Below are positions 1-64,000 of a DNA stretch of 64,000 nt, piece by piece. Each line of letters begins with the position of its first letter. Position 1 is the first letter of the stretch. Source of the stretch: an uncultured Pelagibacteraceae bacterium. GTDB lineage: Bacteria > Pseudomonadota > Alphaproteobacteria > Pelagibacterales > Pelagibacteraceae. Where the stretch lies: NCBI GenBank assembly GCA_902624045.1, contig CACNVX010000001.1:1-64000 (forward strand). Reading direction: 5' to 3'. The translations under genes and the position numbers were made by a program. Under the pieces are notes generated by a model that was given only the letters and a program-made list of their open reading frames with translations, had not been told where the DNA came from and did not search any database.

Positions 1-1033
1 TATTAGTTAAAAAGGTTAAAGCCGAACCATCTTTTCCAGCTCTACCAGTTCTACCTACTCGATGAATATAATCTTCTGGTACTTGTGGAAGATCATAATT
101 AATTACATGTTTTATCACCGGTATATCTAATCCACGTGCAGCCACATCAGTTGCAACCAAAATTCTACTATTTCCATTTCTAAAACCTCTAATGACACGG
201 TCTCTTTTACTTTGTCTAAGATTTCCGTGAATAACATCAGCTTTATGTCCATCATATTTTAATCTTTTAACAATTTTATCAGCCCCATGTTTAGTTTTGA
301 CAAAGACTAAAATAGAACCACCTCTTTCAACCAACTGATTAATGAGTTCATGATATTTTTTATCAGGGGTAATTTGAAAAGTTTCTTGTTTAATTTTTTT
401 AATCGGTGTTGATAAAGATCCAACTGAAACTCTTTCAGGATTATTGAGATAGTTTTGTGAAATTTTTAAAATATTTGCAGGTAAGGTAGCTGAAAATAAT
501 AGTGTTTGATGTTTCTTTGGTACAAATTTTAAAATTAATTCAATTTGTGGAGTAAAACCCATATCTAACATTCGATCGGTTTCATCAAGAACAAGATAAT
601 TTACTTTTGATAGGTTTAAACTTTTACGCTCAATATGATCATTAATTCTTCCTGGTGTTCCAACTATAATTCTTGCTCTTTTATTTAATTGTCTTAGTTG
701 TTTTTTCATACTCTCGCCACCAATTAAAAGTGCGTTGCCAATTCCAATTTCTCTTATATTTAGCTTCAATACCGTACCCATTACTTGAGTAGCAAGTTCC
801 CTTGTTGGACAAATAATTAGTGCCATCGCTTGCTTGTCTTTAAGAAGTTTATTAATCATTGGAATAGTAAATGCTAAAGTTTTACCCGTACCTGTTTGTG
901 CAGTTCCTAAAACATCTTTTCCCTCCAAGCTGATTGGTATGGATTGACTTTGAATAGGTGTTGGAATTTTAAAATCAGCTAATTTGATTGATCTTTTTAG
1001 CTTATTTTCGATATTGAGATCTGAGAAATTCAT
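1..1033 (-). CDS. DEAD-box ATP-dependent RNA helicase (RhlE-like), C-terminus cut by window edge
   Basis: RNA-unwinding ATPase acting on structured RNA or ribosome precursors. Read on the minus strand from an ATG at 1033, the frame stays open to position 1, giving about 344 residues of an incomplete protein. Helicase motifs appear in order: AQTGTGKT (Walker A), PTRELA, a GG pair, TPGR, DETD (motif II, where the family name-giver is DEAD), SATLP, and late in the frame ARGLD and HRVGRTGRAG (motif VI). The compact core and the opening resembling RhlE/DbpA proteins suggest an RhlE-type enzyme, but the subfamily-defining tail lies outside the window. It is followed on the same strand side by yajQ with an 83-nt gap, so co-transcription is possible. 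Confidence 0.93.
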   Translation of the reverse strand, partial: MNFSDLNIENKLKRSIKLADFKIPTPIQSQSIPISLEGKDVLGTAQTGTGKTLAFTIPMINKLLKDKQAMALIICPTRELATQVMGTVLKLNIREIGIGNALLIGGESMKKQLRQLNKRARIIVGTPGRINDHIERKSLNLSKVNYLVLDETDRMLDMGFTPQIELILKFVPKKHQTLLFSATLPANILKISQNYLNNPERVSVGSLSTPIKKIKQETFQITPDKKYHELINQLVERGGSILVFVKTKHGADKIVKRLKYDGHKADVIHGNLRQSKRDRVIRGFRNGNSRILVATDVAARGLDIPVIKHVINYDLPQVPEDYIHRVGRTGRAGKDGSALTFLTN

Positions 1034-1116
1034 TATGCTAGGAAAGATATATATTTAAGTAATTGAATGCCTAATTATATTTTTTTGCACCAAATACAAC
1101 AAATAGTTTGAAAAAA

Positions 1117-1602
1117 TTAATCTCTAAAGTTTACAAAGTCTATTGGAAGACCAATATCAATACCTTTGATTGCAGTGATAGCTTCTTGAAGATCATCTTT
1201 CTTTTTGCCATCTACTCTTAATTCATCGCCTTGAATTTTTATTTGAATTTTGAGTTTAAGCTTTTTTATGTCAGCAATAACTTTTTTAGCATTTTCTTGG
1301 CTGATACCTTCCTTTAATTCACTTACTTGTCTAATTGATCCTCCAGAAGCGCCCTCAGAACTTTTAACTTCTAATACCCTTGGGTCTACTTTTCTTCTAA
1401 TTAAATGAGTTTGCAATAATTCATTTACTTGCTTTAATTTTAATTCATCAGGTACATTAGCAGTGACCATTTTATCTTTTCGTTCTATAGATATGTTAAG
1501 TCCTCTAAAATCATATCTATTACCAATTTCTCTAAGGCAATTTGCTAAAGCATTATCAAATTCTTGATAGTTAATTTTACTAATTACATCAAAAGAAGGC
1601 AT
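1117..1602 (-). CDS. yajQ: YajQ family (UPF0234) nucleotide-binding protein
   Basis: 161-residue cytosolic protein covering the whole YajQ family length. It opens with MPSFDVISKINYQEFDNA and contains the family-typical NRYDFRG segment near residue 28 and a lysine-rich KKKDDLQ stretch near the C-terminus. YajQ proteins bind nucleotides (cyclic-di-GMP has been reported for some members) and tRNA; the role here cannot be told from sequence. It is divergent from rseP, with a 108-nt intergenic region between the two starts. Confidence 0.93.
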   Translation of the reverse strand: MPSFDVISKINYQEFDNALANCLREIGNRYDFRGLNISIERKDKMVTANVPDELKLKQVNELLQTHLIRRKVDPRVLEVKSSEGASGGSIRQVSELKEGISQENAKKVIADIKKLKLKIQIKIQGDELRVDGKKKDDLQEAITAIKGIDIGLPIDFVNFRD

Positions 1603-1624
1603 ATAATTATTATACAGTATTAAT

Positions 1625-1639
1625 GTTTAAAATTTAAAC
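1625..1639. promoter_or_regulatory. Short perfect inverted repeat between divergent yajQ and rseP
   Basis: GTTTAAA-A-TTTAAAC forms a 7-bp perfect inverted repeat with one central base in the 108-nt gap between two divergently transcribed genes, where a shared operator could sit. The composition is almost entirely A/T, so chance occurrence is realistic in this genome. Confidence 0.2.
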
Positions 1640-1710
1640 AAAAATATAGCGTCAAATAATAAGGCAATTTTGCTTATTGAGTAAATCTTAAATTAAAATA
1701 TAATTAAACA

Positions 1711-2823
1711 ATGCTTAGTTATATAATTCCATTTTTAATACTAATCTTAGTAGTTGTATTTATTCATGAGTATGGACACTATTATTTTGCTAGAAGATAT
1801 GGAGTAGGGGTTACAGATTTTTCAATAGGTTTTGGTAAAGAATTGTTTGGCTGGAATGACAAATATGGTACTAGGTGGAAAGTCTGTGCAATTCCTTTAG
1901 GTGGATATGTTAAATTTTTTGGAGATAGGAATGTTTACTCTCAGGCCGATCATCAAGAAATTTTAGAAAAATATAATGAAGAGGAAAGGGAAAAATTATT
2001 TATTTTAAAACCTTTATATCAGAGAGTTTTAATTGTATTTGGTGGCCCATTAGCTAACTTTTTATTAGCGTTAGTAATTTTTTTTTCAATATATACATTT
2101 ATAGGAAAAGATTTTACTCCAGCAGTTATAAATGAAGTTCAAGAAGATAGTCCAGCTATGGTAGGAGGGCTAAAATCTGAGGATATAATTTTAGAAATAG
2201 ATGGTAATGAGGTCAAAAGCATTATGGAGGTTTCTAAGTTCATCACTATGTCTACTGGTGATTTTATAGACTTTAAAGTTAAGCGTTCTTATGATGAATT
2301 AATATTAAAAGTTAGACCCAATATTGTTGAAGGTGATGACGGATTGGGAAACAAAATTAATAAAAGAATGGTTGGTATTAAGCTTGGTGCCTACAATAAT
2401 AAAGTTAACCATGTTAAATTAGGACCTGCTCAGGCTTTATATCACGCAGGTTATGAAGTTTATTTTGTAAGTGTTTCTTCACTTAAATACATAGGTGGAA
2501 TGATTTTAGGTAAAGCAGATACTTCTCAATTAGGAGGTCCAATTAGAATTGCAAAAATCTCAGGACAAGTTGCAACCTTTGGAGTGTTGGCATTTATTAG
2601 TATGATGGCCTATATTTCAATAAGTTTAGGACTAATTAATTTATTTCCAATACCGATGTTGGATGGAGGTCATTTAATGTTTTATGCATTTGAGAAAGTT
2701 TTAGGTCGACCATTATCACAAAAAACTCAGGAAGGTTTTTTTCGAATCGGTTTGTTTTTGTTGCTATCATTGATGTTTTTCACCACATTTAATGATCTAA
2801 AAGACCTAGGTTTATTTAGATAA
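1711..2823 (+). CDS. rseP: RIP metalloprotease RseP (site-2 protease)
   Basis: Inner-membrane zinc protease that cuts transmembrane segments of anti-sigma factors and leftover signal peptides. The zinc-binding HEYGH lies in the first membrane helix at residues 19-23, and the second active-site motif MLDGGH is at about residues 316-321 in the penultimate hydrophobic segment. A single PDZ-like region lies between (roughly residues 130-200), with four hydrophobic segments in total. The length of 370 is typical for alphaproteobacterial RseP. In many genomes this gene is followed by bamA; here the next gene is the HU gene instead, so the usual envelope-biogenesis cluster is broken. Confidence 0.95.
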   Translation: MLSYIIPFLILILVVVFIHEYGHYYFARRYGVGVTDFSIGFGKELFGWNDKYGTRWKVCAIPLGGYVKFFGDRNVYSQADHQEILEKYNEEEREKLFILKPLYQRVLIVFGGPLANFLLALVIFFSIYTFIGKDFTPAVINEVQEDSPAMVGGLKSEDIILEIDGNEVKSIMEVSKFITMSTGDFIDFKVKRSYDELILKVRPNIVEGDDGLGNKINKRMVGIKLGAYNNKVNHVKLGPAQALYHAGYEVYFVSVSSLKYIGGMILGKADTSQLGGPIRIAKISGQVATFGVLAFISMMAYISISLGLINLFPIPMLDGGHLMFYAFEKVLGRPLSQKTQEGFFRIGLFLLLSLMFFTTFNDLKDLGLFR

Positions 2824-2835
2824 TTCACATTTTAA

Positions 2836-2941
2836 AACGTTTAAAAAAGTCAATAAACCCAACGTTTATTTAAGTTTTTACAAGATATTGTGTGTTGTAA
2901 ATATCTTAACACTAAAAAAAAGCTTGATTTATCAACGTTTA
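2836..2941. repeat. Three copies of AACGTTTA upstream of the HU gene
   Basis: The octamer AACGTTTA, which has a palindromic AACGTT core, occurs at 2836-2843, 2861-2868 and 2934-2941, all in the same orientation, within the 157-nt gap before the HU gene. A fourth copy in the opposite orientation (TAAACGTT, 3337-3344) lies upstream of amtB. The third copy falls between the proposed -35 and -10 boxes of the HU promoter, which is where a repressor site would be expected. That it is a protein-binding site is inference. Confidence 0.35.
2882..2907. promoter_or_regulatory. Stem-loop with 8-bp arms between rseP and HU gene
   Basis: AAGATATT (2882-2889) and AATATCTT (2900-2907) are perfect inverted copies with a 10-nt loop. 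There is no following T-run on the plus strand, so a classical terminator for rseP is not convincing. It could be an RNA 3' end structure or an operator. Confidence 0.25.
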
Positions 2942-2955
2942 TGACAAGTATAAAT
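2924..2955 (+). promoter_or_regulatory. Candidate sigma-70 promoter of the HU gene
   Basis: TTGATT (2924-2929) is followed after 19 nt by TATAAA (2949-2954), itself preceded by AAG. Transcription would start about 20 nt before the ATG at 2981, leaving room for the GGAG ribosome binding site at 2972-2975. The spacer is 2 nt longer than ideal. Confidence 0.4.
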
Positions 2956-2980
2956 ATTAACCAACAAAACCGGAGCTAAA

Positions 2981-3256
2981 ATGAACAAAAAACAACTAAT
3001 TGCTAAGCTTTCTGGCTCATTAAATTTGAGCAAAGCAGATGCTGAGCGAACTTTTGATACAATTACCAACACTATTTTAGATGCTCTAAAAGGTGATGAC
3101 TCAGTTAAAATCGCTGGGTTTGGTACTTACAAAGTTGCGAAGCGAAAGGCAAGAGTTGGAAGAAATCCAAGAACAGGTGAGCAGATTCAAATTGCTGCTT
3201 CTCAAAAAGTAAAATTCTTACCAGCTAAAGCTTTAAAAGAAGTATTCAACAGATAA
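2981..3256 (+). CDS. hupB: HU family nucleoid DNA-binding protein
   Basis: 91-residue histone-like protein that bends DNA and compacts the nucleoid. It matches HU end to end: N-terminal helical dimerisation part (MNKKQLIAKLSGSLNLSK), the GFGTYKV strand, and the DNA-intercalating arm with the RNPRTGEQI signature at about residues 59-68. A GGAG ribosome binding site lies six bases upstream. The gene stands alone with its own candidate promoter and a strong terminator, as expected for an abundant protein. HU is chosen over IHF because the arm and flanks follow the HU pattern. Confidence 0.95.
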   Translation: MNKKQLIAKLSGSLNLSKADAERTFDTITNTILDALKGDDSVKIAGFGTYKVAKRKARVGRNPRTGEQIQIAASQKVKFLPAKALKEVFNR

Positions 3257-3263
3257 TATTTTT

Positions 3264-3303
3264 AACAGCCCTAACGTCTTAAAAACACGTTCAGGGCTGT
3301 TTC
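3264..3303 (+). terminator. Rho-independent terminator after the HU gene
   Basis: AACAGCCCTAACGT and ACGTTCAGGGCTGTT form a long GC-containing hairpin (one bulged base) around a short A-rich loop, starting 8 nt after the stop codon and followed by a short T-rich stretch. One of only three GC-rich hairpins of this kind seen in the window. Confidence 0.85.
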
Positions 3304-3382
3304 TATATGCAAAAACTGCATAGCCAATTTTCCATATAAACGTTTCTAATTAAAATTTTAAAAAATATAAGCACTCCATAAC

Positions 3383-3388
3383 GGAGGA
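3383..3388 (+). promoter_or_regulatory. Strong Shine-Dalgarno site of amtB
   Basis: GGAGGA sits five bases before the ATG at 3393. Such a near-perfect site is unusual in this window, where most genes have weak or no recognisable ribosome binding site, and it suggests high translation of the ammonium transporter. Confidence 0.7.
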
Positions 3389-3392
3389 GATT

Positions 3393-4694
3393 ATGAATAA
3401 TTTTTTAAAAAAAATAAATTTAATTTTATTATCATTTATCGCTATGATTAGTTTTACAACATCGGTAAATGCTGAAACTACTATTTCACCAGAAGGTCAA
3501 TATATTTTCAATACACTTGGATTTTATATAGGTGGTGTGTTGGTAGCTTTCATGGCTGCTGGATTTTGTATGTTAGAGAGTGGACTTGTAACTACAAAAA
3601 GTGTTTCTACGATCGCAGCAAAAAATATAGGTAAATTTGCCATTTGCTCACTTGTGTTTTTCTTTTTTGGATACAATATGGCTTACGGAATACCCGAAGG
3701 TGGATATATTGGATCTTTTTTAATGTGGGGTGATTCTTTAAGTCTTGATACTGGATATTCAGATCATTCTGATTGGTTTTTTCAAACAATGTTTGTATGT
3801 GCAACTGTTTCAATTGTATCAGGTGCAGTAGCAGAAAGAATTAAAATTTGGCCATTTTTCATTTTTGCTTTTTTAATGTCTGGTTTTATTTATCCAATTT
3901 CAATGGGTTGGCAGTGGGGTGGAGGTTGGCTAGCAACTTCAGGTTTCTCAGATTTTGCCGGATCTACATTAGTTCATGCTTGTGGTGGTGCAGCAGCTTT
4001 AGCTGGTGTAATGGTTTTAGGTGCTAGAGATGGAAGATTTACCAAATCAGGAGAACCTAAAACTTTAGAACCATTTGCTGCTTCAAGTATACCCCTAGTA
4101 ACTCTTGGAACATTCTTACTTTGGTTTGGATGGTTTGGTTTTAATGGTTTTAGTCAATTAGCAATGGGTACTTTTGATGATGTAAATGCAATAAGTAAAA
4201 TTGCAGTTAATACTCACTTAGCTGGAGCGGCAGGTACTGTATCTGCAGCTGTAGTTTCAAGATTGTTAGGTGGAAAAACAGATATAATTATGATGTTGAA
4301 CGGAGCACTTGCAGGTCTAGTTGCCATTACCGCGGAACCTTTAACTCCTTCACCATTACTAGCAATCGTTATAGGTGCAATAGGAGCTATTATTATGTAT
4401 TTCGGTACAAAGTTTTTAGAGGCAAGACATCTGGACGATGTTGTTGGTGCTATTCCAGTACATATGTTTGCTGGAATTTTTGGAACTCTTATAGTTCCAA
4501 TAAGTAATCCAGATACAAATTTTGGAACACAGTTTACTGGAGTAATTTCAGTTTGTTTATTTAGTTTTGTTCTATCTTATATAATTTTTAAAGTTATGAA
4601 GGCTACTATAGGTTTAAGAATTAGTTCTGGTGCAGAAAAACTTGGAACAGATGTTGCTGAAATAGGTGTAAGAGCTTACGCAATAAGAGACTAA
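3393..4694 (+). CDS. amtB: Ammonium transporter AmtB
   Basis: Inner-membrane channel for ammonium/ammonia uptake. The 433-residue protein has a cleavable-looking N-terminal signal (ending near SVNAETT at about residues 24-30), as usual for Amt proteins, followed by about 11 hydrophobic segments. Family hallmarks include AGFCMLESGLV, WGGGWLA, FAGSTLVHACGGAAALAGV and the histidine-containing VHMFAGIFGT late in the protein. It is a single-gene unit: strong ribosome binding site in front, GC-rich terminator behind. No glnK/glnB-type gene is adjacent, although amtB commonly pairs with glnK in bacteria; PII control therefore cannot be inferred from this locus. Confidence 0.95.
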   Translation: MNNFLKKINLILLSFIAMISFTTSVNAETTISPEGQYIFNTLGFYIGGVLVAFMAAGFCMLESGLVTTKSVSTIAAKNIGKFAICSLVFFFFGYNMAYGIPEGGYIGSFLMWGDSLSLDTGYSDHSDWFFQTMFVCATVSIVSGAVAERIKIWPFFIFAFLMSGFIYPISMGWQWGGGWLATSGFSDFAGSTLVHACGGAAALAGVMVLGARDGRFTKSGEPKTLEPFAASSIPLVTLGTFLLWFGWFGFNGFSQLAMGTFDDVNAISKIAVNTHLAGAAGTVSAAVVSRLLGGKTDIIMMLNGALAGLVAITAEPLTPSPLLAIVIGAIGAIIMYFGTKFLEARHLDDVVGAIPVHMFAGIFGTLIVPISNPDTNFGTQFTGVISVCLFSFVLSYIIFKVMKATIGLRISSGAEKLGTDVAEIGVRAYAIRD

Positions 4695-4718
4695 ATATAT
4701 TTCTCTCTCATTAGTTTA

Positions 4719-4747
4719 AAGCCCCTTAGAAATAAGGGGCTTTTTAT
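4719..4747 (+). terminator. Rho-independent terminator after amtB
   Basis: AAGCCCCTTA and TAAGGGGCTT form a 10-bp hairpin with a 3-5 nt loop, followed by a T-run beginning at 4741. The hairpin ends against the 3' end of the convergent bcp gene and may serve both strands. Confidence 0.9.
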
Positions 4748-5214
4748 TTTTTTAATAAATTATTAAGTGTTTCTAACACTTCTTTTGCGTGATCTTTAAC
4801 TTTAACGTTTTCCCAAACTTTGATTATTTTACCTTTTTTTCCAATTAAATAGGTTGATCTAATAGTGCCCATAAATTCTCTGCCCATGAACTTTTTCTTA
4901 CCCCAAACTTTGTACTTTTTAAGAACCTTTAAATCTTCATCTGCTAATAAATCAAACTTTATTTTGTATTTTTCTTTGAATTTATTGTGACTTTTTAAAC
5001 TATCTTTTGAAACACCATATACATCACATCCTAATTTTTTAAATTTTGAAATCAGTTTATTGAAATCATTTGTTTCAAGAGTACAACCAGGGGTATCATC
5101 TTTTGGATAAAAATAAATAACAACATATTTTCCTATAGAGTCTTTCAGAGAGTAATTTGTTTTATTAGTGGATGGTAATTTAAATATTGGTGCTTTCGTA
5201 TTTTCTTTAATCAT
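4744..5214 (-). CDS. bcp: Thioredoxin-dependent thiol peroxidase (Bcp/PrxQ peroxiredoxin)
   Basis: Cytosolic peroxidase that reduces hydrogen peroxide and organic hydroperoxides using thioredoxin. The 156-residue protein has the Prx active site DDTPGCTLE with the peroxidatic Cys at about residue 44; a second Cys at about residue 63 (LGCDVYG) could be the resolving residue, although many Bcp proteins keep it five residues after the first, a position occupied by Thr/Asn here. The start ATG overlaps the last codons of the upstream glycosyltransferase-like gene by 8 nt, so the two are probably translated from one message. Confidence 0.93.
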   Translation of the reverse strand: MIKENTKAPIFKLPSTNKTNYSLKDSIGKYVVIYFYPKDDTPGCTLETNDFNKLISKFKKLGCDVYGVSKDSLKSHNKFKEKYKIKFDLLADEDLKVLKKYKVWGKKKFMGREFMGTIRSTYLIGKKGKIIKVWENVKVKDHAKEVLETLNNLLKK

Positions 5215-6184
5215 TTATTTCGTTTTCCTCCCAAAGTTTTTTATAATCAATTAATGGTGATAAGCCGTAGCTTGAATTAATATTTGTTAAATGTAGTGAT
5301 AAACTTTTTAAGGGAGAAATACAAATTTCTTTTAAATATATTTCATTTATATATTTTTCAAATGGATCATGTCTGTCTAGACAATTCTTATAAAAGTTAT
5401 CCCAATATTTATTTAATAATTTTTTTGTTGTCAGGAATGTACATAAGGTTCTATCTACAGTTCTCCAATGACGTTTATTTCCAATAAGAACATTTGTTTT
5501 TGTGTTACTCATGTAAAGATAAGGATAATCAGATGGACACATAAAAATATCCTTATTTAGTTGTGATGCTATTCTTTCATAAGAAGCCACTATTTCTTCT
5601 AACATTGTTTCAAAATGTAAATAATCATCCTCTATAAAGTAAATTAAATCTTCACCCATATTTTTTCCAATTTCAAAACTTTGGAGTAAGCTCGCAAGAT
5701 TTGCAAAAGTTTCTTTATTTTTTTGTACCGATATTTCTTTTTTATATTTTGAGTAATCTAAATTAATTATCTCTATATTATTTCCATCAATTACCTTTTT
5801 AATACTATTAAGGTTTTCAGCAGTTGAATTATCATCAACAATTATAGATTTAACATGTATGGTAGGGTATTTATTTTTTAAAAACTTAATTGATCTAATA
5901 AGTGAATTTAACGATCTTTTAGAATATTCAATCTTTGGATACTCAAATAACCTTTTTCTATTTTGATCCCAAATCTCAATTTCTGTATTCATTCTTAAAA
6001 TAATTAGTATCGAATTAACTTTTTTAGTAATTTTGACTTCACCTAAAGGTAAAACTATAGATTTTTCATTCAAAATCGATAGTTCTTCATTTAATTCTTT
6101 TTCTAATGTTGGGGATGAAAAACTATTTTGATCTAAAATTTCGTAACCTAACAATTTACAGATTTTGATAAAAAATTTTTTCAT
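5207..6184 (-). CDS. Glycosyltransferase-like protein (GT-A fold), substrate unknown
   Basis: 325-residue protein without membrane segments. The middle part looks like a GT-A nucleotide-sugar transferase: IIVDDNSTAEN at about residues 115-124 resembles the GT2 opening strand and Asp pair, and YFIEDDYLHFE at about residues 182-192 could be the metal-binding DXD-type motif. The first 50 residues match nothing I recognise. Substrate cannot be predicted. It overlaps the peroxiredoxin gene downstream by 8 nt, an odd functional pairing that may only reflect genome compaction. Divergent from the rhodanese gene with a 25-nt gap. Confidence 0.6.
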   Translation of the reverse strand: MKKFFIKICKLLGYEILDQNSFSSPTLEKELNEELSILNEKSIVLPLGEVKITKKVNSILIILRMNTEIEIWDQNRKRLFEYPKIEYSKRSLNSLIRSIKFLKNKYPTIHVKSIIVDDNSTAENLNSIKKVIDGNNIEIINLDYSKYKKEISVQKNKETFANLASLLQSFEIGKNMGEDLIYFIEDDYLHFETMLEEIVASYERIASQLNKDIFMCPSDYPYLYMSNTKTNVLIGNKRHWRTVDRTLCTFLTTKKLLNKYWDNFYKNCLDRHDPFEKYINEIYLKEICISPLKSLSLHLTNINSSYGLSPLIDYKKLWEENEIND

Positions 6185-6209
6185 AATATGTTATACGTTT
6201 TATAATATT

Positions 6210-6593
6210 ATGGTCATTAAATCATTACAAACTCTAGTTAGTGAAACTATAAAACAGATTAAAACAATTAATGCAGATGAAGCTTTTCAAATGGTCCAAG
6301 ATAAAAATTGTAATCTAATCGATATAAGAGAAAGTAATGAATTAGAAAATACAGGAAGCGTTGAGGGAGCAACACACATCCCAAGAGGAATGCTTGAAGT
6401 TTATTTAGATCCAAATAGCCATATATTCCTAAACGGACAACTAGATCAAGATAAAGAATTTATTTTATTCTGTGCAGGAGGAGTAAGATCAGCTTTAGCT
6501 GTAAAATCATTGAAAGAAATGGGATACCAAAAAATTTCACATATAGAAGGTGGTTTTGCGTCTATTGCTAATAGCAAATTTAAAATAGTTTAA
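6210..6593 (+). CDS. Rhodanese-like domain protein
   Basis: Single rhodanese domain of 127 residues, a sulfur-transfer or sulfur-carrier fold in the cytosol. The active-site loop is CAGGVRS with Cys at about residue 88; the N-terminal INADEAFQMV and LIDIRESNE strands are typical. An upstream in-frame ATG at 6165 would add 15 hydrophobic residues but overlap the divergent gene, so the ATG at 6210 is preferred. The stop overlaps the convergent isomerase gene by 4 nt. Its sulfur acceptor cannot be named from context. Confidence 0.9.
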   Translation: MVIKSLQTLVSETIKQIKTINADEAFQMVQDKNCNLIDIRESNELENTGSVEGATHIPRGMLEVYLDPNSHIFLNGQLDQDKEFILFCAGGVRSALAVKSLKEMGYQKISHIEGGFASIANSKFKIV

Positions 6594-7165
6594 TTATTAA
6601 ATTCTTCAATAGCGTACTCAAGCCTATCTTGCCCCCAAAAAATTTTATTATTTATTATAAAAGTTGGAGTTCCAAAAACTTCTTTTTGAAAAGCTTCAGT
6701 AGTTAGATTAATTAATTTATCTTTTATAGATTGATCTTTGATAGATTTAAAATATTCTTTAGTATCAATATTTAGATCCCTCAATAATTTAGAAATGTTT
6801 TCAACATTAGATAAGTCTTGATTATTTTTCCAATAAGCATCAAAAAAGCAATTCAAGTATTCATGTTGTTTAGATTTACTAATGCTTATATATCCCCTCA
6901 TTATATTTAATGAATTTATTGGAAAATTAGAATTCCATTTGAATTCAATATTATTTTTTTCAGATACCAAATTGCAATCATTTATATTATTTCTCAACTT
7001 ATATTTATTAAATGCAGGAGAATCAATTTCAGCTAGCTTATGAAGACCACCTAAATAAATTGGTTTATAATTAAAAACAATATCTTTATATTTAAGAATT
7101 TTTTTATGCGCGATATATGCATAGGGGCTAATTATATCAAAATAAAAATCTATATGATTACTCAT
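6590..7165 (-). CDS. 2-hydroxychromene-2-carboxylate isomerase / DsbA-family (GST kappa-like) protein
   Basis: 191-residue thioredoxin-fold protein of the DsbA/GST-kappa group. It starts with IDFYFDIISPYAYIA, where Ser13 replaces the DsbA CXXC, as in HCCA isomerases and kappa GSTs, and ends with VFGTPTFIINNKIFWGQDRLE, the cis-proline loop plus the family-typical closing strand. Some members isomerise 2-hydroxychromene-2-carboxylate using glutathione; with no aromatic degradation genes nearby, a general glutathione-linked isomerase is as likely. Its start overlaps the upstream membrane protein gene by 8 nt. Confidence 0.85.
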   Translation of the reverse strand: MSNHIDFYFDIISPYAYIAHKKILKYKDIVFNYKPIYLGGLHKLAEIDSPAFNKYKLRNNINDCNLVSEKNNIEFKWNSNFPINSLNIMRGYISISKSKQHEYLNCFFDAYWKNNQDLSNVENISKLLRDLNIDTKEYFKSIKDQSIKDKLINLTTEAFQKEVFGTPTFIINNKIFWGQDRLEYAIEEFNN

Positions 7166-7631
7166 ATAAACTTATTCTTTTTGCGTAAAAAATTCTAATT
7201 ATCCAATATAAAAATAAACCTATTGGACCAATTAAATAAGTCACAATTAATGGCACAGCAATCAAAACTTTATTTATAGAAAACTTTTGAGAGTCTTTAA
7301 CAATCCAGCCGCCAATAAATAAGTTTATTGCTATGAAATGAGTCCAAAATATCATTATGTACAAATGATCTTCAAACAATCTAGATAATTCATTTAGACC
7401 CAAGTAAAGAGTGAAGTTTCCATCAAAATCGTAACCGATTAAATAAGATTTATATAAAATGAAGATATACGCTCCGCTTAATATGAAAAAAGGAAAAATT
7501 GATGTTACAAAAATTCTACTTAAATGTGATTGAGGAAATACTATCAAGATAAACCAAAAAGGTAGAACGCCAAGGTTGATCCACATGTAAAGTGTCTCAA
7601 TTGTGAAATAAGAATAAATTTGTTCAATCAT
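7158..7631 (-). CDS. ABA4-like membrane protein (DUF4281)
   Basis: 157-residue membrane protein with four hydrophobic segments. The pattern WTHFIAINLFIGGWIVKDSQ (about residues 96-115) and the late GPIGLFLYWIIR are characteristic of the ABA4-like/DUF4281 family. The plant founder ABA4 is needed for neoxanthin formation; bacterial members have no established function that I can name. In an organism that makes carotenoid or retinal for proteorhodopsin a carotenoid link is conceivable, but nothing in the neighbourhood supports it. It is translationally linked to the downstream isomerase (8-nt overlap). Confidence 0.7.
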   Translation of the reverse strand: MIEQIYSYFTIETLYMWINLGVLPFWFILIVFPQSHLSRIFVTSIFPFFILSGAYIFILYKSYLIGYDFDGNFTLYLGLNELSRLFEDHLYIMIFWTHFIAINLFIGGWIVKDSQKFSINKVLIAVPLIVTYLIGPIGLFLYWIIRIFYAKRISLYE

Positions 7632-7657
7632 TTAGATATATTATATTAATTCTAACA

Positions 7658-8221
7658 ATGATTCCTATAAGAAATAGAAAAAAAACGCTCCAAGTAACTG
7701 TTGATGAGATGCGTAATTTTGCCTTTGCTTATGTTGAAAAATATGCTCCTTCAAAACAACAACTTAAAACTTATTTATTAAAAAAATACATGAAACTATC
7801 AGCGTCTGATGTAAGAAAAAAAGATGTTAATAAATTGATTGATATTGTTTTGTCTGATTTAGAAAAAAACACATTTATAAATGATCAATTTTATTCTGAA
7901 AGTAAAGCTAAAAGTATGATCCAAAGAGGAAACTCAATTAATAAGATAAGAAGTTATTTAATTGGAAAAGGGATTAACGAAACGTTTATCAAGGATACAG
8001 TGGATAAAATAAAGGAAGATAATTCTGATCAAGATTTTTTTTCAGCAATAAAATTATGTAAAAAAAAAAAAATTGGTCCAGCAAGAATCGAGGATAATAG
8101 AACTTTATTTTATAAAAAAGATATTTCTCTCCTTGCAAGAAATGGATTTGATTTTGAAACATCAAAAAAAGTAATGGAAATAGAAAAAGACGAATATCTA
8201 AAAATAATAAATTTACTTTAA
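7658..8221 (+). CDS. recX: RecX family regulatory protein
   Basis: 187-residue basic helical protein resembling RecX, which modulates RecA filaments. The opening LQVTVDEMRNFAFAYVEKYAPSKQQLKTYLLKKY and the repeated three-helix units with the R(G)NSINKIRSYLIGKGI segment follow the family. RecX is often beside recA; here recA is not in the window. The last 9 nt overlap the 3' end of a small convergent membrane-protein gene. Confidence 0.8.
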   Translation: MIPIRNRKKTLQVTVDEMRNFAFAYVEKYAPSKQQLKTYLLKKYMKLSASDVRKKDVNKLIDIVLSDLEKNTFINDQFYSESKAKSMIQRGNSINKIRSYLIGKGINETFIKDTVDKIKEDNSDQDFFSAIKLCKKKKIGPARIEDNRTLFYKKDISLLARNGFDFETSKKVMEIEKDEYLKIINLL

Positions 8222-8356
8222 CTTTTTGTCTTTTTCTTCTTTTACAAGCTGATTTACTTTGTTTCTTATGAAATTTTTAACAAACACGAACACCAATAAT
8301 CCAAATATTGAAACTGAAACAATAATTATTAGTATTACTCTTAATTGTTCATCCAT
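8213..8356 (-). CDS. Small single-pass membrane protein, 47 aa
   Basis: Reading frame of 47 codons with ATG at 8356. Residues 6-27 (RVILIIIVSVSIFGLLVFVFVK) are a clear membrane helix, followed by a charged tail ending in EEKDKK. Its ATG overlaps the stop codon of the upstream CysQ-like gene (TAATG), a classic translational-coupling arrangement that argues it is real. The function is unknown. Its 3' end overlaps recX by 9 nt on the other strand. Confidence 0.65.
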   Translation of the reverse strand: MDEQLRVILIIIVSVSIFGLLVFVFVKNFIRNKVNQLVKEEKDKKLK

Positions 8357-9120
8357 TACAAAATATTTTTATTTTTTAAAATTATACTTGGATTTTTTAA
8401 ATCTTTTTTTCCATACAAAATTTCATTTCCCTCAAAATCAGTTACAGTTCCACCCGAATGTTCTAAAATCGCATGACCAGCTGCAATATCCCATTCATGA
8501 GCTCTTGGTTCAGCAACATAACCGTCATATTCACCTGTAGCCACAACACAAAATTTAAGTGAGCTTTTCATTCTAATATTTTCCTTTACCCCTAAATCAT
8601 CATAAATTTTTTGGATTTCAGGTTTAATTTTAGTTGAGTAAGAAATAAATTTTAATTTTTTTGATTTTTTGGAGGGTTTGTTGCTTAAATTTATTGTTTC
8701 ATCTTTTTTATGTTCAAAAGCACTTCCCTTTCCATATGAATAAAACATTCTTTTTTTAGCAGGAGCATAAATTAATCCTGCAACGGGTCTATTGTTTATT
8801 ATTAAACCAGCATTAATAGTAAATTCATCTAAATTATTTATATAATCATAAGTTCCATCAATTGGATCAATAAGCCAAAAATCTTTTAAATTAATATTGT
8901 CTTTATTATCAGATGTTTCCTCTGAAATGATAGGTAAATCAGGAGTAACTTGAGAAATTTTATCAGTGATGAATTTATTCACTTCTAAGTCACCATTACT
9001 TACAGGGGTATTGTCTGATTTTATTTTTTTTTCTAAACCTCGATCTCTTAATTGTAAGGCCAAATCCCCTGCCTCTAAAAAATTTTTAACTAAATTTTTT
9101 ACAATCCTTTTTAGGTTCAC
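8356..9120 (-). CDS. cysQ: Inositol monophosphatase family protein (CysQ-like 3'(2'),5'-bisphosphate nucleotidase)
   Basis: 254-residue magnesium-dependent, lithium-sensitive type phosphatase. Metal-binding residues are visible as Glu67-Glu68 (ISEETS), DPIDGT at residues 85-90, and a later EWDIAAGHAIL motif. The family includes CysQ, which hydrolyses 3'-phosphoadenosine-5'-phosphate, and inositol monophosphatases; the length and EWDIAAGHAIL fit CysQ best. It begins with GTG, two bases after the DUF3553-like gene, and ends overlapping the small membrane protein gene, so the three form one unit. If it is CysQ, the PAP substrate would come from cofactor or sulfur metabolism outside this locus. 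Confidence 0.88.
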   Translation of the reverse strand: MNLKRIVKNLVKNFLEAGDLALQLRDRGLEKKIKSDNTPVSNGDLEVNKFITDKISQVTPDLPIISEETSDNKDNINLKDFWLIDPIDGTYDYINNLDEFTINAGLIINNRPVAGLIYAPAKKRMFYSYGKGSAFEHKKDETINLSNKPSKKSKKLKFISYSTKIKPEIQKIYDDLGVKENIRMKSSLKFCVVATGEYDGYVAEPRAHEWDIAAGHAILEHSGGTVTDFEGNEILYGKKDLKNPSIILKNKNIL

Positions 9121-9122
9121 TT

Positions 9123-9293
9123 CTATTTTCCTAATTTTATTAATTCAATATTTTTTGCGTTAATCACTTTTTTTCCAACATTTTCAAAATTTACAGTTAC
9201 CTTATAATCAATTATTGATTGAACTTGGCCGATTCCCCATTCTTTTTTATCTGGATTTGTAACTTTGTCACCTGGTTCATAATCTAAAATCAT
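9123..9293 (-). CDS. DUF3553-like small protein, 56 aa
   Basis: A 56-codon frame with ATG at 9293. It has a small SH3/KOW-like beta pattern: [20 protein letters not shown], then [17 protein letters not shown] and [12 protein letters not shown]. This is the arrangement of the DUF3553 family, which is common in alphaproteobacteria and whose function is not established. The frame ends two bases before the GTG of the CysQ-like gene, which supports a three-gene operon. It is too short for many ORF callers but well supported by spacing and composition. Confidence 0.75.
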
Positions 9294-9334
9294 TTTATTT
9301 AACTTATATTGTAAATAAGTATAAATACCACCTT

Positions 9335-10453
9335 ATGAATAAAAATTTAAATTCACTTGGCATAGATAAAAAGCCATCAGATACTACTGTAGTTGTAGCT
9401 ATGTCTGGAGGGGTAGACTCATCTACTGTCGCAGGTATTATGAAGAAAGAGGGATATAATGTTATTGGCATTACATTAAAACTCTATGACGAAAACAAGG
9501 AAGCAACAAAATCTAAACAATGTTGTTCTGGTCAAGATATAATGGATGCTAAACGAGTTGCGCATAAACTTGGTATAGAGCATAAAATTTTGTACTATCA
9601 GGATAAATTCAAACAAGGGGTAATTGATAATTTTGTCGATAGTTATTTAAAAGGCGAAACACCAATCCCATGTGTTCAGTGTAATCAAACTGTAAAATTT
9701 AAGGATTTATTTGAAGTATCAAAAGATCTTAAGGCAGACGCTTTAGTAACTGGTCATTATGTAAAAAGTGTTACACTAAACAAAACTACAAATATGTATA
9801 GAGCAATTGATGAAAACAGAGATCAAAGTTATTTCTTGTTCAATACAACTAGAGAACAATTAGATTATCTAAGATTCCCACTTGGTGGTATGCTTAAAGA
9901 TAAAACAAGAGAGATTGCAAAAAAATTAGAACTTAATGTTGCTGATAAACCTGATAGCCAAGATATTTGTTTTGTGCCAAGTGGTGATTATGCGTCTGTA
10001 ATTCAAAAATTTAGACCAGGCTCTTTTAAAAAAGGGAATATAAAAAATATGGATGGGGACGTGATTGGTGTTCATGACGGCATAGTCAATTTTACCATAG
10101 GGCAGAGAAAAGGTATTAAGGTTTCTTATCATGAACCACTATATGTAATTAAAATAAATTCCGATAATAACGAGATTATGGTAGGTCCAAAAGATAAACT
10201 TGGTAAAACGGAAATTGAATTAAAGGATGTAAATTTATTAACAGATAAAAAAGATTTAAATCAAAATATATTTGTTAAGGTAAGGTCTACAGGTACTCTC
10301 CTTGAAGCAAAAGTAAATTTGGAAAAAAATAATAGCGCGAAGGTGAATTTAACTGTTCCAGAAGATGGAATTTCTCCAGGACAGGCATGTGTATTTTATA
10401 GTAAAGACCAATTTGGACATAAATTGCTTGGTGGTGGTTGGATTAAAGATTAA
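9335..10453 (+). CDS. mnmA: tRNA-specific 2-thiouridylase MnmA
   Basis: Cytosolic enzyme that places sulfur at C2 of the wobble uridine in tRNA-Lys, -Glu and -Gln. The 372-residue protein has the PP-loop SGGVDSS at residues 24-30, the [11 protein letters not shown] motif with catalytic Cys near 116, and the partner Cys near 212 in [10 protein letters not shown]. The FTIGQRKGI and SPGQACVFY segments of the C-terminal domains are also present. It stands alone, divergent from the small-gene/cysQ unit with 41 nt between starts, and faces a short basic ORF on the opposite strand at its 3' end. Confidence 0.96.
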
Positions 10454-10458
10454 AGAAA

Positions 10459-10542
10459 TTATTTTTTCTTATTTTTTCTTTTAGCTCTTCTTTTCTTAGA
10501 CCCTTGTTTTCTTCGCCCTCTATGTTTTTTTGGGTAACTCAT
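10459..10542 (-). CDS. Very short, highly basic protein, 27 aa (candidate ribosome-associated peptide)
   Basis: Minus-strand frame of 27 codons beginning MSYPKKHRGRRKQGSKKRR, with 16 Lys/Arg of 27 residues and no acidic residue. It nearly fills the 160-nt gap between mnmA and metC and ends 6 nt past the mnmA stop. The composition resembles tiny ribosomal proteins such as bTHX or the AURKAIP1/COX24-type peptides, which are also about 25-35 residues. No clear ribosome binding site is seen. The codons use AGA/AAA plus CGA and GGG, not a simple poly-A artefact. Identity is inference. Confidence 0.5.
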   Translation of the reverse strand: MSYPKKHRGRRKQGSKKRRAKRKNKKK

Positions 10543-10613
10543 TTAATTTTATTTTAATTTTATTGACATTTTAGTGGGATATAGCATTGTCTTGATAACA
10601 TATCAAATTTTTT

Positions 10614-11792
10614 ATGGATAATTCTTTCAAAACTTTTCTTAAACATACTGCTAAGGATTATCATAATCAGTCAGTAAATCCCCCAGTAGTTAGAGCTTCT
10701 ACTATAATTTTTAAATCTATGGAGGAAATCAAAAAAACACAAAACAAGTATTTAAAAAATCCAGTTAGTGGAAATTTTGATTATGGTAGACAAGGAACAC
10801 CTACCACCTTCGCGTTGCAACAAATTTTAAGAAAAATAGAAGAGTGTTATAAAGTATATTTAACTCCCACAGGCTTTGGTTCAATATTCTTAGCTGTTAT
10901 GAGTGTTGTTAAACCAGGGGATGAAATTTTAGTTACAGACTCGGTTTACTCTCCATCAAGACTCCTAACAGAAACTTATCTTAAAAAATTTAATATAAAT
11001 GCTGTTTTTTATAATCCTAGTGATTTTAACGATTTAAAATCTAAAATTACTTATAAAACAAAACTAATATTCGTGGAAAATCCTGGAAGTAATACTTTTG
11101 AGTTTCAGGACTTGTCAAAAATAATTTCTTTGGCAAAAAAGAACAAAATATATACAGCAATTGATAATACGTGGGGAACACCATACTTTTTAAAGCCAAT
11201 CAAGCTAGGTTTTGATATGTCGATTGTATCTGCAACAAAGTATTACTCAGGCCACTCTGATGTAATGGGTGGTAGTTTAGCTATAAGTAAACGTGTTTTT
11301 AAATTGGTTGAAGCAACAAATAAAGTTTCTGGATTAAGATTAGGTCCTGATGATGCATATTTAATCCTTAGAGGTATTCGAACTTTAGATGTAAGATTAG
11401 AAAAACACCAAGAAAATGCATTAAAAGTTTCTAGATTCTTGTCAAAGCAAAAAAAGATAACAAAAGTTTTTTATCCATACAAAAAAGGTAGTCAAGATTA
11501 TAAATTGTGGAAAAAATATTACACAGGCGCATCTGGTTTATTAGGATTTAAAATTAAATCAAAAAATAAAAATTCAGTATTAAAATTTGTTAATTCTTTA
11601 AAACTTTTCGGGTATGGGTTTAGTTGGGGCGGCTTTGAGAGTCTAGCGCTGTATCAAACGCACCAAGCATTAGGAAAGAGACAATTTACACATATTAAAA
11701 AAGATGAACACGTAATAAGAATGCATATAGGGCTTGAAGATCCAAATGATATTATAAATGATATTAAAAAAGCACTTAAATATATAAAATGA
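10614..11792 (+). CDS. metC: Cystathionine beta-lyase (PLP-dependent Cys/Met metabolism enzyme)
   Basis: 392-residue PLP enzyme of the Cys/Met metabolism family. The cofactor lysine is in SATKYYSGHSDVMGG at about residue 209; NPPVVRASTIIF and the YGRQGTPT segment are family landmarks. MetC cleaves cystathionine to homocysteine, ammonia and pyruvate. Relatives (cystathionine gamma-synthase, methionine gamma-lyase) share the fold, but the N-terminal pattern and FGYGFSWGGFESL near the end point to beta-lyase. The start of the MFS gene overlaps its stop by 4 nt, so a transporter is co-expressed. Confidence 0.87.
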   Translation: MDNSFKTFLKHTAKDYHNQSVNPPVVRASTIIFKSMEEIKKTQNKYLKNPVSGNFDYGRQGTPTTFALQQILRKIEECYKVYLTPTGFGSIFLAVMSVVKPGDEILVTDSVYSPSRLLTETYLKKFNINAVFYNPSDFNDLKSKITYKTKLIFVENPGSNTFEFQDLSKIISLAKKNKIYTAIDNTWGTPYFLKPIKLGFDMSIVSATKYYSGHSDVMGGSLAISKRVFKLVEATNKVSGLRLGPDDAYLILRGIRTLDVRLEKHQENALKVSRFLSKQKKITKVFYPYKKGSQDYKLWKKYYTGASGLLGFKIKSKNKNSVLKFVNSLKLFGYGFSWGGFESLALYQTHQALGKRQFTHIKKDEHVIRMHIGLEDPNDIINDIKKALKYIK

Positions 11793-13009
11793 GTTCAGAA
11801 AATTTTACAATTGGTAAAAAAGCATTAATCACTTTAATAGCTGCATCTGTTGTTGTAATTATTTCTTTAGGAATAAGACAGACTTTTGGTTTATTTTATT
11901 TTGATTTCAATACAGATTTAGATATTTCCATATCTCATTTTGGATTTGTAATGGGGTTACAATTATTACTTTGGGGAATATTCAGTCCTATTTTTGGTGT
12001 AATTACAGATAAATATGGAGGAGCAGTTGCAATCTTTATTGGCTTTGTGTTTTATTTGGTAGGAATTTTATTTTTTTACTCTGGTTTTAATACAGGAGGG
12101 TATTTTACGCTAACCATTGGAATAATGATCGGAATAGGTTTAGGTTCTACTGCAATAGGTATTCCAGTATCAGTTGTAGCAAAACATTTTCCAGCATCCA
12201 ACAGGACTATTGCAACAGGTATTGTTACATGCGCTGGATCTTTTGGATATTTTGTTTCACCATTGCTTGTAAGATATTCTTTAGTTGAAACAGGATGGGA
12301 GAATACTCTTTTGTATTTTTCTCTTCTCTTAGGACTTGGATTGGTAGCATCTTTATTTGTTAGTACTCCAAAAATACCTGTAGGAGTTAATCAAGACAAT
12401 AACCAAACAGCAAGAGATGCTCTAAAAGAGGCATTTGCAAATAAAAGTTTTATTTATCTTACTCTAGGTTTTTTTGTTTGTGGTTGGCATATTGCTTTAG
12501 TTGCAACACATATACCTACCTACATGTCTGATAGAGGTCTGCCCGATTGGACACCTGCAATGGTTTTAGCATTGATTGGTGTATTTAATATGGCTGGTAC
12601 CATTACAAGTGGATATTTAGCTACTAGGTATAGTAAGAAATATATTTTAAGTGCTATTTATCTTTTAAGAGGAGTTTCAATAATCTATTTTATTTTTTTA
12701 CCACCCAGTATATTTAATTCTGTAGTTTTTGGGGTAACTTTTGGATTTTTATGGTTATCAACTGTTCCTCCTACAAATGGGATAGTAGCACATGTATTTG
12801 GGACAAAGTATGTAGGCCTTTTATACGGTATAGTTTTTGTAAGTCATCAGATTGGTTCTTTCTTAGGAGCGTATTTAGGTGGTGTATTCTATGAATTAAA
12901 TGGAAATTTTGACTATGCATGGTACGGATCTATCGCATTATCATTATTTGCAGGTCTGATACATTTACCTATAGTAGAGAAAGCAATTGAAAGAACTCAG
13001 CCAGCATAA
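11789..13009 (+). CDS. Major facilitator superfamily transporter
   Basis: 406-residue inner-membrane carrier with about 12 hydrophobic segments. GVITDKYGG between segments 2 and 3 is the MFS motif A, repeated more weakly in the second half (SGYLATRYSKKY). Overall resemblance is to the monocarboxylate/oxalate-formate type group (SLGIRQTFGLFYFDF). The substrate cannot be read from the sequence. It overlaps metC by 4 nt and the following chorismate enzyme gene by 23 nt, so it sits inside a five-gene run ending with the HIT protein. Confidence 0.85.
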   Translation: MSSENFTIGKKALITLIAASVVVIISLGIRQTFGLFYFDFNTDLDISISHFGFVMGLQLLLWGIFSPIFGVITDKYGGAVAIFIGFVFYLVGILFFYSGFNTGGYFTLTIGIMIGIGLGSTAIGIPVSVVAKHFPASNRTIATGIVTCAGSFGYFVSPLLVRYSLVETGWENTLLYFSLLLGLGLVASLFVSTPKIPVGVNQDNNQTARDALKEAFANKSFIYLTLGFFVCGWHIALVATHIPTYMSDRGLPDWTPAMVLALIGVFNMAGTITSGYLATRYSKKYILSAIYLLRGVSIIYFIFLPPSIFNSVVFGVTFGFLWLSTVPPTNGIVAHVFGTKYVGLLYGIVFVSHQIGSFLGAYLGGVFYELNGNFDYAWYGSIALSLFAGLIHLPIVEKAIERTQPA

Positions 13010-14201
13010 ATTAAAATTTAACCAATATTTAGAGGATCTTTATCAATCTGATAAACCTTTAATAATTTATAAAGTAGATGGTGGATATAATATCTACACA
13101 GATTTTTCAAAAAAAATCATTTTAACAAAAAGGAATATTCATAATTTTTTTCATTCTATAGAAAAACAAAATTATAAAAAAGAAACAGATCTATACCTTG
13201 GTTTTTTTGGATATGAAATTTTGTGTAATTTAATTGGTATAAACTTAAAAAATAAAAAAAGAATTAATTTTTACAAAGGAATTTTTTATAAACCTGAAAC
13301 TATAATTAAAATTAGAAAAGATATAAAAGTTATATCGAATATTAAAAAACAGACATTTAATTATCAATTCAATAAAACTCAAATATTAGGCCCTTTTAGG
13401 ATTAATATTTCCTATTCAAAATATAAAAAAATATTTGAATTATTTTCGAAAAAAATAAGACAAGGGGAAACTTACCAAATTAAAATTTGTACAAAATATA
13501 AGAATAAGTCATTAATTAATCCAATAAATTTTTTCTGGAAATTAATGAAAGTTAATGCATCACCAGAGTCGTTTATGATCAGAGATAAAGATTACTCCAT
13601 AGTAAGCTGCTCTCCTGAAACATTGATAGATAAGAAAAAAAAAAATATTATTACCAAGCCAATAGCGGGGACCTTAAAGAAAAAAATATCATCAAATAAG
13701 AGCATAGCGCTTAAATTTTTTAAAAATAACCAAAAAGAAACCAAAGAACACAATATGATTGTTGATATGGAAAGAAGTGATTTATCAAAAATCTGCAAGC
13801 CAGGGAGCGTTAAAATAATTAAAAAAAAATATGTAGAGGAATATAAACACCTCTTTCACTATGTTACCTCGATTGGTGGAATATTAAATAAAAATATAAA
13901 ATTAATTGATATTGTTAAAGCAATGATGCCAGGTGGATCAGTAATTGGTTGCCCTAAAATAAGAACTTTAGAATTGTTAAATAAACAAGAAAAAGAAAGT
14001 AGAAATATTTTTACTGGAAGTTTTGGTTTTATTAAATTTAATCAAGACATGAAGTTTAATATTATAATTAGGTCTATATTAAATTATAAAAATCAATCAG
14101 AGATCTCTGCGGCATCTGGTGTGGTACTAGACAGTTCACCAAAAAAAGAATTTAATGAAAATTATATAAAAGCAAAATCTTTATTGGAGTTATTTAAATG
14201 A
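12987..14201 (+). CDS. pabB: Chorismate-binding synthase component I (PabB; TrpE-like active-site motif)
   Basis: 404-residue chorismate-binding enzyme. Motifs in order: GETYQIKI (about 160-167), SPETLI (209-214), PIAGT (225-229), DMERSDLSKI, MMPGGSVIGCPKIRTLE and a C-terminal SAASGVVLDSSP. It forms aminodeoxychorismate (PabB) or anthranilate (TrpE) with the amidotransferase subunit encoded next. The pabA and pabC neighbours favour folate p-aminobenzoate synthesis; the Ala in PIAGT, where E. coli PabB has the catalytic Lys of PIKGT, is the TrpE form. The only upstream start in frame is TTG at 12987, overlapping the MFS gene by 23 nt; no early ATG exists. Confidence 0.82.
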   Translation: MKELSQHKLKFNQYLEDLYQSDKPLIIYKVDGGYNIYTDFSKKIILTKRNIHNFFHSIEKQNYKKETDLYLGFFGYEILCNLIGINLKNKKRINFYKGIFYKPETIIKIRKDIKVISNIKKQTFNYQFNKTQILGPFRINISYSKYKKIFELFSKKIRQGETYQIKICTKYKNKSLINPINFFWKLMKVNASPESFMIRDKDYSIVSCSPETLIDKKKKNIITKPIAGTLKKKISSNKSIALKFFKNNQKETKEHNMIVDMERSDLSKICKPGSVKIIKKKYVEEYKHLFHYVTSIGGILNKNIKLIDIVKAMMPGGSVIGCPKIRTLELLNKQEKESRNIFTGSFGFIKFNQDMKFNIIIRSILNYKNQSEISAASGVVLDSSPKKEFNENYIKAKSLLELFK

Positions 14202-14758
14202 TTTATATAATTGATCACCAAGACTCCTTTACCTGGAATGTTGTTCATCAATTTGCAAAATTTGATAAAGTAATCTGCTCTAACTATAATGAAATAAATA
14301 ATGAACTACTAAATAAAAGTGATGTGCTTGTTTTTTCTCCAGGACCTGGATCACCAAAAGATTACCCCATTTCTTCAAAAATTTATAAAAAATTCAAAGG
14401 TAAGAAAAAAATAATTGGCATTTGTCTAGGTTATCAAATGATTTTACATAATGAAGGTGGAAAGATAGTACAGCAAAAAAAAATATACCACGGATTTCAA
14501 TCAAAGATTAAAACAAATAATCAGAGTAAAATTTTTAAAAATAATCAAGAGTTTAAAGTGGGAAGATATCACTCTTTAAAATTAATGGAGCCTTTTAAAT
14601 CACATTCAATTAAAATAACTATGAGATGTAGTAAAACAAAAATACCAATGGGTCTGGAAGATAGTCAAAACAAAATATATGGTTTTCAATTTCACCCCGA
14701 ATCGTTCTTAACCGAAAATGGCAATACTCTTATTAAAAAAATCTTATCAGTTAAGTAA
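14198..14758 (+). CDS. pabA: Glutamine amidotransferase component II (PabA/TrpG)
   Basis: 186-residue class I glutamine amidotransferase that delivers ammonia to its component I partner. The catalytic triad is visible: Cys76 in GICLGYQM, His166 and Glu168 in FHPESF; the oxyanion strand SPGPGSP is at about residues 48-53. The start overlaps the component I stop as ATGA, and the following aminotransferase gene overlaps its last 41 nt. Many bacteria use one amidotransferase for both anthranilate and aminodeoxychorismate synthesis; sequence alone does not tell which applies. Confidence 0.93.
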   Translation: MIYIIDHQDSFTWNVVHQFAKFDKVICSNYNEINNELLNKSDVLVFSPGPGSPKDYPISSKIYKKFKGKKKIIGICLGYQMILHNEGGKIVQQKKIYHGFQSKIKTNNQSKIFKNNQEFKVGRYHSLKLMEPFKSHSIKITMRCSKTKIPMGLEDSQNKIYGFQFHPESFLTENGNTLIKKILSVK

Positions 14759-15467
14759 TCTTAAAGAAGTTACTTTTAAAGATCTTTGGGGATCTAGAGG
14801 TGTTTTTACTACAATGAGAATGGTTGGCAAACCACCAAAATTATTATTATTAAAACCTCATATTGAAAATTTATTAAAATCATCAAAAAAATATGGAATA
14901 ACAAAAAAAAACTTAAAATATATTATTTTAGATTTAATTAAAAAAAATACTTTATACAAAGGCCCAGATAATTTATTTCGTATAGCGTTAAATAAAAAAT
15001 TAATATCTGTATCAATTAGAAAAAGACCTAAACCAAACAGTAATTTTAATTTGTTATTGTTTAAATATAAACGAGTAGAGCCAAATTATAAAAATCTTTA
15101 TTATAAAAAAATATTAGCAAAATTGAGCAAGGTTGATTCAACTAAATTTGATATTGCTTTAGTCGCAAATGACAAGGTCTTAGAAACTGGCACTTCAAAT
15201 TTAGTTTTTGTTAAAAATGGAAAAGTATTTTCTCCTAAAAAAAATTGTTATATTGGAAATACGATTAAATCTATTAGTAAAAAAATTAAAATTAATTTCA
15301 AAGATATTTCAATTAAATCCATTAATGATTATGAAGAAATTATTCTTATTGGATCGGGTAAAGGGATCACATCAGTTTCAAAAATAGACGATCTTAAATG
15401 GAAGAGAAGAAAGATTAATTGTTACATTAAATTAAATAAAATATATAAATCTATTGTTTCAATATGA
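14718..15467 (+). CDS. pabC: Class IV aminotransferase, probable 4-amino-4-deoxychorismate lyase (PabC)
   Basis: 249-residue fold-type IV PLP enzyme. RGVFTTMR near the N-terminus, the cofactor-lysine region YKKILAKLSKVDSTK, and LETGTSNLVFVKNGKVFSP are family landmarks. ADC lyase converts aminodeoxychorismate to p-aminobenzoate and pyruvate for folate synthesis, which fits the two genes before it. D-amino acid or branched-chain aminotransferase activity is the alternative for this fold. The only credible start is ATG 14718, giving an unusually long 41-nt overlap with pabA; the stop overlaps the HIT gene start by 4 nt. Confidence 0.83.
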   Translation: MAILLLKKSYQLSNLKEVTFKDLWGSRGVFTTMRMVGKPPKLLLLKPHIENLLKSSKKYGITKKNLKYIILDLIKKNTLYKGPDNLFRIALNKKLISVSIRKRPKPNSNFNLLLFKYKRVEPNYKNLYYKKILAKLSKVDSTKFDIALVANDKVLETGTSNLVFVKNGKVFSPKKNCYIGNTIKSISKKIKINFKDISIKSINDYEEIILIGSGKGITSVSKIDDLKWKRRKINCYIKLNKIYKSIVSI

Positions 15468-15859
15468 AAGATCCAAACAGTCCCTGTATATTTTGCAAAA
15501 TTAGAAAAGAAGAGCTTCAGTTTGAAAACCAATTATCTTATTCATCGATAGATAGTTATCCTGTTTCAGAATTTCATAGTCTTATTGTGCCCAAAAGACA
15601 TGTTGAAACATATTTCGAGCTTACTTATGATGAAATTCAGGCTTGTAATGAGTTAATTTTAAAAACTAAAGAAAAAATTTTAAAACAAGATACCAGTGTA
15701 AAGGGTTTTAATATAGGCACAAATGCTGGAAAAGTTGCAGGCCAGTCTATAAGGCATTGTCATATTCATTTAATCCCTAGAAGAGAAGGAGATGTGGAGG
15801 ATCCGCAAGGCGGTGTTAGGTCTGTGATCCCAAAAAAACAACATTACAAAAGAAAATAA
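15464..15859 (+). CDS. HIT family nucleotide hydrolase/transferase
   Basis: 131-residue histidine triad protein. The triad is HCHIHLIP (His98, His100, His102), and CIFCKI near residue 8-13 is the start of the family's zinc-binding part in many members. HIT proteins hydrolyse AMP linked to lysine, adenosine phosphoramidates or dinucleoside polyphosphates. It overlaps pabC by 4 nt and ends the metC-to-HIT run; no functional link to folate synthesis is obvious. Confidence 0.9.
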   Translation: MKDPNSPCIFCKIRKEELQFENQLSYSSIDSYPVSEFHSLIVPKRHVETYFELTYDEIQACNELILKTKEKILKQDTSVKGFNIGTNAGKVAGQSIRHCHIHLIPRREGDVEDPQGGVRSVIPKKQHYKRK

Positions 15860-15902
15860 ATATTTTTTTAGTTGTTATTAAAGACAAATTTATCAATAGT
15901 TT

Positions 15903-15929
15903 TTGTTGATCTGATAGGTTATGTAGAAT
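15903..15929 (+). promoter_or_regulatory. Candidate promoter of the aprMBA operon
   Basis: TAGAAT at 15924-15929 could be a -10 box; TTGTTG at 15903-15908 (15-nt spacer) or TTTTTG at 15900-15905 (18-nt spacer) could be the -35. The position, about 45 nt before the aprM start and upstream of a perfect palindrome, is reasonable but both spacers are off-optimum. Confidence 0.3.
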
Positions 15930-15940
15930 AGAAAACTTTT

Positions 15941-15960
15941 AAATTATTTTAAAATAATTT
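15941..15960. promoter_or_regulatory. Perfect 20-bp palindrome just upstream of aprM
   Basis: AAATTATTTTAAAATAATTT is exactly self-complementary and lies between the candidate -10 box and the aprM start codon. This is the position of a repressor operator. The sequence is A/T only, so some such palindromes arise by chance. Confidence 0.35.
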
Positions 15961-15974
15961 AACATAAGGGTAAG

Positions 15975-16769
15975 ATGTTAGAAACAAATCCATTTTCGGT
16001 ACTATCTGAAGTTGTTCCTACTATAGTTATGCAGGGTTTCATAATCGCTATGGTACTTTTAATTGCATTTGGAACAATCATTCAGATGATACATCATAAA
16101 AATTTAACTTATTTCTTTAACAATGCAAAAAAGGCAAAACTCCAGGCAACAAGAGAGGTTGGGGCTGTTGAAAAAGCAAAAATTTTAGCAAAGACAACAG
16201 TTTATGATATTGGAACCACATCTGAGTTAGGTTTTGGAAAAAGAAGGCTTGCTCATGTGCTTGGCATGTATGGAACAATAATTTTTTGGATTTCATCAGC
16301 AATATTAGTATTTTGCTATACAGGTGATGACAAATCTACTTCGTCACTATGGTCAGTGTTATGGCACTTAGGTGCTATACTTACATGCGTTGGAGGATTT
16401 TGGTTTTGGTTTTTTTTAAGAGTAGATGTTTCTGCTGAAGCACACCCTTGGTATAGAATAATCAAAGCTGACTTGTTTGTTTTAGCGTTATTAGCCTGTT
16501 CAGTATTTGGATTAGCATGGTCTTACACTCAATTTAATGGTCAAATGGTTTTATCATTTTTATTTTTTGCGTTGTTTATTGTTTCAAATTTAGTCTTATT
16601 TGGTGGAGTTTATTGGTCAAAGTTTGCTCATATGTTTTATAAACCTGGAGCAGCAATACAAAAAAATTTAGCAGAAGCTGACGGTTCTAGAGATAATTTG
16701 CCTCCTCCTGCTGATGCACCTGAACAATTTGGTTTAGGAATAAAAAGAGAAGAGCCAAAACATTATTAA
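15975..16769 (+). CDS. aprM: APS reductase membrane anchor AprM
   Basis: 264-residue integral membrane protein with five to six hydrophobic segments, located directly before aprB and aprA. This matches AprM, the membrane partner of the sulfur-oxidising-type adenylylsulfate reductase, thought to pass electrons between AprBA and the quinone pool. After a first membrane helix comes a soluble loop (about residues 40-85), then conserved-looking HVLGMYGTIIFW and the histidine-bearing WHLGAIL and EAHPWYR segments. It ends in a proline-rich cytoplasmic tail (NLPPPADAPEQFG). Assignment rests on operon position, length and topology. A 29-nt gap precedes aprB. Confidence 0.82.
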   Translation: MLETNPFSVLSEVVPTIVMQGFIIAMVLLIAFGTIIQMIHHKNLTYFFNNAKKAKLQATREVGAVEKAKILAKTTVYDIGTTSELGFGKRRLAHVLGMYGTIIFWISSAILVFCYTGDDKSTSSLWSVLWHLGAILTCVGGFWFWFFLRVDVSAEAHPWYRIIKADLFVLALLACSVFGLAWSYTQFNGQMVLSFLFFALFIVSNLVLFGGVYWSKFAHMFYKPGAAIQKNLAEADGSRDNLPPPADAPEQFGLGIKREEPKHY

Positions 16770-16798
16770 TATGATAATTAGGAAAGGGTAAAAAAAAT

Positions 16799-17269
16799 AT
16801 GTCAACTTTTGTATATATGACCAGATGTGATGGTTGCGGCCATTGTGTAGATATTTGTCCATCAGATATTATGCACATAGATGAAAATATAAGACGTGCA
16901 AAAAATATTGAGCCAAATTTTTGTTGGGAATGTTATTCATGTGTTAAAGCTTGTCCAAATCATGCAATCGATGTGAGAGGTTATGCAGACTTTGCACCAA
17001 TGGGTCATAGTGTTAGAGTAAGAAGAGAGGAAGAAAAAGGAACAATTTCTTGGAAAATTAAGTTTAGAAATGGAACAGAAAAGAATTTTGTGTCTCCTAT
17101 AACAACCAAACCGTGGGGAAAATTCATTCCAAAACTTGCAGATGGAGAAAAAATAAAACAAGGTGAGCTTAATTCTCAAAGATTATACACTGAACCTGAA
17201 GGTTTGAATATTGATGGAGAACTTCCCTCAGTTCCTAAAAATTCTTTTAAAAAAGGAGTTTACTATTAA
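16799..17269 (+). CDS. aprB: Adenylylsulfate reductase beta subunit AprB
   Basis: 156-residue iron-sulfur subunit of dissimilatory-type APS reductase. Two [4Fe-4S] motifs are plain: Cys10-x2-Cys13-x2-Cys16-x3-Cys20 and Cys42-x2-Cys45-x2-Cys48-x3-Cys52. The C-terminal part (PITTKPWGKF) is the AprB-specific extension that wraps AprA. AprBA interconverts APS and sulfite plus AMP; in an aerobic heterotroph without sulfate respiration the sulfite-oxidising direction is expected. Its stop overlaps the aprA start as TAATG. Confidence 0.94.
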   Translation: MSTFVYMTRCDGCGHCVDICPSDIMHIDENIRRAKNIEPNFCWECYSCVKACPNHAIDVRGYADFAPMGHSVRVRREEEKGTISWKIKFRNGTEKNFVSPITTKPWGKFIPKLADGEKIKQGELNSQRLYTEPEGLNIDGELPSVPKNSFKKGVYY

Positions 17270-19128
17270 TGGCTAAACATAAAACTCATTACGAAGATTG
17301 CGATGTTTTAGTTGTTGGTGGAGGGATGGCTGGAACTGGTGCTACCTTTGAAGCAAGGCACTGGGGAAGAGATAAGAAAATTGTTTGTGTTGAAAAAGCA
17401 AACATTGATAGGAGTGGAGCAGTTGCACAAGGACTTTATGCAATTAATTGTTATATGGGAATGCAGTGGGGTGAAAACCAACCAGAAGATCATGTAAGAT
17501 ATGCAAGAAACGATTTGATGGGGATGGTTAGAGAAGATTTAGGTTATGACATGGCTCGCCACGTAGACTCAACTGTTCATATGTTTGATGAGTGGGGACT
17601 TCCTATGATGAAAAATGAAGAGACTGGAAGATATTTAAGAGAAGGTAAATGGCAGATAATGATTCATGGAGAAAGTTATAAACCAATTGTTGCAGAGGCA
17701 GCAAAAAAATCTGCAGATAAAATTTATAATAGAATTATGATTACTCATCTTTTAATGGATGAAGCTCAAGAAAATAGAGTAGGTGGTGCGGTTGGATTTA
17801 ATATGAGAACTGGCGATTTTCACGTTTTCAGAGCAAAAGCAGTTATAGTTGCAGCTGGAGGAGCTTCTCACATATTTAAACCAAGGGCTGTTGGTGAAGG
17901 AATGGGTAGAACTTGGTATGCTCCTTGGAGTAATGGTTCTGCTTATGCATTACCAATTGCAGCTGGCGCTAAGATGACACAAATGGAAAATAGAATTGTG
18001 CTATGTAGATTTAAAGATGGGTATGGTCCAGTTGGAGCTTATTTCTTGCATTTAAAAACATACACTCAAAATGCAAACGGAGAAAATTATGAAAAAAAAT
18101 GGTATGATCAAACTAAAGAGTTAGTGGGTGAGTATATCGATCATCATCCAACCCCAACATGTTTAAGAAACCATGCATTTATTCAAGAAACTATGGCAGG
18201 TGGTGGACCAATTCAAATGGTTACTACTGAAGCTTTTCAAGATCCTCATCTTGAAACTGTTGGTTGGGAAAACTTTTTAGGAATGACCGTAGGTCAAGCA
18301 GTTGTTTGGGCATCTCAAAATATTGATCCTAAATACACAAATCCTGAGTTAACCACGTCAGAGCCATATGTGATGGGATCACATGCCACTTGTTCAGGTG
18401 CGTGGGTTAGTGGACCAGAAGATTTATCACCCCCAGAATATTTTTGGGGATACAATAGAATGCTTACAATAGACGGTTTATTTGGTGCAGGTGATACAGT
18501 TGGTGGCAGTGCTCATAAGTTTTCTTCAGGTTCATTTACGGAGGGAAGATTAGCTGCGAAGGCAGCTGTGAAATATATTGAGGACAATAAAGCTGAGGGT
18601 ATAAAAGTTTCTGATAAGCAATGCGAGGATTTTAAAACAAAAGTTTATAAACCTCTTGAAAATTATACTGTTGCTCAAAATGAAATCACAGGTGGAACAG
18701 TTTCTCCAAGTTACATTTCACCTATTCAAGGTCTTCAACGTTTACAAAGAATTATGGACGAGTATGTGGGTGGAATTGCTACAAATTACATGACTAATGC
18801 TAATATGCTTAAAAGAGGCTTAGAGTTATTAGCTTGGCTAGAGGAAGATCTTGAAAATGTGGGTGCTGAAGATTATCATCAACTTATGAGGGCTTGGGAA
18901 CTTAAGCATAGGGCTCTTACATCTCAATGTGTAACAGAACATACTATGTTTAGAGAAGAAACTAGATGGCCAGGATATTATTATAGAGGAGATCATTTGA
19001 AATTAGATGACGATAATTGGCATTGTTTAACAGTTTCTAGAAGAGATCCTAAAACAGGTAAATTCACTATGGAGAAAGTTCCTGTCTACCATATAGTTGA
19101 CGAGAACGAGAAGAAAAAAGCATCATAA
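17269..19128 (+). CDS. aprA: Adenylylsulfate reductase alpha subunit AprA
   Basis: 619-residue FAD-containing catalytic subunit. The N-terminal dinucleotide motif VVGGGMAGTGA is at about residues 16-26, and AVIVAAGGASHIFKPRA, GSHATCSGAWVSGPED and GLFGAGDTVGGSAHKFSSGSFTEGR are AprA landmarks around the flavin and substrate pocket. Together with AprB it would oxidise sulfite with AMP to APS, donating electrons through AprM. The context of suyAB and xsc, which both release sulfite, supports a sulfite-disposal role. ATP sulfurylase, the usual next step, is not in the window. Confidence 0.95.
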   Translation: MAKHKTHYEDCDVLVVGGGMAGTGATFEARHWGRDKKIVCVEKANIDRSGAVAQGLYAINCYMGMQWGENQPEDHVRYARNDLMGMVREDLGYDMARHVDSTVHMFDEWGLPMMKNEETGRYLREGKWQIMIHGESYKPIVAEAAKKSADKIYNRIMITHLLMDEAQENRVGGAVGFNMRTGDFHVFRAKAVIVAAGGASHIFKPRAVGEGMGRTWYAPWSNGSAYALPIAAGAKMTQMENRIVLCRFKDGYGPVGAYFLHLKTYTQNANGENYEKKWYDQTKELVGEYIDHHPTPTCLRNHAFIQETMAGGGPIQMVTTEAFQDPHLETVGWENFLGMTVGQAVVWASQNIDPKYTNPELTTSEPYVMGSHATCSGAWVSGPEDLSPPEYFWGYNRMLTIDGLFGAGDTVGGSAHKFSSGSFTEGRLAAKAAVKYIEDNKAEGIKVSDKQCEDFKTKVYKPLENYTVAQNEITGGTVSPSYISPIQGLQRLQRIMDEYVGGIATNYMTNANMLKRGLELLAWLEEDLENVGAEDYHQLMRAWELKHRALTSQCVTEHTMFREETRWPGYYYRGDHLKLDDDNWHCLTVSRRDPKTGKFTMEKVPVYHIVDENEKKKAS

Positions 19129-19149
19129 TTAAAACTTTATATTTTTATT

Positions 19150-19500
19150 ATGGATATTTTATCTAAAACAGACGATGAGATATATGAATTAGCAAAACCA
19201 ATTTGGGATAATTTGGTAAAATCATCAAATCTAAAAGATTATGGCGGATTTACTCGAGATTTCTCTACGCAAATGTTATTTGGTGCTAATGAAGTTGAGT
19301 TAGGTAAACAATGGTCAAATAATAAGCTTATAACCAATCTGAAAGAAACTTTTGATCCTTTTGGTTGTTTAAGAAGGGGCGATCATATTACAGTTCTTAT
19401 TAAACAAACTAACAAAGAGATACCAGGTGAATTTCTTGGTCGATTAGTTTTGGGAACTGAAGACGGAGAAGTAAAAGTCTTTGGAGCGACCATATATTAA
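19150..19500 (+). CDS. Unknown 116-aa protein at the end of the apr operon
   Basis: Soluble-looking protein with no family I recognise, starting 21 nt after aprA on the same strand. The N-terminal third is helical and acidic (SKTDDEIYELAKPIWDNLV); the middle has GGFTRDFSTQMLFGANEVELGKQ; the C-terminal half looks like a small beta domain (HITVLIKQTN, EFLGRLVLGTEDGEVKVFGA) with a single Cys in FGCLRRGD. The position implies a job with APS reductase or its product, perhaps as accessory or regulator, but this is guilt by association only. Confidence 0.8.
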   Translation: MDILSKTDDEIYELAKPIWDNLVKSSNLKDYGGFTRDFSTQMLFGANEVELGKQWSNNKLITNLKETFDPFGCLRRGDHITVLIKQTNKEIPGEFLGRLVLGTEDGEVKVFGATIY

Positions 19501-19565
19501 AAAAAAATTCATATAATTTCAATATTTGTTTGACAATTAGCGCTGTAGGTGTATTGACGGAGTAA

Positions 19566-19700
19566 ATGCAGTTATCTAGGGTAAAAATGTTAAATAAATT
19601 ATTCACTCTCAAAACAAATTTTATAAAATTAGGTATAATAATTGGTCTTGCCGCTTATTGGGGAATAATTTTACTTGGTACTTTTATCTCTTTTAACTGA
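19566..19700 (+). CDS. Small single-pass membrane protein, 44 aa
   Basis: A 44-codon frame in the 228-nt gap between the apr operon and the TauE/SafE gene. ATG at 19566 follows GGAG by five bases (GACGGAGTAA); an internal ATG at 19587 is the alternative start. Residues 20-41 (IKLGIIIGLAAYWGIILLGTF) form one membrane helix preceded by basic residues, so the N-terminus probably stays in the cytoplasm. It ends 28 nt before the exporter gene. Function unknown; possibly a small partner of the neighbouring exporter or of AprM. Confidence 0.55.
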   Translation: MQLSRVKMLNKLFTLKTNFIKLGIIIGLAAYWGIILLGTFISFN

Positions 19701-19728
19701 GTTGTTCTAAAGAACACAAAGTTTTTTT

Positions 19729-20808
19729 ATGGATGTATTCTTACCAATTGCCCAGGTTTTTGTTAATCCAATAGAAATACTTTTATTAAGTGCAATTGTA
19801 GGAGTTCTCTCAGGTTTATTTGGTGTTGGTGGAGGTTTTTTAATGACTCCATTTTTAATATTTTTAGGTATACCTCCCGCATATGCAGTTGCTAATGAAG
19901 CAAATAATATTTTAGCTACTTCAGTTTCAGGATCTACTACTCATTATTTAAAAAATACTTTGGATTATAAAATGGGCTCAATGATTGTGATTGGAGGAGT
20001 GATCGGAACTTCAATAGGCATTTATACATTTACATATTTCAAAGGTATAGGAAAAATTGATACAGTAATTTCTTTAGCTTATATGTATATATTAGCAATA
20101 ATTGGAACTTTAATGTTAGTTGAAAGTTTGGGTGAAATAGATAAAGCAAAAAGAAATGTTGTGGTTAAAAAAAAATTACATGTTCATTATTGGATACATG
20201 GCCTTCCATTAAGAATGAGATTTCCAAAGTCTAAATTGTATGAGAGTATTTTTACTCCAATAATCATTGGTCTACTAGTGGGTTTTATTGCAGCAATTAT
20301 GGGAATTGGGGGAGCGTTTATTTTAGTGCCAGCAATGATTTATATAATTAAAATGCCAACCAAATTAGTTCCAGGTACATCTTTATTTGTAACAATTTTT
20401 GTAAGTGTGGTTGTTACTTTTCTTCATTCGTTCAATTATGGATCTATAGATTTATTATTAGTTTTAATGTTGGTTGTAGGATCAATTATAGGGGTTCAAG
20501 TTGGGCAAAAATTAGGAGAAAGAATTGATAGTTCTGGTTTAAGGGCTTTATTAGCAATTTTATTAATGATTGTAGGAATAGCAATAGCCTACGACACATT
20601 TTTTGCAGACCAGAGTATAAATGGAAATATAAACGCAACTAGTTCAAACTTAAATTTCTTTTCTCAATTTATAATTGATTTTTCAAAAGAAATGCCTTTC
20701 TTTTATGGATTATTTACAATTATGTTTGCAATTATTTTAGGGGTTGGAACAGCATTTATTAGACGTTTTATTTCAAACCTTAGAAAAAAATTATTAGTAA
20801 AATCTTAA
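19729..20808 (+). CDS. TauE/SafE family sulfite/anion exporter
   Basis: 359-residue inner-membrane protein with about eight hydrophobic segments in two halves. Each half starts with the family glycine motif: GLFGVGGGFLMTPFLIFLG early and AAIMGIGGAFILVPAMI in the middle. TauE/SafE proteins are proposed exporters of sulfite, sulfoacetate or related anions and are often found with xsc. Lying between the APS reductase operon and the suyAB/xsc genes, it most likely exports sulfite or a C2/C3 sulfonate. It converges with the yeiH-like gene, with two bases between stops. Confidence 0.87.
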   Translation: MDVFLPIAQVFVNPIEILLLSAIVGVLSGLFGVGGGFLMTPFLIFLGIPPAYAVANEANNILATSVSGSTTHYLKNTLDYKMGSMIVIGGVIGTSIGIYTFTYFKGIGKIDTVISLAYMYILAIIGTLMLVESLGEIDKAKRNVVVKKKLHVHYWIHGLPLRMRFPKSKLYESIFTPIIIGLLVGFIAAIMGIGGAFILVPAMIYIIKMPTKLVPGTSLFVTIFVSVVVTFLHSFNYGSIDLLLVLMLVVGSIIGVQVGQKLGERIDSSGLRALLAILLMIVGIAIAYDTFFADQSINGNINATSSNLNFFSQFIIDFSKEMPFFYGLFTIMFAIILGVGTAFIRRFISNLRKKLLVKS

Positions 20809-20809
20809 T

Positions 20810-21907
20810 TTAAAAGAATTTGAGAGTTTCTATATAAATTAAACTAATGATTCCAACTGTCACTGCAGCAATTAAACCTACTACAAATGGTTTATGTCCC
20901 ATTGATTTAAGCTCACCTAAGTTGATTGAAATTCCTACAGCTGCCATTGCCATTGTTAAAAATACAGTAGCTAAAATTTTAAGATATTCAATTATTTGTG
21001 ACCAAGCGTAGAAATATTCATTTTCAACTGTAAAGAATTGATCGCCTAAATTTCTTACAATTATCATGCCAATGAACCCAATTACAAAATATGGAAAAAT
21101 ATTCAAAATTGAGTATTTTTTTTCTTTAGCTTCACCCCTATTATATAAGAAAGCAAATAAAGGAATTAGTATTACAAGAAAAGTATTTCTAATTAATTTT
21201 GTTACGGTTGCTACATCTAAAGTTTCAGGATTATTAAATTGTTGATCATAAATTAATCCTGCAGCAGCAACTTGAGAAGTTTCATGTATTGAAGTTCCCA
21301 AAAATAAACCAGCTTCCAAAGCATTGTTATTAAAATACCATTCAGCAAAATATGGGTAAATAACCATGGCAATCACTCCAAATAATGTAATATTAGCTAT
21401 TGCATAAGCAATTTCTGTTTTTTTTGCATTGATGACTGGAGCCGTTGCAACAATTGCAGTAGCACCACAAACGCTAGTACCAATAGCTATCAAGTAAGAC
21501 ATTTTTGAAGATATAGGGACTTTTTTTATAAGAATTTTAATTAGTATTAATACTCCTAAAATACAAAATATCACTAGTGGTATTGCAACAGAGCCAAATT
21601 TTATAAAATCAGTAAAACTTAATCTAATACCTAAAAAAATAATTCCTAATTTTAATATATATTGCTGAGTAAAATCCAAACCAATCATCATGCCTGGTCT
21701 TGGAGTAAAAGCATTACCCATTAATATTCCAAGTAGTATTGCTATTAAAACTGTTGAAATTGGACTTTTTTCAGAATTAAAAATTTCAATAGCAATTAAG
21801 TTGTTTATACCTTGAGCAAACAAACAAAAGACTAAAGCTAGAACCAGACCAGGAATAATTATTTTGAAATTTTGAAGTTTTGGTAACACTGGAAAAGTTT
21901 TATGCAC
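20810..21907 (-). CDS. yeiH: YeiH family putative sulfate/sulfite exporter
   Basis: 365-residue membrane protein with about ten hydrophobic segments, of the YeiH/UPF0324 'putative sulfate exporter' family. [31 protein letters not shown] and [17 protein letters not shown] are family signatures. It begins with GTG and overlaps the suyB stop by 8 nt, so it is co-translated with the sulfolactate lyase. The coupling to a sulfite-releasing enzyme supports sulfite or sulfate export; the direction of transport is from family annotation and context, not shown here. Confidence 0.85.
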
Positions 21908-23066
21908 TTCTGTAAAGCTTTGTCATCACAAATTCTCTGTGACCTAAAGCTTCAGCACAAGTCAATCTTCCGTTTGCTACCCTTAAAGTTGTTTTAATTA
22001 GTTCGTCACCAGCATCAGACATATTCATTTCTCTAGATAATAATTTAGAAACATCACAATCTACGTGTTCACTCATACTTTTTGCGGTCAATGGATTCGC
22101 AGTGAGTTTTACAACAGGCTCTATTGGATTTCCAATAATATTACCTTGCCCTGTTGGAAATAGATGAATATTAAATCCACCTGCTGCTTGCAATGTTACG
22201 CATTCTGCTGCAGCGGATGATGTATCCATGAAATATAAACCAGGGCCTTTTTTTGGTTCTTCAGCTGGTTCTAATACATCAATAAATTTTAAGTTTCCAA
22301 TTTTTTGAAAATTTCCAAATGCTTTTTCCTCAATTGTAGTAAGTCCTCCAGCAATATTACCAGCAGTAGGTTGGCTTTCTGATAAATCATCTGTTGCTTC
22401 CTTTAATATAAAGTCATTATAGTTACTCCAAGTTTTCATAAATTTTGCAGAAACTTCTTGTGTAACTCCTCTTGTTGCACAAACTTCTTCAGCACCAGTA
22501 AGTTCAGAAGTCTCTCCAAAACAAAGGTGCACTCCTAATGGTTCAAGCTTTTCCATTAGATTACCAACAGTAGGATTTGATGCTAAGCCAGAAGTTGTGT
22601 CTGACTCTCCACATTTAACCGAAATCCACAAATCACTTATAGGACATTCTTCTCTTTGAATTTCAGATGCCCATTGGGAAAATTCCTGTGCTTTTTTTGA
22701 GGCCTTCATTATTGTTCCAATATCACCCGTTCTTTCTATATGGAAACCTTCTACAGGTTTTCCTGTTTTGGCTATACCATCCACTATTTTTTTTGTCCAC
22801 TTTGGTTCAATACCTATAACAATTACTGCGGCCACATTTGGATTACTTCCGGTTCCAATCATTGTTCGAAAATGCAATTCTAGATCTGCACCAAATTGTA
22901 ATCTTCCGTATGAGTGAGGTAGAGCTATTGTACCTTTTATATTATTTGCAACAGCCTCAGCGCATGCATTTGAAATATCATCAACAGGAAGAATAATTAC
23001 GTGATTTCTAGTACCTGCTCTGCCGTTTTCTCTTTTATAACCTAAAAAACTTTTGGGTATTTCCAT
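21900..23066 (-). CDS. suyB: (2R)-sulfolactate sulfo-lyase large subunit SuyB (UxaA family)
   Basis: 388-residue large subunit of the UxaA/altronate-dehydratase-like family in its split form. [19 protein letters not shown] at the N-terminus and [18 protein letters not shown] near residue 170 are family signatures. With SuyA it splits 3-sulfolactate into pyruvate and sulfite. Altronate or D-galactarate dehydratases are the alternatives, but a separate 94-residue small subunit plus neighbouring xsc, sulfite exporter and APS reductase genes point strongly to SuyB. The start is 4 nt after suyA. Confidence 0.88.
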
Positions 23067-23070
23067 TACT

Positions 23071-23355
23071 TTACCATTTCTTTGTTTTTACATTATGAAC
23101 ATGTACATGCTCACCTTTTTTAATAGATTTAACTACTTTACCAATATCATGTCCATATTTTAATATTGTATCTCCTTCGTTTAAATCAATCATTGCAATT
23201 TTGTGACCTAAAGGAATTTCATCCTCAGACTTAATAGTAGTAGAGCTATCATCCTCCATTATCCAGCATGAGCAATCTTGTTTTGGAGTAATTTTCTCAA
23301 TAACTACTACCCCAACATTGTCTTTTTTATCGTGAATTATAATATCTGTTGCCAT
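23071..23355 (-). CDS. suyA: (2R)-sulfolactate sulfo-lyase small subunit SuyA (SAF domain)
   Basis: 94-residue SAF-domain protein, the small partner of SuyB. The N-terminal [17 protein letters not shown] and the later [24 protein letters not shown] and HVHNVKT strands are those of the UxaA N-terminal domain. Produced as a separate polypeptide, as in sulfolactate lyase, unlike fused altronate dehydratase. It is first in the suyA-suyB-yeiH unit and divergent from xsc across a 113-nt gap that probably holds both promoters. Confidence 0.88.
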
Positions 23356-23369
23356 TTAAAAGTGTCGAT

Positions 23370-23422
23370 TTGTTTGTTTGAATTTTGTGAAAACTTATAT
23401 ATTAATCCCAAAAAACAAACAA
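23370..23422. promoter_or_regulatory. Inverted repeat in the suyA-xsc divergent promoter region
   Basis: TTGTTTGTTT (23370-23379) and AAACAAACAA (23413-23422) are perfect 10-bp inverted copies separated by 33 nt, about three helical turns. They flank the middle of the region between the divergent suyA and xsc starts, so a shared regulator could bind both arms. The repeats are low in complexity, which weakens the case. Confidence 0.35.
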
Positions 23423-23468
23423 CGAATTATATAAATTTTTTAAATTACTTTAGAGGGGTTCTAGTCTT

Positions 23469-25253
23469 ATGACAAAAATGACAACAGAAGAAGCTTTTGT
23501 AAAAGTTTTACAGATGCACGGAATCGAGCACGCTTTTGGAATAATTGGATCAGCGTTTATGCCAATTTCAGATATTTTTCCAGATGCGGGTATTACTTTT
23601 TGGGACGTTGCTCATGAAACTAATGGTGGATTAATTGCGGACGGTTACACAAGAGCAACCGGCAAAATGTCAATGGTAATTGCTCAAAACGGACCAGGCA
23701 TTACAGGATTAGTTACACCAATTAAAACAGCATATTGGAATCATACGCCTCTTTTATTAGTAACACCACAAGCTGCGAATAAAACTATGGGGCAGGGAGG
23801 ATTTCAAGAAGTGGAGCAAATGAATTTGTTTAAAGATATGGTTTGCTACCAAGAAGAAGTAAGAGATCCATCAAGGATGGCAGAAGTTTTAAATAGAGTA
23901 ATAGAAAAAGCCATCAGAGGTTCAGCACCTGCGCAAATAAATGTACCTAGAGATTATTGGACTCAAGTTATAGATATCGAATTACCACCAATTGTAAGAT
24001 TAGAAAGACAAGGTGGTGGTGCTGAGGCGATAGATAAAGCTGCAAAACTTTTATCAGATTCAAAGTTTCCAGTAATTTTATCTGGAGCAGGAGTTGTAAT
24101 TGGTGGAGCAATTGAAGAAACAAAAAAACTTGCTGAGAAATTAGACTCACCTGTTTGTTCTGGTTATCAACATAATGATAGTTTCCCAGGTAGCCATCCG
24201 TTAGCAGTAGGACCATTAGGATACAATGGATCTAAAGCTGCAATGGAATTAATTTCTAAAGCAGATGTGGTATTAGCTCTAGGAACAAGACTAAATCCCT
24301 TTTCAACACTTCCAGGATATGGAATTGATTACTGGCCTAAGAATGCAAGTATTATTCAGGTAGATATGAATCCTGATAGGATTGGTTTAACAAAAAAAGT
24401 TACAGTAGGAATTAGTGGTGATGCAAAATTAGTAGCAACGCAGATTTTAGAAAAACTATCATCAAATGCAGGAGATACTGATAGACAAAAAAGAAAAGAT
24501 TTAATTCACCAAACAAAATCAGCTTGGTTACAAAAATTATCAAGTTTAGATCATGAAGATGATGATGAGGGAACAGTTTGGAATAAAGAAGCAAGAGAAA
24601 GAGATAAAGATAGGATGTCACCAAGACAAGCTTGGAGAGCAATACAAGCAGGAATGCCAGAAGATGTTATCATTTCGAGTGATATTGGTAACAATTGTGC
24701 AATCGGAAATGCTTACCCAACTTTTGAAAAACCAAGAAAATATTTAGCACCAGGTTTGTTTGGTCCTTGTGGATACGGTTTCCCATCAATACTTGGAGCA
24801 AAAATTGGATGCCCTGATACACCTGTAATTGGTTTTGCGGGAGACGGTGCATTTGGAATTAGCATGAATGAGATGAGCTCTTGTGCACGTGAAGAGTGGC
24901 CAGCAATTACGATGGTAATTTTTAGAAACTACCAATGGGGAGCAGAAAAAAGAAATACAACTCTTTGGTTTGATAATAATTTTGTTGGAACAGAATTAGA
25001 TCCAGAACTAAGCTATGCAAAAGTGGCCGTTGCTTGCGGTTTAAAAGGTGTTACTGTTAAATCTATGGAAGAAACAACAGCAGCAATTAAGCAATCTTGC
25101 GAAGATCAAAAGAAAGGTATGACAACATTTATTGAGGTAATTCTTAATCAAGAGCTTGGTGAACCTTTTAGAAGAGATGCTATGAAAAAACCAGTAAGAG
25201 TAGCTGGTATTAAAAAAGAAGATATGAAGAAGCAACCTTCTTTAATTTCTTGA
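23469..25253 (+). CDS. xsc: Sulfoacetaldehyde acetyltransferase Xsc
   Basis: 594-residue thiamine diphosphate enzyme that converts sulfoacetaldehyde and phosphate into acetyl phosphate and sulfite, the central step for taurine and isethionate carbon use. The N-terminus MTTEEAFVKVLQMHGIEHAFG with GSAFMPISDIFPDAGI is closely that of Xsc; the cofactor-activating Glu is near residue 50 (AHETNGG), and the ThDP motif GDGAFG begins about residue 456 with NYQWGAEKRN following. A GAGGGG ribosome binding site lies 10 nt before the ATG. No phosphotransacetylase gene is adjacent, unlike many xsc clusters. Confidence 0.93.
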   Translation: MTKMTTEEAFVKVLQMHGIEHAFGIIGSAFMPISDIFPDAGITFWDVAHETNGGLIADGYTRATGKMSMVIAQNGPGITGLVTPIKTAYWNHTPLLLVTPQAANKTMGQGGFQEVEQMNLFKDMVCYQEEVRDPSRMAEVLNRVIEKAIRGSAPAQINVPRDYWTQVIDIELPPIVRLERQGGGAEAIDKAAKLLSDSKFPVILSGAGVVIGGAIEETKKLAEKLDSPVCSGYQHNDSFPGSHPLAVGPLGYNGSKAAMELISKADVVLALGTRLNPFSTLPGYGIDYWPKNASIIQVDMNPDRIGLTKKVTVGISGDAKLVATQILEKLSSNAGDTDRQKRKDLIHQTKSAWLQKLSSLDHEDDDEGTVWNKEARERDKDRMSPRQAWRAIQAGMPEDVIISSDIGNNCAIGNAYPTFEKPRKYLAPGLFGPCGYGFPSILGAKIGCPDTPVIGFAGDGAFGISMNEMSSCAREEWPAITMVIFRNYQWGAEKRNTTLWFDNNFVGTELDPELSYAKVAVACGLKGVTVKSMEETTAAIKQSCEDQKKGMTTFIEVILNQELGEPFRRDAMKKPVRVAGIKKEDMKKQPSLIS

Positions 25254-25292
25254 GATCTTTTAATTAATAAATATTTATCATAATCTTTCTTT

Positions 25293-26597
25293 ATGGAAGT
25301 TGTTAATGATAATAGCTGCAGTTGGGTGAATGATCTAAATCCAAGAACAAATATCACAACACTTTCCTCTGATTTGAGTTGTGAATGGTTGGTTATAGGC
25401 GCAGGTTATACGGGATTGTCGGCTGCAAGAAAATTAGGTCAACTTTTTCCAAATCAAAAAATATTATTAGTTGATGCACAATTAGCAGGTGAGGGTGCAA
25501 GCTCAAGAAACTCAGGTTATTTAGTTGATACTACACTTAATGATGGTTTTACCTCTAATAAAGAATTAGAAAATTATAAAAAAAAATCAGATATATATAA
25601 ATTAGGCATAGATGTAGTTAAAAAATTCATCAAAGAACATCAGGTTGATTGTGATTGGAACGAGTGTGGAAAGTATTTTGCATCATCAAATACTGAGGAT
25701 AAAAAAATCTTAGAAAATTTCTCATATACTCTGTCCAAATTAGATTTTGAGTATAATTTTATATTTAAAAAAGATCTTACGAAAAGATTAGGTACTAATT
25801 TCTATAATGTTGCTCTTCACACAAAAGGAGGAATTTTATTGCATCCAGGCAAATTAGTAAGAGCAATGATTGATACATTGCCCGAGAATGTAACACTTTA
25901 TGAGAATTCATTGTTATTAAACTGGAAAAAGATTAATGGGTTAATAAATTGTAATTTCAAAAATGGCTCAATAAAATCAAAAAAAATAATTTTTGCAACG
26001 AATGGATTTCTTAAGTCTCTAGGTATCAAAGTAAATTATAATTTTCCAATTACTTTAACTGCAAGTATGACAAGGCCTTTAACTGAACAAGAATTTACAT
26101 TAATTGGAAAACCAAAAGAGTGGGGTGTTTTACCTGTTAGACCAATGGGTGCAACAATTAGAATGACCAAAGATAGAAGAATTTTGATAAGAAATACTGC
26201 GGAAGTACACAATCCTTCCCATATGTCTAAATCTAATTTAGAAAAAAGGTCTATAAAGCAAAAGATTGGTATTAAAAAAAGATTTCCACAATTACCTGAT
26301 GATATAATTCAATCAACTTGGTCAGGAATTGTCTCAAGAACTAGAAATAGTTCTCAAATATTTGAAGAAATTCAAGAAAATGTATTTGTTGCAGGTTGTT
26401 ATAATGGTTCTGGTATAGGTGTTGGAACATTATTTGGAGAACAAATTGCTTTAAAAGCAAGCGGTGAAAACTCAAATGAAATTAAAATTATAGAAAAAAG
26501 AAACAAACCAACATTGTTACCCCCGCAGCCATTCTTAAATTTAGGAATAAAGACAAGACTATTTTATGAACGTTTAAGGGCTAAATCCGATATCTAA
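25293..26597 (+). CDS. FAD-dependent amine/amino-acid oxidoreductase (DAO family)
   Basis: 434-residue flavoprotein of the D-amino-acid oxidase group. The FAD-binding motif VIGAGYTGLSAARKLG is at about residues 32-47, followed by GEGASSRNSGYLV, the second DAO landmark, and a C-terminal AGCYNGSGIGVGTLFGE. The substrate is unknown. It lies 40 nt after xsc on the same strand, so a role in delivering sulfoacetaldehyde by oxidative deamination of taurine (as TauY does) is attractive. However, no small TauX-like subunit is beside it, and DAO proteins acting on glutamylputrescine or glycine derivatives look similar. Confidence 0.82.
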   Translation: MEVVNDNSCSWVNDLNPRTNITTLSSDLSCEWLVIGAGYTGLSAARKLGQLFPNQKILLVDAQLAGEGASSRNSGYLVDTTLNDGFTSNKELENYKKKSDIYKLGIDVVKKFIKEHQVDCDWNECGKYFASSNTEDKKILENFSYTLSKLDFEYNFIFKKDLTKRLGTNFYNVALHTKGGILLHPGKLVRAMIDTLPENVTLYENSLLLNWKKINGLINCNFKNGSIKSKKIIFATNGFLKSLGIKVNYNFPITLTASMTRPLTEQEFTLIGKPKEWGVLPVRPMGATIRMTKDRRILIRNTAEVHNPSHMSKSNLEKRSIKQKIGIKKRFPQLPDDIIQSTWSGIVSRTRNSSQIFEEIQENVFVAGCYNGSGIGVGTLFGEQIALKASGENSNEIKIIEKRNKPTLLPPQPFLNLGIKTRLFYERLRAKSDI

Positions 26598-26603
26598 ATT
26601 AAT

Positions 26604-27491
26604 TTAAGATTTTATATCTAGTCTTTTTCTAATAATTTCCTTATCGAGCTTCATTTCACGATATGACATAATGAAAACTCCTAAAAATATAATACTTGCT
26701 CCAATCCAAGTATAGAGATCAGGGGTTTCACTAAAAACAAAATAACCAATTAGAGAAGCAAATACTAAACTTAGAAAAGTATATGGTTGTGTCATGCTTA
26801 CATCTACTAATTTGTATGCATGATTTATACATAGGTGTAACAAAGTACCAGACAAACCTCCAAAAAATAAATAAATCAAGGTTTGTAAACTAGGTGTTTG
26901 CCAATGAAACAATACGATAATGAAACTAAAAATTGTCATGTATGTGTACCCATAGGATAAAATCGTGATTGAACTATCATCTTTTGCAATACTTTTTGTA
27001 ATTATAATTACAACTGACCACATAAAAGATGATGCTAGTGCCATATAAACCCCAATAGAGATATCAATTATTCCTGGTCTTAAAATTATTAACATACCAA
27101 TGAATCCCAAAACTAGTGCAAAACTTCTATATATATAAATTTTTTCTCCAAGAAATAAAACTGCTAGTATTGTTACTATGAAAGGAACAACAAAAGATAT
27201 TGCTGTAGCTTTTTCAATGGGCATCATTACTAAAGCTGAAAAATATAAAAGCATTGAAGGCAAGTTTAAAAAAGCTCTCAAAAAATGTTTTTTATGATGA
27301 TTTGTTTTAAATACTGTTAATTTAGATTTTAACATATATGGAAAAATAATCAGCAAACCAAAAAAAAATCTAAAAAATCCAGCCACATAAACATTTACAT
27401 CTTCTTGAGCTAATTTTAAAAATGTTAGCATCAATGTTCCACATAATACCGAAATTATAATTAAAAAGATTGCTTTTTTGTTATCTGACAT
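26604..27491 (-). CDS. DMT superfamily (EamA) transporter
   Basis: 295-residue membrane protein with ten hydrophobic segments in two EamA repeats. The PIEKATAISFVVPFIVTILAVLFLGEKI segment closes the first repeat and VDVSMTQPYTFLSLVFASLIGYFVFSETP the second, both typical. EamA proteins export or import metabolites and amino acids; the substrate cannot be read. It converges with the DAO gene (6 nt between stops) and is followed at a 9-nt distance by the peptidase gene, so the minus-strand genes from about 31.2 kb down may be one unit. Confidence 0.85.
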   Translation of the reverse strand: MSDNKKAIFLIIISVLCGTLMLTFLKLAQEDVNVYVAGFFRFFFGLLIIFPYMLKSKLTVFKTNHHKKHFLRAFLNLPSMLLYFSALVMMPIEKATAISFVVPFIVTILAVLFLGEKIYIYRSFALVLGFIGMLIILRPGIIDISIGVYMALASSFMWSVVIIITKSIAKDDSSITILSYGYTYMTIFSFIIVLFHWQTPSLQTLIYLFFGGLSGTLLHLCINHAYKLVDVSMTQPYTFLSLVFASLIGYFVFSETPDLYTWIGASIIFLGVFIMSYREMKLDKEIIRKRLDIKS

Positions 27492-27500
27492 TTAATTTAA

Positions 27501-28301
27501 TTATTTTAATACAGACATGGGATCAAGTCTTGTCTGAAACCAGTTAATTCTAAAATCTAGATGGGGTCCTGTAGATCTACCTGTTGATCCTACAGTTCCT
27601 ATTATATCTCCTTTATTAATTAGATCACCAACTGAAACTAAAACATTTTCCAAGTGTGAATAAATAGTTGATATACCATGACCATGATCCATAATAACAG
27701 TTCCTCCTGTATAATATAAATCATCTTCAGCCATGGTAACTACTCCTGAACCAGATGATTTAATCATTGTTCCTAGTTTGGCAGCAATATCTATTCCATA
27801 GTGAGGCCATCTTGGCTTTCCGTTCAAAATTCTTTGACTACCATAAATACCACTTATTATACCTTCAACCGGCATAATAAATTTTTCTTTAAAAAATTGT
27901 AAATCAGAGTTTATTGCTCTTGCTTTTCCAATAGCATTATTTTCTTTTTTAATTCTTTTATAAACAGACTCTGGTGGAGTTACTTTATTTTCAGCTAAGC
28001 CATCAATTCTTTGGATATTATATTTTCTCTTTAAAACTTTTTTTGTGATTATTGTTTTTTTACCCTCTACTATTTTTGTAAACACTAAATCATATTTTTG
28101 ATCACGGTCTATGCCAAAAACAAAAAAACCATCTTTTGTAACTTTAACTTCTTTTTTTCCTATTAATATTTTCGCATTAGGGTTAGTTTTACCTAAGATA
28201 AAATGACCTTGTAAAAATTCTCCTTGAAATTCAATAGCATGAACTGGAAATGTTAAAAAAAGAAAAATTAGGATATATCTATAAATTACTGAGCTGTCCA
28301 T
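27501..28301 (-). CDS. M23 family metallopeptidase with signal peptide
   Basis: Exported peptidoglycan-hydrolase-type protein of 266 residues. The ATG at 28301 gives a clean signal peptide (MDSSVIYRYILIFLFLTFPVHA); an ATG further upstream at 28364 would lie deep in the SDR gene. A beta domain precedes the LytM/M23 domain, with GIDIAAKLG preceded by the first zinc His, HGHGISTIYSHLE in the middle, and GPHLDFRINWFQTRLDP at the end. In the canonical HLHxE/G motif the second His binds zinc; here it is Asp, so activity may be altered. It overlaps the SDR stop by 16 nt. Confidence 0.85.
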   Translation of the reverse strand: MDSSVIYRYILIFLFLTFPVHAIEFQGEFLQGHFILGKTNPNAKILIGKKEVKVTKDGFFVFGIDRDQKYDLVFTKIVEGKKTIITKKVLKRKYNIQRIDGLAENKVTPPESVYKRIKKENNAIGKARAINSDLQFFKEKFIMPVEGIISGIYGSQRILNGKPRWPHYGIDIAAKLGTMIKSSGSGVVTMAEDDLYYTGGTVIMDHGHGISTIYSHLENVLVSVGDLINKGDIIGTVGSTGRSTGPHLDFRINWFQTRLDPMSVLK

Positions 28302-29044
28302 CCACCATCTATAATTATTGATGTTCCAGTTATCATTGAAGAGGCTGAAGATGCCAAAAAGCATACAGTTGTTGCTACATCACTTTCAGAAGCAGCTTTT
28401 CCCATTGGTATATTTCCAAGGGCTAATTTTTTAAATTTTTTATTTTTAAAAAACTTTTTAACCATAGGTGTTTCAACAAAAGTTGGCGCTACTGTATTCA
28501 CTCTTATATTTTTTTTTGCCAATTCTACACCCATACCTTTTGTTAATCCTTCAATTCCAAATTTTGTCATATTATAAACATTTCTGCCACTCATACCCAC
28601 ATGTCCAAGTTGTGATGACATATTTATAATTGAGCCTGGTCTTTTTTTATTCCTAATCATTTTTTTCACAACAAGTTGAGCTACATTGAATGCTGCCTTA
28701 AGATTTAAATCTACAAGGTAATCCATACTTTTTTGTTTAATTTTTTCAAATGGTTCTGGAATATTAGTTCCAGCATTATTAACCAGCACATCGATAATTT
28801 TAATTTTATCTATCTCCTGTTTTAAATTTTCATAATTCATTACATCACAAGAAATTTTAACAATTCTTCCTTTAACTTTTTTAATATCTTTTTCTAATTT
28901 ATCTAGGTCTGAACTGGTCCTACTTAGCGCAATAACTGTTGCACCTGCTTCAGCTAGTGCAATAGAGCAAGCTCTACCCAATCCTTTACCAGCACCAGTT
29001 ACCAAAGCATATTTATTTTTAAGATTTATTTTTTGCAAATACAT
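28286..29044 (-). CDS. Short-chain dehydrogenase/reductase
   Basis: 252-residue classical SDR. The NAD(P)-binding motif TGAGKGLGRA lies at about residues 16-25, NNAG at 89-92, catalytic Ser near 143, and YNMTK gives Tyr157 and Lys161. The closing segment GGWTAQ is typical of FabG-like members. The substrate is unknown; hydroxy-acid, sugar acid or sulfonate (DHPS-type) alcohols are possible given the neighbours, but no residue pattern decides it. The start overlaps the terC stop by one base. Confidence 0.88.
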   Translation of the reverse strand: MYLQKINLKNKYALVTGAGKGLGRACSIALAEAGATVIALSRTSSDLDKLEKDIKKVKGRIVKISCDVMNYENLKQEIDKIKIIDVLVNNAGTNIPEPFEKIKQKSMDYLVDLNLKAAFNVAQLVVKKMIRNKKRPGSIINMSSQLGHVGMSGRNVYNMTKFGIEGLTKGMGVELAKKNIRVNTVAPTFVETPMVKKFFKNKKFKKLALGNIPMGKAASESDVATTVCFLASSASSMITGTSIIIDGGWTAQ

Positions 29045-29637
29045 TAAAAGAATAATATTTTAATATCAGTGTAAATCAACTCAACTGCAACAAATAATAC
29101 AGCCAATAATCCAAGCCAAGCAATCCATTTATATTTTTTAATCCAACCAGAAATCAAAGTCGCAGCAGTTGCCATTAAAACAATTGATAAAACTAATCCA
29201 AAAACAAGTAATCCATAATGATCTCCAGCAGCTCCAGCAACACCTAAAACATTATCTAAACTCATAGTAAAATCTGCCAGTAAAACAGTCCAAATAGCTT
29301 TAAAAAAACTTGAGCTATCTACATTGATATCTTCTTCCTTTCCTGAACCTTTTATTACATCTATGTAAAGTTTATAAACTATATAAAGTAGTAATAATCC
29401 TCCAATAAGTCTTAAACCAGTTATTTGTAAAAGATAAGCTGTTAATAGAGTTAAAATGATCCTTAAAACTACAGCACCACCAATTCCCCAGAATATAATT
29501 TTTTTTCTTTGCTCTAATGGAAATTTTGATGCAACCATTCCTATAATAATAGCGTTGTCACCTGCTAAAACCAAATCAATAAAAATAATTTGAGTTAAAA
29601 TTGCTATTTGCTCTGGAGTAAAAAATTCTGCAAACAT
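29044..29637 (-). CDS. TerC family integral membrane protein
   Basis: 197-residue membrane protein with six to seven hydrophobic segments. The acidic membrane motifs IFIDLVLAGDNAIIIGM near the N-terminus and LLADFTMSLDNVLGVAGA in the middle are the TerC hallmark. Family members are linked to tellurite resistance and to metal (manganese, calcium) handling at protein export sites. It sits with single-base overlaps between the GMC and SDR genes, probably in one operon, with no evident functional tie. Confidence 0.92.
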   Translation of the reverse strand: MFAEFFTPEQIAILTQIIFIDLVLAGDNAIIIGMVASKFPLEQRKKIIFWGIGGAVVLRIILTLLTAYLLQITGLRLIGGLLLLYIVYKLYIDVIKGSGKEEDINVDSSSFFKAIWTVLLADFTMSLDNVLGVAGAAGDHYGLLVFGLVLSIVLMATAATLISGWIKKYKWIAWLGLLAVLFVAVELIYTDIKILFF

Positions 29638-31232
29638 TATTTTTGTAGTATCATGTCTGCACCTTTTTCTGCAATCATTATTGTAGGTGCATTAGTATTT
29701 CCAGAGGTTATATGGGGCATAACCGATGCATCAATCACTCTTAAATTTTTAATTCCATGAACTTTTAATTGATCAGATACTACAGCGTTTTCATCACTAC
29801 CCATTCTACATGTGCTAACCGGATGAAAAATTGTGTTTGCATATTTTCCTGCTTCAACTGCCAACTGTTCATTATCGGTAATATTTATTCCAGGTCTTAA
29901 TTCTTCTGGTTCATAATTTTTATAGGCTTTAGATTCCATCACAATTTTCCTTACTATTTTAAGAGACTTACCAGCTATTTCTCTGTCTTCATCTGTAGAT
30001 AAATAATTCATTTTAATTTTTGGAGAAATTCTTGTATCAGCAGATTTAAGTTCTATAGATCCTCTACTAGTAGGTCTCACATTGGTAATAGTTGGCGTGA
30101 AAGCAGGGAAATTATGTAAAGATGACTTCCCAAGAAGATCTGTGCTAGCAGGAGATACATGAAATTGTAAGTTTGGAGTCTCTAAGTGTGGGTCACTTTT
30201 TACAAAACCACACAAATAACTTGCCCCAACTGTAAGTGGACCTGATCGAGTTAATAAAAATTTCAATCCGGTAAATATTTTCCTAGTTAAACTATAATAA
30301 ATATCATTTAATGTTTCTAAATTTTTTATTTTATAAACAGGTCTCAACATAAGATGATCTGTTAAGTTTTGACCTATACTTTGATGATCCATTAAAACTT
30401 CAATTCCGTTATCTTTTAATAATTTAGCAGGACCCAAACCTGAAGCTTGTAGAATATGTGGAGAACCAATAGTGCCAGCACTTAAGATAATCTCACTATT
30501 TGCTTCTATAGAGTTTAATTTATCACCAGTCCAAAAATTAACTTTTTTTGCAACTCTATTTTCAAATTCTATATTTTTTATATGTGCTTTAGTTATAATT
30601 TTTAAATTATTTCTATTTTTAACTGGATTTAAATATCCAACAGCTGTGCTACATCTAAAACCATTTTTAATAGTAAACGGGAAATATCCCATTCCCTCGT
30701 TATCACCGTTATTAAAATCATCAGTTTTTTTATATCCAAATTCTTCTGCAGCTTCTAAAAATAGATCACAAACTTTAAAAGTAGACCTTATTTTTTCAAC
30801 CTTTATAGGTCCACCAGAGCCATGAAATTCATTTTCTCCAAATTGAAAATCCTCAGATTTTTTAAAATAAGGCAGAACATCGTTCCATGACCACCCAACA
30901 TTCCCTAACTGTCTCCAATAATTATAATCATTTGACTGGCCTCTAATATAAAGCATTCCATTTATCGAAGAACTTCCTCCAAGAGTCTTTCCTCTTGGGT
31001 AAGTCATTTTTCTGTTATCGCAGAAAGGCTCTTCCTCTGTATTAAAACACCAATCAGTATCAGGGTTATGCATTGTTTTAAAATATCCTCCAGGTATATG
31101 TATCCAGGGATTAGTATCTTTACCACCAGCTTCTAGGAGTAAGACTTTGTTTTTAGGATTAGCTGAAATTCTGTTAGCAAGAACGCACCCTGCTGATCCA
31201 GCACCAATAATAATATAATCAAAATTTTCCAT
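29637..31232 (-). CDS. GMC family FAD-dependent alcohol dehydrogenase
   Basis: 531-residue GMC oxidoreductase resembling choline dehydrogenase and isethionate dehydrogenase (IseJ). The FAD motif IIGAGSAGCVLANRI is at residues 7-21; GKTLGGSSSINGMLYIRG is GMC signature 1; the active-site His lies in FHPVSTCRMG and the Asn in SGNTNAPT near the C-terminus. It oxidises an alcohol substrate to the aldehyde. Divergent from the TRAP transporter genes with a 142-nt gap and about 5 kb from xsc, so an isethionate or other hydroxy-sulfonate substrate is plausible but unproven. Confidence 0.9.
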   Translation of the reverse strand: MENFDYIIIGAGSAGCVLANRISANPKNKVLLLEAGGKDTNPWIHIPGGYFKTMHNPDTDWCFNTEEEPFCDNRKMTYPRGKTLGGSSSINGMLYIRGQSNDYNYWRQLGNVGWSWNDVLPYFKKSEDFQFGENEFHGSGGPIKVEKIRSTFKVCDLFLEAAEEFGYKKTDDFNNGDNEGMGYFPFTIKNGFRCSTAVGYLNPVKNRNNLKIITKAHIKNIEFENRVAKKVNFWTGDKLNSIEANSEIILSAGTIGSPHILQASGLGPAKLLKDNGIEVLMDHQSIGQNLTDHLMLRPVYKIKNLETLNDIYYSLTRKIFTGLKFLLTRSGPLTVGASYLCGFVKSDPHLETPNLQFHVSPASTDLLGKSSLHNFPAFTPTITNVRPTSRGSIELKSADTRISPKIKMNYLSTDEDREIAGKSLKIVRKIVMESKAYKNYEPEELRPGINITDNEQLAVEAGKYANTIFHPVSTCRMGSDENAVVSDQLKVHGIKNLRVIDASVMPHITSGNTNAPTIMIAEKGADMILQK

Positions 31233-31374
31233 TACTTAGAACCTTTATAGATTAAAATTTTTTTTTTTGTAATATTTATGTATAAAATATTAAAAATTTC
31301 ATAATAACACTTGTTTTAGAATTCATTTTTTGACAAGCTTTCGTTTTTAAAAATAAAAAAAGGGGAAAGATAAT

Positions 31375-32472
31375 ATGAAAAAAATCATATCAATGTTATT
31401 TGCATTTGCAATGGTGTTTGGGTTTATTTCAAACGCTAATGCTGCAAAAACGCTAAAATGTCAGACTGTTATTAGCGCTAAAGGAGATGAAGCGGTAATG
31501 TTAAAAGACTTTACTGACAACGTAACAAAACTAACAGGTGGTTCATTAAAATTTGAAATCATGCCTGCGGGTACAGTAGTAGGAGTAAAAGAAACTCTTG
31601 ATGCTGTAGATAAAGGATTAATAGATTGTGGATTTGCTTGGACACACTATTGGTCAGGAGAACATCCTGCTGCTATGTTATTTGGTTCACCAGTTGCAGG
31701 TGGTGGAGTCGGTATTGATAACATCGCATTCTTATCATGGTTTTTATATGGTGGAGGAGAGCAGCTATATGATAGACTTTGGGGAGAAATGAAGAGAGAC
31801 ATTAAAGGTTTCATGCTTCAGCCGGTTGGACCAGAAGCTTTAGGTTGGTTCCCGAGAAAAATTAAAGACATGGATGATTTCAGAACATTTAAGTTCAGAA
31901 CTCCTCCAGGAATACCAGGTCAAACCTACAAAGATATTGGTATTGCCTCAGTTGCTATGGGTGGGGGAGATATTCTACCAGCTTTAGAGGCGGGTACCAT
32001 TGATGCTGCTGAATGGTGTTGTCCTCAACCAGATAAAGTGTTTGGTATACATAAAGTATTAAAACATTACTATCTACAAGGTTTACACCAAGTAGTCGTA
32101 AATGCTGACTTCTATCTAAACAAAAGCACTTATGACAAGTTTACAGATCATGAGAAATTTTCAATGAAGATGGCTGCAGATGCATCTTTGATGAGAGCTT
32201 TAGCATATAGAATCAACACAAATGGTTTAGCGCTTAAAGATTTAACTGAAAATCATGGTGTTATACTTGAGGATACACCTGCTGATTATTTCCCAGCTTA
32301 TATGGCTGCAGCTAAAGCAACTTTAGAGAAAAATGCAAAAGAAAATGCATTCTTTAAAGAAGTTTATGATTCAATGATAAGCTTTGCTAATACTGCTGTT
32401 CCGTTCTGGTCTGGAGCACAAACATCAAATGCTAAGCTAGGAATGGCTTATGCAAACTCGTTGAAGAAATAA
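31375..32472 (+). CDS. TRAP transporter substrate-binding protein (DctP/TakP type)
   Basis: 365-residue periplasmic binding protein with a signal peptide (ending about SNANA, residues 19-23). The FKFRTPPGIPGQTYKDIG segment carries the conserved carboxylate-binding Arg, and EAGTIDAAEWCCPQPD parallels the TakP-type segment EAGxIDAAEW. TRAP proteins capture organic acids or sulfonates and hand them to DctQM. An AGGGG ribosome binding site lies 9 nt before the ATG, and a TTGACA at 31330 has no good matching -10 box. The hairpin after the stop probably raises binding-protein output relative to the permease genes. Confidence 0.92.
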   Translation: MKKIISMLFAFAMVFGFISNANAAKTLKCQTVISAKGDEAVMLKDFTDNVTKLTGGSLKFEIMPAGTVVGVKETLDAVDKGLIDCGFAWTHYWSGEHPAAMLFGSPVAGGGVGIDNIAFLSWFLYGGGEQLYDRLWGEMKRDIKGFMLQPVGPEALGWFPRKIKDMDDFRTFKFRTPPGIPGQTYKDIGIASVAMGGGDILPALEAGTIDAAEWCCPQPDKVFGIHKVLKHYYLQGLHQVVVNADFYLNKSTYDKFTDHEKFSMKMAADASLMRALAYRINTNGLALKDLTENHGVILEDTPADYFPAYMAAAKATLEKNAKENAFFKEVYDSMISFANTAVPFWSGAQTSNAKLGMAYANSLKK

Positions 32473-32484
32473 AATAAAGTTATT

Positions 32485-32512
32485 AAGCGGGCTTTTATTA
32501 GCCCGCTTTTTT
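32485..32512 (+). terminator. Rho-independent terminator between TRAP binding protein and permease genes
   Basis: AAGCGGGC and GCCCGCTT form an 8-bp GC-rich hairpin with an 8-nt A/T loop, followed by a T-run. It lies inside the TRAP operon, 12 nt after the binding-protein stop and 15 nt before the dctQ start, so it should act as a partial terminator giving more binding protein than permease. Confidence 0.85.
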
Positions 32513-32526
32513 ATTCTTAAAATTAT

Positions 32527-33132
32527 ATGTCGGATAATCCAAAGTTAGATATTTCAGATGAAATGATTGCTGAAAGGCGATCAGGATCTGGGAAAATGCC
32601 AGATGATATGCCAACTTGGATGGCTAAAACAATAGTTAATATAGACAAATTTAGTCAATTAATAGGAAACGTTGTTTGTTGGATAACAATTCCACTAATG
32701 CTTGGGATGGTCTATGAAGTTTTAGCAAGAAAATTATTCTTAGCACCTACAATTTGGGCTTATGATATGAGCAGATTTTTTTATGGGGCTTTATTTATGC
32801 TTGGAGCGGGTTATGCTCTTTCAAAAGGTGTTCATATAAGAGCAGATTTTTTATATAGAAATTTTAAAGTTAAAACACAGGGAAGAATAGATTTCTGGCT
32901 GTATTTATTATTTTACTTTCCTGGATTAATTGTTTTTTTATATATGACAACTGGCTTTGTTCAAGAGAGTATTATGAGAAGTGAAAGAGGTATGGACACA
33001 ACATGGATGCCATATATGTGGCCAATAAAATCATGTTTATGGTTTGGAATTATTTTTCTTCTTATTCAAGGTATTTCAGAACTTTTTAAAAGTTATTATG
33101 CCTCTGTAAAAGGTAAGTGGCCAGGTAATTAA
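32527..33132 (+). CDS. TRAP transporter small permease (DctQ)
   Basis: 201-residue membrane protein with four hydrophobic segments. FARKLF-like context (YEVLARKLFLAPTIWAYDMSRFFYGALFMLGAGYAL) and KGVHIRADFLY are the DctQ landmarks. It forms the membrane unit with DctM, receiving substrate from the binding protein. A hydrophilic N-terminal tail of about 40 residues (MSDNPKLDISDEMIAERR) is longer than in many DctQ proteins. Its stop overlaps the dctM start by one base (TAATG). Confidence 0.9.
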   Translation: MSDNPKLDISDEMIAERRSGSGKMPDDMPTWMAKTIVNIDKFSQLIGNVVCWITIPLMLGMVYEVLARKLFLAPTIWAYDMSRFFYGALFMLGAGYALSKGVHIRADFLYRNFKVKTQGRIDFWLYLLFYFPGLIVFLYMTTGFVQESIMRSERGMDTTWMPYMWPIKSCLWFGIIFLLIQGISELFKSYYASVKGKWPGN

Positions 33133-34466
33133 TGCTCTCACATTTAATAGATCCAGCAATTCTAGGCTTTATACTTATTGGCGTAATGTTATTTGCTATA
33201 TTTATTGGGTTTCCAATTTCATTTACACTTATTTTTTTAGGTTTTGTTTTTGGTTATCTTGGTTTTGGAAAATTAGTTTTTTATTTAATGACTTTGCAAT
33301 TTTCCATGGTAATGACAGAACAAACTCTAGCCGCCGTTCCATTATTTGTTTTTATGGGAATTATGATGGAACAAGCCGGATTGATGGAAAGATTATTTTC
33401 TGCTTTCCAGATGATGTTAGCAAGAGTTAGAGGATCTTTATATTATGCAGTTTTATTTGTTTCTGTAATATTTGCAGCTGCTACAGGAATTGTAGGAGCC
33501 TCTGTAACTATACTTGGAATAATGGCAGCAAAATCTATGAATAGATCTAACTATGATGTTAAATTAGCAGCTGGAACAATTACAGCAGGAGGTACGTTAG
33601 GTATTTTAATACCTCCAAGTATTATGCTTGTCGTGATGGGACCAATCATGGAAATTCCTGTAACAGATTTATTTGCTGCAGCAATAATACCTGGAGTACT
33701 TTTAGCCTGCTTATATGCTGCTTATACTACAGTTCGTTGTATGATGAACCCAAAATTAGGACCACCAATACCAGAGGAATTAAGAACAACAGATCTAAAA
33801 AAATTATGGTTGGAGTTTTTTTTAGGATTGGTGCCACCAGCAGCATTAGTATTTGCTGCATTAGGAAGTATTTTATTTGGATTTGCTACCCCAACCGAAG
33901 CCGCTGGTTGTGGAGCTGGTGGGTCTTTATTACTTTCATTAGCTTATAAAAAATTAACATTAAAAAAATTACAAGATGCTTTAGTTAAAACTTTAGAGAT
34001 TTCAGCTTTAATTATGGTTTTAGTTGCCGCTTCTAATTTTTTTGGAGCAGTTTTTGCAAGATTAGGTACACCTATGGTTTTAACAGATTTTTTATTATCT
34101 CTTGAAATGAACAAGTATTTAATATTAGGGATGATAATGTTGATGATATTCTTATTAGGATGGCCGCTAGAGTGGGTTCCAATCGTCATGATTGTTGTTC
34201 CTATAATTTTACCTCTAGTTGAAGCTTTAGGTTTTAATTTAACATGGTTTGCAATTCTTGTTGCTGTTAATTTACAAACCGCCTGGCTCTCTCCACCCGT
34301 GGCTTTATCTGCTTATTTCCTAAAAGGAGTTGTGCCAAGTTGGGACTTAAAAGATATTTATCTTGGAATGATGCAGTTTATGGTTATTCAAGTTATTGGC
34401 TTAATATTAATAATTTCATTTCCTAAAATTGCTCTTTGGTTACCAACCGTCTTGTATGGACAGTAG
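33132..34466 (+). CDS. TRAP transporter large permease (DctM)
   Basis: 444-residue, roughly 12-segment membrane protein that forms the sodium-coupled transport channel of the TRAP system. AAGTITAGGTLGILIPPSIMLVVMG and the matching ATPTEAAGCGAGGS segments of the two halves are DctM signatures; the end LSPPVALSAYFLKGV is also typical. Coupled to dctQ by a one-base overlap. The gene after it (NCS1) starts 25 nt downstream, so read-through is possible. Confidence 0.94.
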   Translation: MLSHLIDPAILGFILIGVMLFAIFIGFPISFTLIFLGFVFGYLGFGKLVFYLMTLQFSMVMTEQTLAAVPLFVFMGIMMEQAGLMERLFSAFQMMLARVRGSLYYAVLFVSVIFAAATGIVGASVTILGIMAAKSMNRSNYDVKLAAGTITAGGTLGILIPPSIMLVVMGPIMEIPVTDLFAAAIIPGVLLACLYAAYTTVRCMMNPKLGPPIPEELRTTDLKKLWLEFFLGLVPPAALVFAALGSILFGFATPTEAAGCGAGGSLLLSLAYKKLTLKKLQDALVKTLEISALIMVLVAASNFFGAVFARLGTPMVLTDFLLSLEMNKYLILGMIMLMIFLLGWPLEWVPIVMIVVPIILPLVEALGFNLTWFAILVAVNLQTAWLSPPVALSAYFLKGVVPSWDLKDIYLGMMQFMVIQVIGLILIISFPKIALWLPTVLYGQ

Positions 34467-34491
34467 AATTTATTAGTTTAAAATAAACCTA

Positions 34492-35949
34492 GTGAATCAA
34501 CCAAAAGTAAAATACTCTCTTTCTAATTGGGATCTAGTCTCAGTTAATCCAAACTATAAAAAATGGGACTGGAAAAACCTTTTTTGTTTTTGGGCTACTA
34601 ATGTACAGAGTGTAATTGGTTTTTCTTTAATTGCCTCACTTTATTTAATGTATAATCTAAATTTATTTGTTGTTTTCTTTGGAATTATAATAGGTGCGTT
34701 TTTTGTTTATTTATTCTCTAACATTGTTGGAAAACCATCTCAAAAATTTGGCTTACCATTTGCTGTATTGCTTAGATCATCATTAGGATTTAACGGTGCT
34801 AAATTTTTTGGATTGATTAGAGCTCTGGTCGGAATTTTTTTATTCGGTATTCAAACATATTTTTTGTCAAAGTTTTTAGTTTATTTGATTAGAATAGCAA
34901 TATTTTCAATAGATAATTCTTTTTTGCAAAATGAAATATTTATTTATTATTATTTTGGACTTAACATTATAGATTTGTTTGCATTAATAGTAACTATAAT
35001 TAGTCAAACTTTGTTGTTTAGTATAGGTATACAAAATAACAAAAAAATAATTAATTTTTCAGCAATTACAGTTTACTTAGGAATGCTTATTTTTTTCTTT
35101 GTTGTTTTTCTGAGTGACGTTAAAATTACGACCAAAGCTTTTACATCAATTTTTGATTTGGATAACTTTTTAGATGCTAGGAATTTAGCGCCATTGTTTA
35201 CAGTCGCTGGAACAATATTCTCTTTTTTTTCAATTTTGATAATTAGCTTTGGTGACTTTTCTAGATATGTTAAAAATGAGCATGAATTAAAAAAAGGAAA
35301 CTTATCTTTAATTTTTAATTTAATAATTTTTTCTTTTTTGTCAGTATTTATTGTTACAGGATCAGACGTTTTATTAAATCAAAAATTTATAGATATAGAA
35401 AGAATTTTCACAAATCCGACAGATATAATTGGTAAGTTTGACAATATTCAAATAACTATAATTGTTCTATTTTTTATAATAGTTGCATCAGGATCTACAA
35501 ATTTAGTTGCAAATTATATTCCATCCCAGTATTCGTTAATTAATTTTATTCCATCTAAATTAAGTTTAAGAAGTGCTAGTTATATTATCTCTTTTTTTGG
35601 TTTTTTAATTGCAATATTTTGGCTAAGTATATTAAGTCAAATAGGTATCTTGTCATTTATTGATACTTTTGGAGCTTTTTTTGGTCCATTGTTTGGAGTG
35701 ATAGTAGCTGATTTTTATTTAATCAAAAATCAAGAATTAAGTAATAAAGATTTATATTCAATCGATAAAGAGAGCGTTTATTATTACTCAGGTGGCTGGC
35801 ATATAAAAGGTGTTTATTCTTTAATTTTAGGGTTCATTTTTTCAGCTTCTACAATTTGGAATACAAATTTAATGTTTTTACAGTCATATGCGTGGATAAT
35901 AGGTGCTTTTGTTTCTTGGATAACATATTACTTGTTGGCAAAAAAATAA
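34492..35949 (+). CDS. NCS1 family nucleobase:cation symporter
   Basis: 485-residue membrane protein with about 12 hydrophobic segments. SNWDLVSVNPNYKKWDWKNLFCFW at the N-terminus and GKPSQKFGLPFAVLLRSSLGFNGA resemble the NCS1 family of cytosine, uracil, hydantoin, allantoin and thiamine-precursor carriers. The start is GTG at 34492; no ATG is nearby. The substrate is not evident. The zinc dehydrogenase gene follows after one base, an uncommon partner for a nucleobase carrier. Confidence 0.82.
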   Translation: MNQPKVKYSLSNWDLVSVNPNYKKWDWKNLFCFWATNVQSVIGFSLIASLYLMYNLNLFVVFFGIIIGAFFVYLFSNIVGKPSQKFGLPFAVLLRSSLGFNGAKFFGLIRALVGIFLFGIQTYFLSKFLVYLIRIAIFSIDNSFLQNEIFIYYYFGLNIIDLFALIVTIISQTLLFSIGIQNNKKIINFSAITVYLGMLIFFFVVFLSDVKITTKAFTSIFDLDNFLDARNLAPLFTVAGTIFSFFSILIISFGDFSRYVKNEHELKKGNLSLIFNLIIFSFLSVFIVTGSDVLLNQKFIDIERIFTNPTDIIGKFDNIQITIIVLFFIIVASGSTNLVANYIPSQYSLINFIPSKLSLRSASYIISFFGFLIAIFWLSILSQIGILSFIDTFGAFFGPLFGVIVADFYLIKNQELSNKDLYSIDKESVYYYSGGWHIKGVYSLILGFIFSASTIWNTNLMFLQSYAWIIGAFVSWITYYLLAKK

Positions 35950-35950
35950 T

Positions 35951-36955
35951 ATGAAAGCTCTGGTTTATACAGGCACGGAAGAGTTAACTTATAGGGATGA
36001 AAAAGACCCTGTTGAAAAAGAAGGTGAAAGTATATTAGAAGTTCATGCCTCTGGTATTTGCGGGTCAGACATGCATGCTTATCACGGTAAAGATGAGAGA
36101 AGGGTACCACCTTTAATACTTGGACATGAAGTCAGTGGAAAAATTATTAATGGTAAGTTTAAGGATAAAATAGCAGTTTTAAATCCTTTGTTAACTTGTG
36201 GTAAATGTGAATATTGCTCGAATAAAAGAGAGCATCTTTGCCCAAATAGAGTGCTATTAGGTATGAACAGGCCTTATGAGAGGCAAGGAGCATTTGCAGA
36301 ATTAATAACTGTACCAAATACAAATATTTATGAGGTTCCAGAGAAATTAAAAGTTACAGAGGCAGCTGTAGCTGAACCAACCGCAGTAGCATATCATGCA
36401 GTATTGATAGGGGAAAAATCTCTAAAGAAAAATATAAAAGATTGTAGAATTTTAGTTCAAGGAGCAGGAGCTATTGGTCTACTTTGTGCTCTTATAATCT
36501 CAAAAATTAAAAAAAATACTAATATTATTATGTCAGACCCTAATAAGCTTAGATTAGATGAGTGCTCAAAATATTTAGATGCAAAATTTGTTGAACCAAC
36601 AAGTAGTGAGGTCAAAAATGACAGTTTTGATATCGTTTTTGATACAGTTGGTTTAGAAGTATCACGACAACAAGCTATTTCAGTTGTTAAGCCTGGAGGA
36701 TCTATTATTCACATTGGTCTTACACAGCCTGCTGGTGAGTTCAATTTTAGAAAGGCTACCTTACAAGAAATTACTTTTATTGGAACTTACTGTTATACAA
36801 ATCAAGATTTTAGTGACACCATTCAAATTTTAGCTAACAAAGATATAGGAAATTTAGACTGGATAGAATATAGAGATCTTAAAAATGGCGGAAGTGCCTT
36901 CAAACAAATACATGATGGTACCTGTTCTGCGCCAAAAATAGTGTTAATTCCCTAA
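35951..36955 (+). CDS. Zinc-dependent medium-chain alcohol dehydrogenase
   Basis: 334-residue MDR dehydrogenase. Catalytic zinc ligands appear in SGICGSDMHAYHG (Cys near 38) and LGHEVSG (His, Glu near 60); the structural zinc site is CGKCEYCSNKREHLC with four Cys. The NAD-binding motif is VQGAGAIGLL at about residues 173-182. It belongs to the threonine/sorbitol dehydrogenase-like group that oxidises polyols or amino alcohols. The substrate is unknown; context with a nucleobase-type permease gives no clear hint. Confidence 0.88.
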   Translation: MKALVYTGTEELTYRDEKDPVEKEGESILEVHASGICGSDMHAYHGKDERRVPPLILGHEVSGKIINGKFKDKIAVLNPLLTCGKCEYCSNKREHLCPNRVLLGMNRPYERQGAFAELITVPNTNIYEVPEKLKVTEAAVAEPTAVAYHAVLIGEKSLKKNIKDCRILVQGAGAIGLLCALIISKIKKNTNIIMSDPNKLRLDECSKYLDAKFVEPTSSEVKNDSFDIVFDTVGLEVSRQQAISVVKPGGSIIHIGLTQPAGEFNFRKATLQEITFIGTYCYTNQDFSDTIQILANKDIGNLDWIEYRDLKNGGSAFKQIHDGTCSAPKIVLIP

Positions 36956-36960
36956 TTTTA

Positions 36961-37086
36961 TTAGTAAAATTTGTTTATAGCTTGATTAACTTTAATTCTG
37001 CTTAGCTTAATATCATCAGATAATAAAGGTGCTGATATTATTATTGACCAATATATAAGAAGAATAAATATTGAAAAAATTTTCAT
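36961..37086 (-). CDS. Possible small secreted or membrane-anchored protein, 41 aa
   Basis: A 41-codon minus-strand frame occupying most of the 214-nt gap between the zinc dehydrogenase and the DUF3047 gene. It starts MKIFSIFILLIYWSIIISAP, a signal-peptide- or anchor-like segment, followed by about 20 polar residues (SDDIKLSRIKVNQAINKFY). It ends 5 nt from the convergent dehydrogenase stop. No ribosome binding site is obvious and no family is recognised. A chance frame is possible in A/T-rich DNA. Confidence 0.35.
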   Translation of the reverse strand: MKIFSIFILLIYWSIIISAPLLSDDIKLSRIKVNQAINKFY

Positions 37087-37169
37087 ATTTATTATTTGGT
37101 AATCGATTTTGATTTTAGAGTGTTCTAATTGTGACCGAATATTGAATTTAAAAAAATTTTATCTATAAG

Positions 37170-37826
37170 ATGGTTATGCTTAAAAATTTTTATATTATTA
37201 TTGTTTCTTTAATACTAATAAATATATCGTTTGCTGAAGATATAAAAATATTCGAATTTACAGAAAAAGAACTTATTGAATTAGAGGTTAGAAAAGTAAG
37301 GGGGGCTAAAAATAAAACAATATATTCGGTAGGATCAAATGAAAATGGAAATTTTTTAAAAGCAGAAGCTAATAATGCTGCTTCTGGTCTTGGAAAAGAA
37401 CTTAAGATTAATTTAAATAAAACACCTTTCATCAATATTACTTGGAAGGTAGAAAAAGATTTAAGAGGTATAAATGAGAACACCAAAAAAGGTCATGATT
37501 ACGCTGCTCGAGTTTTTGCAATTAAAAAAACCGGAGCGACACCACTTTCAAATAGAGCTATAAATTATGTATTTTCAAGTAATAGTGACGTTGGAGATAA
37601 TAGACCTAGTCCTTATACAAAAAAATCAATAGACAATGTATTAGCCTCAACAAAAGATAGTTTCAATCAGTGGGTTACTGTAAAAGCCAATGTTAAAGAG
37701 GACTTTAAGAGATTTCATGATTTAGATGTTAATGAATTAGATGGCCTTGCTATAATGGCTGATACTGACAATTCTAAAAAAAAGTCAATTGCTTACTTTC
37801 AAAATATTTATTTTTCAGCTCAATAA
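37170..37826 (+). CDS. DUF3047 domain protein, exported
   Basis: 218-residue protein with an N-terminal signal peptide (cleavage about ISFAED, residue 22). INITWKVEKDLRG, the KGHDYAARVFAIKKTG strand and NYVFSSN follow the DUF3047 pattern, a beta-rich domain of unknown function, probably periplasmic. Two Met codons (37170 and 37176) are possible starts. It is 4 nt before ybgC on the same strand. Confidence 0.8.
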   Translation: MVMLKNFYIIIVSLILINISFAEDIKIFEFTEKELIELEVRKVRGAKNKTIYSVGSNENGNFLKAEANNAASGLGKELKINLNKTPFINITWKVEKDLRGINENTKKGHDYAARVFAIKKTGATPLSNRAINYVFSSNSDVGDNRPSPYTKKSIDNVLASTKDSFNQWVTVKANVKEDFKRFHDLDVNELDGLAIMADTDNSKKKSIAYFQNIYFSAQ

Positions 37827-37830
37827 TTAG

Positions 37831-38244
37831 ATGAAAAAAAGTTTTAACTATAAGATTAAAGTTTATTATGAAGATACTGATGCTGGCGGTGTAGTATATT
37901 ATGCAAATTATTTGAAGTTTCTTGAGAGAGCAAGATCTGAGGCATTATCGGAAGTCGGATTAAGTAATTTGAAAATCAAAAAAGATTATGGTGCATTAAT
38001 TGTTGTTAAATCATGTAATATAGATTTTAACAAATCAGCACTTCTAGAAGATAAATTAAATATTAATTCAGTTGTAACTTCTTTTAGCAAAACATCTTTT
38101 ACAATGAGCCAGTCGATTTATCGAAAAAAAGATAACATTGTGAAATCAAAAGTTCATCTAGTTTTTGTTAATGAAAAAAGTAAACCGATAAAAATTCCAG
38201 AAAAAATTTTAAAAAGCCTAAAACCTTTTTTATCTATAAATTAA
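37831..38244 (+). CDS. ybgC: YbgC family acyl-CoA thioesterase
   Basis: 137-residue hot-dog thioesterase. VYYEDTDAGGVVYYANYLKFLERAR, with the catalytic Asp in the EDTDAGG loop, is the YbgC/4-hydroxybenzoyl-CoA thioesterase signature. YbgC usually heads the tol-pal operon; that operon does not follow here, since the next gene is convergent with a 4-nt overlap. It may hydrolyse short acyl-CoA or acyl-ACP linked to membrane lipid synthesis. Confidence 0.92.
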   Translation: MKKSFNYKIKVYYEDTDAGGVVYYANYLKFLERARSEALSEVGLSNLKIKKDYGALIVVKSCNIDFNKSALLEDKLNINSVVTSFSKTSFTMSQSIYRKKDNIVKSKVHLVFVNEKSKPIKIPEKILKSLKPFLSIN

Positions 38245-38921
38245 ATTTTTGATAATTTTTTTGCTTTAAGCAATAAACTTATCATCATTTTTTCTGATAA
38301 TAACTTTGTATTTACATTCCTAGGACTTGGATGATAACTTGGAATAATTATTATATCTTTTGAAAGATATTGTACAGAACCATGTTTAAAGATAAATTTT
38401 TTGTCAATTTTAAATTTATTTTTAAAAATTTTTACACAATTATCAAAAGCTACTTTACCTAAAGTTACAATGACCCTTAATTTACTGAGAAAAAATATTT
38501 CCTCATCAAAATAGTTTGAGCAATTAATTAATTCATTACTAAGTGGTTTATCTTCAGGGGGAACGCACTTAAGAAAATTAGTAATATAGGTTGATTTTAA
38601 TTTTAGATTATCATTTAAGTTTTTTGAAAATGGATGATTTGAAATGCCAGTTTTATATAAACATTTAAAAAGGAAATCACCAGATTTATCTCCAGTAAAT
38701 GCACGTCCAGTTCTAGTCCCTCCATGAGCAGCAGGTGCTAAGCCAATAATTGCTAATTTTGAATTAAAATTGCCAAATCCTGGGACAGGTTTTCCCCAGT
38801 ATTTTTCATTAATATTTTGTTTTCTTTTTTTAATGCTGACTTGTTTTACAAATTTTACCAGTCTTGGGCATTTTTTACAGTTAACTATTGTCTTATTTAA
38901 ATTGTTTAATCTAATATCCAT
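38241..38921 (-). CDS. Family 5 uracil-DNA glycosylase (UdgB type, iron-sulfur)
   Basis: 226-residue DNA repair enzyme removing uracil and some other deaminated bases. Motif 1 is GLAPAAHGGTRTGRAFTGD (Ala where family 4 has Glu), and motif 2 is HPSPRN near the C-terminus; both define family 5. Four cysteines for the [4Fe-4S] cluster are at CKKCPRL near the N-terminus and at FLKCVPP and LINCSNY in the middle. Divergent from the phosphatase gene with two bases between start codons. Confidence 0.9.
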   Translation of the reverse strand: MDIRLNNLNKTIVNCKKCPRLVKFVKQVSIKKRKQNINEKYWGKPVPGFGNFNSKLAIIGLAPAAHGGTRTGRAFTGDKSGDFLFKCLYKTGISNHPFSKNLNDNLKLKSTYITNFLKCVPPEDKPLSNELINCSNYFDEEIFFLSKLRVIVTLGKVAFDNCVKIFKNKFKIDKKFIFKHGSVQYLSKDIIIIPSYHPSPRNVNTKLLSEKMMISLLLKAKKLSKI

Positions 38922-38923
38922 TT

Positions 38924-39481
38924 ATGAAAATTTATAAAATTATATTAATTACTTTTATATTTTTAACATCTGGAGTCAAAGCAGATTTAAATCAAAATTT
39001 AATAAAAGAGTTAGAACAGGGTGGAAAGTTAATATTTATAAGACATGGATATGCACCTGGAAGTGGTGATCCACAAAATTTCAATTTAAACGATTGTTCA
39101 ACTCAAAGAAATTTAAGTAATAGTGGAAGAGAACAATCTAAAAATATTGGAAAGTTATTCTCAGAAAATAATATTAAATTTCAAAACATTTATTCTAGTG
39201 AGTGGTGTAGATGTTGGGAAACAGCTCTATTGGCTTTTAAAAAGTTTGAAACTAAAAAATTTCTTAACTCTTTTTATAGCGCTAAATTTGCAAAAAATAG
39301 AAAAAAACAAGTTGCAGAATTTGAAAATTTTATAAATAAATGGAATAAAACAGAAAATCTTGTATTTGTTACTCATTATGTATTTATTTCTGAAATATTA
39401 AACTATGCACCTTCATCTGGTGAAATTATTTTTACAGACAAAAATTTAAACATAGTTGAAACTTTAGAAATTGAATATTAA
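38924..39481 (+). CDS. Histidine phosphatase family protein, exported
   Basis: 185-residue branch of the histidine phosphatase superfamily. A signal peptide (MKIYKIILITFIFLTSGVKA) precedes the catalytic LIFIRHGYAPG motif; NLSNSGREQSKNIG and the second His in VFVTHYVF complete the pocket. It is probably periplasmic. Related proteins carry names such as lipopolysaccharide core heptose phosphatase (Ais-like), but the substrate is not evident. The start is almost back-to-back with the glycosylase start, so a shared promoter region within coding DNA is implied. Confidence 0.85.
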   Translation: MKIYKIILITFIFLTSGVKADLNQNLIKELEQGGKLIFIRHGYAPGSGDPQNFNLNDCSTQRNLSNSGREQSKNIGKLFSENNIKFQNIYSSEWCRCWETALLAFKKFETKKFLNSFYSAKFAKNRKKQVAEFENFINKWNKTENLVFVTHYVFISEILNYAPSSGEIIFTDKNLNIVETLEIEY

Positions 39482-39492
39482 GGTTAAATAAA

Positions 39493-39621
39493 ATGTCCTC
39501 AAAAAGAGCAATGCGACAAGCACAAAAAAAAGCATATGCAAAACATAGATCTAATATTATAAATAATAGAGGAAGATTAAAAAAGAAATTTTTAAAAATA
39601 AATGAATCAAAGAAAAAATAA
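39493..39621 (+). CDS. Small basic protein, 42 aa
   Basis: A 42-codon frame 11 nt after the histidine phosphatase gene on the same strand. It opens MSSKRAMRQAQKKAYAKHR, continues NIINNRGRLKKKFLK and ends with KKK. Strongly basic and predicted helical, with only one acidic residue, it could bind RNA or the ribosome. The family is not recognised. Codon use resembles neighbours, and it is in line with the upstream gene, which supports expression. Confidence 0.5.
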   Translation: MSSKRAMRQAQKKAYAKHRSNIINNRGRLKKKFLKINESKKK

Positions 39622-39643
39622 AAATCAATAAAAAAATAAAGAC

Positions 39644-39817
39644 TTATTTTCTCTCATTTTTATCAACAAAAAATAAAGCAATGATAAAAATAACTGTCCA
39701 CGCAAAAACAGACATAGTTTTTAAGGGTGTAGTATCAGCTCCCCAAATATCTAAAAACAGAGCTCCAATAATAATACCTATTGCGTAAATTATACTTATT
39801 ATTTTAACTTTGCTCAT
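39644..39817 (-). CDS. Small two-helix membrane protein, 57 aa
   Basis: A 57-codon minus-strand frame with ATG at 39817 and two membrane helices: IISIIYAIGIIIGALFL (about residues 6-22) and MSVFAWTVIFIIALFFV (about 35-51), separated by the short polar loop DIWGADTTPLK and ending DKNERK. Function unknown. It fills the region between the small basic gene and the tRNA-Leu promoter and would be transcribed toward the former. Confidence 0.55.
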   Translation of the reverse strand: MSKVKIISIIYAIGIIIGALFLDIWGADTTPLKTMSVFAWTVIFIIALFFVDKNERK

Positions 39818-39875
39818 ATATTATAAATTAATATAAAAATTGAATGATAAATAGTTAAATTTTTAGTAATTGTCA

Positions 39876-39904
39876 TTGGACAAACAGTTTCAATAATATA
39901 TAAA
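39876..39904 (+). promoter_or_regulatory. Promoter of tRNA-Leu (and possibly tig)
   Basis: TTGGAC (39876-39881), a 17-nt spacer and TATAAA (39899-39904) make a good sigma-70 promoter 14 nt before the mature tRNA 5' end. It is followed by a CCCTCG stretch, the GC-rich discriminator type seen at stable-RNA promoters under stringent control. As trigger factor starts 10 nt after the tRNA, this promoter may also drive tig. Confidence 0.55.
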
Positions 39905-39918
39905 CCCTCGTAATTTGT

Positions 39919-40003
39919 GGGGCGATGGCGGAATTGGTAGACGCGTTGGTCTTAGGAACCAATATGGCAACATGTGAAGGTTCGAGTCCTTTTCGCCCTA
40001 CCA
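39919..40003 (+). tRNA. tRNA-Leu (anticodon TAG)
   Basis: 85-nt type II tRNA with encoded CCA. The acceptor GGGGCGA pairs with TCGCCCT (terminal G-U), followed by the class-typical TGGCGGAATTGGTAGACGC D region. The anticodon arm TTGGT-CTTAGGA-ACCAA gives anticodon TAG for CUN leucine codons; a short variable arm (TATGGCAACATG) and the GGTTCGAGTCC T arm follow. An ATG inside it at 39974 is not the trigger factor start. Confidence 0.95.
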
Positions 40004-40012
40004 TTAAATTTT

Positions 40013-41443
40013 ATGAAAGTTACAGTAGAAAATAAAAAAGGATTAAACCAGGATCTTAAGATTTTTATCGATAAAGAGACAATCAGCGCTCATATGGATG
40101 AAAAGTATGAGGAGATCAAAGGAAGTGTTAATCTGAAAGGCTTCAGACCAGGTAAGGTCCCAAAAGAAATTTTAAAAAGACAATTCGGTAAAGCCGTGTT
40201 CAGTGAAGTTTTAGACAAGGTTTTAAAAGAGACTTCTACGAAAGCACTAAAAGAAAAAAACATTAAGCCTGCAGGTCAACCAAAATTGGATTTAAAAACA
40301 TATGGAGAAGATAAAGATTTAGAATATGTTTTATCAGTAACAGAATTACCAAAAGTGGAAATAAAATCTTTAGAAAATATAAAGTTTGATGAATACTCGG
40401 TTAAAATAGATGACAGTGAAACAGATAAAAGGATAAAAGAAATTGCAAAAAATCAACCAAATTTTAAGGAAGTAAGCTCAGAGACTAAAGCTAAAGAAGG
40501 TGATTTAGTAACTCTAGACTATAAAGCTACAGTTGATGGAAAAGAATTTAAAGGTAGTGATGGAAAAAATACTCAGCTAACTTTAGGTAAAGATTTATTC
40601 TTAAAGGGATTTGATAAACAATTAATTGGTGTAAAAAAAAATGACGAGAAAGTTGTAGAAGCAACCTTGCCAGAAAATTTCCCTGAAAAAGAACTAGTTA
40701 ACAAAATTGCAAAATTTAATTGTAAAATATTAAGTGTGAAACAGTCTAAAGAAGTAGAGATTGATGACGAATTTGCAAAAAATTTAGGAGCTAAGGATTT
40801 AAAGGATCTAAAATCATTAATTACAAAACAAATTAACGATGAGTATAAAAATTCTCTTGACCAATTATCCAAAAACCAAATTTTAAAAGAAATTGAAAAA
40901 ATTAAAGTTGAAGAGGTTCCAGAAAATTTAATTGAAGAAGAAGTAAAAATTCTTTCCCAAGGAATGTCAGAAGATGAAGCTAAAAAAAGCAAAAAAGATT
41001 TTGTAGAAAAAGCAAAAATAAGAATTAAAACTGGTTTAATATTAAATGAATTCGGTGAGCAAAATAAAATACAAGTAAGCGAACAAGAGGTCCAAGCAGA
41101 AGTGCAAAAGCAATTAAGAATGATGCCTGGACAAGAAAAAATGGTTATGGACTTTTATCAGAAAAATCCTTCTGCATTAGCAAGCTTAAGAGGGACGGTA
41201 TATGAGGAGAAAATTTTAAATTCTATAAAAGAAAAAGGTAAAGCGAACAAAAAAGAAATATCAAAAGATGAAGCAGAAAAAATATTAAAAGAGGCTCATA
41301 AACATGCTCATGACCATGGTGGAGAAAAAAAAGATACAAAGAAAAAGTCACCCTCAAAATCTTCTAAAGAAAAAAAACCAGCTGCTAAAAAGGTAAAATC
41401 AAAGCCAGTTGTTAAAATGGCAAAAAAAGTTAGCAAAAAGTAA
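40013..41443 (+). CDS. tig: Trigger factor, ribosome-associated chaperone/PPIase
   Basis: 476-residue chaperone that binds the ribosome exit tunnel. [17 protein letters not shown] (about residues 42-58) is the ribosome-binding signature; the FKBP-type domain begins near [18 protein letters not shown] (about 161-178). The start at 40013 was chosen because the upstream in-frame ATG lies inside tRNA-Leu. The C-terminus is odd: after HKHAHDHGG comes a roughly 35-residue Lys/Pro/Ser/Ala-rich tail, which makes it longer than the typical 430-450. It heads the tig-clpP-clpX-lon series. Confidence 0.95.
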
Positions 41444-41475
41444 TCTCAAGTTGTATAAGTAATACGAATCAATTT

Positions 41476-42087
41476 ATGACTATAAAATTATCAGAGCAAA
41501 TGAATAATCTTGTGCCTATGGTTGTAGAACAATCAAGCAAAGGTGAAAGAGCTTATGACATTTATTCCAGGTTATTAAAAGAAAGAATTATTTTCTTAAC
41601 TGGTCAGATTAATGACAATGTAGCTTCTTTGGTTACAGCCCAATTATTATTTTTAGAAGCTGAAGATCCAAAAAAAGAAATTTATTTATATATAAATAGT
41701 CCAGGCGGTTTAGTGACAGCTGGTCTGGGTATTTATGATACGATGCAATATATCAAACCAGATATATCTACACTATGCATTGGACAAGCTGCTTCGATGG
41801 GTTCTTTTTTATTATCAGCAGGAACAAAAGGAAAAAGATTTTCTTTACCAAATTCTAGAATTATGGTTCATCAGCCCTCTGCTGGTTTCCAAGGTCAAGC
41901 CACAGATATAGAAATACATGCAAATGAAGTGTTGTCACTAAAGAAAAGATTAAATGAAATTTACTCAAAACATACTGGTAAAAGTGTTGATGAGATAAAA
42001 TCTGCCCTTGAAAGAGATAACTTTATGACAGCAGATGTGGCACAATCTTTTGGTCTTATTGACGAAGTTGTAGAGAAAAGATCTTAA
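41476..42087 (+). CDS. clpP: ATP-dependent Clp protease proteolytic subunit ClpP
   Basis: 203-residue serine protease forming the tetradecameric barrel used by ClpX. Catalytic Ser107 (GQAASMGS), His132 (VHQPSAG) and the Asp in LERDNFM are all present. [14 protein letters not shown] is a family landmark. The order tig-clpP-clpX-lon is the common proteobacterial arrangement; a 32-nt gap follows tig, so co-transcription is likely. Confidence 0.97.
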
Positions 42088-42180
42088 TATACTACATCTT
42101 GTTAAACTAATATTCCAAACTTGATTAGTGTAAGTCTTCTATAATAAAGTAAATAAATTGATTCGTTATAAAAAATAAAA

Positions 42181-43449
42181 ATGAGCACTAATAATAAAAA
42201 TATTCTTTACTGTTCTTTCTGTGGAAAGAGTCAGCATGAAGTAAGAAAATTAATTGCAGGTCCAACTGTATTTATTTGCGATGAATGTGTTGAACTTTGT
42301 ATGGATATCATAAAAGAAGAGAGCAAGGATACTTTTGTTAAACATCAAGATGGTCTTCCTTCACCGAAAGAAATTTGTACAGTTTTAGACGACTATGTAA
42401 TTGGACAGGCTCATGCTAAAAAAGTTTTATCAGTAGCGGTTCACAATCATTACAAAAGATTAAACTATGAGAACAAAACAAGTAAAAATGTTGAATTGTC
42501 TAAATCTAATATACTTTTAGTGGGTCCTACAGGTTGTGGTAAAACATTGCTTGCACAAACACTTGCTAGAATTTTAGATGTTCCATTTACTATGGCTGAT
42601 GCTACGACGTTAACAGAAGCTGGCTATGTTGGTGAAGATGTTGAAAATATAATTTTAAAATTATTACAAGCTTCAGATTATAATGTTGAAAAGGCACAAA
42701 GAGGAATAGTTTATATTGATGAGGTAGACAAAATAAGCAGAAAATCTGAGAATCCGTCAATAACAAGAGATGTATCAGGTGAAGGTGTACAACAAGCTTT
42801 ACTTAAAATTATGGAAGGAACAGTTGCAAGTGTCCCTCCACAAGGGGGCAGAAAACATCCTCAGCAAGAATTTTTACAAGTAGATACCACTAATATATTA
42901 TTTATATGCGGAGGTGCTTTTGCAGGATTAGATAAAATTATTTCCCAAAGAGATAAAGGTACCTCTATTGGATTTGGTGCAGATGTAAAAAATACTCAAG
43001 ATAAGAAAACTGGAGAGTGGATGAAAGGATTAGAGCCTGAAGATTTGCTAAAATTTGGATTAATACCTGAATTTATAGGAAGGCTTCCGATGATAGCAAC
43101 TTTAGAGGATTTAGACGAAAAATCTCTTATAAAGATTTTACAAGAACCAAAAAATTCTCTTACAAAACAATACCAAGAATTATTTAAATTAGATGGTGCA
43201 AAACTTATTTTTAAAGAAAATGCTTTAAAAGAAATCGCGCAAAAAGCCATTAATAAAAAAACAGGTGCAAGAGGGTTAAGATCTATATTAGAGAACATTT
43301 TATTAAAAACAATGTATGATCTTCCAAGTCAAGAAGATATAGAAGAAGTTATCGTTGATTCAAGTGCAGCAAAAGGTCAATCACAACCAATTTTAGTTCA
43401 CACAAAAGGCGATAATAAAGCTAAGACAAATAAGACCACAGCGGCTTAA
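42181..43449 (+). CDS. clpX: ATP-dependent Clp protease ATP-binding subunit ClpX
   Basis: 422-residue AAA+ unfoldase. The N-terminal zinc finger [17 protein letters not shown] plus CDECVELC binds adaptors and substrates; Walker A is GPTGCGKT (about residues 118-125), Walker B is [10 protein letters not shown], and [10 protein letters not shown] is the sensor 2 region. It pairs with ClpP, 93 nt upstream. The short Lys/Thr/Ala C-terminal tail ([11 protein letters not shown]) is a minor extension. Confidence 0.97.
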
Positions 43450-43503
43450 TATCCTTAATAAGTAGTAAAAACCTATTGCAATATAAAATATAATCTCCAT
43501 ATT

Positions 43504-45888
43504 ATGAGCATGGACGTCAAAATCTCATTACCTTTATTGCCTTTAAGAGACATTGTAGTGTTTCCAAGCATGGTAATACCTTTATTTGTAGGACGGGATA
43601 AATCTATTTCTGCTTTGAATGAAGTTATGAAAAGTGAAAAAAAAATAATTTTAGTTACACAAAAAAATTCAGAAATTGATGACCCAAAGAAAACAGATGT
43701 TTTTATGTATGGTTGTGAAGGAAGTATTCTACAATTATTAAAATTACCTGATGGTACTGTTAAAGTATTGGTTGAGGGTACGAAAAGAGTAAAAATTCTA
43801 GATTTTAAAGATAATGAAAAATTTATCAGCTGTGATTATGCATATCATAGCGATGTATTAACCAAAGATGAAGATTTATTTCCACTAGCAGCAACAGCAT
43901 TAAGAAGATTAGAAAAATTAACTTCAATAAACAAAAAAATTTCAAATGAAACAATAAATTCGATTAAACAATTAAAAGACCCTTCTCAAATTGCAGACAA
44001 TATTGCTTCACACATAAACGCAACAATATCTGAAAAACAACAAATATTTGAAATTGTTGATGTTAAGAAAAGATTAAATGCAATTATTAAAATAATGGAA
44101 AACGAGACTAGTATTATTGGTGTTGAAAAAAGAATTAGAGGCAGAGTCAAAACCCAAATGGAGAAAACTCAAAGAGAGTATTATTTAAATGAACAGTTAA
44201 AGGCAATTCAAAAAGAACTTGGTGAAATCGAAGATGGCAAAGATGAAACAACAAGCCTAAATAAAGCAATTACAAAAGCGAAAATGCCAAAAGATGTTGA
44301 AAAAAAATGTTTACAAGAATTAAAAAAATTAAAAAATATGAGCCCAATGTCAGCAGAGGCTACAGTAGTAAGAAATTATTTAGATTGGATGACTGAACTT
44401 CCTTGGTATAAAAAAAGTGAAGTTGATATAGATCTAACTAAAGCATTAAATATTTTAGATAAAGATCATTTTGGACTAGAAAAAGTTAAAGAGAGAATAG
44501 TAGAATTTTTAGCTGTTCAAAAAAGAATGGAAAAAATAAAAGGTCCAATTTTATGCTTGGTTGGACCACCCGGTGTAGGGAAAACATCCTTAGGAAAATC
44601 AATTGCCAAGGCAACTAATAGAGAATTTGTGAGAATGTCTGTTGGAGGTATGAGAGATGAAGCAGAGATAAGAGGTCATAGAAGAACGTATATTGGATCG
44701 TTACCTGGAAAAATTATTCAAATGATGAAAAAAGCAGGTACAAAAAATCCTTTAATTTTGCTAGATGAAATTGATAAAATAGGAAATGATTATAGAGGTG
44801 ATCCATCGTCAGCACTTTTAGAAGCGTTAGATCCTGAACAAAATACAAGTTTTAACGATCATTATTTAGAGGTTGATTACGATCTTTCTGATGTAATGTT
44901 TGTTACTACAGCAAATACTTTAAACATCTTACCACCATTGCTAGATAGAATGGAAGTAATAAGACTAGCTGGATACACCGAAGATGAAAAAATAAGTATT
45001 GCTAACAAGTATTTATTGCCAAAACAAATAAAAGATAATGGTGTTAAAGAAAAAGAAATGAAACTAGATGATAATATTATTAAAGAAGTAATAAGAGGTT
45101 ACACTAAAGAGTCTGGTGTAAGAAATCTTGAAAGAGAGATATCAAAACTTGCAAGAAAAGTTGTTAAAAAAATAGTTTCAGGAGAAGAAAAAGAGGTAAA
45201 GATAGATAATAAGAATCTGTCTGATTTTTTAGGTGTTCCAAAATTTAAATTTGGTGAATTAGAGTCAGAAAATAGGGTTGGTATTGTTACAGGATTAGCT
45301 TGGACAGAATATGGTGGTGAAATACTAAAAATTGAAACAGTAACAATGCCTGGAAAAGGAAGAATGCAAATAACTGGTAAACTTGGCGATGTCATGCAAG
45401 AATCAGTTAAAGCAGCAAAATCTTTTGTTAGATCTAAATGTCTCGAGTATGGAATTATTCCACCAGTATTTGAAAAAAAAGATTTTCATATCCATGTTCC
45501 TGAAGGTGCTACGCCAAAAGATGGTCCTTCAGCAGGTATAGGAATGGTTACATCTATAGTTTCATCAATAACCAATATACCAATTAGAAGAGATCTTGCG
45601 ATGACTGGTGAAGTTACGTTAACAGGACAAGTTTTACCTATTGGTGGATTGAAAGAAAAATTATTAGCAGCACATAGAGCAGGTATAAAAGAAGTTTTAA
45701 TTCCAAAAGAAAATGAAAAAGATTTAGTGGATATGCCAAAAAAGATTTTAGATGACATAAAAATAACACCAGTAGAAAATGCTGACCAAGTTGTTAAAAT
45801 AGCGCTTATTAAAGAATTAAAACCTACAGAATGGGTAGAGGTGGAAATTTCTAAAAAAGACGATAAATCTCAAGCTAGTATTCAATAA
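43504..45888 (+). CDS. lon: ATP-dependent protease La (Lon)
   Basis: 794-residue single-chain AAA+ protease degrading misfolded and regulatory proteins. It has an N-terminal LON substrate domain (LPLLPLRDIVVFPSMVIPLFVGR), Walker A GPPGVGKTS, Walker B PLILLDEIDKIG, and a C-terminal proteolytic domain with catalytic Ser in PKDGPSAGIGM and Lys in LKEKLLAAHRAG. Length and domain order are standard for LonA. It ends 6 nt from the convergent membrane protein. Confidence 0.97.
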   Translation: MSMDVKISLPLLPLRDIVVFPSMVIPLFVGRDKSISALNEVMKSEKKIILVTQKNSEIDDPKKTDVFMYGCEGSILQLLKLPDGTVKVLVEGTKRVKILDFKDNEKFISCDYAYHSDVLTKDEDLFPLAATALRRLEKLTSINKKISNETINSIKQLKDPSQIADNIASHINATISEKQQIFEIVDVKKRLNAIIKIMENETSIIGVEKRIRGRVKTQMEKTQREYYLNEQLKAIQKELGEIEDGKDETTSLNKAITKAKMPKDVEKKCLQELKKLKNMSPMSAEATVVRNYLDWMTELPWYKKSEVDIDLTKALNILDKDHFGLEKVKERIVEFLAVQKRMEKIKGPILCLVGPPGVGKTSLGKSIAKATNREFVRMSVGGMRDEAEIRGHRRTYIGSLPGKIIQMMKKAGTKNPLILLDEIDKIGNDYRGDPSSALLEALDPEQNTSFNDHYLEVDYDLSDVMFVTTANTLNILPPLLDRMEVIRLAGYTEDEKISIANKYLLPKQIKDNGVKEKEMKLDDNIIKEVIRGYTKESGVRNLEREISKLARKVVKKIVSGEEKEVKIDNKNLSDFLGVPKFKFGELESENRVGIVTGLAWTEYGGEILKIETVTMPGKGRMQITGKLGDVMQESVKAAKSFVRSKCLEYGIIPPVFEKKDFHIHVPEGATPKDGPSAGIGMVTSIVSSITNIPIRRDLAMTGEVTLTGQVLPIGGLKEKLLAAHRAGIKEVLIPKENEKDLVDMPKKILDDIKITPVENADQVVKIALIKELKPTEWVEVEISKKDDKSQASIQ

Positions 45889-45894
45889 AATTCT

Positions 45895-47451
45895 CTAAAG
45901 TATTTTCTTTAATTTTTTTATACCTATTAACAATGATGTAAAAGAAATAATAATTAAAAATGGAAAAATCATAACTGCATTTCTTTGATTTTCACAACAA
46001 GTAATTAAGGATGTAGTTAGATTATAACCCAAGCATATTAAAAGAATTAAAAAAATGAGCGCATATTTATTAAGTTCCTTAATAGAAAGATTATTATTAT
46101 AAAAAAAATTTTTTAAAAAAGATATTGAATTTACAAAGCTTAATATTAATCCTGCTAAAATAAAACCAGAAAAAATTATCTGAAAATTTACAAAAAATTT
46201 ATTATTAAAGTTTTTGTGCTGCGTTTCATAATAGTATGGAAGTTGACTTCCCCATCTAAACATATTTAGAAAAGTAAATAATACCCCTTGGTTATCCTCT
46301 GTTTTTGGTGTTCCAATTAACATTTCAAAAGGATAATAAATAAAAGAGGATAAATATACTTTTATTGCTTCTTTATGAAAAAAAACTGTTGTTCTTAAAT
46401 TAATATCCTCATGACCACCACTGAATTTCCATTGATTATTTTTTAAGTCTTTTATATCTAATTCAATAGCAAGATTAAGATTGTAATTAGTGATTTTATT
46501 ATCTTTTAAAACTTTTTTCAATTTAGAAAAATCATATATTTTTTTTTCAAAATCAAAAAAACACTTATGCAATACTAAGGAGGTAAATAATTCATCATCC
46601 ACAAGATTTTGTTTTCTATCTTTTATATCTAAAACACAAATTTGATTTGTTTTTGATAAATCTAATTTGTTTAGGTATAAGTCAAAGTATTTGTCATAAC
46701 CTAAGGTGTAAAGAGGCCTTTGTATAAAATTCCAACCTTTAATTGATGTTGGAGTAATTTCGTTTATTGAAAATTTATTTTTTATTAACACAGAGGAAAA
46801 AACTAAGAAGATTACAATTGTAGAGTAAACAAAACTTGAAATACTAATATTTAAATTTTTTTTGTAAATAATTAAGAATATTGAAAGTATTAAGTAAATA
46901 ACTATAAATAAATTTGAAAATATAGCAATTAAGCTCATTAGAAAAACAAATTTAATTCCAAATATAAATTTTTTACTTTTTAAAAAAATTTCTGCCATAT
47001 AAAGAGATAAAAGTGAAAAAAATAATATTAATATGTGATCATAATGATGAACTCTCCAAGTGTCATAACTTAGAAAAGAAAGACTAATTGCAAATAAGAT
47101 AAAAATTAGAATTAAGGAATTCTTATTGAAGAGTAAATTATATATTTTTGAAAATACTATTAATACTGAACAGGTATAAGTTGTATTTAATATATAATAG
47201 ATAAGATATAAATTATCTCCTCCAGAAAAAATTAAAATTAATTTAGATAAAAAAATATTTCCAATTGGTATTGAGTGATGAAATAATAAATAATCTAAAA
47301 AATTTTCATTACTTAAAGCTAAAAGGTAATTTTCTGAAAAGAAAAATTTATTTTCACTTAAATAAATTGAGTAAATTAATATTCGATATAAAAAATGTAT
47401 TGTAGAAACAAAAATTAAGAAATAAAGATTATTTTTTAATATATATTTCAT
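45895..47451 (-). CDS. Multi-pass membrane protein, possible GT-C type glycosyltransferase
   Basis: 518-residue integral membrane protein with about ten or more hydrophobic segments and a periplasmic-looking soluble loop at about residues 240-380. No signature was recognised with confidence. The architecture (membrane helices around HHSIPIGN and GGDNLYLIYYILN early, a large loop, more helices late) and its pairing with a divergent dolichol-phosphate-mannose-synthase-like GT2 gene resemble a lipid-linked sugar transferase. It is one of the most A/T-rich long genes in the window, and is placed between the lon cluster and the tRNA duplication, where accessory genes could collect. Confidence 0.5.
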   Translation of the reverse strand: MKYILKNNLYFLIFVSTIHFLYRILIYSIYLSENKFFFSENYLLALSNENFLDYLLFHHSIPIGNIFLSKLILIFSGGDNLYLIYYILNTTYTCSVLIVFSKIYNLLFNKNSLILIFILFAISLSFLSYDTWRVHHYDHILILFFSLLSLYMAEIFLKSKKFIFGIKFVFLMSLIAIFSNLFIVIYLILSIFLIIYKKNLNISISSFVYSTIVIFLVFSSVLIKNKFSINEITPTSIKGWNFIQRPLYTLGYDKYFDLYLNKLDLSKTNQICVLDIKDRKQNLVDDELFTSLVLHKCFFDFEKKIYDFSKLKKVLKDNKITNYNLNLAIELDIKDLKNNQWKFSGGHEDINLRTTVFFHKEAIKVYLSSFIYYPFEMLIGTPKTEDNQGVLFTFLNMFRWGSQLPYYYETQHKNFNNKFFVNFQIIFSGFILAGLILSFVNSISFLKNFFYNNNLSIKELNKYALIFLILLICLGYNLTTSLITCCENQRNAVMIFPFLIIISFTSLLIGIKKLKKIL

Positions 47452-47508
47452 TAAGTAATTATGGCTTTTTACATAATAATCTAATAAATTACATTTTTAA
47501 ATTAAATT

Positions 47509-48210
47509 ATGAAAAATAAAATTTCTTCTTTAAGTATTTTATTTCCTGTTTTTAAAGATAGTAAAACTGTTGAAATACTTATAAAGAAATCTATATCTCT
47601 GTGTGAAGAATTGTCATTAGATTATGAATTAGTTATAGTTGATGATTGTTGTCCAGAAAATTCTGGTAGTATTGTTAAAAATTATATGAAATCTAATAAT
47701 AAAATTAAGTTAATTACTCATGAAATAAACAAAGGTTATGGAGAGTCTATTAAATCTGGTCTTAAAATTTGTTCAAAAGATTGGATACTCCAAACAGACG
47801 GAGATAACCAATATGATATTTTTGATTTTAAGAAAATGTCAAAAATTATACATAATTACGACTGTATAATTACATTTAGATATAAAAAAATATATAGTAG
47901 TTTTAGAATATTTATATCCTGGATATATAATAAATTAATTCAGCTCTTGTTTAAGTCAAATTTTAGAGATATTTCAACAGGACTTAGGTTGATCAAAAGA
48001 GATGCTTTAGAGAGTATTGAGTTGTCATCACAAAACGCATTTGTTGGTGCTGAAATAGCAATTAAACTAATGCTAAAAGGTTACCAGGTTGGAGAGATGG
48101 GTATTTCTACATATCCTAGAGAATTTGGTACAAGTACAATTATTACTCTAAGAAATATAATAAATACAATAAAAGATATTATTAAAGTAAGAGCTGAGAT
48201 ATTTAAGTAA
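47509..48210 (+). CDS. Family 2 glycosyltransferase (DPM1/polyprenol-phosphate type)
   Basis: 233-residue GT-A glycosyltransferase. LSILFPVFKDSKTVEILI at the N-terminus, LVIVDDCCPENSG (about residues 43-55), HEINKGYGESIKSGLK and the metal-binding QTDGDNQYD (about 96-104) are GT2 landmarks; the order resembles polyprenol-phosphate sugar synthases. It has no membrane anchor of its own. Divergent from the multi-pass protein with a 57-nt gap, the pair could make and use a lipid-linked sugar. Acceptor and sugar are unknown. Confidence 0.85.
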   Translation: MKNKISSLSILFPVFKDSKTVEILIKKSISLCEELSLDYELVIVDDCCPENSGSIVKNYMKSNNKIKLITHEINKGYGESIKSGLKICSKDWILQTDGDNQYDIFDFKKMSKIIHNYDCIITFRYKKIYSSFRIFISWIYNKLIQLLFKSNFRDISTGLRLIKRDALESIELSSQNAFVGAEIAIKLMLKGYQVGEMGISTYPREFGTSTIITLRNIINTIKDIIKVRAEIFK

Positions 48211-48212
48211 TA

Positions 48213-48244
48213 TTATCTCACTTCAATAAGAAAAAATGAGATAA
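48213..48244 (+). terminator. Weak stem-loop after the GT2 gene
   Basis: TTATCTCA and TGAGATAA form an 8-bp hairpin with a 16-nt A-rich loop, 3 nt past the GT2 stop. There is no clear T-run after it, so termination efficiency is doubtful, but it is the only structure before the tRNA promoter. Confidence 0.3.
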
Positions 48245-48265
48245 ATTATCTATTTATAATATTCA

Positions 48266-48293
48266 TTGATTACTTTGTTAAAGTAATTATTAT
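48266..48293 (+). promoter_or_regulatory. Candidate promoter of the first tRNA-Val/tRNA-Asp copy
   Basis: TTGATT (48266-48271), 16-nt spacer, TATTAT (48288-48293), about 20 nt before the first tRNA-Val. It is a weaker match than the promoter before the second copy. Confidence 0.4.
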
Positions 48294-48313
48294 ATCTTAG
48301 CTTTTTTAGTTAT

Positions 48314-48389
48314 GGGCGGTTAGCTCAGTTGGTAGAGCATCTCGTTTACACCGAGGGGGTCAAAGGTTCGAGTCCTTTACTGCCCACCA
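48314..48389 (+). tRNA. tRNA-Val (anticodon TAC), copy 1
   Basis: 76-nt tRNA with encoded CCA. Acceptor GGGCGGT pairs with ACTGCCC (one G-U), D arm GCTCAGTTGGTAGAGC, anticodon stem TCTCG with loop TTTACAC gives TAC (valine GUA/GUN), and T arm GGTTCGAGTCC. Followed by tRNA-Asp after 12 nt, so processed from a common transcript. Confidence 0.95.
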
Positions 48390-48401
48390 AAAACAAAAAG
48401 T

Positions 48402-48478
48402 GGGGGTGTAGCTCAGTTGGTTAGAGCGATCGCCTGTCACGCGATAGGTCGAGGGTTCGAGTCCCTTCACTCCCGCCA
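48402..48478 (+). tRNA. tRNA-Asp (anticodon GTC), copy 1
   Basis: 77-nt tRNA with encoded CCA. Acceptor GGGGGTG pairs with CACTCCC, discriminator G as is normal for tRNA-Asp, anticodon loop CTGTCAC in an ATCGC/GCGAT stem gives GTC, and T arm GGGTTCGAGTCCC. Confidence 0.95.
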
Positions 48479-48514
48479 CTTTTTCCTTGTATTTATTGCA
48501 ATTATTAATAAATC

Positions 48515-48542
48515 TTGACGAAGATGCTTTAAAGGATATAAA
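48515..48542 (+). promoter_or_regulatory. Promoter of the second tRNA-Val/tRNA-Asp copy
   Basis: TTGACG (48515-48520), 16-nt spacer, TATAAA (48537-48542), 19 nt before the second tRNA-Val. A strong match lying in the unique spacer between the two copies, so the second copy has its own promoter and is not simply a read-through duplicate. Confidence 0.6.
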
Positions 48543-48561
48543 CATGTTTCTTTTTGGTTAT

Positions 48562-48637
48562 GGGCGGTTAGCTCAGTTGGTAGAGCATCTCGTTTACACC
48601 GAGGGGGTCAAAGGTTCGAGTCCTTTACTGCCCACCA
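48562..48637 (+). tRNA. tRNA-Val (anticodon TAC), copy 2
   Basis: Identical in sequence to the tRNA-Val 248 bp upstream; same acceptor, TAC anticodon and encoded CCA. Preceded by its own promoter-like sequence. Confidence 0.95.
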
Positions 48638-48649
48638 AAAACAAAAAGT

Positions 48650-48726
48650 GGGGGTGTAGCTCAGTTGGTTAGAGCGATCGCCTGTCACGCGATAGGTCGA
48701 GGGTTCGAGTCCCTTCACTCCCGCCA
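48650..48726 (+). tRNA. tRNA-Asp (anticodon GTC), copy 2
   Basis: Identical in sequence to the tRNA-Asp 248 bp upstream, with the same 12-nt spacer from tRNA-Val. It precedes the complex I operon by about 155 nt. Confidence 0.95.
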
Positions 48727-48757
48727 CTTTCTTATTAATAATTAAATTTTTGATAAA

Positions 48758-48811
48758 TAACTGATTTTGTTGTGTTTTTTTGGTGTATCATTGTAAGTAA
48801 TTGATTTTGTT
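48758..48811. repeat. Direct repeat pair upstream of nuoA
   Basis: TAACTGATTTTGTT (48758-48771) and TAATTGATTTTGTT (48798-48811) match at 13 of 14 positions and start exactly 40 nt apart, close to four helical turns, in the 156-nt region before the complex I operon. A regulator binding two sites on one DNA face is a possible reading. Confidence 0.35.
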
Positions 48812-48882
48812 AACTTTTTTTTAATTGAAAATGTGACGTATCAACGCTTCAACATAAAATAAAAAGTGATATATAGACTTTC

Positions 48883-49251
48883 ATGTTATCTGATTTTCTT
48901 AAAGATTACTTACCTATTATTATATTTTTGATCTTAGCTTTGGGATTAAGTTGTGCATTTGTGGTAATTAATTTTATTCTATCACCAAAAAAACCTGATC
49001 CAGAAAAACTTTCAGCTTATGAATGTGGATTTGAACCTTTTGAAGATTCTAGACTAGAGTTTGATGTTAGATTTTATTTAGTTGCAATATTGTTCATCAT
49101 ATTTGATTTGGAAATAGCATTTTTATTTCCATGGGCAATTTCTCTTGGAAACATCGGATTATTAGGTTTTTCATCAATGATGATTTTTTTGTTCATACTT
49201 ACAATTGGATTTATTTATGAATGGAAAAAAGGTGCTTTAGATTGGGAATAA
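48883..49251 (+). CDS. nuoA: NADH-quinone oxidoreductase subunit A
   Basis: 122-residue membrane subunit of respiratory complex I with three hydrophobic segments. [41 protein letters not shown] is represented by the hallmark parts YECGFEPF and [12 protein letters not shown]. First gene of the 14-gene operon nuoA-N; the upstream region carries a pair of direct repeats but no clear promoter. A 13-nt gap precedes nuoB. Confidence 0.96.
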
Positions 49252-49264
49252 AGAATTAATTACA

Positions 49265-49780
49265 ATGAATAACAGAATTGAAAACGTACCAGCTGAGTTT
49301 AAACAACTTGCTGAAGATTTTGGAAAAAATGGTTTTATAACAACATCTTTAGATAATTTAATAAACTGGTCTAGATCAGGTTCACTGCATTGGATGACTT
49401 TTGGTTTAGCATGTTGTGCTGTTGAAATGATGCAAACATCTATGCCAAGATATGATCTAGAAAGATTTGGTGCTGCACCTAGAGCATCGCCAAGACAATC
49501 AGATGTAATGATCGTTGCTGGAACTTTAACTAATAAAATGGCACCTGCACTTAGAAAAGTTTATGATCAGATGCCTGAACCCAGATATGTTATCTCCATG
49601 GGAAGCTGTGCTAATGGAGGAGGTTATTATCACTATTCTTATTCAGTAGTCAGAGGTTGTGATCGCATAGTCCCAGTTGATGTATATGTACCAGGATGTC
49701 CACCATCAGCCGAAGCACTACTTTATGGAATACTGCAACTTCAAAAAAAAATTAGAGAAAAAGGATCTTTTTTAAGATAA
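49265..49780 (+). CDS. nuoB: NADH-quinone oxidoreductase subunit B
   Basis: 171-residue peripheral subunit carrying cluster N2, the last iron-sulfur centre before quinone. Ligands are seen in [11 protein letters not shown] (the tandem Cys pair), [12 protein letters not shown] and [14 protein letters not shown]. It sits at the junction of the hydrophilic and membrane arms. Two bases separate it from nuoC. Confidence 0.97.
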
Positions 49781-49782
49781 TT

Positions 49783-50388
49783 ATGAATAATTTAGAAAAC
49801 TTAGAAAAAAAAATAAACTCAGAATTAAATACAAAAATAAACAAAACTGAAATAAAACATAATCAAGTTTATATTGAGATTGATAAAGAGGACTTCATAG
49901 ATGTTACGTTATTTCTAAAGACAAATAATGACACTAAGTTTAGACAGCTTATAGATATAACTGTTGTTGATTTCCCTGAAAGAGATCAAAGATTTAGTTT
50001 AGTTTACTTATTTTTAAGTCATGAATTTAATCAAAGAGTTGTTTTAAAATATTCAATATCTGAGAATGAGGTCATTCCTTCCTTAACAAGCATTTTCCCT
50101 TCTGCTAATTGGATGGAAAGAGAAGTTTTTGATATGTACGGTGTATCTTTTAAAGATCATCCTGATCTCAGAAGAATTTTAACCGACTATGGTTTTGAAG
50201 GTCATCCGTTGAGAAAAGATTTTCCTTTAACTGGACATACGGAGGTTAGATATAGCGAAGATAAAAAGAAAGTAATTAGTGAGCCAGTAAAACTAGAGCA
50301 AAATTTCAGAAATTTTGACTATGAAAGCCCATGGGAGGGTACAAAATATATTCAAGAAGAAATTGACATAAATGACAAAAAAAATTAA
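49783..50388 (+). CDS. nuoC: NADH-quinone oxidoreductase subunit C
   Basis: 201-residue 30-kDa subunit of the complex I connecting module. The family signature is in [24 protein letters not shown], with [13 protein letters not shown] following. Separate from nuoD, unlike the fused nuoCD of enterobacteria; the two genes overlap by 17 nt. Confidence 0.96.
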
Positions 50389-51547
50389 AAATTTGAACTT
50401 AAATTTTGGACCGCAGCATCCTGCTGCGCATGGTGTTCTTAGACTTATTTTAGAACTTGATGGTGAAATTGTTGAAAAAGCTGATCCACATATTGGTTTA
50501 TTACATAGAGGCACCGAAAAATTAATTGAGAATAAAACTTACATGCAAGCAGTTCCTTACTTTGATAGATTAGATTATGTGGCTCCGATGAATCAAGAGC
50601 ACGCCTTTGCTTTGGCTGTAGAAAAAATTCTTAAAATTGATGTGCCAATTAGAGGTCAATATATAAGAGTAATATTTTGTGAAATTGGAAGAATTTTAAG
50701 TCATATTTTAAATGTAACCACCCAAGCGATGGATGTTGGAGCTTTAACTCCTACACTGTGGGGATTTGAGGAAAGAGAAAAATTAATGGGTTTTTATGAG
50801 AGAGTTTCTGGATCCAGACTTCATGCAAATTATTTTAGAGCTGGAGGCGTTCATCAGGACTTCCCCCAAGGTTTGGAGGAAGATATTGCAACATTTTGTG
50901 AAACGTTTCCAAAAATAATTAATGATTTAGAAAGTTTATTAACAGACAACAGAATTTTTAAACAACGAAATGTAGATATAGGTGTTGTCTCAAAACAAGA
51001 TGCACTTGATTATTCATTTTCAGGAGTAATGATAAGAGGTTCAGGTGTTCCTTGGGATTTAAGAAAATCACAACCCTACGATTGTTATAAAGAAATAGAT
51101 TTTAACATCCCAGTTGGTAAAAATGGAGATTGTTACGATCGATATTTATGTAGAATAGAAGAAATGAAGGAAAGTGTATCTATCATTAAACAGTGTTTAT
51201 CAAAAATGGAGAAAGGTCCTGTTAAATCTTTAGATGGAAAAATAAGCCCTCCACCAAAAAAAGATATAAAGCAATCGATGGAAGCCTTGATTCATCATTT
51301 TAAACTATTCACAGAAGGTTATAGGGTTCCAAATGATGAAATATATACTGCTGTCGAGGCACCTAAGGGAGAATTTGGTGTTTACTTAATATCTGATGGT
51401 TCAAGTAAACCTTATAAATGCAAAATAAGAGCACCAGGTTTCTCTCATTTACAATCAATGGATTATTTGATTAAGGGTCATATGTTAGCTGATGTACCTG
51501 CTGTACTTGGTTCATTAGATATAGTTTTTGGTGAGGTAGACAGATGA
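50372..51547 (+). CDS. nuoD: NADH-quinone oxidoreductase subunit D
   Basis: 391-residue 49-kDa subunit that lines the quinone pocket. [14 protein letters not shown] near the N-terminus holds the quinone-contacting His; [10 protein letters not shown] and [13 protein letters not shown] are further landmarks. Full length for alphaproteobacteria. Overlaps nuoE by 4 nt. Confidence 0.97.
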
Positions 51548-52152
51548 GCTTAAGAAGACCTTCAAAAAATCAACCTGAAAAATTTGAATTTAATTCTCAA
51601 TCTCTTGAAGCTGCTAATAATATTATTTCAAAATACCCTGAAGGAAAACAACAAAGCGCTGTTATGGCATTATTATATATTGCTCAAAGACAAAATAATA
51701 ATTGGATACCTTTAGCAGCTATGAAGTACATCGCAAAATTTTTAAAGATGCCTTATATAAAGGTTTATGAGGTAGCAACTTTTTACACTATGTATAATCT
51801 TTCTCCAGTTGGTAAACATTTTATTCAAATTTGTACAACAACCCCCTGTATGATTAGAGGTGCTAATAAATTAGTTGAAGCTTGTAAAGAAAAAATATCT
51901 AAAAATGAATGTGAATTATCAAATGATGAAAGTTGTTCATGGATGGAAGTTGAATGTTTGGGGGCATGTGTTAACGCACCAATGATGCAAATCAATGATG
52001 AATATTATGAAGACTTAGATAAAGATAAAACACTTAAAATTTTAGAAAAAATTTTAAATGGTGAGACACCAAAACCTGGATCATATAGAGGTAGGTTAAA
52101 TAATGAGCCAGAAAATAACAGAAAAACACTTTTGGATTTTAAAAATGCTTAA
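51544..52152 (+). CDS. nuoE: NADH-quinone oxidoreductase subunit E
   Basis: 202-residue 24-kDa thioredoxin-like subunit with the [2Fe-2S] cluster N1a. Ligands are seen as CTTTPCM and [10 protein letters not shown]. The C-terminal tail [15 protein letters not shown] is typical of alphaproteobacterial and mitochondrial forms. It overlaps nuoF by 8 nt if nuoF starts at 52145. Confidence 0.95.
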
Positions 52153-53476
52153 GGATAACGATAGAATATTTAAAAACTTATACAATGATATGGGTGCCGA
52201 TGTAGTCTCAGCCCAAAAAAGAGGTGATTGGGTCAAAACAGAAGAAATTATAAACAAAGGTAGAGATTGGATAATCAATGAAATCAAAGAATCTCAACTT
52301 AGAGGTCGAGGTGGAGCTGGTTTTCCCACTGGTTTGAAATGGTCTTTTGCACCTAAAGAGGTGGGCTCTAGACCTCACTATCTGGTAATAAATGGCGATG
52401 AGTCAGAGCCAGGCACTTGCAAAGACAGAGATATTTTAAGATTTGAGCCTCACAAATTAATTGAGGGTTGTTTAATAGCTTCATATGCAGTTCAAGCACA
52501 TATTTGTTATATTTACATAAGAGGTGAATATTTTGTTGATGGACAGAAATTACAAGCGGCTATTGATGAAGCGTATGAAAAAAAATTGATTGGAAAAAAC
52601 GCCTCAGGAACAGGTTGGGATTTAGATATTTACATTCATTATGGTGCTGGAGCCTACATATGTGGTGAAGAAACAGCTTTATTAGAAAGCATAGAAGGAA
52701 AAAAAGGACAACCGAGGCTAAAACCACCTTTCCCAGCTCTTATAGGTTTATATGGTTGTCCAACAATTATAAATAATGTTGAAACAATAGCAGTGGTCCC
52801 AACAATTCTTAGAAGAGGAGGTAAATGGTTTGCTTCACTTGGAAGAGAAAAAAATACAGGAACAAAAATATTTTGTATTTCAGGAAATGTAAATAAACCA
52901 TGTAACGTCGAGGAAGAAATGAATATTCCTTTAAAACAATTAATTGAGGTTCATGCTGGTGGTGTTGTTGGAGGTTGGGATAATTTACAAGCTGTTATAC
53001 CAGGTGGCTCATCAATGCCTCTTATACCAAAAGATAAATGTGAAACATTAACAATGGATTTTGATTCTCTTATGGCAGAAAAAAGTGGTCTAGGAACAGC
53101 TGGTGTTGTTGTGATTAATAAAGATCAGGACATTATAAAATGCATGGCAAGAATTGCAAGATTTTATAAACATGAAAGTTGCGGTCAATGTACTCCTTGC
53201 AGAGAAGGATCAGGCTGGATGTGGAGAATGCTTGAGAGAATGGCAAAAGGAGACGCTACTAAGGATGAAGTTAATATGTTAAGTGATGTCACTAATCAAA
53301 TTGCAGGTCATACAATTTGTGCATTTGGTGAAGGCTCTTCTTGGCCAGTTCAAGGGCTTTTGAGACATTTCAAAAAAGAAATTGAGGAAAGAAACAATCT
53401 AGACCCAATTGTTCAGAAAAAAAATAATATTCCTTATTTAGTTGATCAACATTTATTAGAAAAAAAAAATGCTTAA
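52145..53476 (+). CDS. nuoF: NADH-quinone oxidoreductase subunit F
   Basis: 443-residue 51-kDa subunit that binds NADH and [16 protein letters not shown] is the FMN/NADH motif, [19 protein letters not shown] the glycine-rich site, and [12 protein letters not shown] holds three ligands of cluster N3. The ATG at 52145 ([13 protein letters not shown]) matches the usual NuoF N-terminus; an in-frame ATG at 52103 would add 14 residues and overlap nuoE by 50 nt, so it is not preferred. Overlaps nuoG by 8 nt. Confidence 0.95.
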
Positions 53477-55505
53477 ACTCAAAGTAAATGATATTGAAGT
53501 TGAAGTCGAAGAAGGTCTAACTGTCCTTCAGGCTTGTGAGAAAGCAGGGATTGAGATTCCTAGGTTTTGTTATCATGAAAAATTATCAATCGCAGGAAAT
53601 TGTAGAATGTGTTTGGTAGAGATGGAAAAATCTCCAAAACCAATTGCATCTTGTGCCATGCCAGCTGCAGAAGGAATGAACATTAAAACAAATACTGAGT
53701 TTGTTGAAAAAGCTAGAAAAGGTGTGATGGAATTTCTATTAGCAAATCATCCTTTAGATTGTCCCGTATGTGATCAAGGTGGGGAATGTGATCTTCAAGA
53801 TCAATCAATGTATTATGGAGTTGATAAATCAAGATTTAAAGAAAATAAAAGAATGGTTCCAGAAAAGAACATGGGACCGTTAATTAAAACACAAATGACC
53901 AGATGTATCCATTGCACAAGATGTGTTAGATTTGCAACAGAAGTAGCTGGTGTTCCTGAGCTAGGAGCTATCGGTAGAGGTGAGGATATGCAAATTACAA
54001 CTTATTTAGAACAATCAATGCAATCGGAGTTATCAGCAAATGTAGTGGATCTTTGCCCAGTAGGTGCATTGACATCAAAGCCCTATGTTTTTGAAGCACG
54101 ACCATGGGAATTAAAAAAAACTGAAACTATTGATGTTATGGACGCAATTGGTTCTAATGTAAGAGTAGATACATATGATTGGGAAGTGAAAAGAGTTCTA
54201 CCAATTATAAATGAAGACATTAACGAAGAATGGATTTCAGATAAAACAAGATATGCTTGTGATGGTTTACTTCATCAAAGATTAGACACGCCATTCATTA
54301 AATATAATAAAAAATTTGAGAAAGCTAGTTGGGCAGAAGTTTTTAAAATTATTAAATCCAAATTTGAAAACACTAGTAAGGAAAAAATATGTGGTTTTAT
54401 TGGAGATTTAAATAATATGGAGACTGGTTATGTATTTAAAGAATTTTTTGACAGAACTCTTAATATTAAAAATTATGAAACAAGATCTGATAACAGATAT
54501 GTTGATGTTTCTCAAAGAAAAAACTACATATTTAATTCGAGTATAAATGGAATAGATGAGTCTGATTTAATTTTCCTAGTAGGATGTAATCCAAGATATG
54601 AAGCAACTATTTTAAATGCAAGAATAAGAAAAGCATATTTAAATAATAATACAAAAATAGTTTCTTTAAACGAAGCTGGTGATTTAACTTATCCATATAA
54701 AAATTTAGATGGTCAGTCTCAAACATTAAAAGATATCTTTGAAAACAATCATGAACTGTCTAAGGATATTATAAATTCTAAAAAACCTATGATAATAATT
54801 GGTGAGTCATTTTTTAGATTAAATTCTTCTAAGTTTTTATTCAGTAAAATAAATGAGTTTTTAAAAAAAAATAATAAATTTTTAGACGAATGGAAACCTA
54901 TAAACATTCTCTCCTGCGATGCATCGGCAGTTGGAAATTTCGACATTGGTTTAATAAATAATGAAAAAAATTTATTAAGTGAACTAAAAGAACATAAGTT
55001 TGAAATAATTTATTTATTAGGTCAAGATAATTTGAATTTTAATAAAGAAAATGAATTTATAATTTATCAAGGGAGTCATGGAGATAATGGTGCAGAAATT
55101 GCAGATATTATTTTGCCTGGTTCAGCTTATACCGAGCAGGATGGTTATTTCACAAATCTAGAGGGCAAAGTTCAAAAAGCATATAAAGCATCTTATCCAC
55201 CAGGTGAAGCCAAAGAGGATTGGCAAATAATAAATGAGATTGCAGAGTATATGAATAATAGAAAATTATTTAATGATAAAGATGAATTAGAAAGTAGCAT
55301 GTTTAATTACTTAAAATTAAAACAAGATAAAGAAAAAGAAATTCAAGAATTTTATGATCATAATTTTCTTGAATTTCAAAATGAAAAATTATTTCTAGAT
55401 ATTAAGCCTTATTTCTTCTCAAATGTTATAGCCAGATCATCTAAGACAATGATTGAGTGCAACAATTCAAAATTAAATTTTAAATCTACAGGTACTGAGG
55501 GTTAA
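53469..55505 (+). CDS. nuoG: NADH-quinone oxidoreductase subunit G
   Basis: 678-residue 75-kDa subunit carrying several iron-sulfur clusters. N-terminal [2Fe-2S] in [20 protein letters not shown], the His/Cys [4Fe-4S] in [18 protein letters not shown], and another [4Fe-4S] in [12 protein letters not shown] with [10 protein letters not shown] molybdopterin-oxidoreductase-like domain without cofactor follows; [18 protein letters not shown] marks its end. The C-terminal half is more A/T-rich and variable than the first third. One base separates it from nuoH. Confidence 0.96.
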
Positions 55506-55506
55506 T

Positions 55507-56505
55507 ATGGAATATTTGAGTATAGTTTTTCAAGAAATTTATAAAATATTATTTTTACTTGTTCCTGTATTAGTTTCAGTTGCGATGATTGTCTGGCTTG
55601 ATAGGAGAGTTTGGGCATTTGTGCAAAAAAGGCAAGGGCCGAATGTAGTTGGTCCTTTTGGATTGCTACAATCTTTAGCTGATGCCTTAAAATATATATT
55701 TAAAGAAATGATAATACCTTCAAGCTCAAATAAAGTGATATTCATATTAGCACCTATTGTAACCATGACATTAGCTTTGATCGCTTGGGCGGTTATTCCG
55801 TTTAGTGCAACACAAGTATTAGCAGATATAAATGTTGGTATTCTTTACTTATTTGCAGTTTCATCTTTGGGTGTTTACGGAATTATTATGGGAGGCTGGG
55901 CATCAAATTCCAAATACCCTTTTTTGGGAGCAATTAGATCTGCTGCACAGATGGTTTCTTATGAAGTTTCAATTGGAGTTATTATAATAAATGTACTTTT
56001 ATGTGTTGGCTCACTTAACTTAAACGATATTGTTGTTGCTCAACAAAATCTTTGGTTTGTTATTCCTTTATTTCCTATGTTTGTGATATTTTTTATTTCA
56101 GCTTTAGCTGAAACAAATAGGCCTCCATTTGATCTACCAGAGGCTGAAGCTGAATTAGTTGCTGGATATCAAACTGAATATTCTGGAATGATGTATGCAA
56201 TGTTCTGGTTAGGTGAATATGCAAATATATTGCTTATGTGCGCAATGGGAGCAATACTTTTTTTAGGTGGATGGTTATCGCCTATTGAAATTTACCCATT
56301 CACACTAGTTCCTGGAGCATTATGGTTAATATTAAAAATTTTATTTTTGTTTTTTTTGTTTGCTTTAGTGAAAGCAATAGTTCCAAGATATAGATATGAT
56401 CAGCTTATGAGATTGGGCTGGAAAGTATTTCTTCCATTTTCACTAATTTGGGTCGTATTAACTGCAAGTTTTTTATTTTACTTTAATCTCTTACCAATTA
56501 ATTAA
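55507..56505 (+). CDS. nuoH: NADH-quinone oxidoreductase subunit H
   Basis: 332-residue membrane subunit with eight hydrophobic segments that forms the quinone entry site. [29 protein letters not shown] and the acidic loop [21 protein letters not shown] are highly characteristic. Separated from nuoI by two bases. Confidence 0.97.
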
Positions 56506-56507
56506 TT

Positions 56508-56993
56508 ATGAAAATTTCCAGATTTTTAAAAACAATTTTTATGACAGATTTCGTCGGAGGTTTGTTTATAGCAATTAAAGAATTTTTTAAGCCAAAAAAA
56601 ACAATTAATTATCCTTTTGAAAAAGGTCAAATCAGTCCAAGATTTAGAGGTGAACATGCGTTAAGAAGATATCCAAATGGAGAAGAGAGATGTATAGCTT
56701 GCAAATTGTGCGAAGCTGTTTGTCCTGCACAAGCGATAACAATAGAGTCTACTCAGAGAGAGGACGGTAGTAGAAAAACAACACGTTACGACATAGATAT
56801 GATGAAATGCATTTATTGTGGTCTATGCGAAGAGTCATGTCCAGTTGATGCAATAGTTCAAGGACCTAATTTTGAATTCTCAACAGAAACAAGAGAAGAG
56901 CTTTATTACACAAAAGAAAAATTATTAGATAATGGAGATCGTTGGGAGAATATTTTAGACGCAAATATTAAAGCGGATAATATCCATAGATAA
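56508..56993 (+). CDS. nuoI: NADH-quinone oxidoreductase subunit I
   Basis: 161-residue subunit with two [4Fe-4S] ferredoxin motifs, [12 protein letters not shown] and [12 protein letters not shown], carrying clusters N6a and N6b. [19 protein letters not shown] is the usual lead-in. It passes electrons toward NuoB. A short N-terminal amphipathic helix docks it on the membrane arm. Confidence 0.97.
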
Positions 56994-56996
56994 TTC

Positions 56997-57629
56997 ATGA
57001 TCGCTCATTCAATTTTTTTTTATACATTTTCTTTAATTGCGATTATTTCAGCCATAATGGTAACTGCTTCAAAAAATACAGTGCACTCAGTATTTTTTCT
57101 GATTCTTGATTTTATTAGTATCTCTTGCTTGTTCATCATGATAGGTGCAGAATTTTTAGGAATGATAATGTTGATTGTTTACGTAGGGGCAGTAGCAGTT
57201 TTATTTTTATTTGTAGTAATGATGTTGAATGTTGCTCAGCAAAAAAATCAATGGTTTGCATCAAAAAATAGCTCCAAACATATTCCTATTGGTTTAATTA
57301 TAAGCACACTTATTTTTGTTGAAATAATAATTGTAATTGGTGGATGGAAATACAAACCGGAAATTTTTGATATAAATAATTCACTTTCACAATCGAATGT
57401 AAGTAATACTCATTCTTTAGGCCAGATTTTGTACACTGATTATATTCACGTGTTTCAAATAAGCGGTATGATACTATTAGTTGCCATGATAGGGGCGATT
57501 GTATTAACTTTTAGACAAAGAGCTGGTGTTAAAAGACAAAGCTACATTAAGCAAATATCGCGAGAAAGAGTGGATGGTGTTGAGGTATTAAAAGTTGAGA
57601 CTAACAAAGGAGTAAGAATAGATGACTGA
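56997..57629 (+). CDS. nuoJ: NADH-quinone oxidoreductase subunit J
   Basis: 210-residue membrane subunit with five hydrophobic segments. [25 protein letters not shown] is represented by the key [19 protein letters not shown] pi-bulge helix used in coupling. It is somewhat longer than E. coli NuoJ because of a hydrophilic C-terminal tail. It overlaps nuoK by 8 nt. Confidence 0.95.
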
Positions 57630-57933
57630 GATTGGTCTAGGACATTATCTAACTCTTGGCGCTGTAATTTTTTCAATTGGTGTTATTGGTATCTTTCTAA
57701 ATAGAAAAAATATTATTGTAATACTAATGAGTATTGAATTAATATTACTTGCCGTAAATATAAATTTAGTTTCATTTTCAATATTTCTAGGTGATTTAGC
57801 TGGTCAGGTTTTTACTTTATTTATTCTTACTGTTGCTGCTGCAGAAGCAGCAATAGGATTGGCCATTATCGTAGTATATTTTAGAAATTCTGGAACCATC
57901 AGGGTTGAAGAAATAGATAAGTTGAAAGGTTAA
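57622..57933 (+). CDS. nuoK: NADH-quinone oxidoreductase subunit K
   Basis: 103-residue membrane subunit with three helices and two buried glutamates needed for proton transfer: the first in [15 protein letters not shown] and the second in [12 protein letters not shown]. Related to MrpC antiporter subunits. Two bases precede nuoL. Confidence 0.96.
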
Positions 57934-57935
57934 CT

Positions 57936-59846
57936 ATGGAACTTTCAATTATATTTCTTCCTCTTATAGCGTCAATTATTTCGGGTTTTTTTGGAAGATA
58001 TATCGGTGATAGAAACTCTGAAATAGTAACAAGTGCTCTTGTTTCAATTTCTTCACTCTTATCAATACATGTTCTTTATCAAGTAATTGTTAATCAATAT
58101 GAAGAAAATATTGTTATTGCTACTTGGATAAGTTCGGGGTCACTTGATGTAAATTGGTCGATGTTAATTGATCCATTGTCAGCAGTTATGCTAGTTGTTG
58201 TAACTTCTGTATCTGCTCTTGTGCATATCTACTCAATTGGTTACATGTCGCATGATCCTCATAAGCCAAGATTTATGGCTTATTTGTCATTATTCACTTT
58301 TGCTATGTTAATGCTTGTGACCTCAGATAATTTTATTCAACTATTTTTTGGTTGGGAAGGTGTTGGTCTTTGTTCATATTTCTTAATTGGTTTTTGGTTT
58401 AAAAAGGAAAGTGCAAATGCTGCAGCTATCAAAGCATTTGTTGTTAATAGAGTAGGTGACTTTGGTTTTGCTTTAGGAATTTTCTTAATATTTTATTTAT
58501 TTGGAACAGTTAATTACTCAGAAGTTTTTCAACAAATTCCAACTGTTATAGATAAAAATTTATCATTTTTAGGTTTTGAAGTTAAAGCAATAGATTTAGT
58601 TTGCTTATTCTTATTTATTGGTGCCATGGGTAAATCTGCGCAGATATTACTTCATACATGGCTACCTGATGCTATGGAAGGTCCAACTCCAGTTTCAGCG
58701 TTAATTCATGCAGCAACAATGGTTACTGCTGGAGTTTTCTTAGTAGTAAGATGTTCTCCAATTTATGAATATTCTCCATTAATACTAAATTTTATTACTA
58801 TTGTTGGAATGACTACAGCCTTTTTTGCAGCAACAGTGGCCTTAGTTCAAACGGATATAAAAAAAATAATTGCTTATTCTACATGTAGCCAACTTGGCTA
58901 TATGTTTTTTGCAGCTGGAGTAGGTGCGTATAACGTTGCTATGTTTCACTTATTTACTCACGCATTTTTTAAAGCTCTTTTATTTTTAGGATCTGGTTCA
59001 GTAATCCACGCATTTAAAGACGAACAAAATATAAATAATATGGGTGGTGTATGGAAAAAGCTACCATATACCTACGCTTTAATGATTATAGGAACTCTTG
59101 CTTTAACAGGTTTTCCATTTTTATCAGGGTTTTATTCTAAAGATGCAATCATAGAATTTGCGTATTTAAAAGGTAACACAACTGGATATTACGCTGCTGG
59201 GATTGGAATAATTACAGCATTTTTAACATCCATTTATTCGTGGAGATTGATATTTAAAACTTTCCATGGAGAATATAACAATAAAGAGATCAAGATTGAA
59301 GAAACTCATGAATCCCCAATGATTATGCTTCTTCCTCTGTTTATTCTTTCAATAGGAGCGGTGTTTTCTGGTTTTTTATTTAAAGATCTTTTTATTGGTC
59401 ATAGTGATAATCTTTTCTGGGCAGAGTCCATTAAGTTTTTAAACCCTTTAAGTACTGAACATCCTCCTTTATGGTTTTTACTTTTAACACCTTGTTTAGT
59501 TTTATTATCTATTCCAATTGCTTATTACTTGTTTGTAAGAAATAAAATTTTAACTCATGACATAGCGTCTATGAACAAACCTTTATATAATTTTTTAGTT
59601 AATAAATGGTATTTCGATGAGTTGTATGAATTATTATTCATAAAATCATCAAAAAAAATTGGTTTATTTTTATGGAAATTTTGTGATGGAACTATAATAG
59701 ATGGTTTTGGTCCTGATGGAATTTCCTCTTTAATTAAAAAATGTTCAATAAAAGCCACTAAATTTCAAAGTGGTTTTATCTATCAATATGCATTCATAAT
59801 GTTGGTAGGTTTCTCTGCCTTTTTAACCTTCTTAATAGTTAAATAA
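57936..59846 (+). CDS. nuoL: NADH-quinone oxidoreductase subunit L
   Basis: 636-residue antiporter-like subunit at the distal end of the membrane arm. FFGWEGVGLCSYFLIGFW carries the conserved Glu; LHTWLPDAMEGPTPVSALIHAATMVTAG is the central signature. The long lateral helix region lies near the C-terminus. The stop overlaps the nuoM start by one base. Confidence 0.97.
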   Translation: MELSIIFLPLIASIISGFFGRYIGDRNSEIVTSALVSISSLLSIHVLYQVIVNQYEENIVIATWISSGSLDVNWSMLIDPLSAVMLVVVTSVSALVHIYSIGYMSHDPHKPRFMAYLSLFTFAMLMLVTSDNFIQLFFGWEGVGLCSYFLIGFWFKKESANAAAIKAFVVNRVGDFGFALGIFLIFYLFGTVNYSEVFQQIPTVIDKNLSFLGFEVKAIDLVCLFLFIGAMGKSAQILLHTWLPDAMEGPTPVSALIHAATMVTAGVFLVVRCSPIYEYSPLILNFITIVGMTTAFFAATVALVQTDIKKIIAYSTCSQLGYMFFAAGVGAYNVAMFHLFTHAFFKALLFLGSGSVIHAFKDEQNINNMGGVWKKLPYTYALMIIGTLALTGFPFLSGFYSKDAIIEFAYLKGNTTGYYAAGIGIITAFLTSIYSWRLIFKTFHGEYNNKEIKIEETHESPMIMLLPLFILSIGAVFSGFLFKDLFIGHSDNLFWAESIKFLNPLSTEHPPLWFLLLTPCLVLLSIPIAYYLFVRNKILTHDIASMNKPLYNFLVNKWYFDELYELLFIKSSKKIGLFLWKFCDGTIIDGFGPDGISSLIKKCSIKATKFQSGFIYQYAFIMLVGFSAFLTFLIVK

Positions 59847-61327
59847 TGAATTTTCCCATTCTTTCTTCTTTAATACTATTACCAATAATAGGAGCTTTGT
59901 TTTTATTTTTTACTAAAGATAAAGAAGGAAATAATTTAACCGCTAAATACGTTGCTCTATTCACAACAGTTGTAAATTTTTTAATTTCTATTTATTTATG
60001 GATTGCTTTTGATCAGTATACCTCTAGTTTCCAATTTATAGAGGATAGAATATGGATTGAAGGATTTATTAATTATAAAGTTGGTATAGATGGAATCTCA
60101 ATTTTATTTGTTATATTAACAACTTTTATTACTCCACTATGTGTCATTTCTGTAAACAACTCGGTAAAAAATAGATTAAGAGATTTTTTAATTGCAATAC
60201 TGATTATGGAAAGCTTTATGATCGGTGTATTTTGTGCATTAGATTTAGTTGTATTTTATTTGTTTTTTGAAGCTGGATTGATTCCAATGTTTTTAATTAT
60301 TGGAATCTGGGGAGGTACAAGAAGAGTTTATTCTGCATTTAAATTTTTTTTATATACACTCTTAGGTTCTGTTTTAATGCTAGTAGCAATAATTTCAATT
60401 TATTGGATAACTGGGACAACAGATGTGGTTAAGCTTTATGAAATTGGTATTGATGTTAAATATCAAAATCTCTTATGGCTAGCGTTTTTTAGTTCATTTG
60501 CAGTTAAAACACCTATGTGGCCTGTTCATACATGGTTACCAGATGCACACGTTGAGGCTCCTACAGCAGGATCTGTATTGCTAGCAGCAATATTATTGAA
60601 GATGGCTGGATATGGATTTATAAGATTTTCATTAGGACTTTTTCCTGTAGCATCAGAGACATTTACCCCTTTAATTTATGTATTGAGTGTAATTGCAATT
60701 ATCTTCACGTCACTAATAGCTTTAATGCAAGAGGATATGAAAAAACTTATAGCTTATTCATCTGTTGCTCATATGGGGTTTGTAACATTAGGTATCTTCA
60801 CTCTACAACAACAGGGAATTGAAGGTAGTATAATTCAAATGGTAAGTCATGGATTGGTTTCAGCAGCTTTATTTTTAACTGTTGGAGTAGTTTATGACAG
60901 AATGCATTCTAGATTAATAAGTACTTATGGGGGATTAGTTTCTGTAATTCCAAAATATTCAATATTATTTATGATATTTGCCTTGGCATCCTTAGGTTTG
61001 CCAGGGACAAGTGGTTTTATTGGAGAGTTTTTAATTTTAATGGGTGCTTTCAAAGATAATTTTTTAGTGGCCGTTATTGCCAGTCTCGGAGTAATTTTAG
61101 GTGCAGCATATATGTTATGGTTATATAAGAGAGTAGTTTTTGGCAAACTAATAAATGAAGATCTCAAAAAAATTGTAGATTTAAACAGATCTGAATATTT
61201 TATTTTGAGTTGTTTGGCAGCTCCAATTTTATTTTATGGATTTTATCCAGATCCATTGATTAACACTATAGAGGTTTCTGTAACAGATTTAATTAACATG
61301 CATGAAACAAGTTTAGCTAGAAAATAA
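59846..61327 (+). CDS. nuoM: NADH-quinone oxidoreductase subunit M
   Basis: 493-residue antiporter-like proton-pumping subunit. FFEAGLIPMFLIIGIWGG holds the conserved Glu and VHTWLPDAHVEAPTAGSVLLAAILLKMAGYG the second signature with the pumping Lys. LPGTSGFIGEFL is also typical. One base separates it from nuoN. Confidence 0.97.
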   Translation: MNFPILSSLILLPIIGALFLFFTKDKEGNNLTAKYVALFTTVVNFLISIYLWIAFDQYTSSFQFIEDRIWIEGFINYKVGIDGISILFVILTTFITPLCVISVNNSVKNRLRDFLIAILIMESFMIGVFCALDLVVFYLFFEAGLIPMFLIIGIWGGTRRVYSAFKFFLYTLLGSVLMLVAIISIYWITGTTDVVKLYEIGIDVKYQNLLWLAFFSSFAVKTPMWPVHTWLPDAHVEAPTAGSVLLAAILLKMAGYGFIRFSLGLFPVASETFTPLIYVLSVIAIIFTSLIALMQEDMKKLIAYSSVAHMGFVTLGIFTLQQQGIEGSIIQMVSHGLVSAALFLTVGVVYDRMHSRLISTYGGLVSVIPKYSILFMIFALASLGLPGTSGFIGEFLILMGAFKDNFLVAVIASLGVILGAAYMLWLYKRVVFGKLINEDLKKIVDLNRSEYFILSCLAAPILFYGFYPDPLINTIEVSVTDLINMHETSLARK

Positions 61328-61328
61328 T

Positions 61329-62747
61329 ATGGAAAGTTTAAATTTAATATTACCTGAAATTTTTATTTCTATATCAATTATGTTTTTACTTATTTTGGGT
61401 GTATTTAAAAAAGATAGTTCTAAAATTACAGTCAATTTATCTTTATTTGCAATTTTAATTACAACAATAATAACAATAAATGAAACCTTCTCAGTTAATA
61501 GAGAAACTTTATTTAATGGAAGTGTTGTTATTGATCAAATGTCATCGTTGATGAAAATTATAACTTTAATTGGTGGTTTTTTAGTTTTAGTTATTTCATC
61601 AACATATTTAAAAACTTTTAAAATATACAATATAGAATATCCAATTCTAATTCTTAGCTCGATACTTGGTATGATGGTTATGATTAGTTCGAATGATTTA
61701 ATTGTTTTTTATATGGGACTTGAATTACAGTCATTAGCTCTGTACGTGTTGGCTACTTATAACCGAGATCAACTAAAATCATCTGAAGCTGGTTTGAAAT
61801 ATTTCGTTTTAAGTGCGCTTTCGTCTGGATTATTATTATATGGATGTTCACTAGTTTATGGTTTTGCTGGCTCAACCAATTTTGATATAATATCAAACCA
61901 ATTAAATTCTGATCAATATTTTTTAACATTTGGAATTGTATTCATTTTAGTTGGTTTAGCATTTAAAATTTCTGCTGTTCCATTTCATATGTGGGCACCT
62001 GATGTTTACGAAGGATCTCCAACAACTGTAACCTTATTTTTTACAATAGTACCAAAAATAGCTGCCTTAACTGTGTTTATAAGATTTTTATATGTTCCTT
62101 TTTTAAATTTAATTGATCAATGGCAAATGATAATTGTCTTCTTATCAATTGCCTCGATGATATTTGGAGCAGTTGCAGCAATAGGTCAAACTAATATTAA
62201 AAGACTAATTGCTTACAGTTCTATAAGTCATATTGGTTACACATTGGCAGGATTAGCTACAGCAACAAATGAGGGAATACAAAGTTCAATAATCTATATT
62301 TCAATATATGTTGTTATGAATTTAGCTCTTTTCTCTTGCTTATTAATGTTAAAAAGAAAAGATCAATATTATGAGAATATTGATGATCTTTCTGGGTTAT
62401 CAAAAAATCACCCTTTATTATCTTTATGTTTGTTGTTAATTTTATTTTCTTTAGCCGGAATACCGCCTTTAGCTGGCTTCTTTGCAAAATTTTATGTTTT
62501 TAAAGCTGTATTAGAACAATCAATGTATTTTTTAGCTATTATTGGACTGTTATCGACTGTAGTAGCTGCTTTTTATTACTTAAGAATTATAAAAATAATT
62601 TATTTTGATAAAGAAAAAGATCAATATGATACTGACCATAGCCTATGGTTAAAATTTTCACTTACAGTTTCAACAATATTAATTCTTTTTTACTTCGTGT
62701 TTCCAGGCGTGTTAATAGAAGTTGTATCAAGAATTAATATAATTTAA
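61329..62747 (+). CDS. nuoN: NADH-quinone oxidoreductase subunit N
   Basis: 472-residue third antiporter-like subunit. GLELQSLALYVLATYNR carries the conserved Glu, and FHMWAPDVYEGSPTTVTLFF and AGIPPLAGFFAKFYVF are NuoN signatures. Last nuo gene; its stop overlaps the birA start by one base, so birA and coaX extend the operon, the common alphaproteobacterial order. Confidence 0.97.
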   Translation: MESLNLILPEIFISISIMFLLILGVFKKDSSKITVNLSLFAILITTIITINETFSVNRETLFNGSVVIDQMSSLMKIITLIGGFLVLVISSTYLKTFKIYNIEYPILILSSILGMMVMISSNDLIVFYMGLELQSLALYVLATYNRDQLKSSEAGLKYFVLSALSSGLLLYGCSLVYGFAGSTNFDIISNQLNSDQYFLTFGIVFILVGLAFKISAVPFHMWAPDVYEGSPTTVTLFFTIVPKIAALTVFIRFLYVPFLNLIDQWQMIIVFLSIASMIFGAVAAIGQTNIKRLIAYSSISHIGYTLAGLATATNEGIQSSIIYISIYVVMNLALFSCLLMLKRKDQYYENIDDLSGLSKNHPLLSLCLLLILFSLAGIPPLAGFFAKFYVFKAVLEQSMYFLAIIGLLSTVVAAFYYLRIIKIIYFDKEKDQYDTDHSLWLKFSLTVSTILILFYFVFPGVLIEVVSRINII

Positions 62748-63280
62748 TGAAACTTAAAAAATTTAAATTCAAAAAAGTTAAAAGTACTAATAATACAGCT
62801 ATAAGAATTATTAAAGAAAGTAATTATAATTTAGGTATGGTTATCGCTGAAACGCAAACAAATGGCAGAGGACAGTACGGACGAAAATGGATTTCATCAA
62901 AAGGAAATTTATTTGTATCTTTTTTTAATGAATTAAATAAAAAAAATTTATCAATAAATACTATAACTAAAATTAATTGTCTTTTAGTTAAAAAATTATT
63001 ATCTACACTAACTAGAAAAAAAATAATATTTAAAAAACCAAACGATCTTTTAATTGATAGAAAAAAAATATGTGGAATTTTACAAGAAGTTATATATTTA
63101 AATAAAAAAAAATTTTTAATCACTGGTATAGGTATAAATATAATAAAAAATCCATATATCAAAAATTATCCATCTACAAACTTGCAAGAAGTAACTAAAA
63201 AAAGTATTAGTAAAATAAATGTTGAAAATAAACTCAAACAACTTTTTGAAAAAAGTTTATCTAAATTATATAAAAATTAA
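62747..63280 (+). CDS. birA: Biotin--[acetyl-CoA-carboxylase] ligase BirA (catalytic type, no HTH)
   Basis: 177-residue biotin protein ligase that attaches biotin to carboxylase carrier proteins. ETQTNGRGQYGRKWISSKGNLFVS contains the GRGRxG-type biotinyl-AMP loop (here GRGQYGRKW), and the KKICGILQE and TGIGINI segments follow. No N-terminal DNA-binding domain is present, and the C-terminal SH3-like domain is short or missing. Its Lys/Asn-rich composition is more extreme than in the nuo genes. Three bases before coaX. Confidence 0.9.
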   Translation: MKLKKFKFKKVKSTNNTAIRIIKESNYNLGMVIAETQTNGRGQYGRKWISSKGNLFVSFFNELNKKNLSINTITKINCLLVKKLLSTLTRKKIIFKKPNDLLIDRKKICGILQEVIYLNKKKFLITGIGINIIKNPYIKNYPSTNLQEVTKKSISKINVENKLKQLFEKSLSKLYKN

Positions 63281-63283
63281 AAA

Positions 63284-64000
63284 ATGTATATTTTAGGTGA
63301 TATAGGTAATACTGAAACTAAAGTTTGTATTGTTTCTAAAAAAAATAAAATTTTAAAAAAAATTACTTTTTTGTCTAAATCTGTTAATATTAAACAACTT
63401 AATGGTTTATTCAAAAAAAATAAAATTCAATTCAATAAAATAGAAAAAATATTATTTTGTAGTGTAGTACCCAGCACATTCAAAATAATTAAAAAATTTT
63501 TATCAAAAAAAATTAAAATAAAATGCTTAGAGGTAAAAAATTTAAACTTAAAATCGCTTATAAAAATTAAAGTTGATTATAAACAAGTAGGTTCAGATAG
63601 AATTAGCAATACCATCAGTGTTATGAATAATAAAAATAATTTTATTATTTTAGATTTTGGAACGGCAACGACTTTTGATGTTCTTGTTAAAGATACTTAT
63701 TATGGAGGGATTATTGCCCCTGGTTTGAGATTGTCTCTGAACACATTATCTCATAAAGCATCTTTAATTCCAAAAATAGATCTTAAAAAGGTAAACAAGG
63801 TTATTGGTAAAAATACAATAAGTGCCGTTAGATCAGGCTTTTTTTGGGGTTATGCAGGTTTAATTGACAATATTATTAATTTAATTAAGAAGGAAACTCG
63901 AAAATCTTTCAAAGTAATTATTACCGGTGGATTTTCAAATTTATTTAAAAATTCAATTAAAACGAAAACAAGTCATAACCAAGATATTACAATTAAAGGT
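63284..64000 (+). CDS. coaX: Type III pantothenate kinase CoaX, C-terminus cut by window edge
   Basis: Open frame from ATG 63284 to the end of the window (239 codons, no stop). First step of coenzyme A synthesis. Motifs: DIGNTETK at residues 6-13 (phosphate loop), GSDRISNT in the middle, DFGTATTFDVL (catalytic Asp region) and GGIIAPGLRLS. The usual length is about 255, so only a short tail is missing. Type III kinases have low ATP affinity and are not inhibited by CoA. It continues the nuo-birA run. Confidence 0.93.
   Translation, partial: MYILGDIGNTETKVCIVSKKNKILKKITFLSKSVNIKQLNGLFKKNKIQFNKIEKILFCSVVPSTFKIIKKFLSKKIKIKCLEVKNLNLKSLIKIKVDYKQVGSDRISNTISVMNNKNNFIILDFGTATTFDVLVKDTYYGGIIAPGLRLSLNTLSHKASLIPKIDLKKVNKVIGKNTISAVRSGFFWGYAGLIDNIINLIKKETRKSFKVIITGGFSNLFKNSIKTKTSHNQDITIKG

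Follow-up and report, generated by a model that had tools for sequence, protein, structure and literature searches.

Why would a streamlined SAR11 genome keep two copies of the same tRNA pair side by side, and how can the copies be identical when the sequences around them are not? The question is raised by a locus in the window analysed here, a stretch of 64,000 nucleotides from an uncultured Pelagibacteraceae bacterium. Between lon and an open reading frame that we take to be nuoA, judging from its own sequence and its neighbours, a 174-bp segment occurs twice, base for base, with 248 nt from start to start (Table 1). Our preferred answer, which we consider reasonably probable as a whole, is that an older promoter-tRNA pair tandem was formed by unequal recombination and that its copies were later converted to identity.

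The duplicated tRNA pair

Each copy consists of tRNA-Val(TAC), a 12-nt spacer and tRNA-Asp(GTC) (ARAGORN), and the Rfam tRNA family matches all four genes, at 68.3 and 72 bits. The two copies are complete, adjacent and in direct order, which defines a tandem tRNA duplication, and the pattern was produced by none of 100 shuffles. Besides the tRNA genes and the 12 nt between them, the copies share 5 nt before and 4 nt after; their promoters are unrelated. A first-pass annotation of this DNA had reported an exact tandem, spacer included, with differing flanks, and this is what we find: identity ends at the edges of the 174 bp. When the window's own assembly (1.15 Mb, 53 contigs, 83% complete) was searched, only these two full copies appeared. 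Six other matches (E ≤ 0.001) are far weaker and lie at Ala, Ile, Lys, Asn, Cys, Met, Val(GAC) and Ser tRNA genes (ARAGORN).

Table 1. Features of the lon-nuoA interval in the window, and tRNA-Val stubs at the same locus in relatives.
Feature	Location	Strand	Basis or remark
lon protease gene, left border	43504..45888	+	Pfam Lon_C, LON_substr_bdg; borders the site in relatives
518-aa protein, no Pfam match, cassette	45895..47451	-	ORF
GT2 glycosyltransferase (family 2), cassette	47509..48210	+	PF00535, E 4.2e-20
Candidate copy 1 promoter, TTGATT-16-TATTAT	48266..48293	+	simple promoter scan, weak
Copy 1 of 174-bp repeat	48309..48482	+	exact repeat
tRNA-Val(TAC), copy 1	48314..48389	+	ARAGORN, Rfam
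tRNA-Asp(GTC), copy 1	48402..48478	+	ARAGORN, Rfam
Inter-copy spacer	48483..48556	+	left end resembles flank after tRNA-Asp; right end looks like tRNA promoter
Copy 2 promoter motif, TTGACG-16-TATAAA	48515..48542	+	TTGACG 48515-48520, 16 nt, TATAAA 48537-48542; motif recurs in many relatives
Copy 2 of 174-bp repeat, pair adjoining nuoA as in relatives	48557..48730	+	repeat, relatives
tRNA-Val(TAC), copy 2	48562..48637	+	ARAGORN, Rfam
tRNA-Asp(GTC), copy 2	48650..48726	+	ARAGORN, Rfam
Candidate nuoA promoter, TGTGACG...TAAAAT	48832..48860	+	regions of this kind are proposed as second partner in recombination
nuoA (presumed), right border	48883..49251	+	ORF; adjoins tRNA pair in relatives
tRNA-Val 5' stub, G096	L074, 4042 (oriented)
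tRNA-Val 5' stub, G095	L120, 1943	reverse
tRNA-Val 5' stub, G125	L124, 1977
tRNA-Val 5' stub, G085	L132, 1785

Occurrence of the tandem among relatives

How common is such a tandem? The genus sample comprised 399 genomes, 281 of which, the window's included, match the repeat at E ≤ 1e-30. Two full pairs are present in three of the 281: the window genome (G000), G240 and G362, each with a period of 248. Several partial matches occur in G177, G259 and G292, and the other 275 genomes have one match, including one-contig genomes such as G012, G081, G297 and G384. The 118 genomes of the sample that have no match at this threshold were represented by 25, chosen mainly for completeness, in a looser search (E ≤ 1e-14), and pieces were recovered from one (G030). 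There, two contigs (the end of C28 and the start of C12; L115 and L116) break off within the pair, each at exactly 55 nt. A further tandem may be hidden here, but G030 was not counted as one, since a collapsed repeat or strain mixing would give the same contig ends.

In the family sample, which overlaps the genus sample, 186 of 247 genomes match, and two full pairs were found in none of the 185 besides the window's; 12 of these have two matches, one to Val and one to Asp, and in some of the 12 a third, weak match is present. A pattern scan for tandems with 66-96 nt between anchors, run over a collection of 84,980 species in which the window's own genome records may have been left out, returned only AH-326-O04 (G362) and AH-287-C09 (G240), both recorded as MAGs, and nothing (0) among viral contigs. 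Nearly all other relatives with a match have one pair. The idea that a retained duplicate is unusual in this group is borne out by these counts, which miss tandems with other spacings, with changed anchors or collapsed in assembly.

Could the tandem be an artefact of assembly or amplification? The window genome is a draft, and other drafts (G146, G076) show inverted double matches to lon that do look like artefacts. However, two other genome records carry the tandem, each with its own differing sequence, which makes assembly error unlikely. We regard an artefact as highly improbable; the duplication is very probably real.

One of the genomes with partial matches has a different layout. In G259 the order is tRNA-Val, a cassette ORF, tRNA-Asp, a similar promoter and a second tRNA-Asp. 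A decayed tRNA-Val in the 91 nt before the last tRNA-Asp was considered and is unsupported. Compared position by position, the two sequences agree at just 15 of 76 sites, and a free-end-gap alignment, which is not a clean test, gave no overlap and a score of 0 that was reached by 2000 of 2000 shuffles.

Origin of the duplication

One clue is that the two copies differ in how well they fit the locus as it appears elsewhere. In the relatives examined, the tRNA pair lies between lon and nuoA. Copy 2 is this conserved unit beside nuoA, with the conserved promoter and place: a TTGAC...TATAAA motif also precedes tRNA-Val in many relatives. The promoter that the first-pass annotation assigned to the second copy thus holds as a sequence motif. 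A simple promoter scan omitted it because the scan requires T as the last base of the -10 box. The candidate promoter of copy 1 is weak, since the same scan gave 4 sites against 3.6 expected in shuffles.

Several other features of the interval may be recorded here. Upstream of the nuoA promoter the window has a 28-nt direct repeat (48754-48781 and 48794-48821, 40 nt from start to start, 82% alike). Several relatives have a long nuoA leader like the window's, and others have a short one. At seven loci from single-copy relatives (L013, L017, L020, L026, L029, L030 and L037), visual inspection suggests that a short ORF with the end ..NWRGGF may lie between lon and tRNA-Val.

A second clue is the spacer between the copies, which is alike in length and layout in G000, G240 and G362. 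Its first 18 nt score on average 4.2, 6.1 and 6.0 (in that order of genomes) against 18 short flanks that follow tRNA-Asp, 2.7, 2.4 and 3.4 against 9 long-leader flanks, and -4.2, -5.3 and -4.8 against 19 stretches upstream of the tRNA -35 box. Its last 18 nt score best against these upstream stretches (6.0, 4.2 and 5.4). The tandem loci and G259 were excluded from the single-copy controls. The spacer therefore looks like a hybrid, with a left end resembling the flank after tRNA-Asp and a right end resembling the tRNA promoter.

The spacing of the promoters is a third clue. Among 19 loci that are single-copy, have the TTGAC promoter and allow the distance to be measured (repeated flank pairs removed), the -35 boxes of the tRNA and nuoA promoters lie 249, 249 and 251 nt apart in three, which have a short nuoA leader, and 265-323 nt apart in the remaining 16. 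The two promoter regions share an ATTAATA-like stretch in several genomes, plus TGAC. Because the spacer appears hybrid and the period of 248 nearly matches 249-251, we propose that a unit of promoter, tRNA-Val and tRNA-Asp next to nuoA gave rise to the tandem at some point in the past, most likely when the -35 regions of the tRNA and nuoA promoters, which resemble each other, recombined unequally. We can only infer a founder with a short leader, since 16 of the 19 distances are longer and the tandem genomes now have long leaders. The extra tRNA-Asp of G259 stands apart: its spacer falls outside the scheme and a second tRNA-Val is not recognisable.

What if one event lies behind all three tandem genomes? 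They do have the same period and layout, and our reading takes them to go back to a single event. The spacer sequences do not show a common origin, however. That of G000 scores 13 and 14 against those of G240 and G362, values reached by none of 2000 letter shuffles, but the best matches to single-copy tRNA-Asp flanks score 15-19. Nor do the trees group the tandem genomes. In the nuoA-D tree (24 rows) the four genomes with full or partial tandems share an 8-member clade (support 100/99) with single-copy genomes, among which they are interspersed, and the sister of each of G362, G240 and G259 is a single-copy genome. In the lon tree (25 rows) G240 and G362 join four single-copy genomes in a six-member group (97/93), and the placement of G000 and G259 is unresolved. 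The tandem label requires 4 changes in each tree, and 500 of 500 label shuffles do equally well or better. G069, whose sequence is too short, is omitted from the nuo tree, and both G177 pieces are omitted from both trees. Repeated loss, transfer or repeated origin is therefore needed.

Perhaps, then, the likeness of the promoter regions causes repeated duplication of the pair, so that the tandems arose separately and the window's is young, with its first promoter replaced later by the cassette. This would suit both the scatter of tandem genomes among single-copy ones, which cluster no better than shuffled labels, and a spacer likeness that does not rise above the best single-copy controls. Nevertheless, two events would have to fit into a short interval during which the 174 bp stayed free of substitutions, and the common period and hybrid layout would have to recur. 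We consider separate duplications rather unlikely.

Identity of the copies

If the tandem is older, the identity of its copies in the window has to be explained. The two Val-Asp spacers of G240 differ at 3 of 12 positions (AAACTACAGAGT and AAACAATAAAGT). In the window and in G362 they are equal between copies, and the copies of G362 differ at one base of tRNA-Val. The window's 12-nt spacer is unique among the 26 spacer types caught by the pattern; fifteen distinct spacers differ at a mean of 3.67 positions, a figure biased upwards because only distinct ones enter it. Since the tRNA bodies hardly vary among genomes, conversion can be read only from the 12-nt spacer and a few flanking bases, so that about 21 nt outside the conserved bodies carry the information.

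The first-pass annotation had offered gene conversion or a recent event with non-homologous breakpoints as explanations of perfect identity between diverged flanks. Conversion is the better of the two, because the tandem exists in two other genomes with diverged copies or flanks. A simple recent event is unsupported: if the tandem were fresh, one promoter would precede both copies, and the promoters of the window's copies are unrelated. Tandem bacterial tRNA genes may be kept alike by gene conversion (concerted evolution). Most likely, the identity of the window's copies reflects conversion of the older duplication, which would have remade them across the 174-bp tract.

Is there a reason to keep both? 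Both copies are probably working tRNA genes. Selection for the gene dosage of Val and Asp tRNAs might in principle have retained the duplicate, and the copies are intact in the window and in G240, with promoter-like sequence upstream. The tandem is rare (3/281), however, and the sequence upstream of copy 1 is not conserved. In addition, the tRNA-Val change in copy 1 of G362 would, by eye, break acceptor pair 6-67. Retention by dosage thus seems improbable, and a putative dosage role is not needed to account for the locus.

The cassette upstream of copy 1

Between lon and copy 1 the window contains two ORFs of at least 60 aa, one for a GT2 protein and one for a protein with no Pfam match. The GT2 protein has matches (E ≤ 1e-30) in only 3 of 201 genus genomes including its own, the other two being 41% identical, and no relatives were found in the genome_contigs collection. 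All three tandem genomes differ here. At the same place G240 has a 469-aa protein without a Pfam match, a GT2 protein and a UDP-GlcNAc 2-epimerase, and G362 has a TylF-type methyltransferase. A common ancestry of the window and G240 cassettes was considered and is unsupported. Their 518-aa and 469-aa proteins have no similarity, and their GT2 proteins align over about 100 aa at 33% (E 4e-9), as expected within one large family. No displaced tRNA fragment and no integrase was seen in the window cassette, and its interpretation as a classic tRNA island was dropped.

The sequence immediately upstream of copy 1 also differs in each tandem genome; in G240 it again contains a TTGAC-type promoter. 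We suggest that hotspot recombination replaced the region upstream of copy 1, whereas copy 2 would have retained the conserved promoter and place. The first-pass annotation had noted neither the hotspot nor the conserved status of copy 2, nor the variation of the cassette among the tandem genomes.

Alternatively, the duplication might have arrived with the cassette, the incoming DNA ending in a tRNA-Val/Asp pair and joining upstream of the native one. In favour of this, copy 1 comes straight after the cassette, few genomes of the genus have the GT2 gene, and inserts at this locus can bring a complete tRNA-Val with its own promoter (see below). Against this, G240 and G362 have the same tandem with other cassettes, copy 1 equals copy 2 rather than being a foreign variant, and the window cassette has neither of the expected marks, fragment or integrase, as far as seen. 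We find such an origin hard to credit.

An insertion hotspot between lon and nuoA

In relatives the distance from lon to the tRNA pair, as estimated by eye, varies between 45 nt and about 20.6 kb. An insert of about 10.3 kb is present in seven genomes (G042, G044, G109, G151, G173, G187 and G193). Inserts also occur between Val and Asp (G259, G290, G292, G574) and between Asp and nuoA (G017, G025). The tRNA-Asp gene of G177 is broken after nt 41, a phage-type integrase lies next to the stub (L065, L066), and tail and endolysin genes precede a complete tRNA-Asp on another contig. In G563, a genome from a different genus, the match to tRNA-Asp stops at that position too (L085, L106), and the adjoining integrase is 32% identical to that of G177. 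One G563 piece (L106) has two opposed tRNA-Asp genes (1503-1579 and 2479-2555) about 0.9 kb apart, which may be an amplification artefact.

A stub search covered 29 genomes, mostly selected for having inserts. Identical 38-40-nt 5' stubs of tRNA-Val lie upstream of inserts in four of them (Table 1). They resemble traces left by integration at the 5' side. The complete tRNA-Val of G095 adjoins an integrase gene; integrase families were matched here as well as in G177 and G563. G095 (L120, L121) also appears to have nested inserts between lon and tRNA-Val, with metabolic-looking genes on the lon side (by eye) followed by the tRNA-Val stub and about 8.8 kb that include the integrase. In G096 the stub carries the promoter seen right after lon elsewhere, and the complete tRNA-Val carries the TTGAC promoter. 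Because the promoters of stub and complete gene differ, elements at this locus can exchange the tRNA promoter.

Copy 1 would then mark the right-hand limit of a hotspot at which cassettes, prophages and integrative elements are gained and lost. Perhaps the tandem even serves as a doubled landing pad, in which copy 1 is cut, re-promotered or carried along by elements and copy 2 secures the supply of tRNA, with 5'-side elements repeatedly swapping the promoter of the tRNA operon and so exchanging regulation together with cargo. We consider this idea doubtful.

Comparison with known systems

The duplication itself is uncommon but unspectacular, and ordinary in kind; its interest lies in the setting. 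It shows that redundancy of a tRNA pair can persist for some time in a streamlined genome. Moreover, the interval lon-tRNA-Val-tRNA-Asp-nuoA is an insertion hotspot in this group, at which the sequence directly reveals the borders of elements, the stubs and the swapped tRNA promoters, so gene exchange in uncultured SAR11 becomes testable at one defined site. The locus was named in no title or abstract opening that we found, which carries little weight since subscription journals were mostly outside the search.

In known converted tandem tRNA genes the copies are adjacent, the spacer is identical too and the flanks are unrelated, as in the window. Unlike those tandems, the window pair lies at the edge of a variable cassette site, and its proposed origin would be recombination of neighbouring promoters.

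The inserts of relatives resemble the islands of Islander (PMC4383910) in their tRNA-Val 5' fragments, the complete tRNA-Val at the other end, the break in the anticodon region and the integrase of G095. Islander lists 5' fragments for 159 of 3919 islands. Two marks of such islands, a displaced tRNA fragment at the far end and a tyrosine integrase inside, were not seen at the window locus. Tycheposons, as outlined in PMC10872708, place cargo next to a tRNA gene together with a tyrosine recombinase. Relatives of the window resemble them in this arrangement, whereas no recombinase was seen in the window.

Within SAR11, the hypervariable regions HVR1-4 offer a further comparison (PMC2217521). HVR4 is flanked by tRNA genes, like the present locus, though this is a likeness only. 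In HVR2, variable cell-surface genes lie between conserved RNA genes, as they do here.
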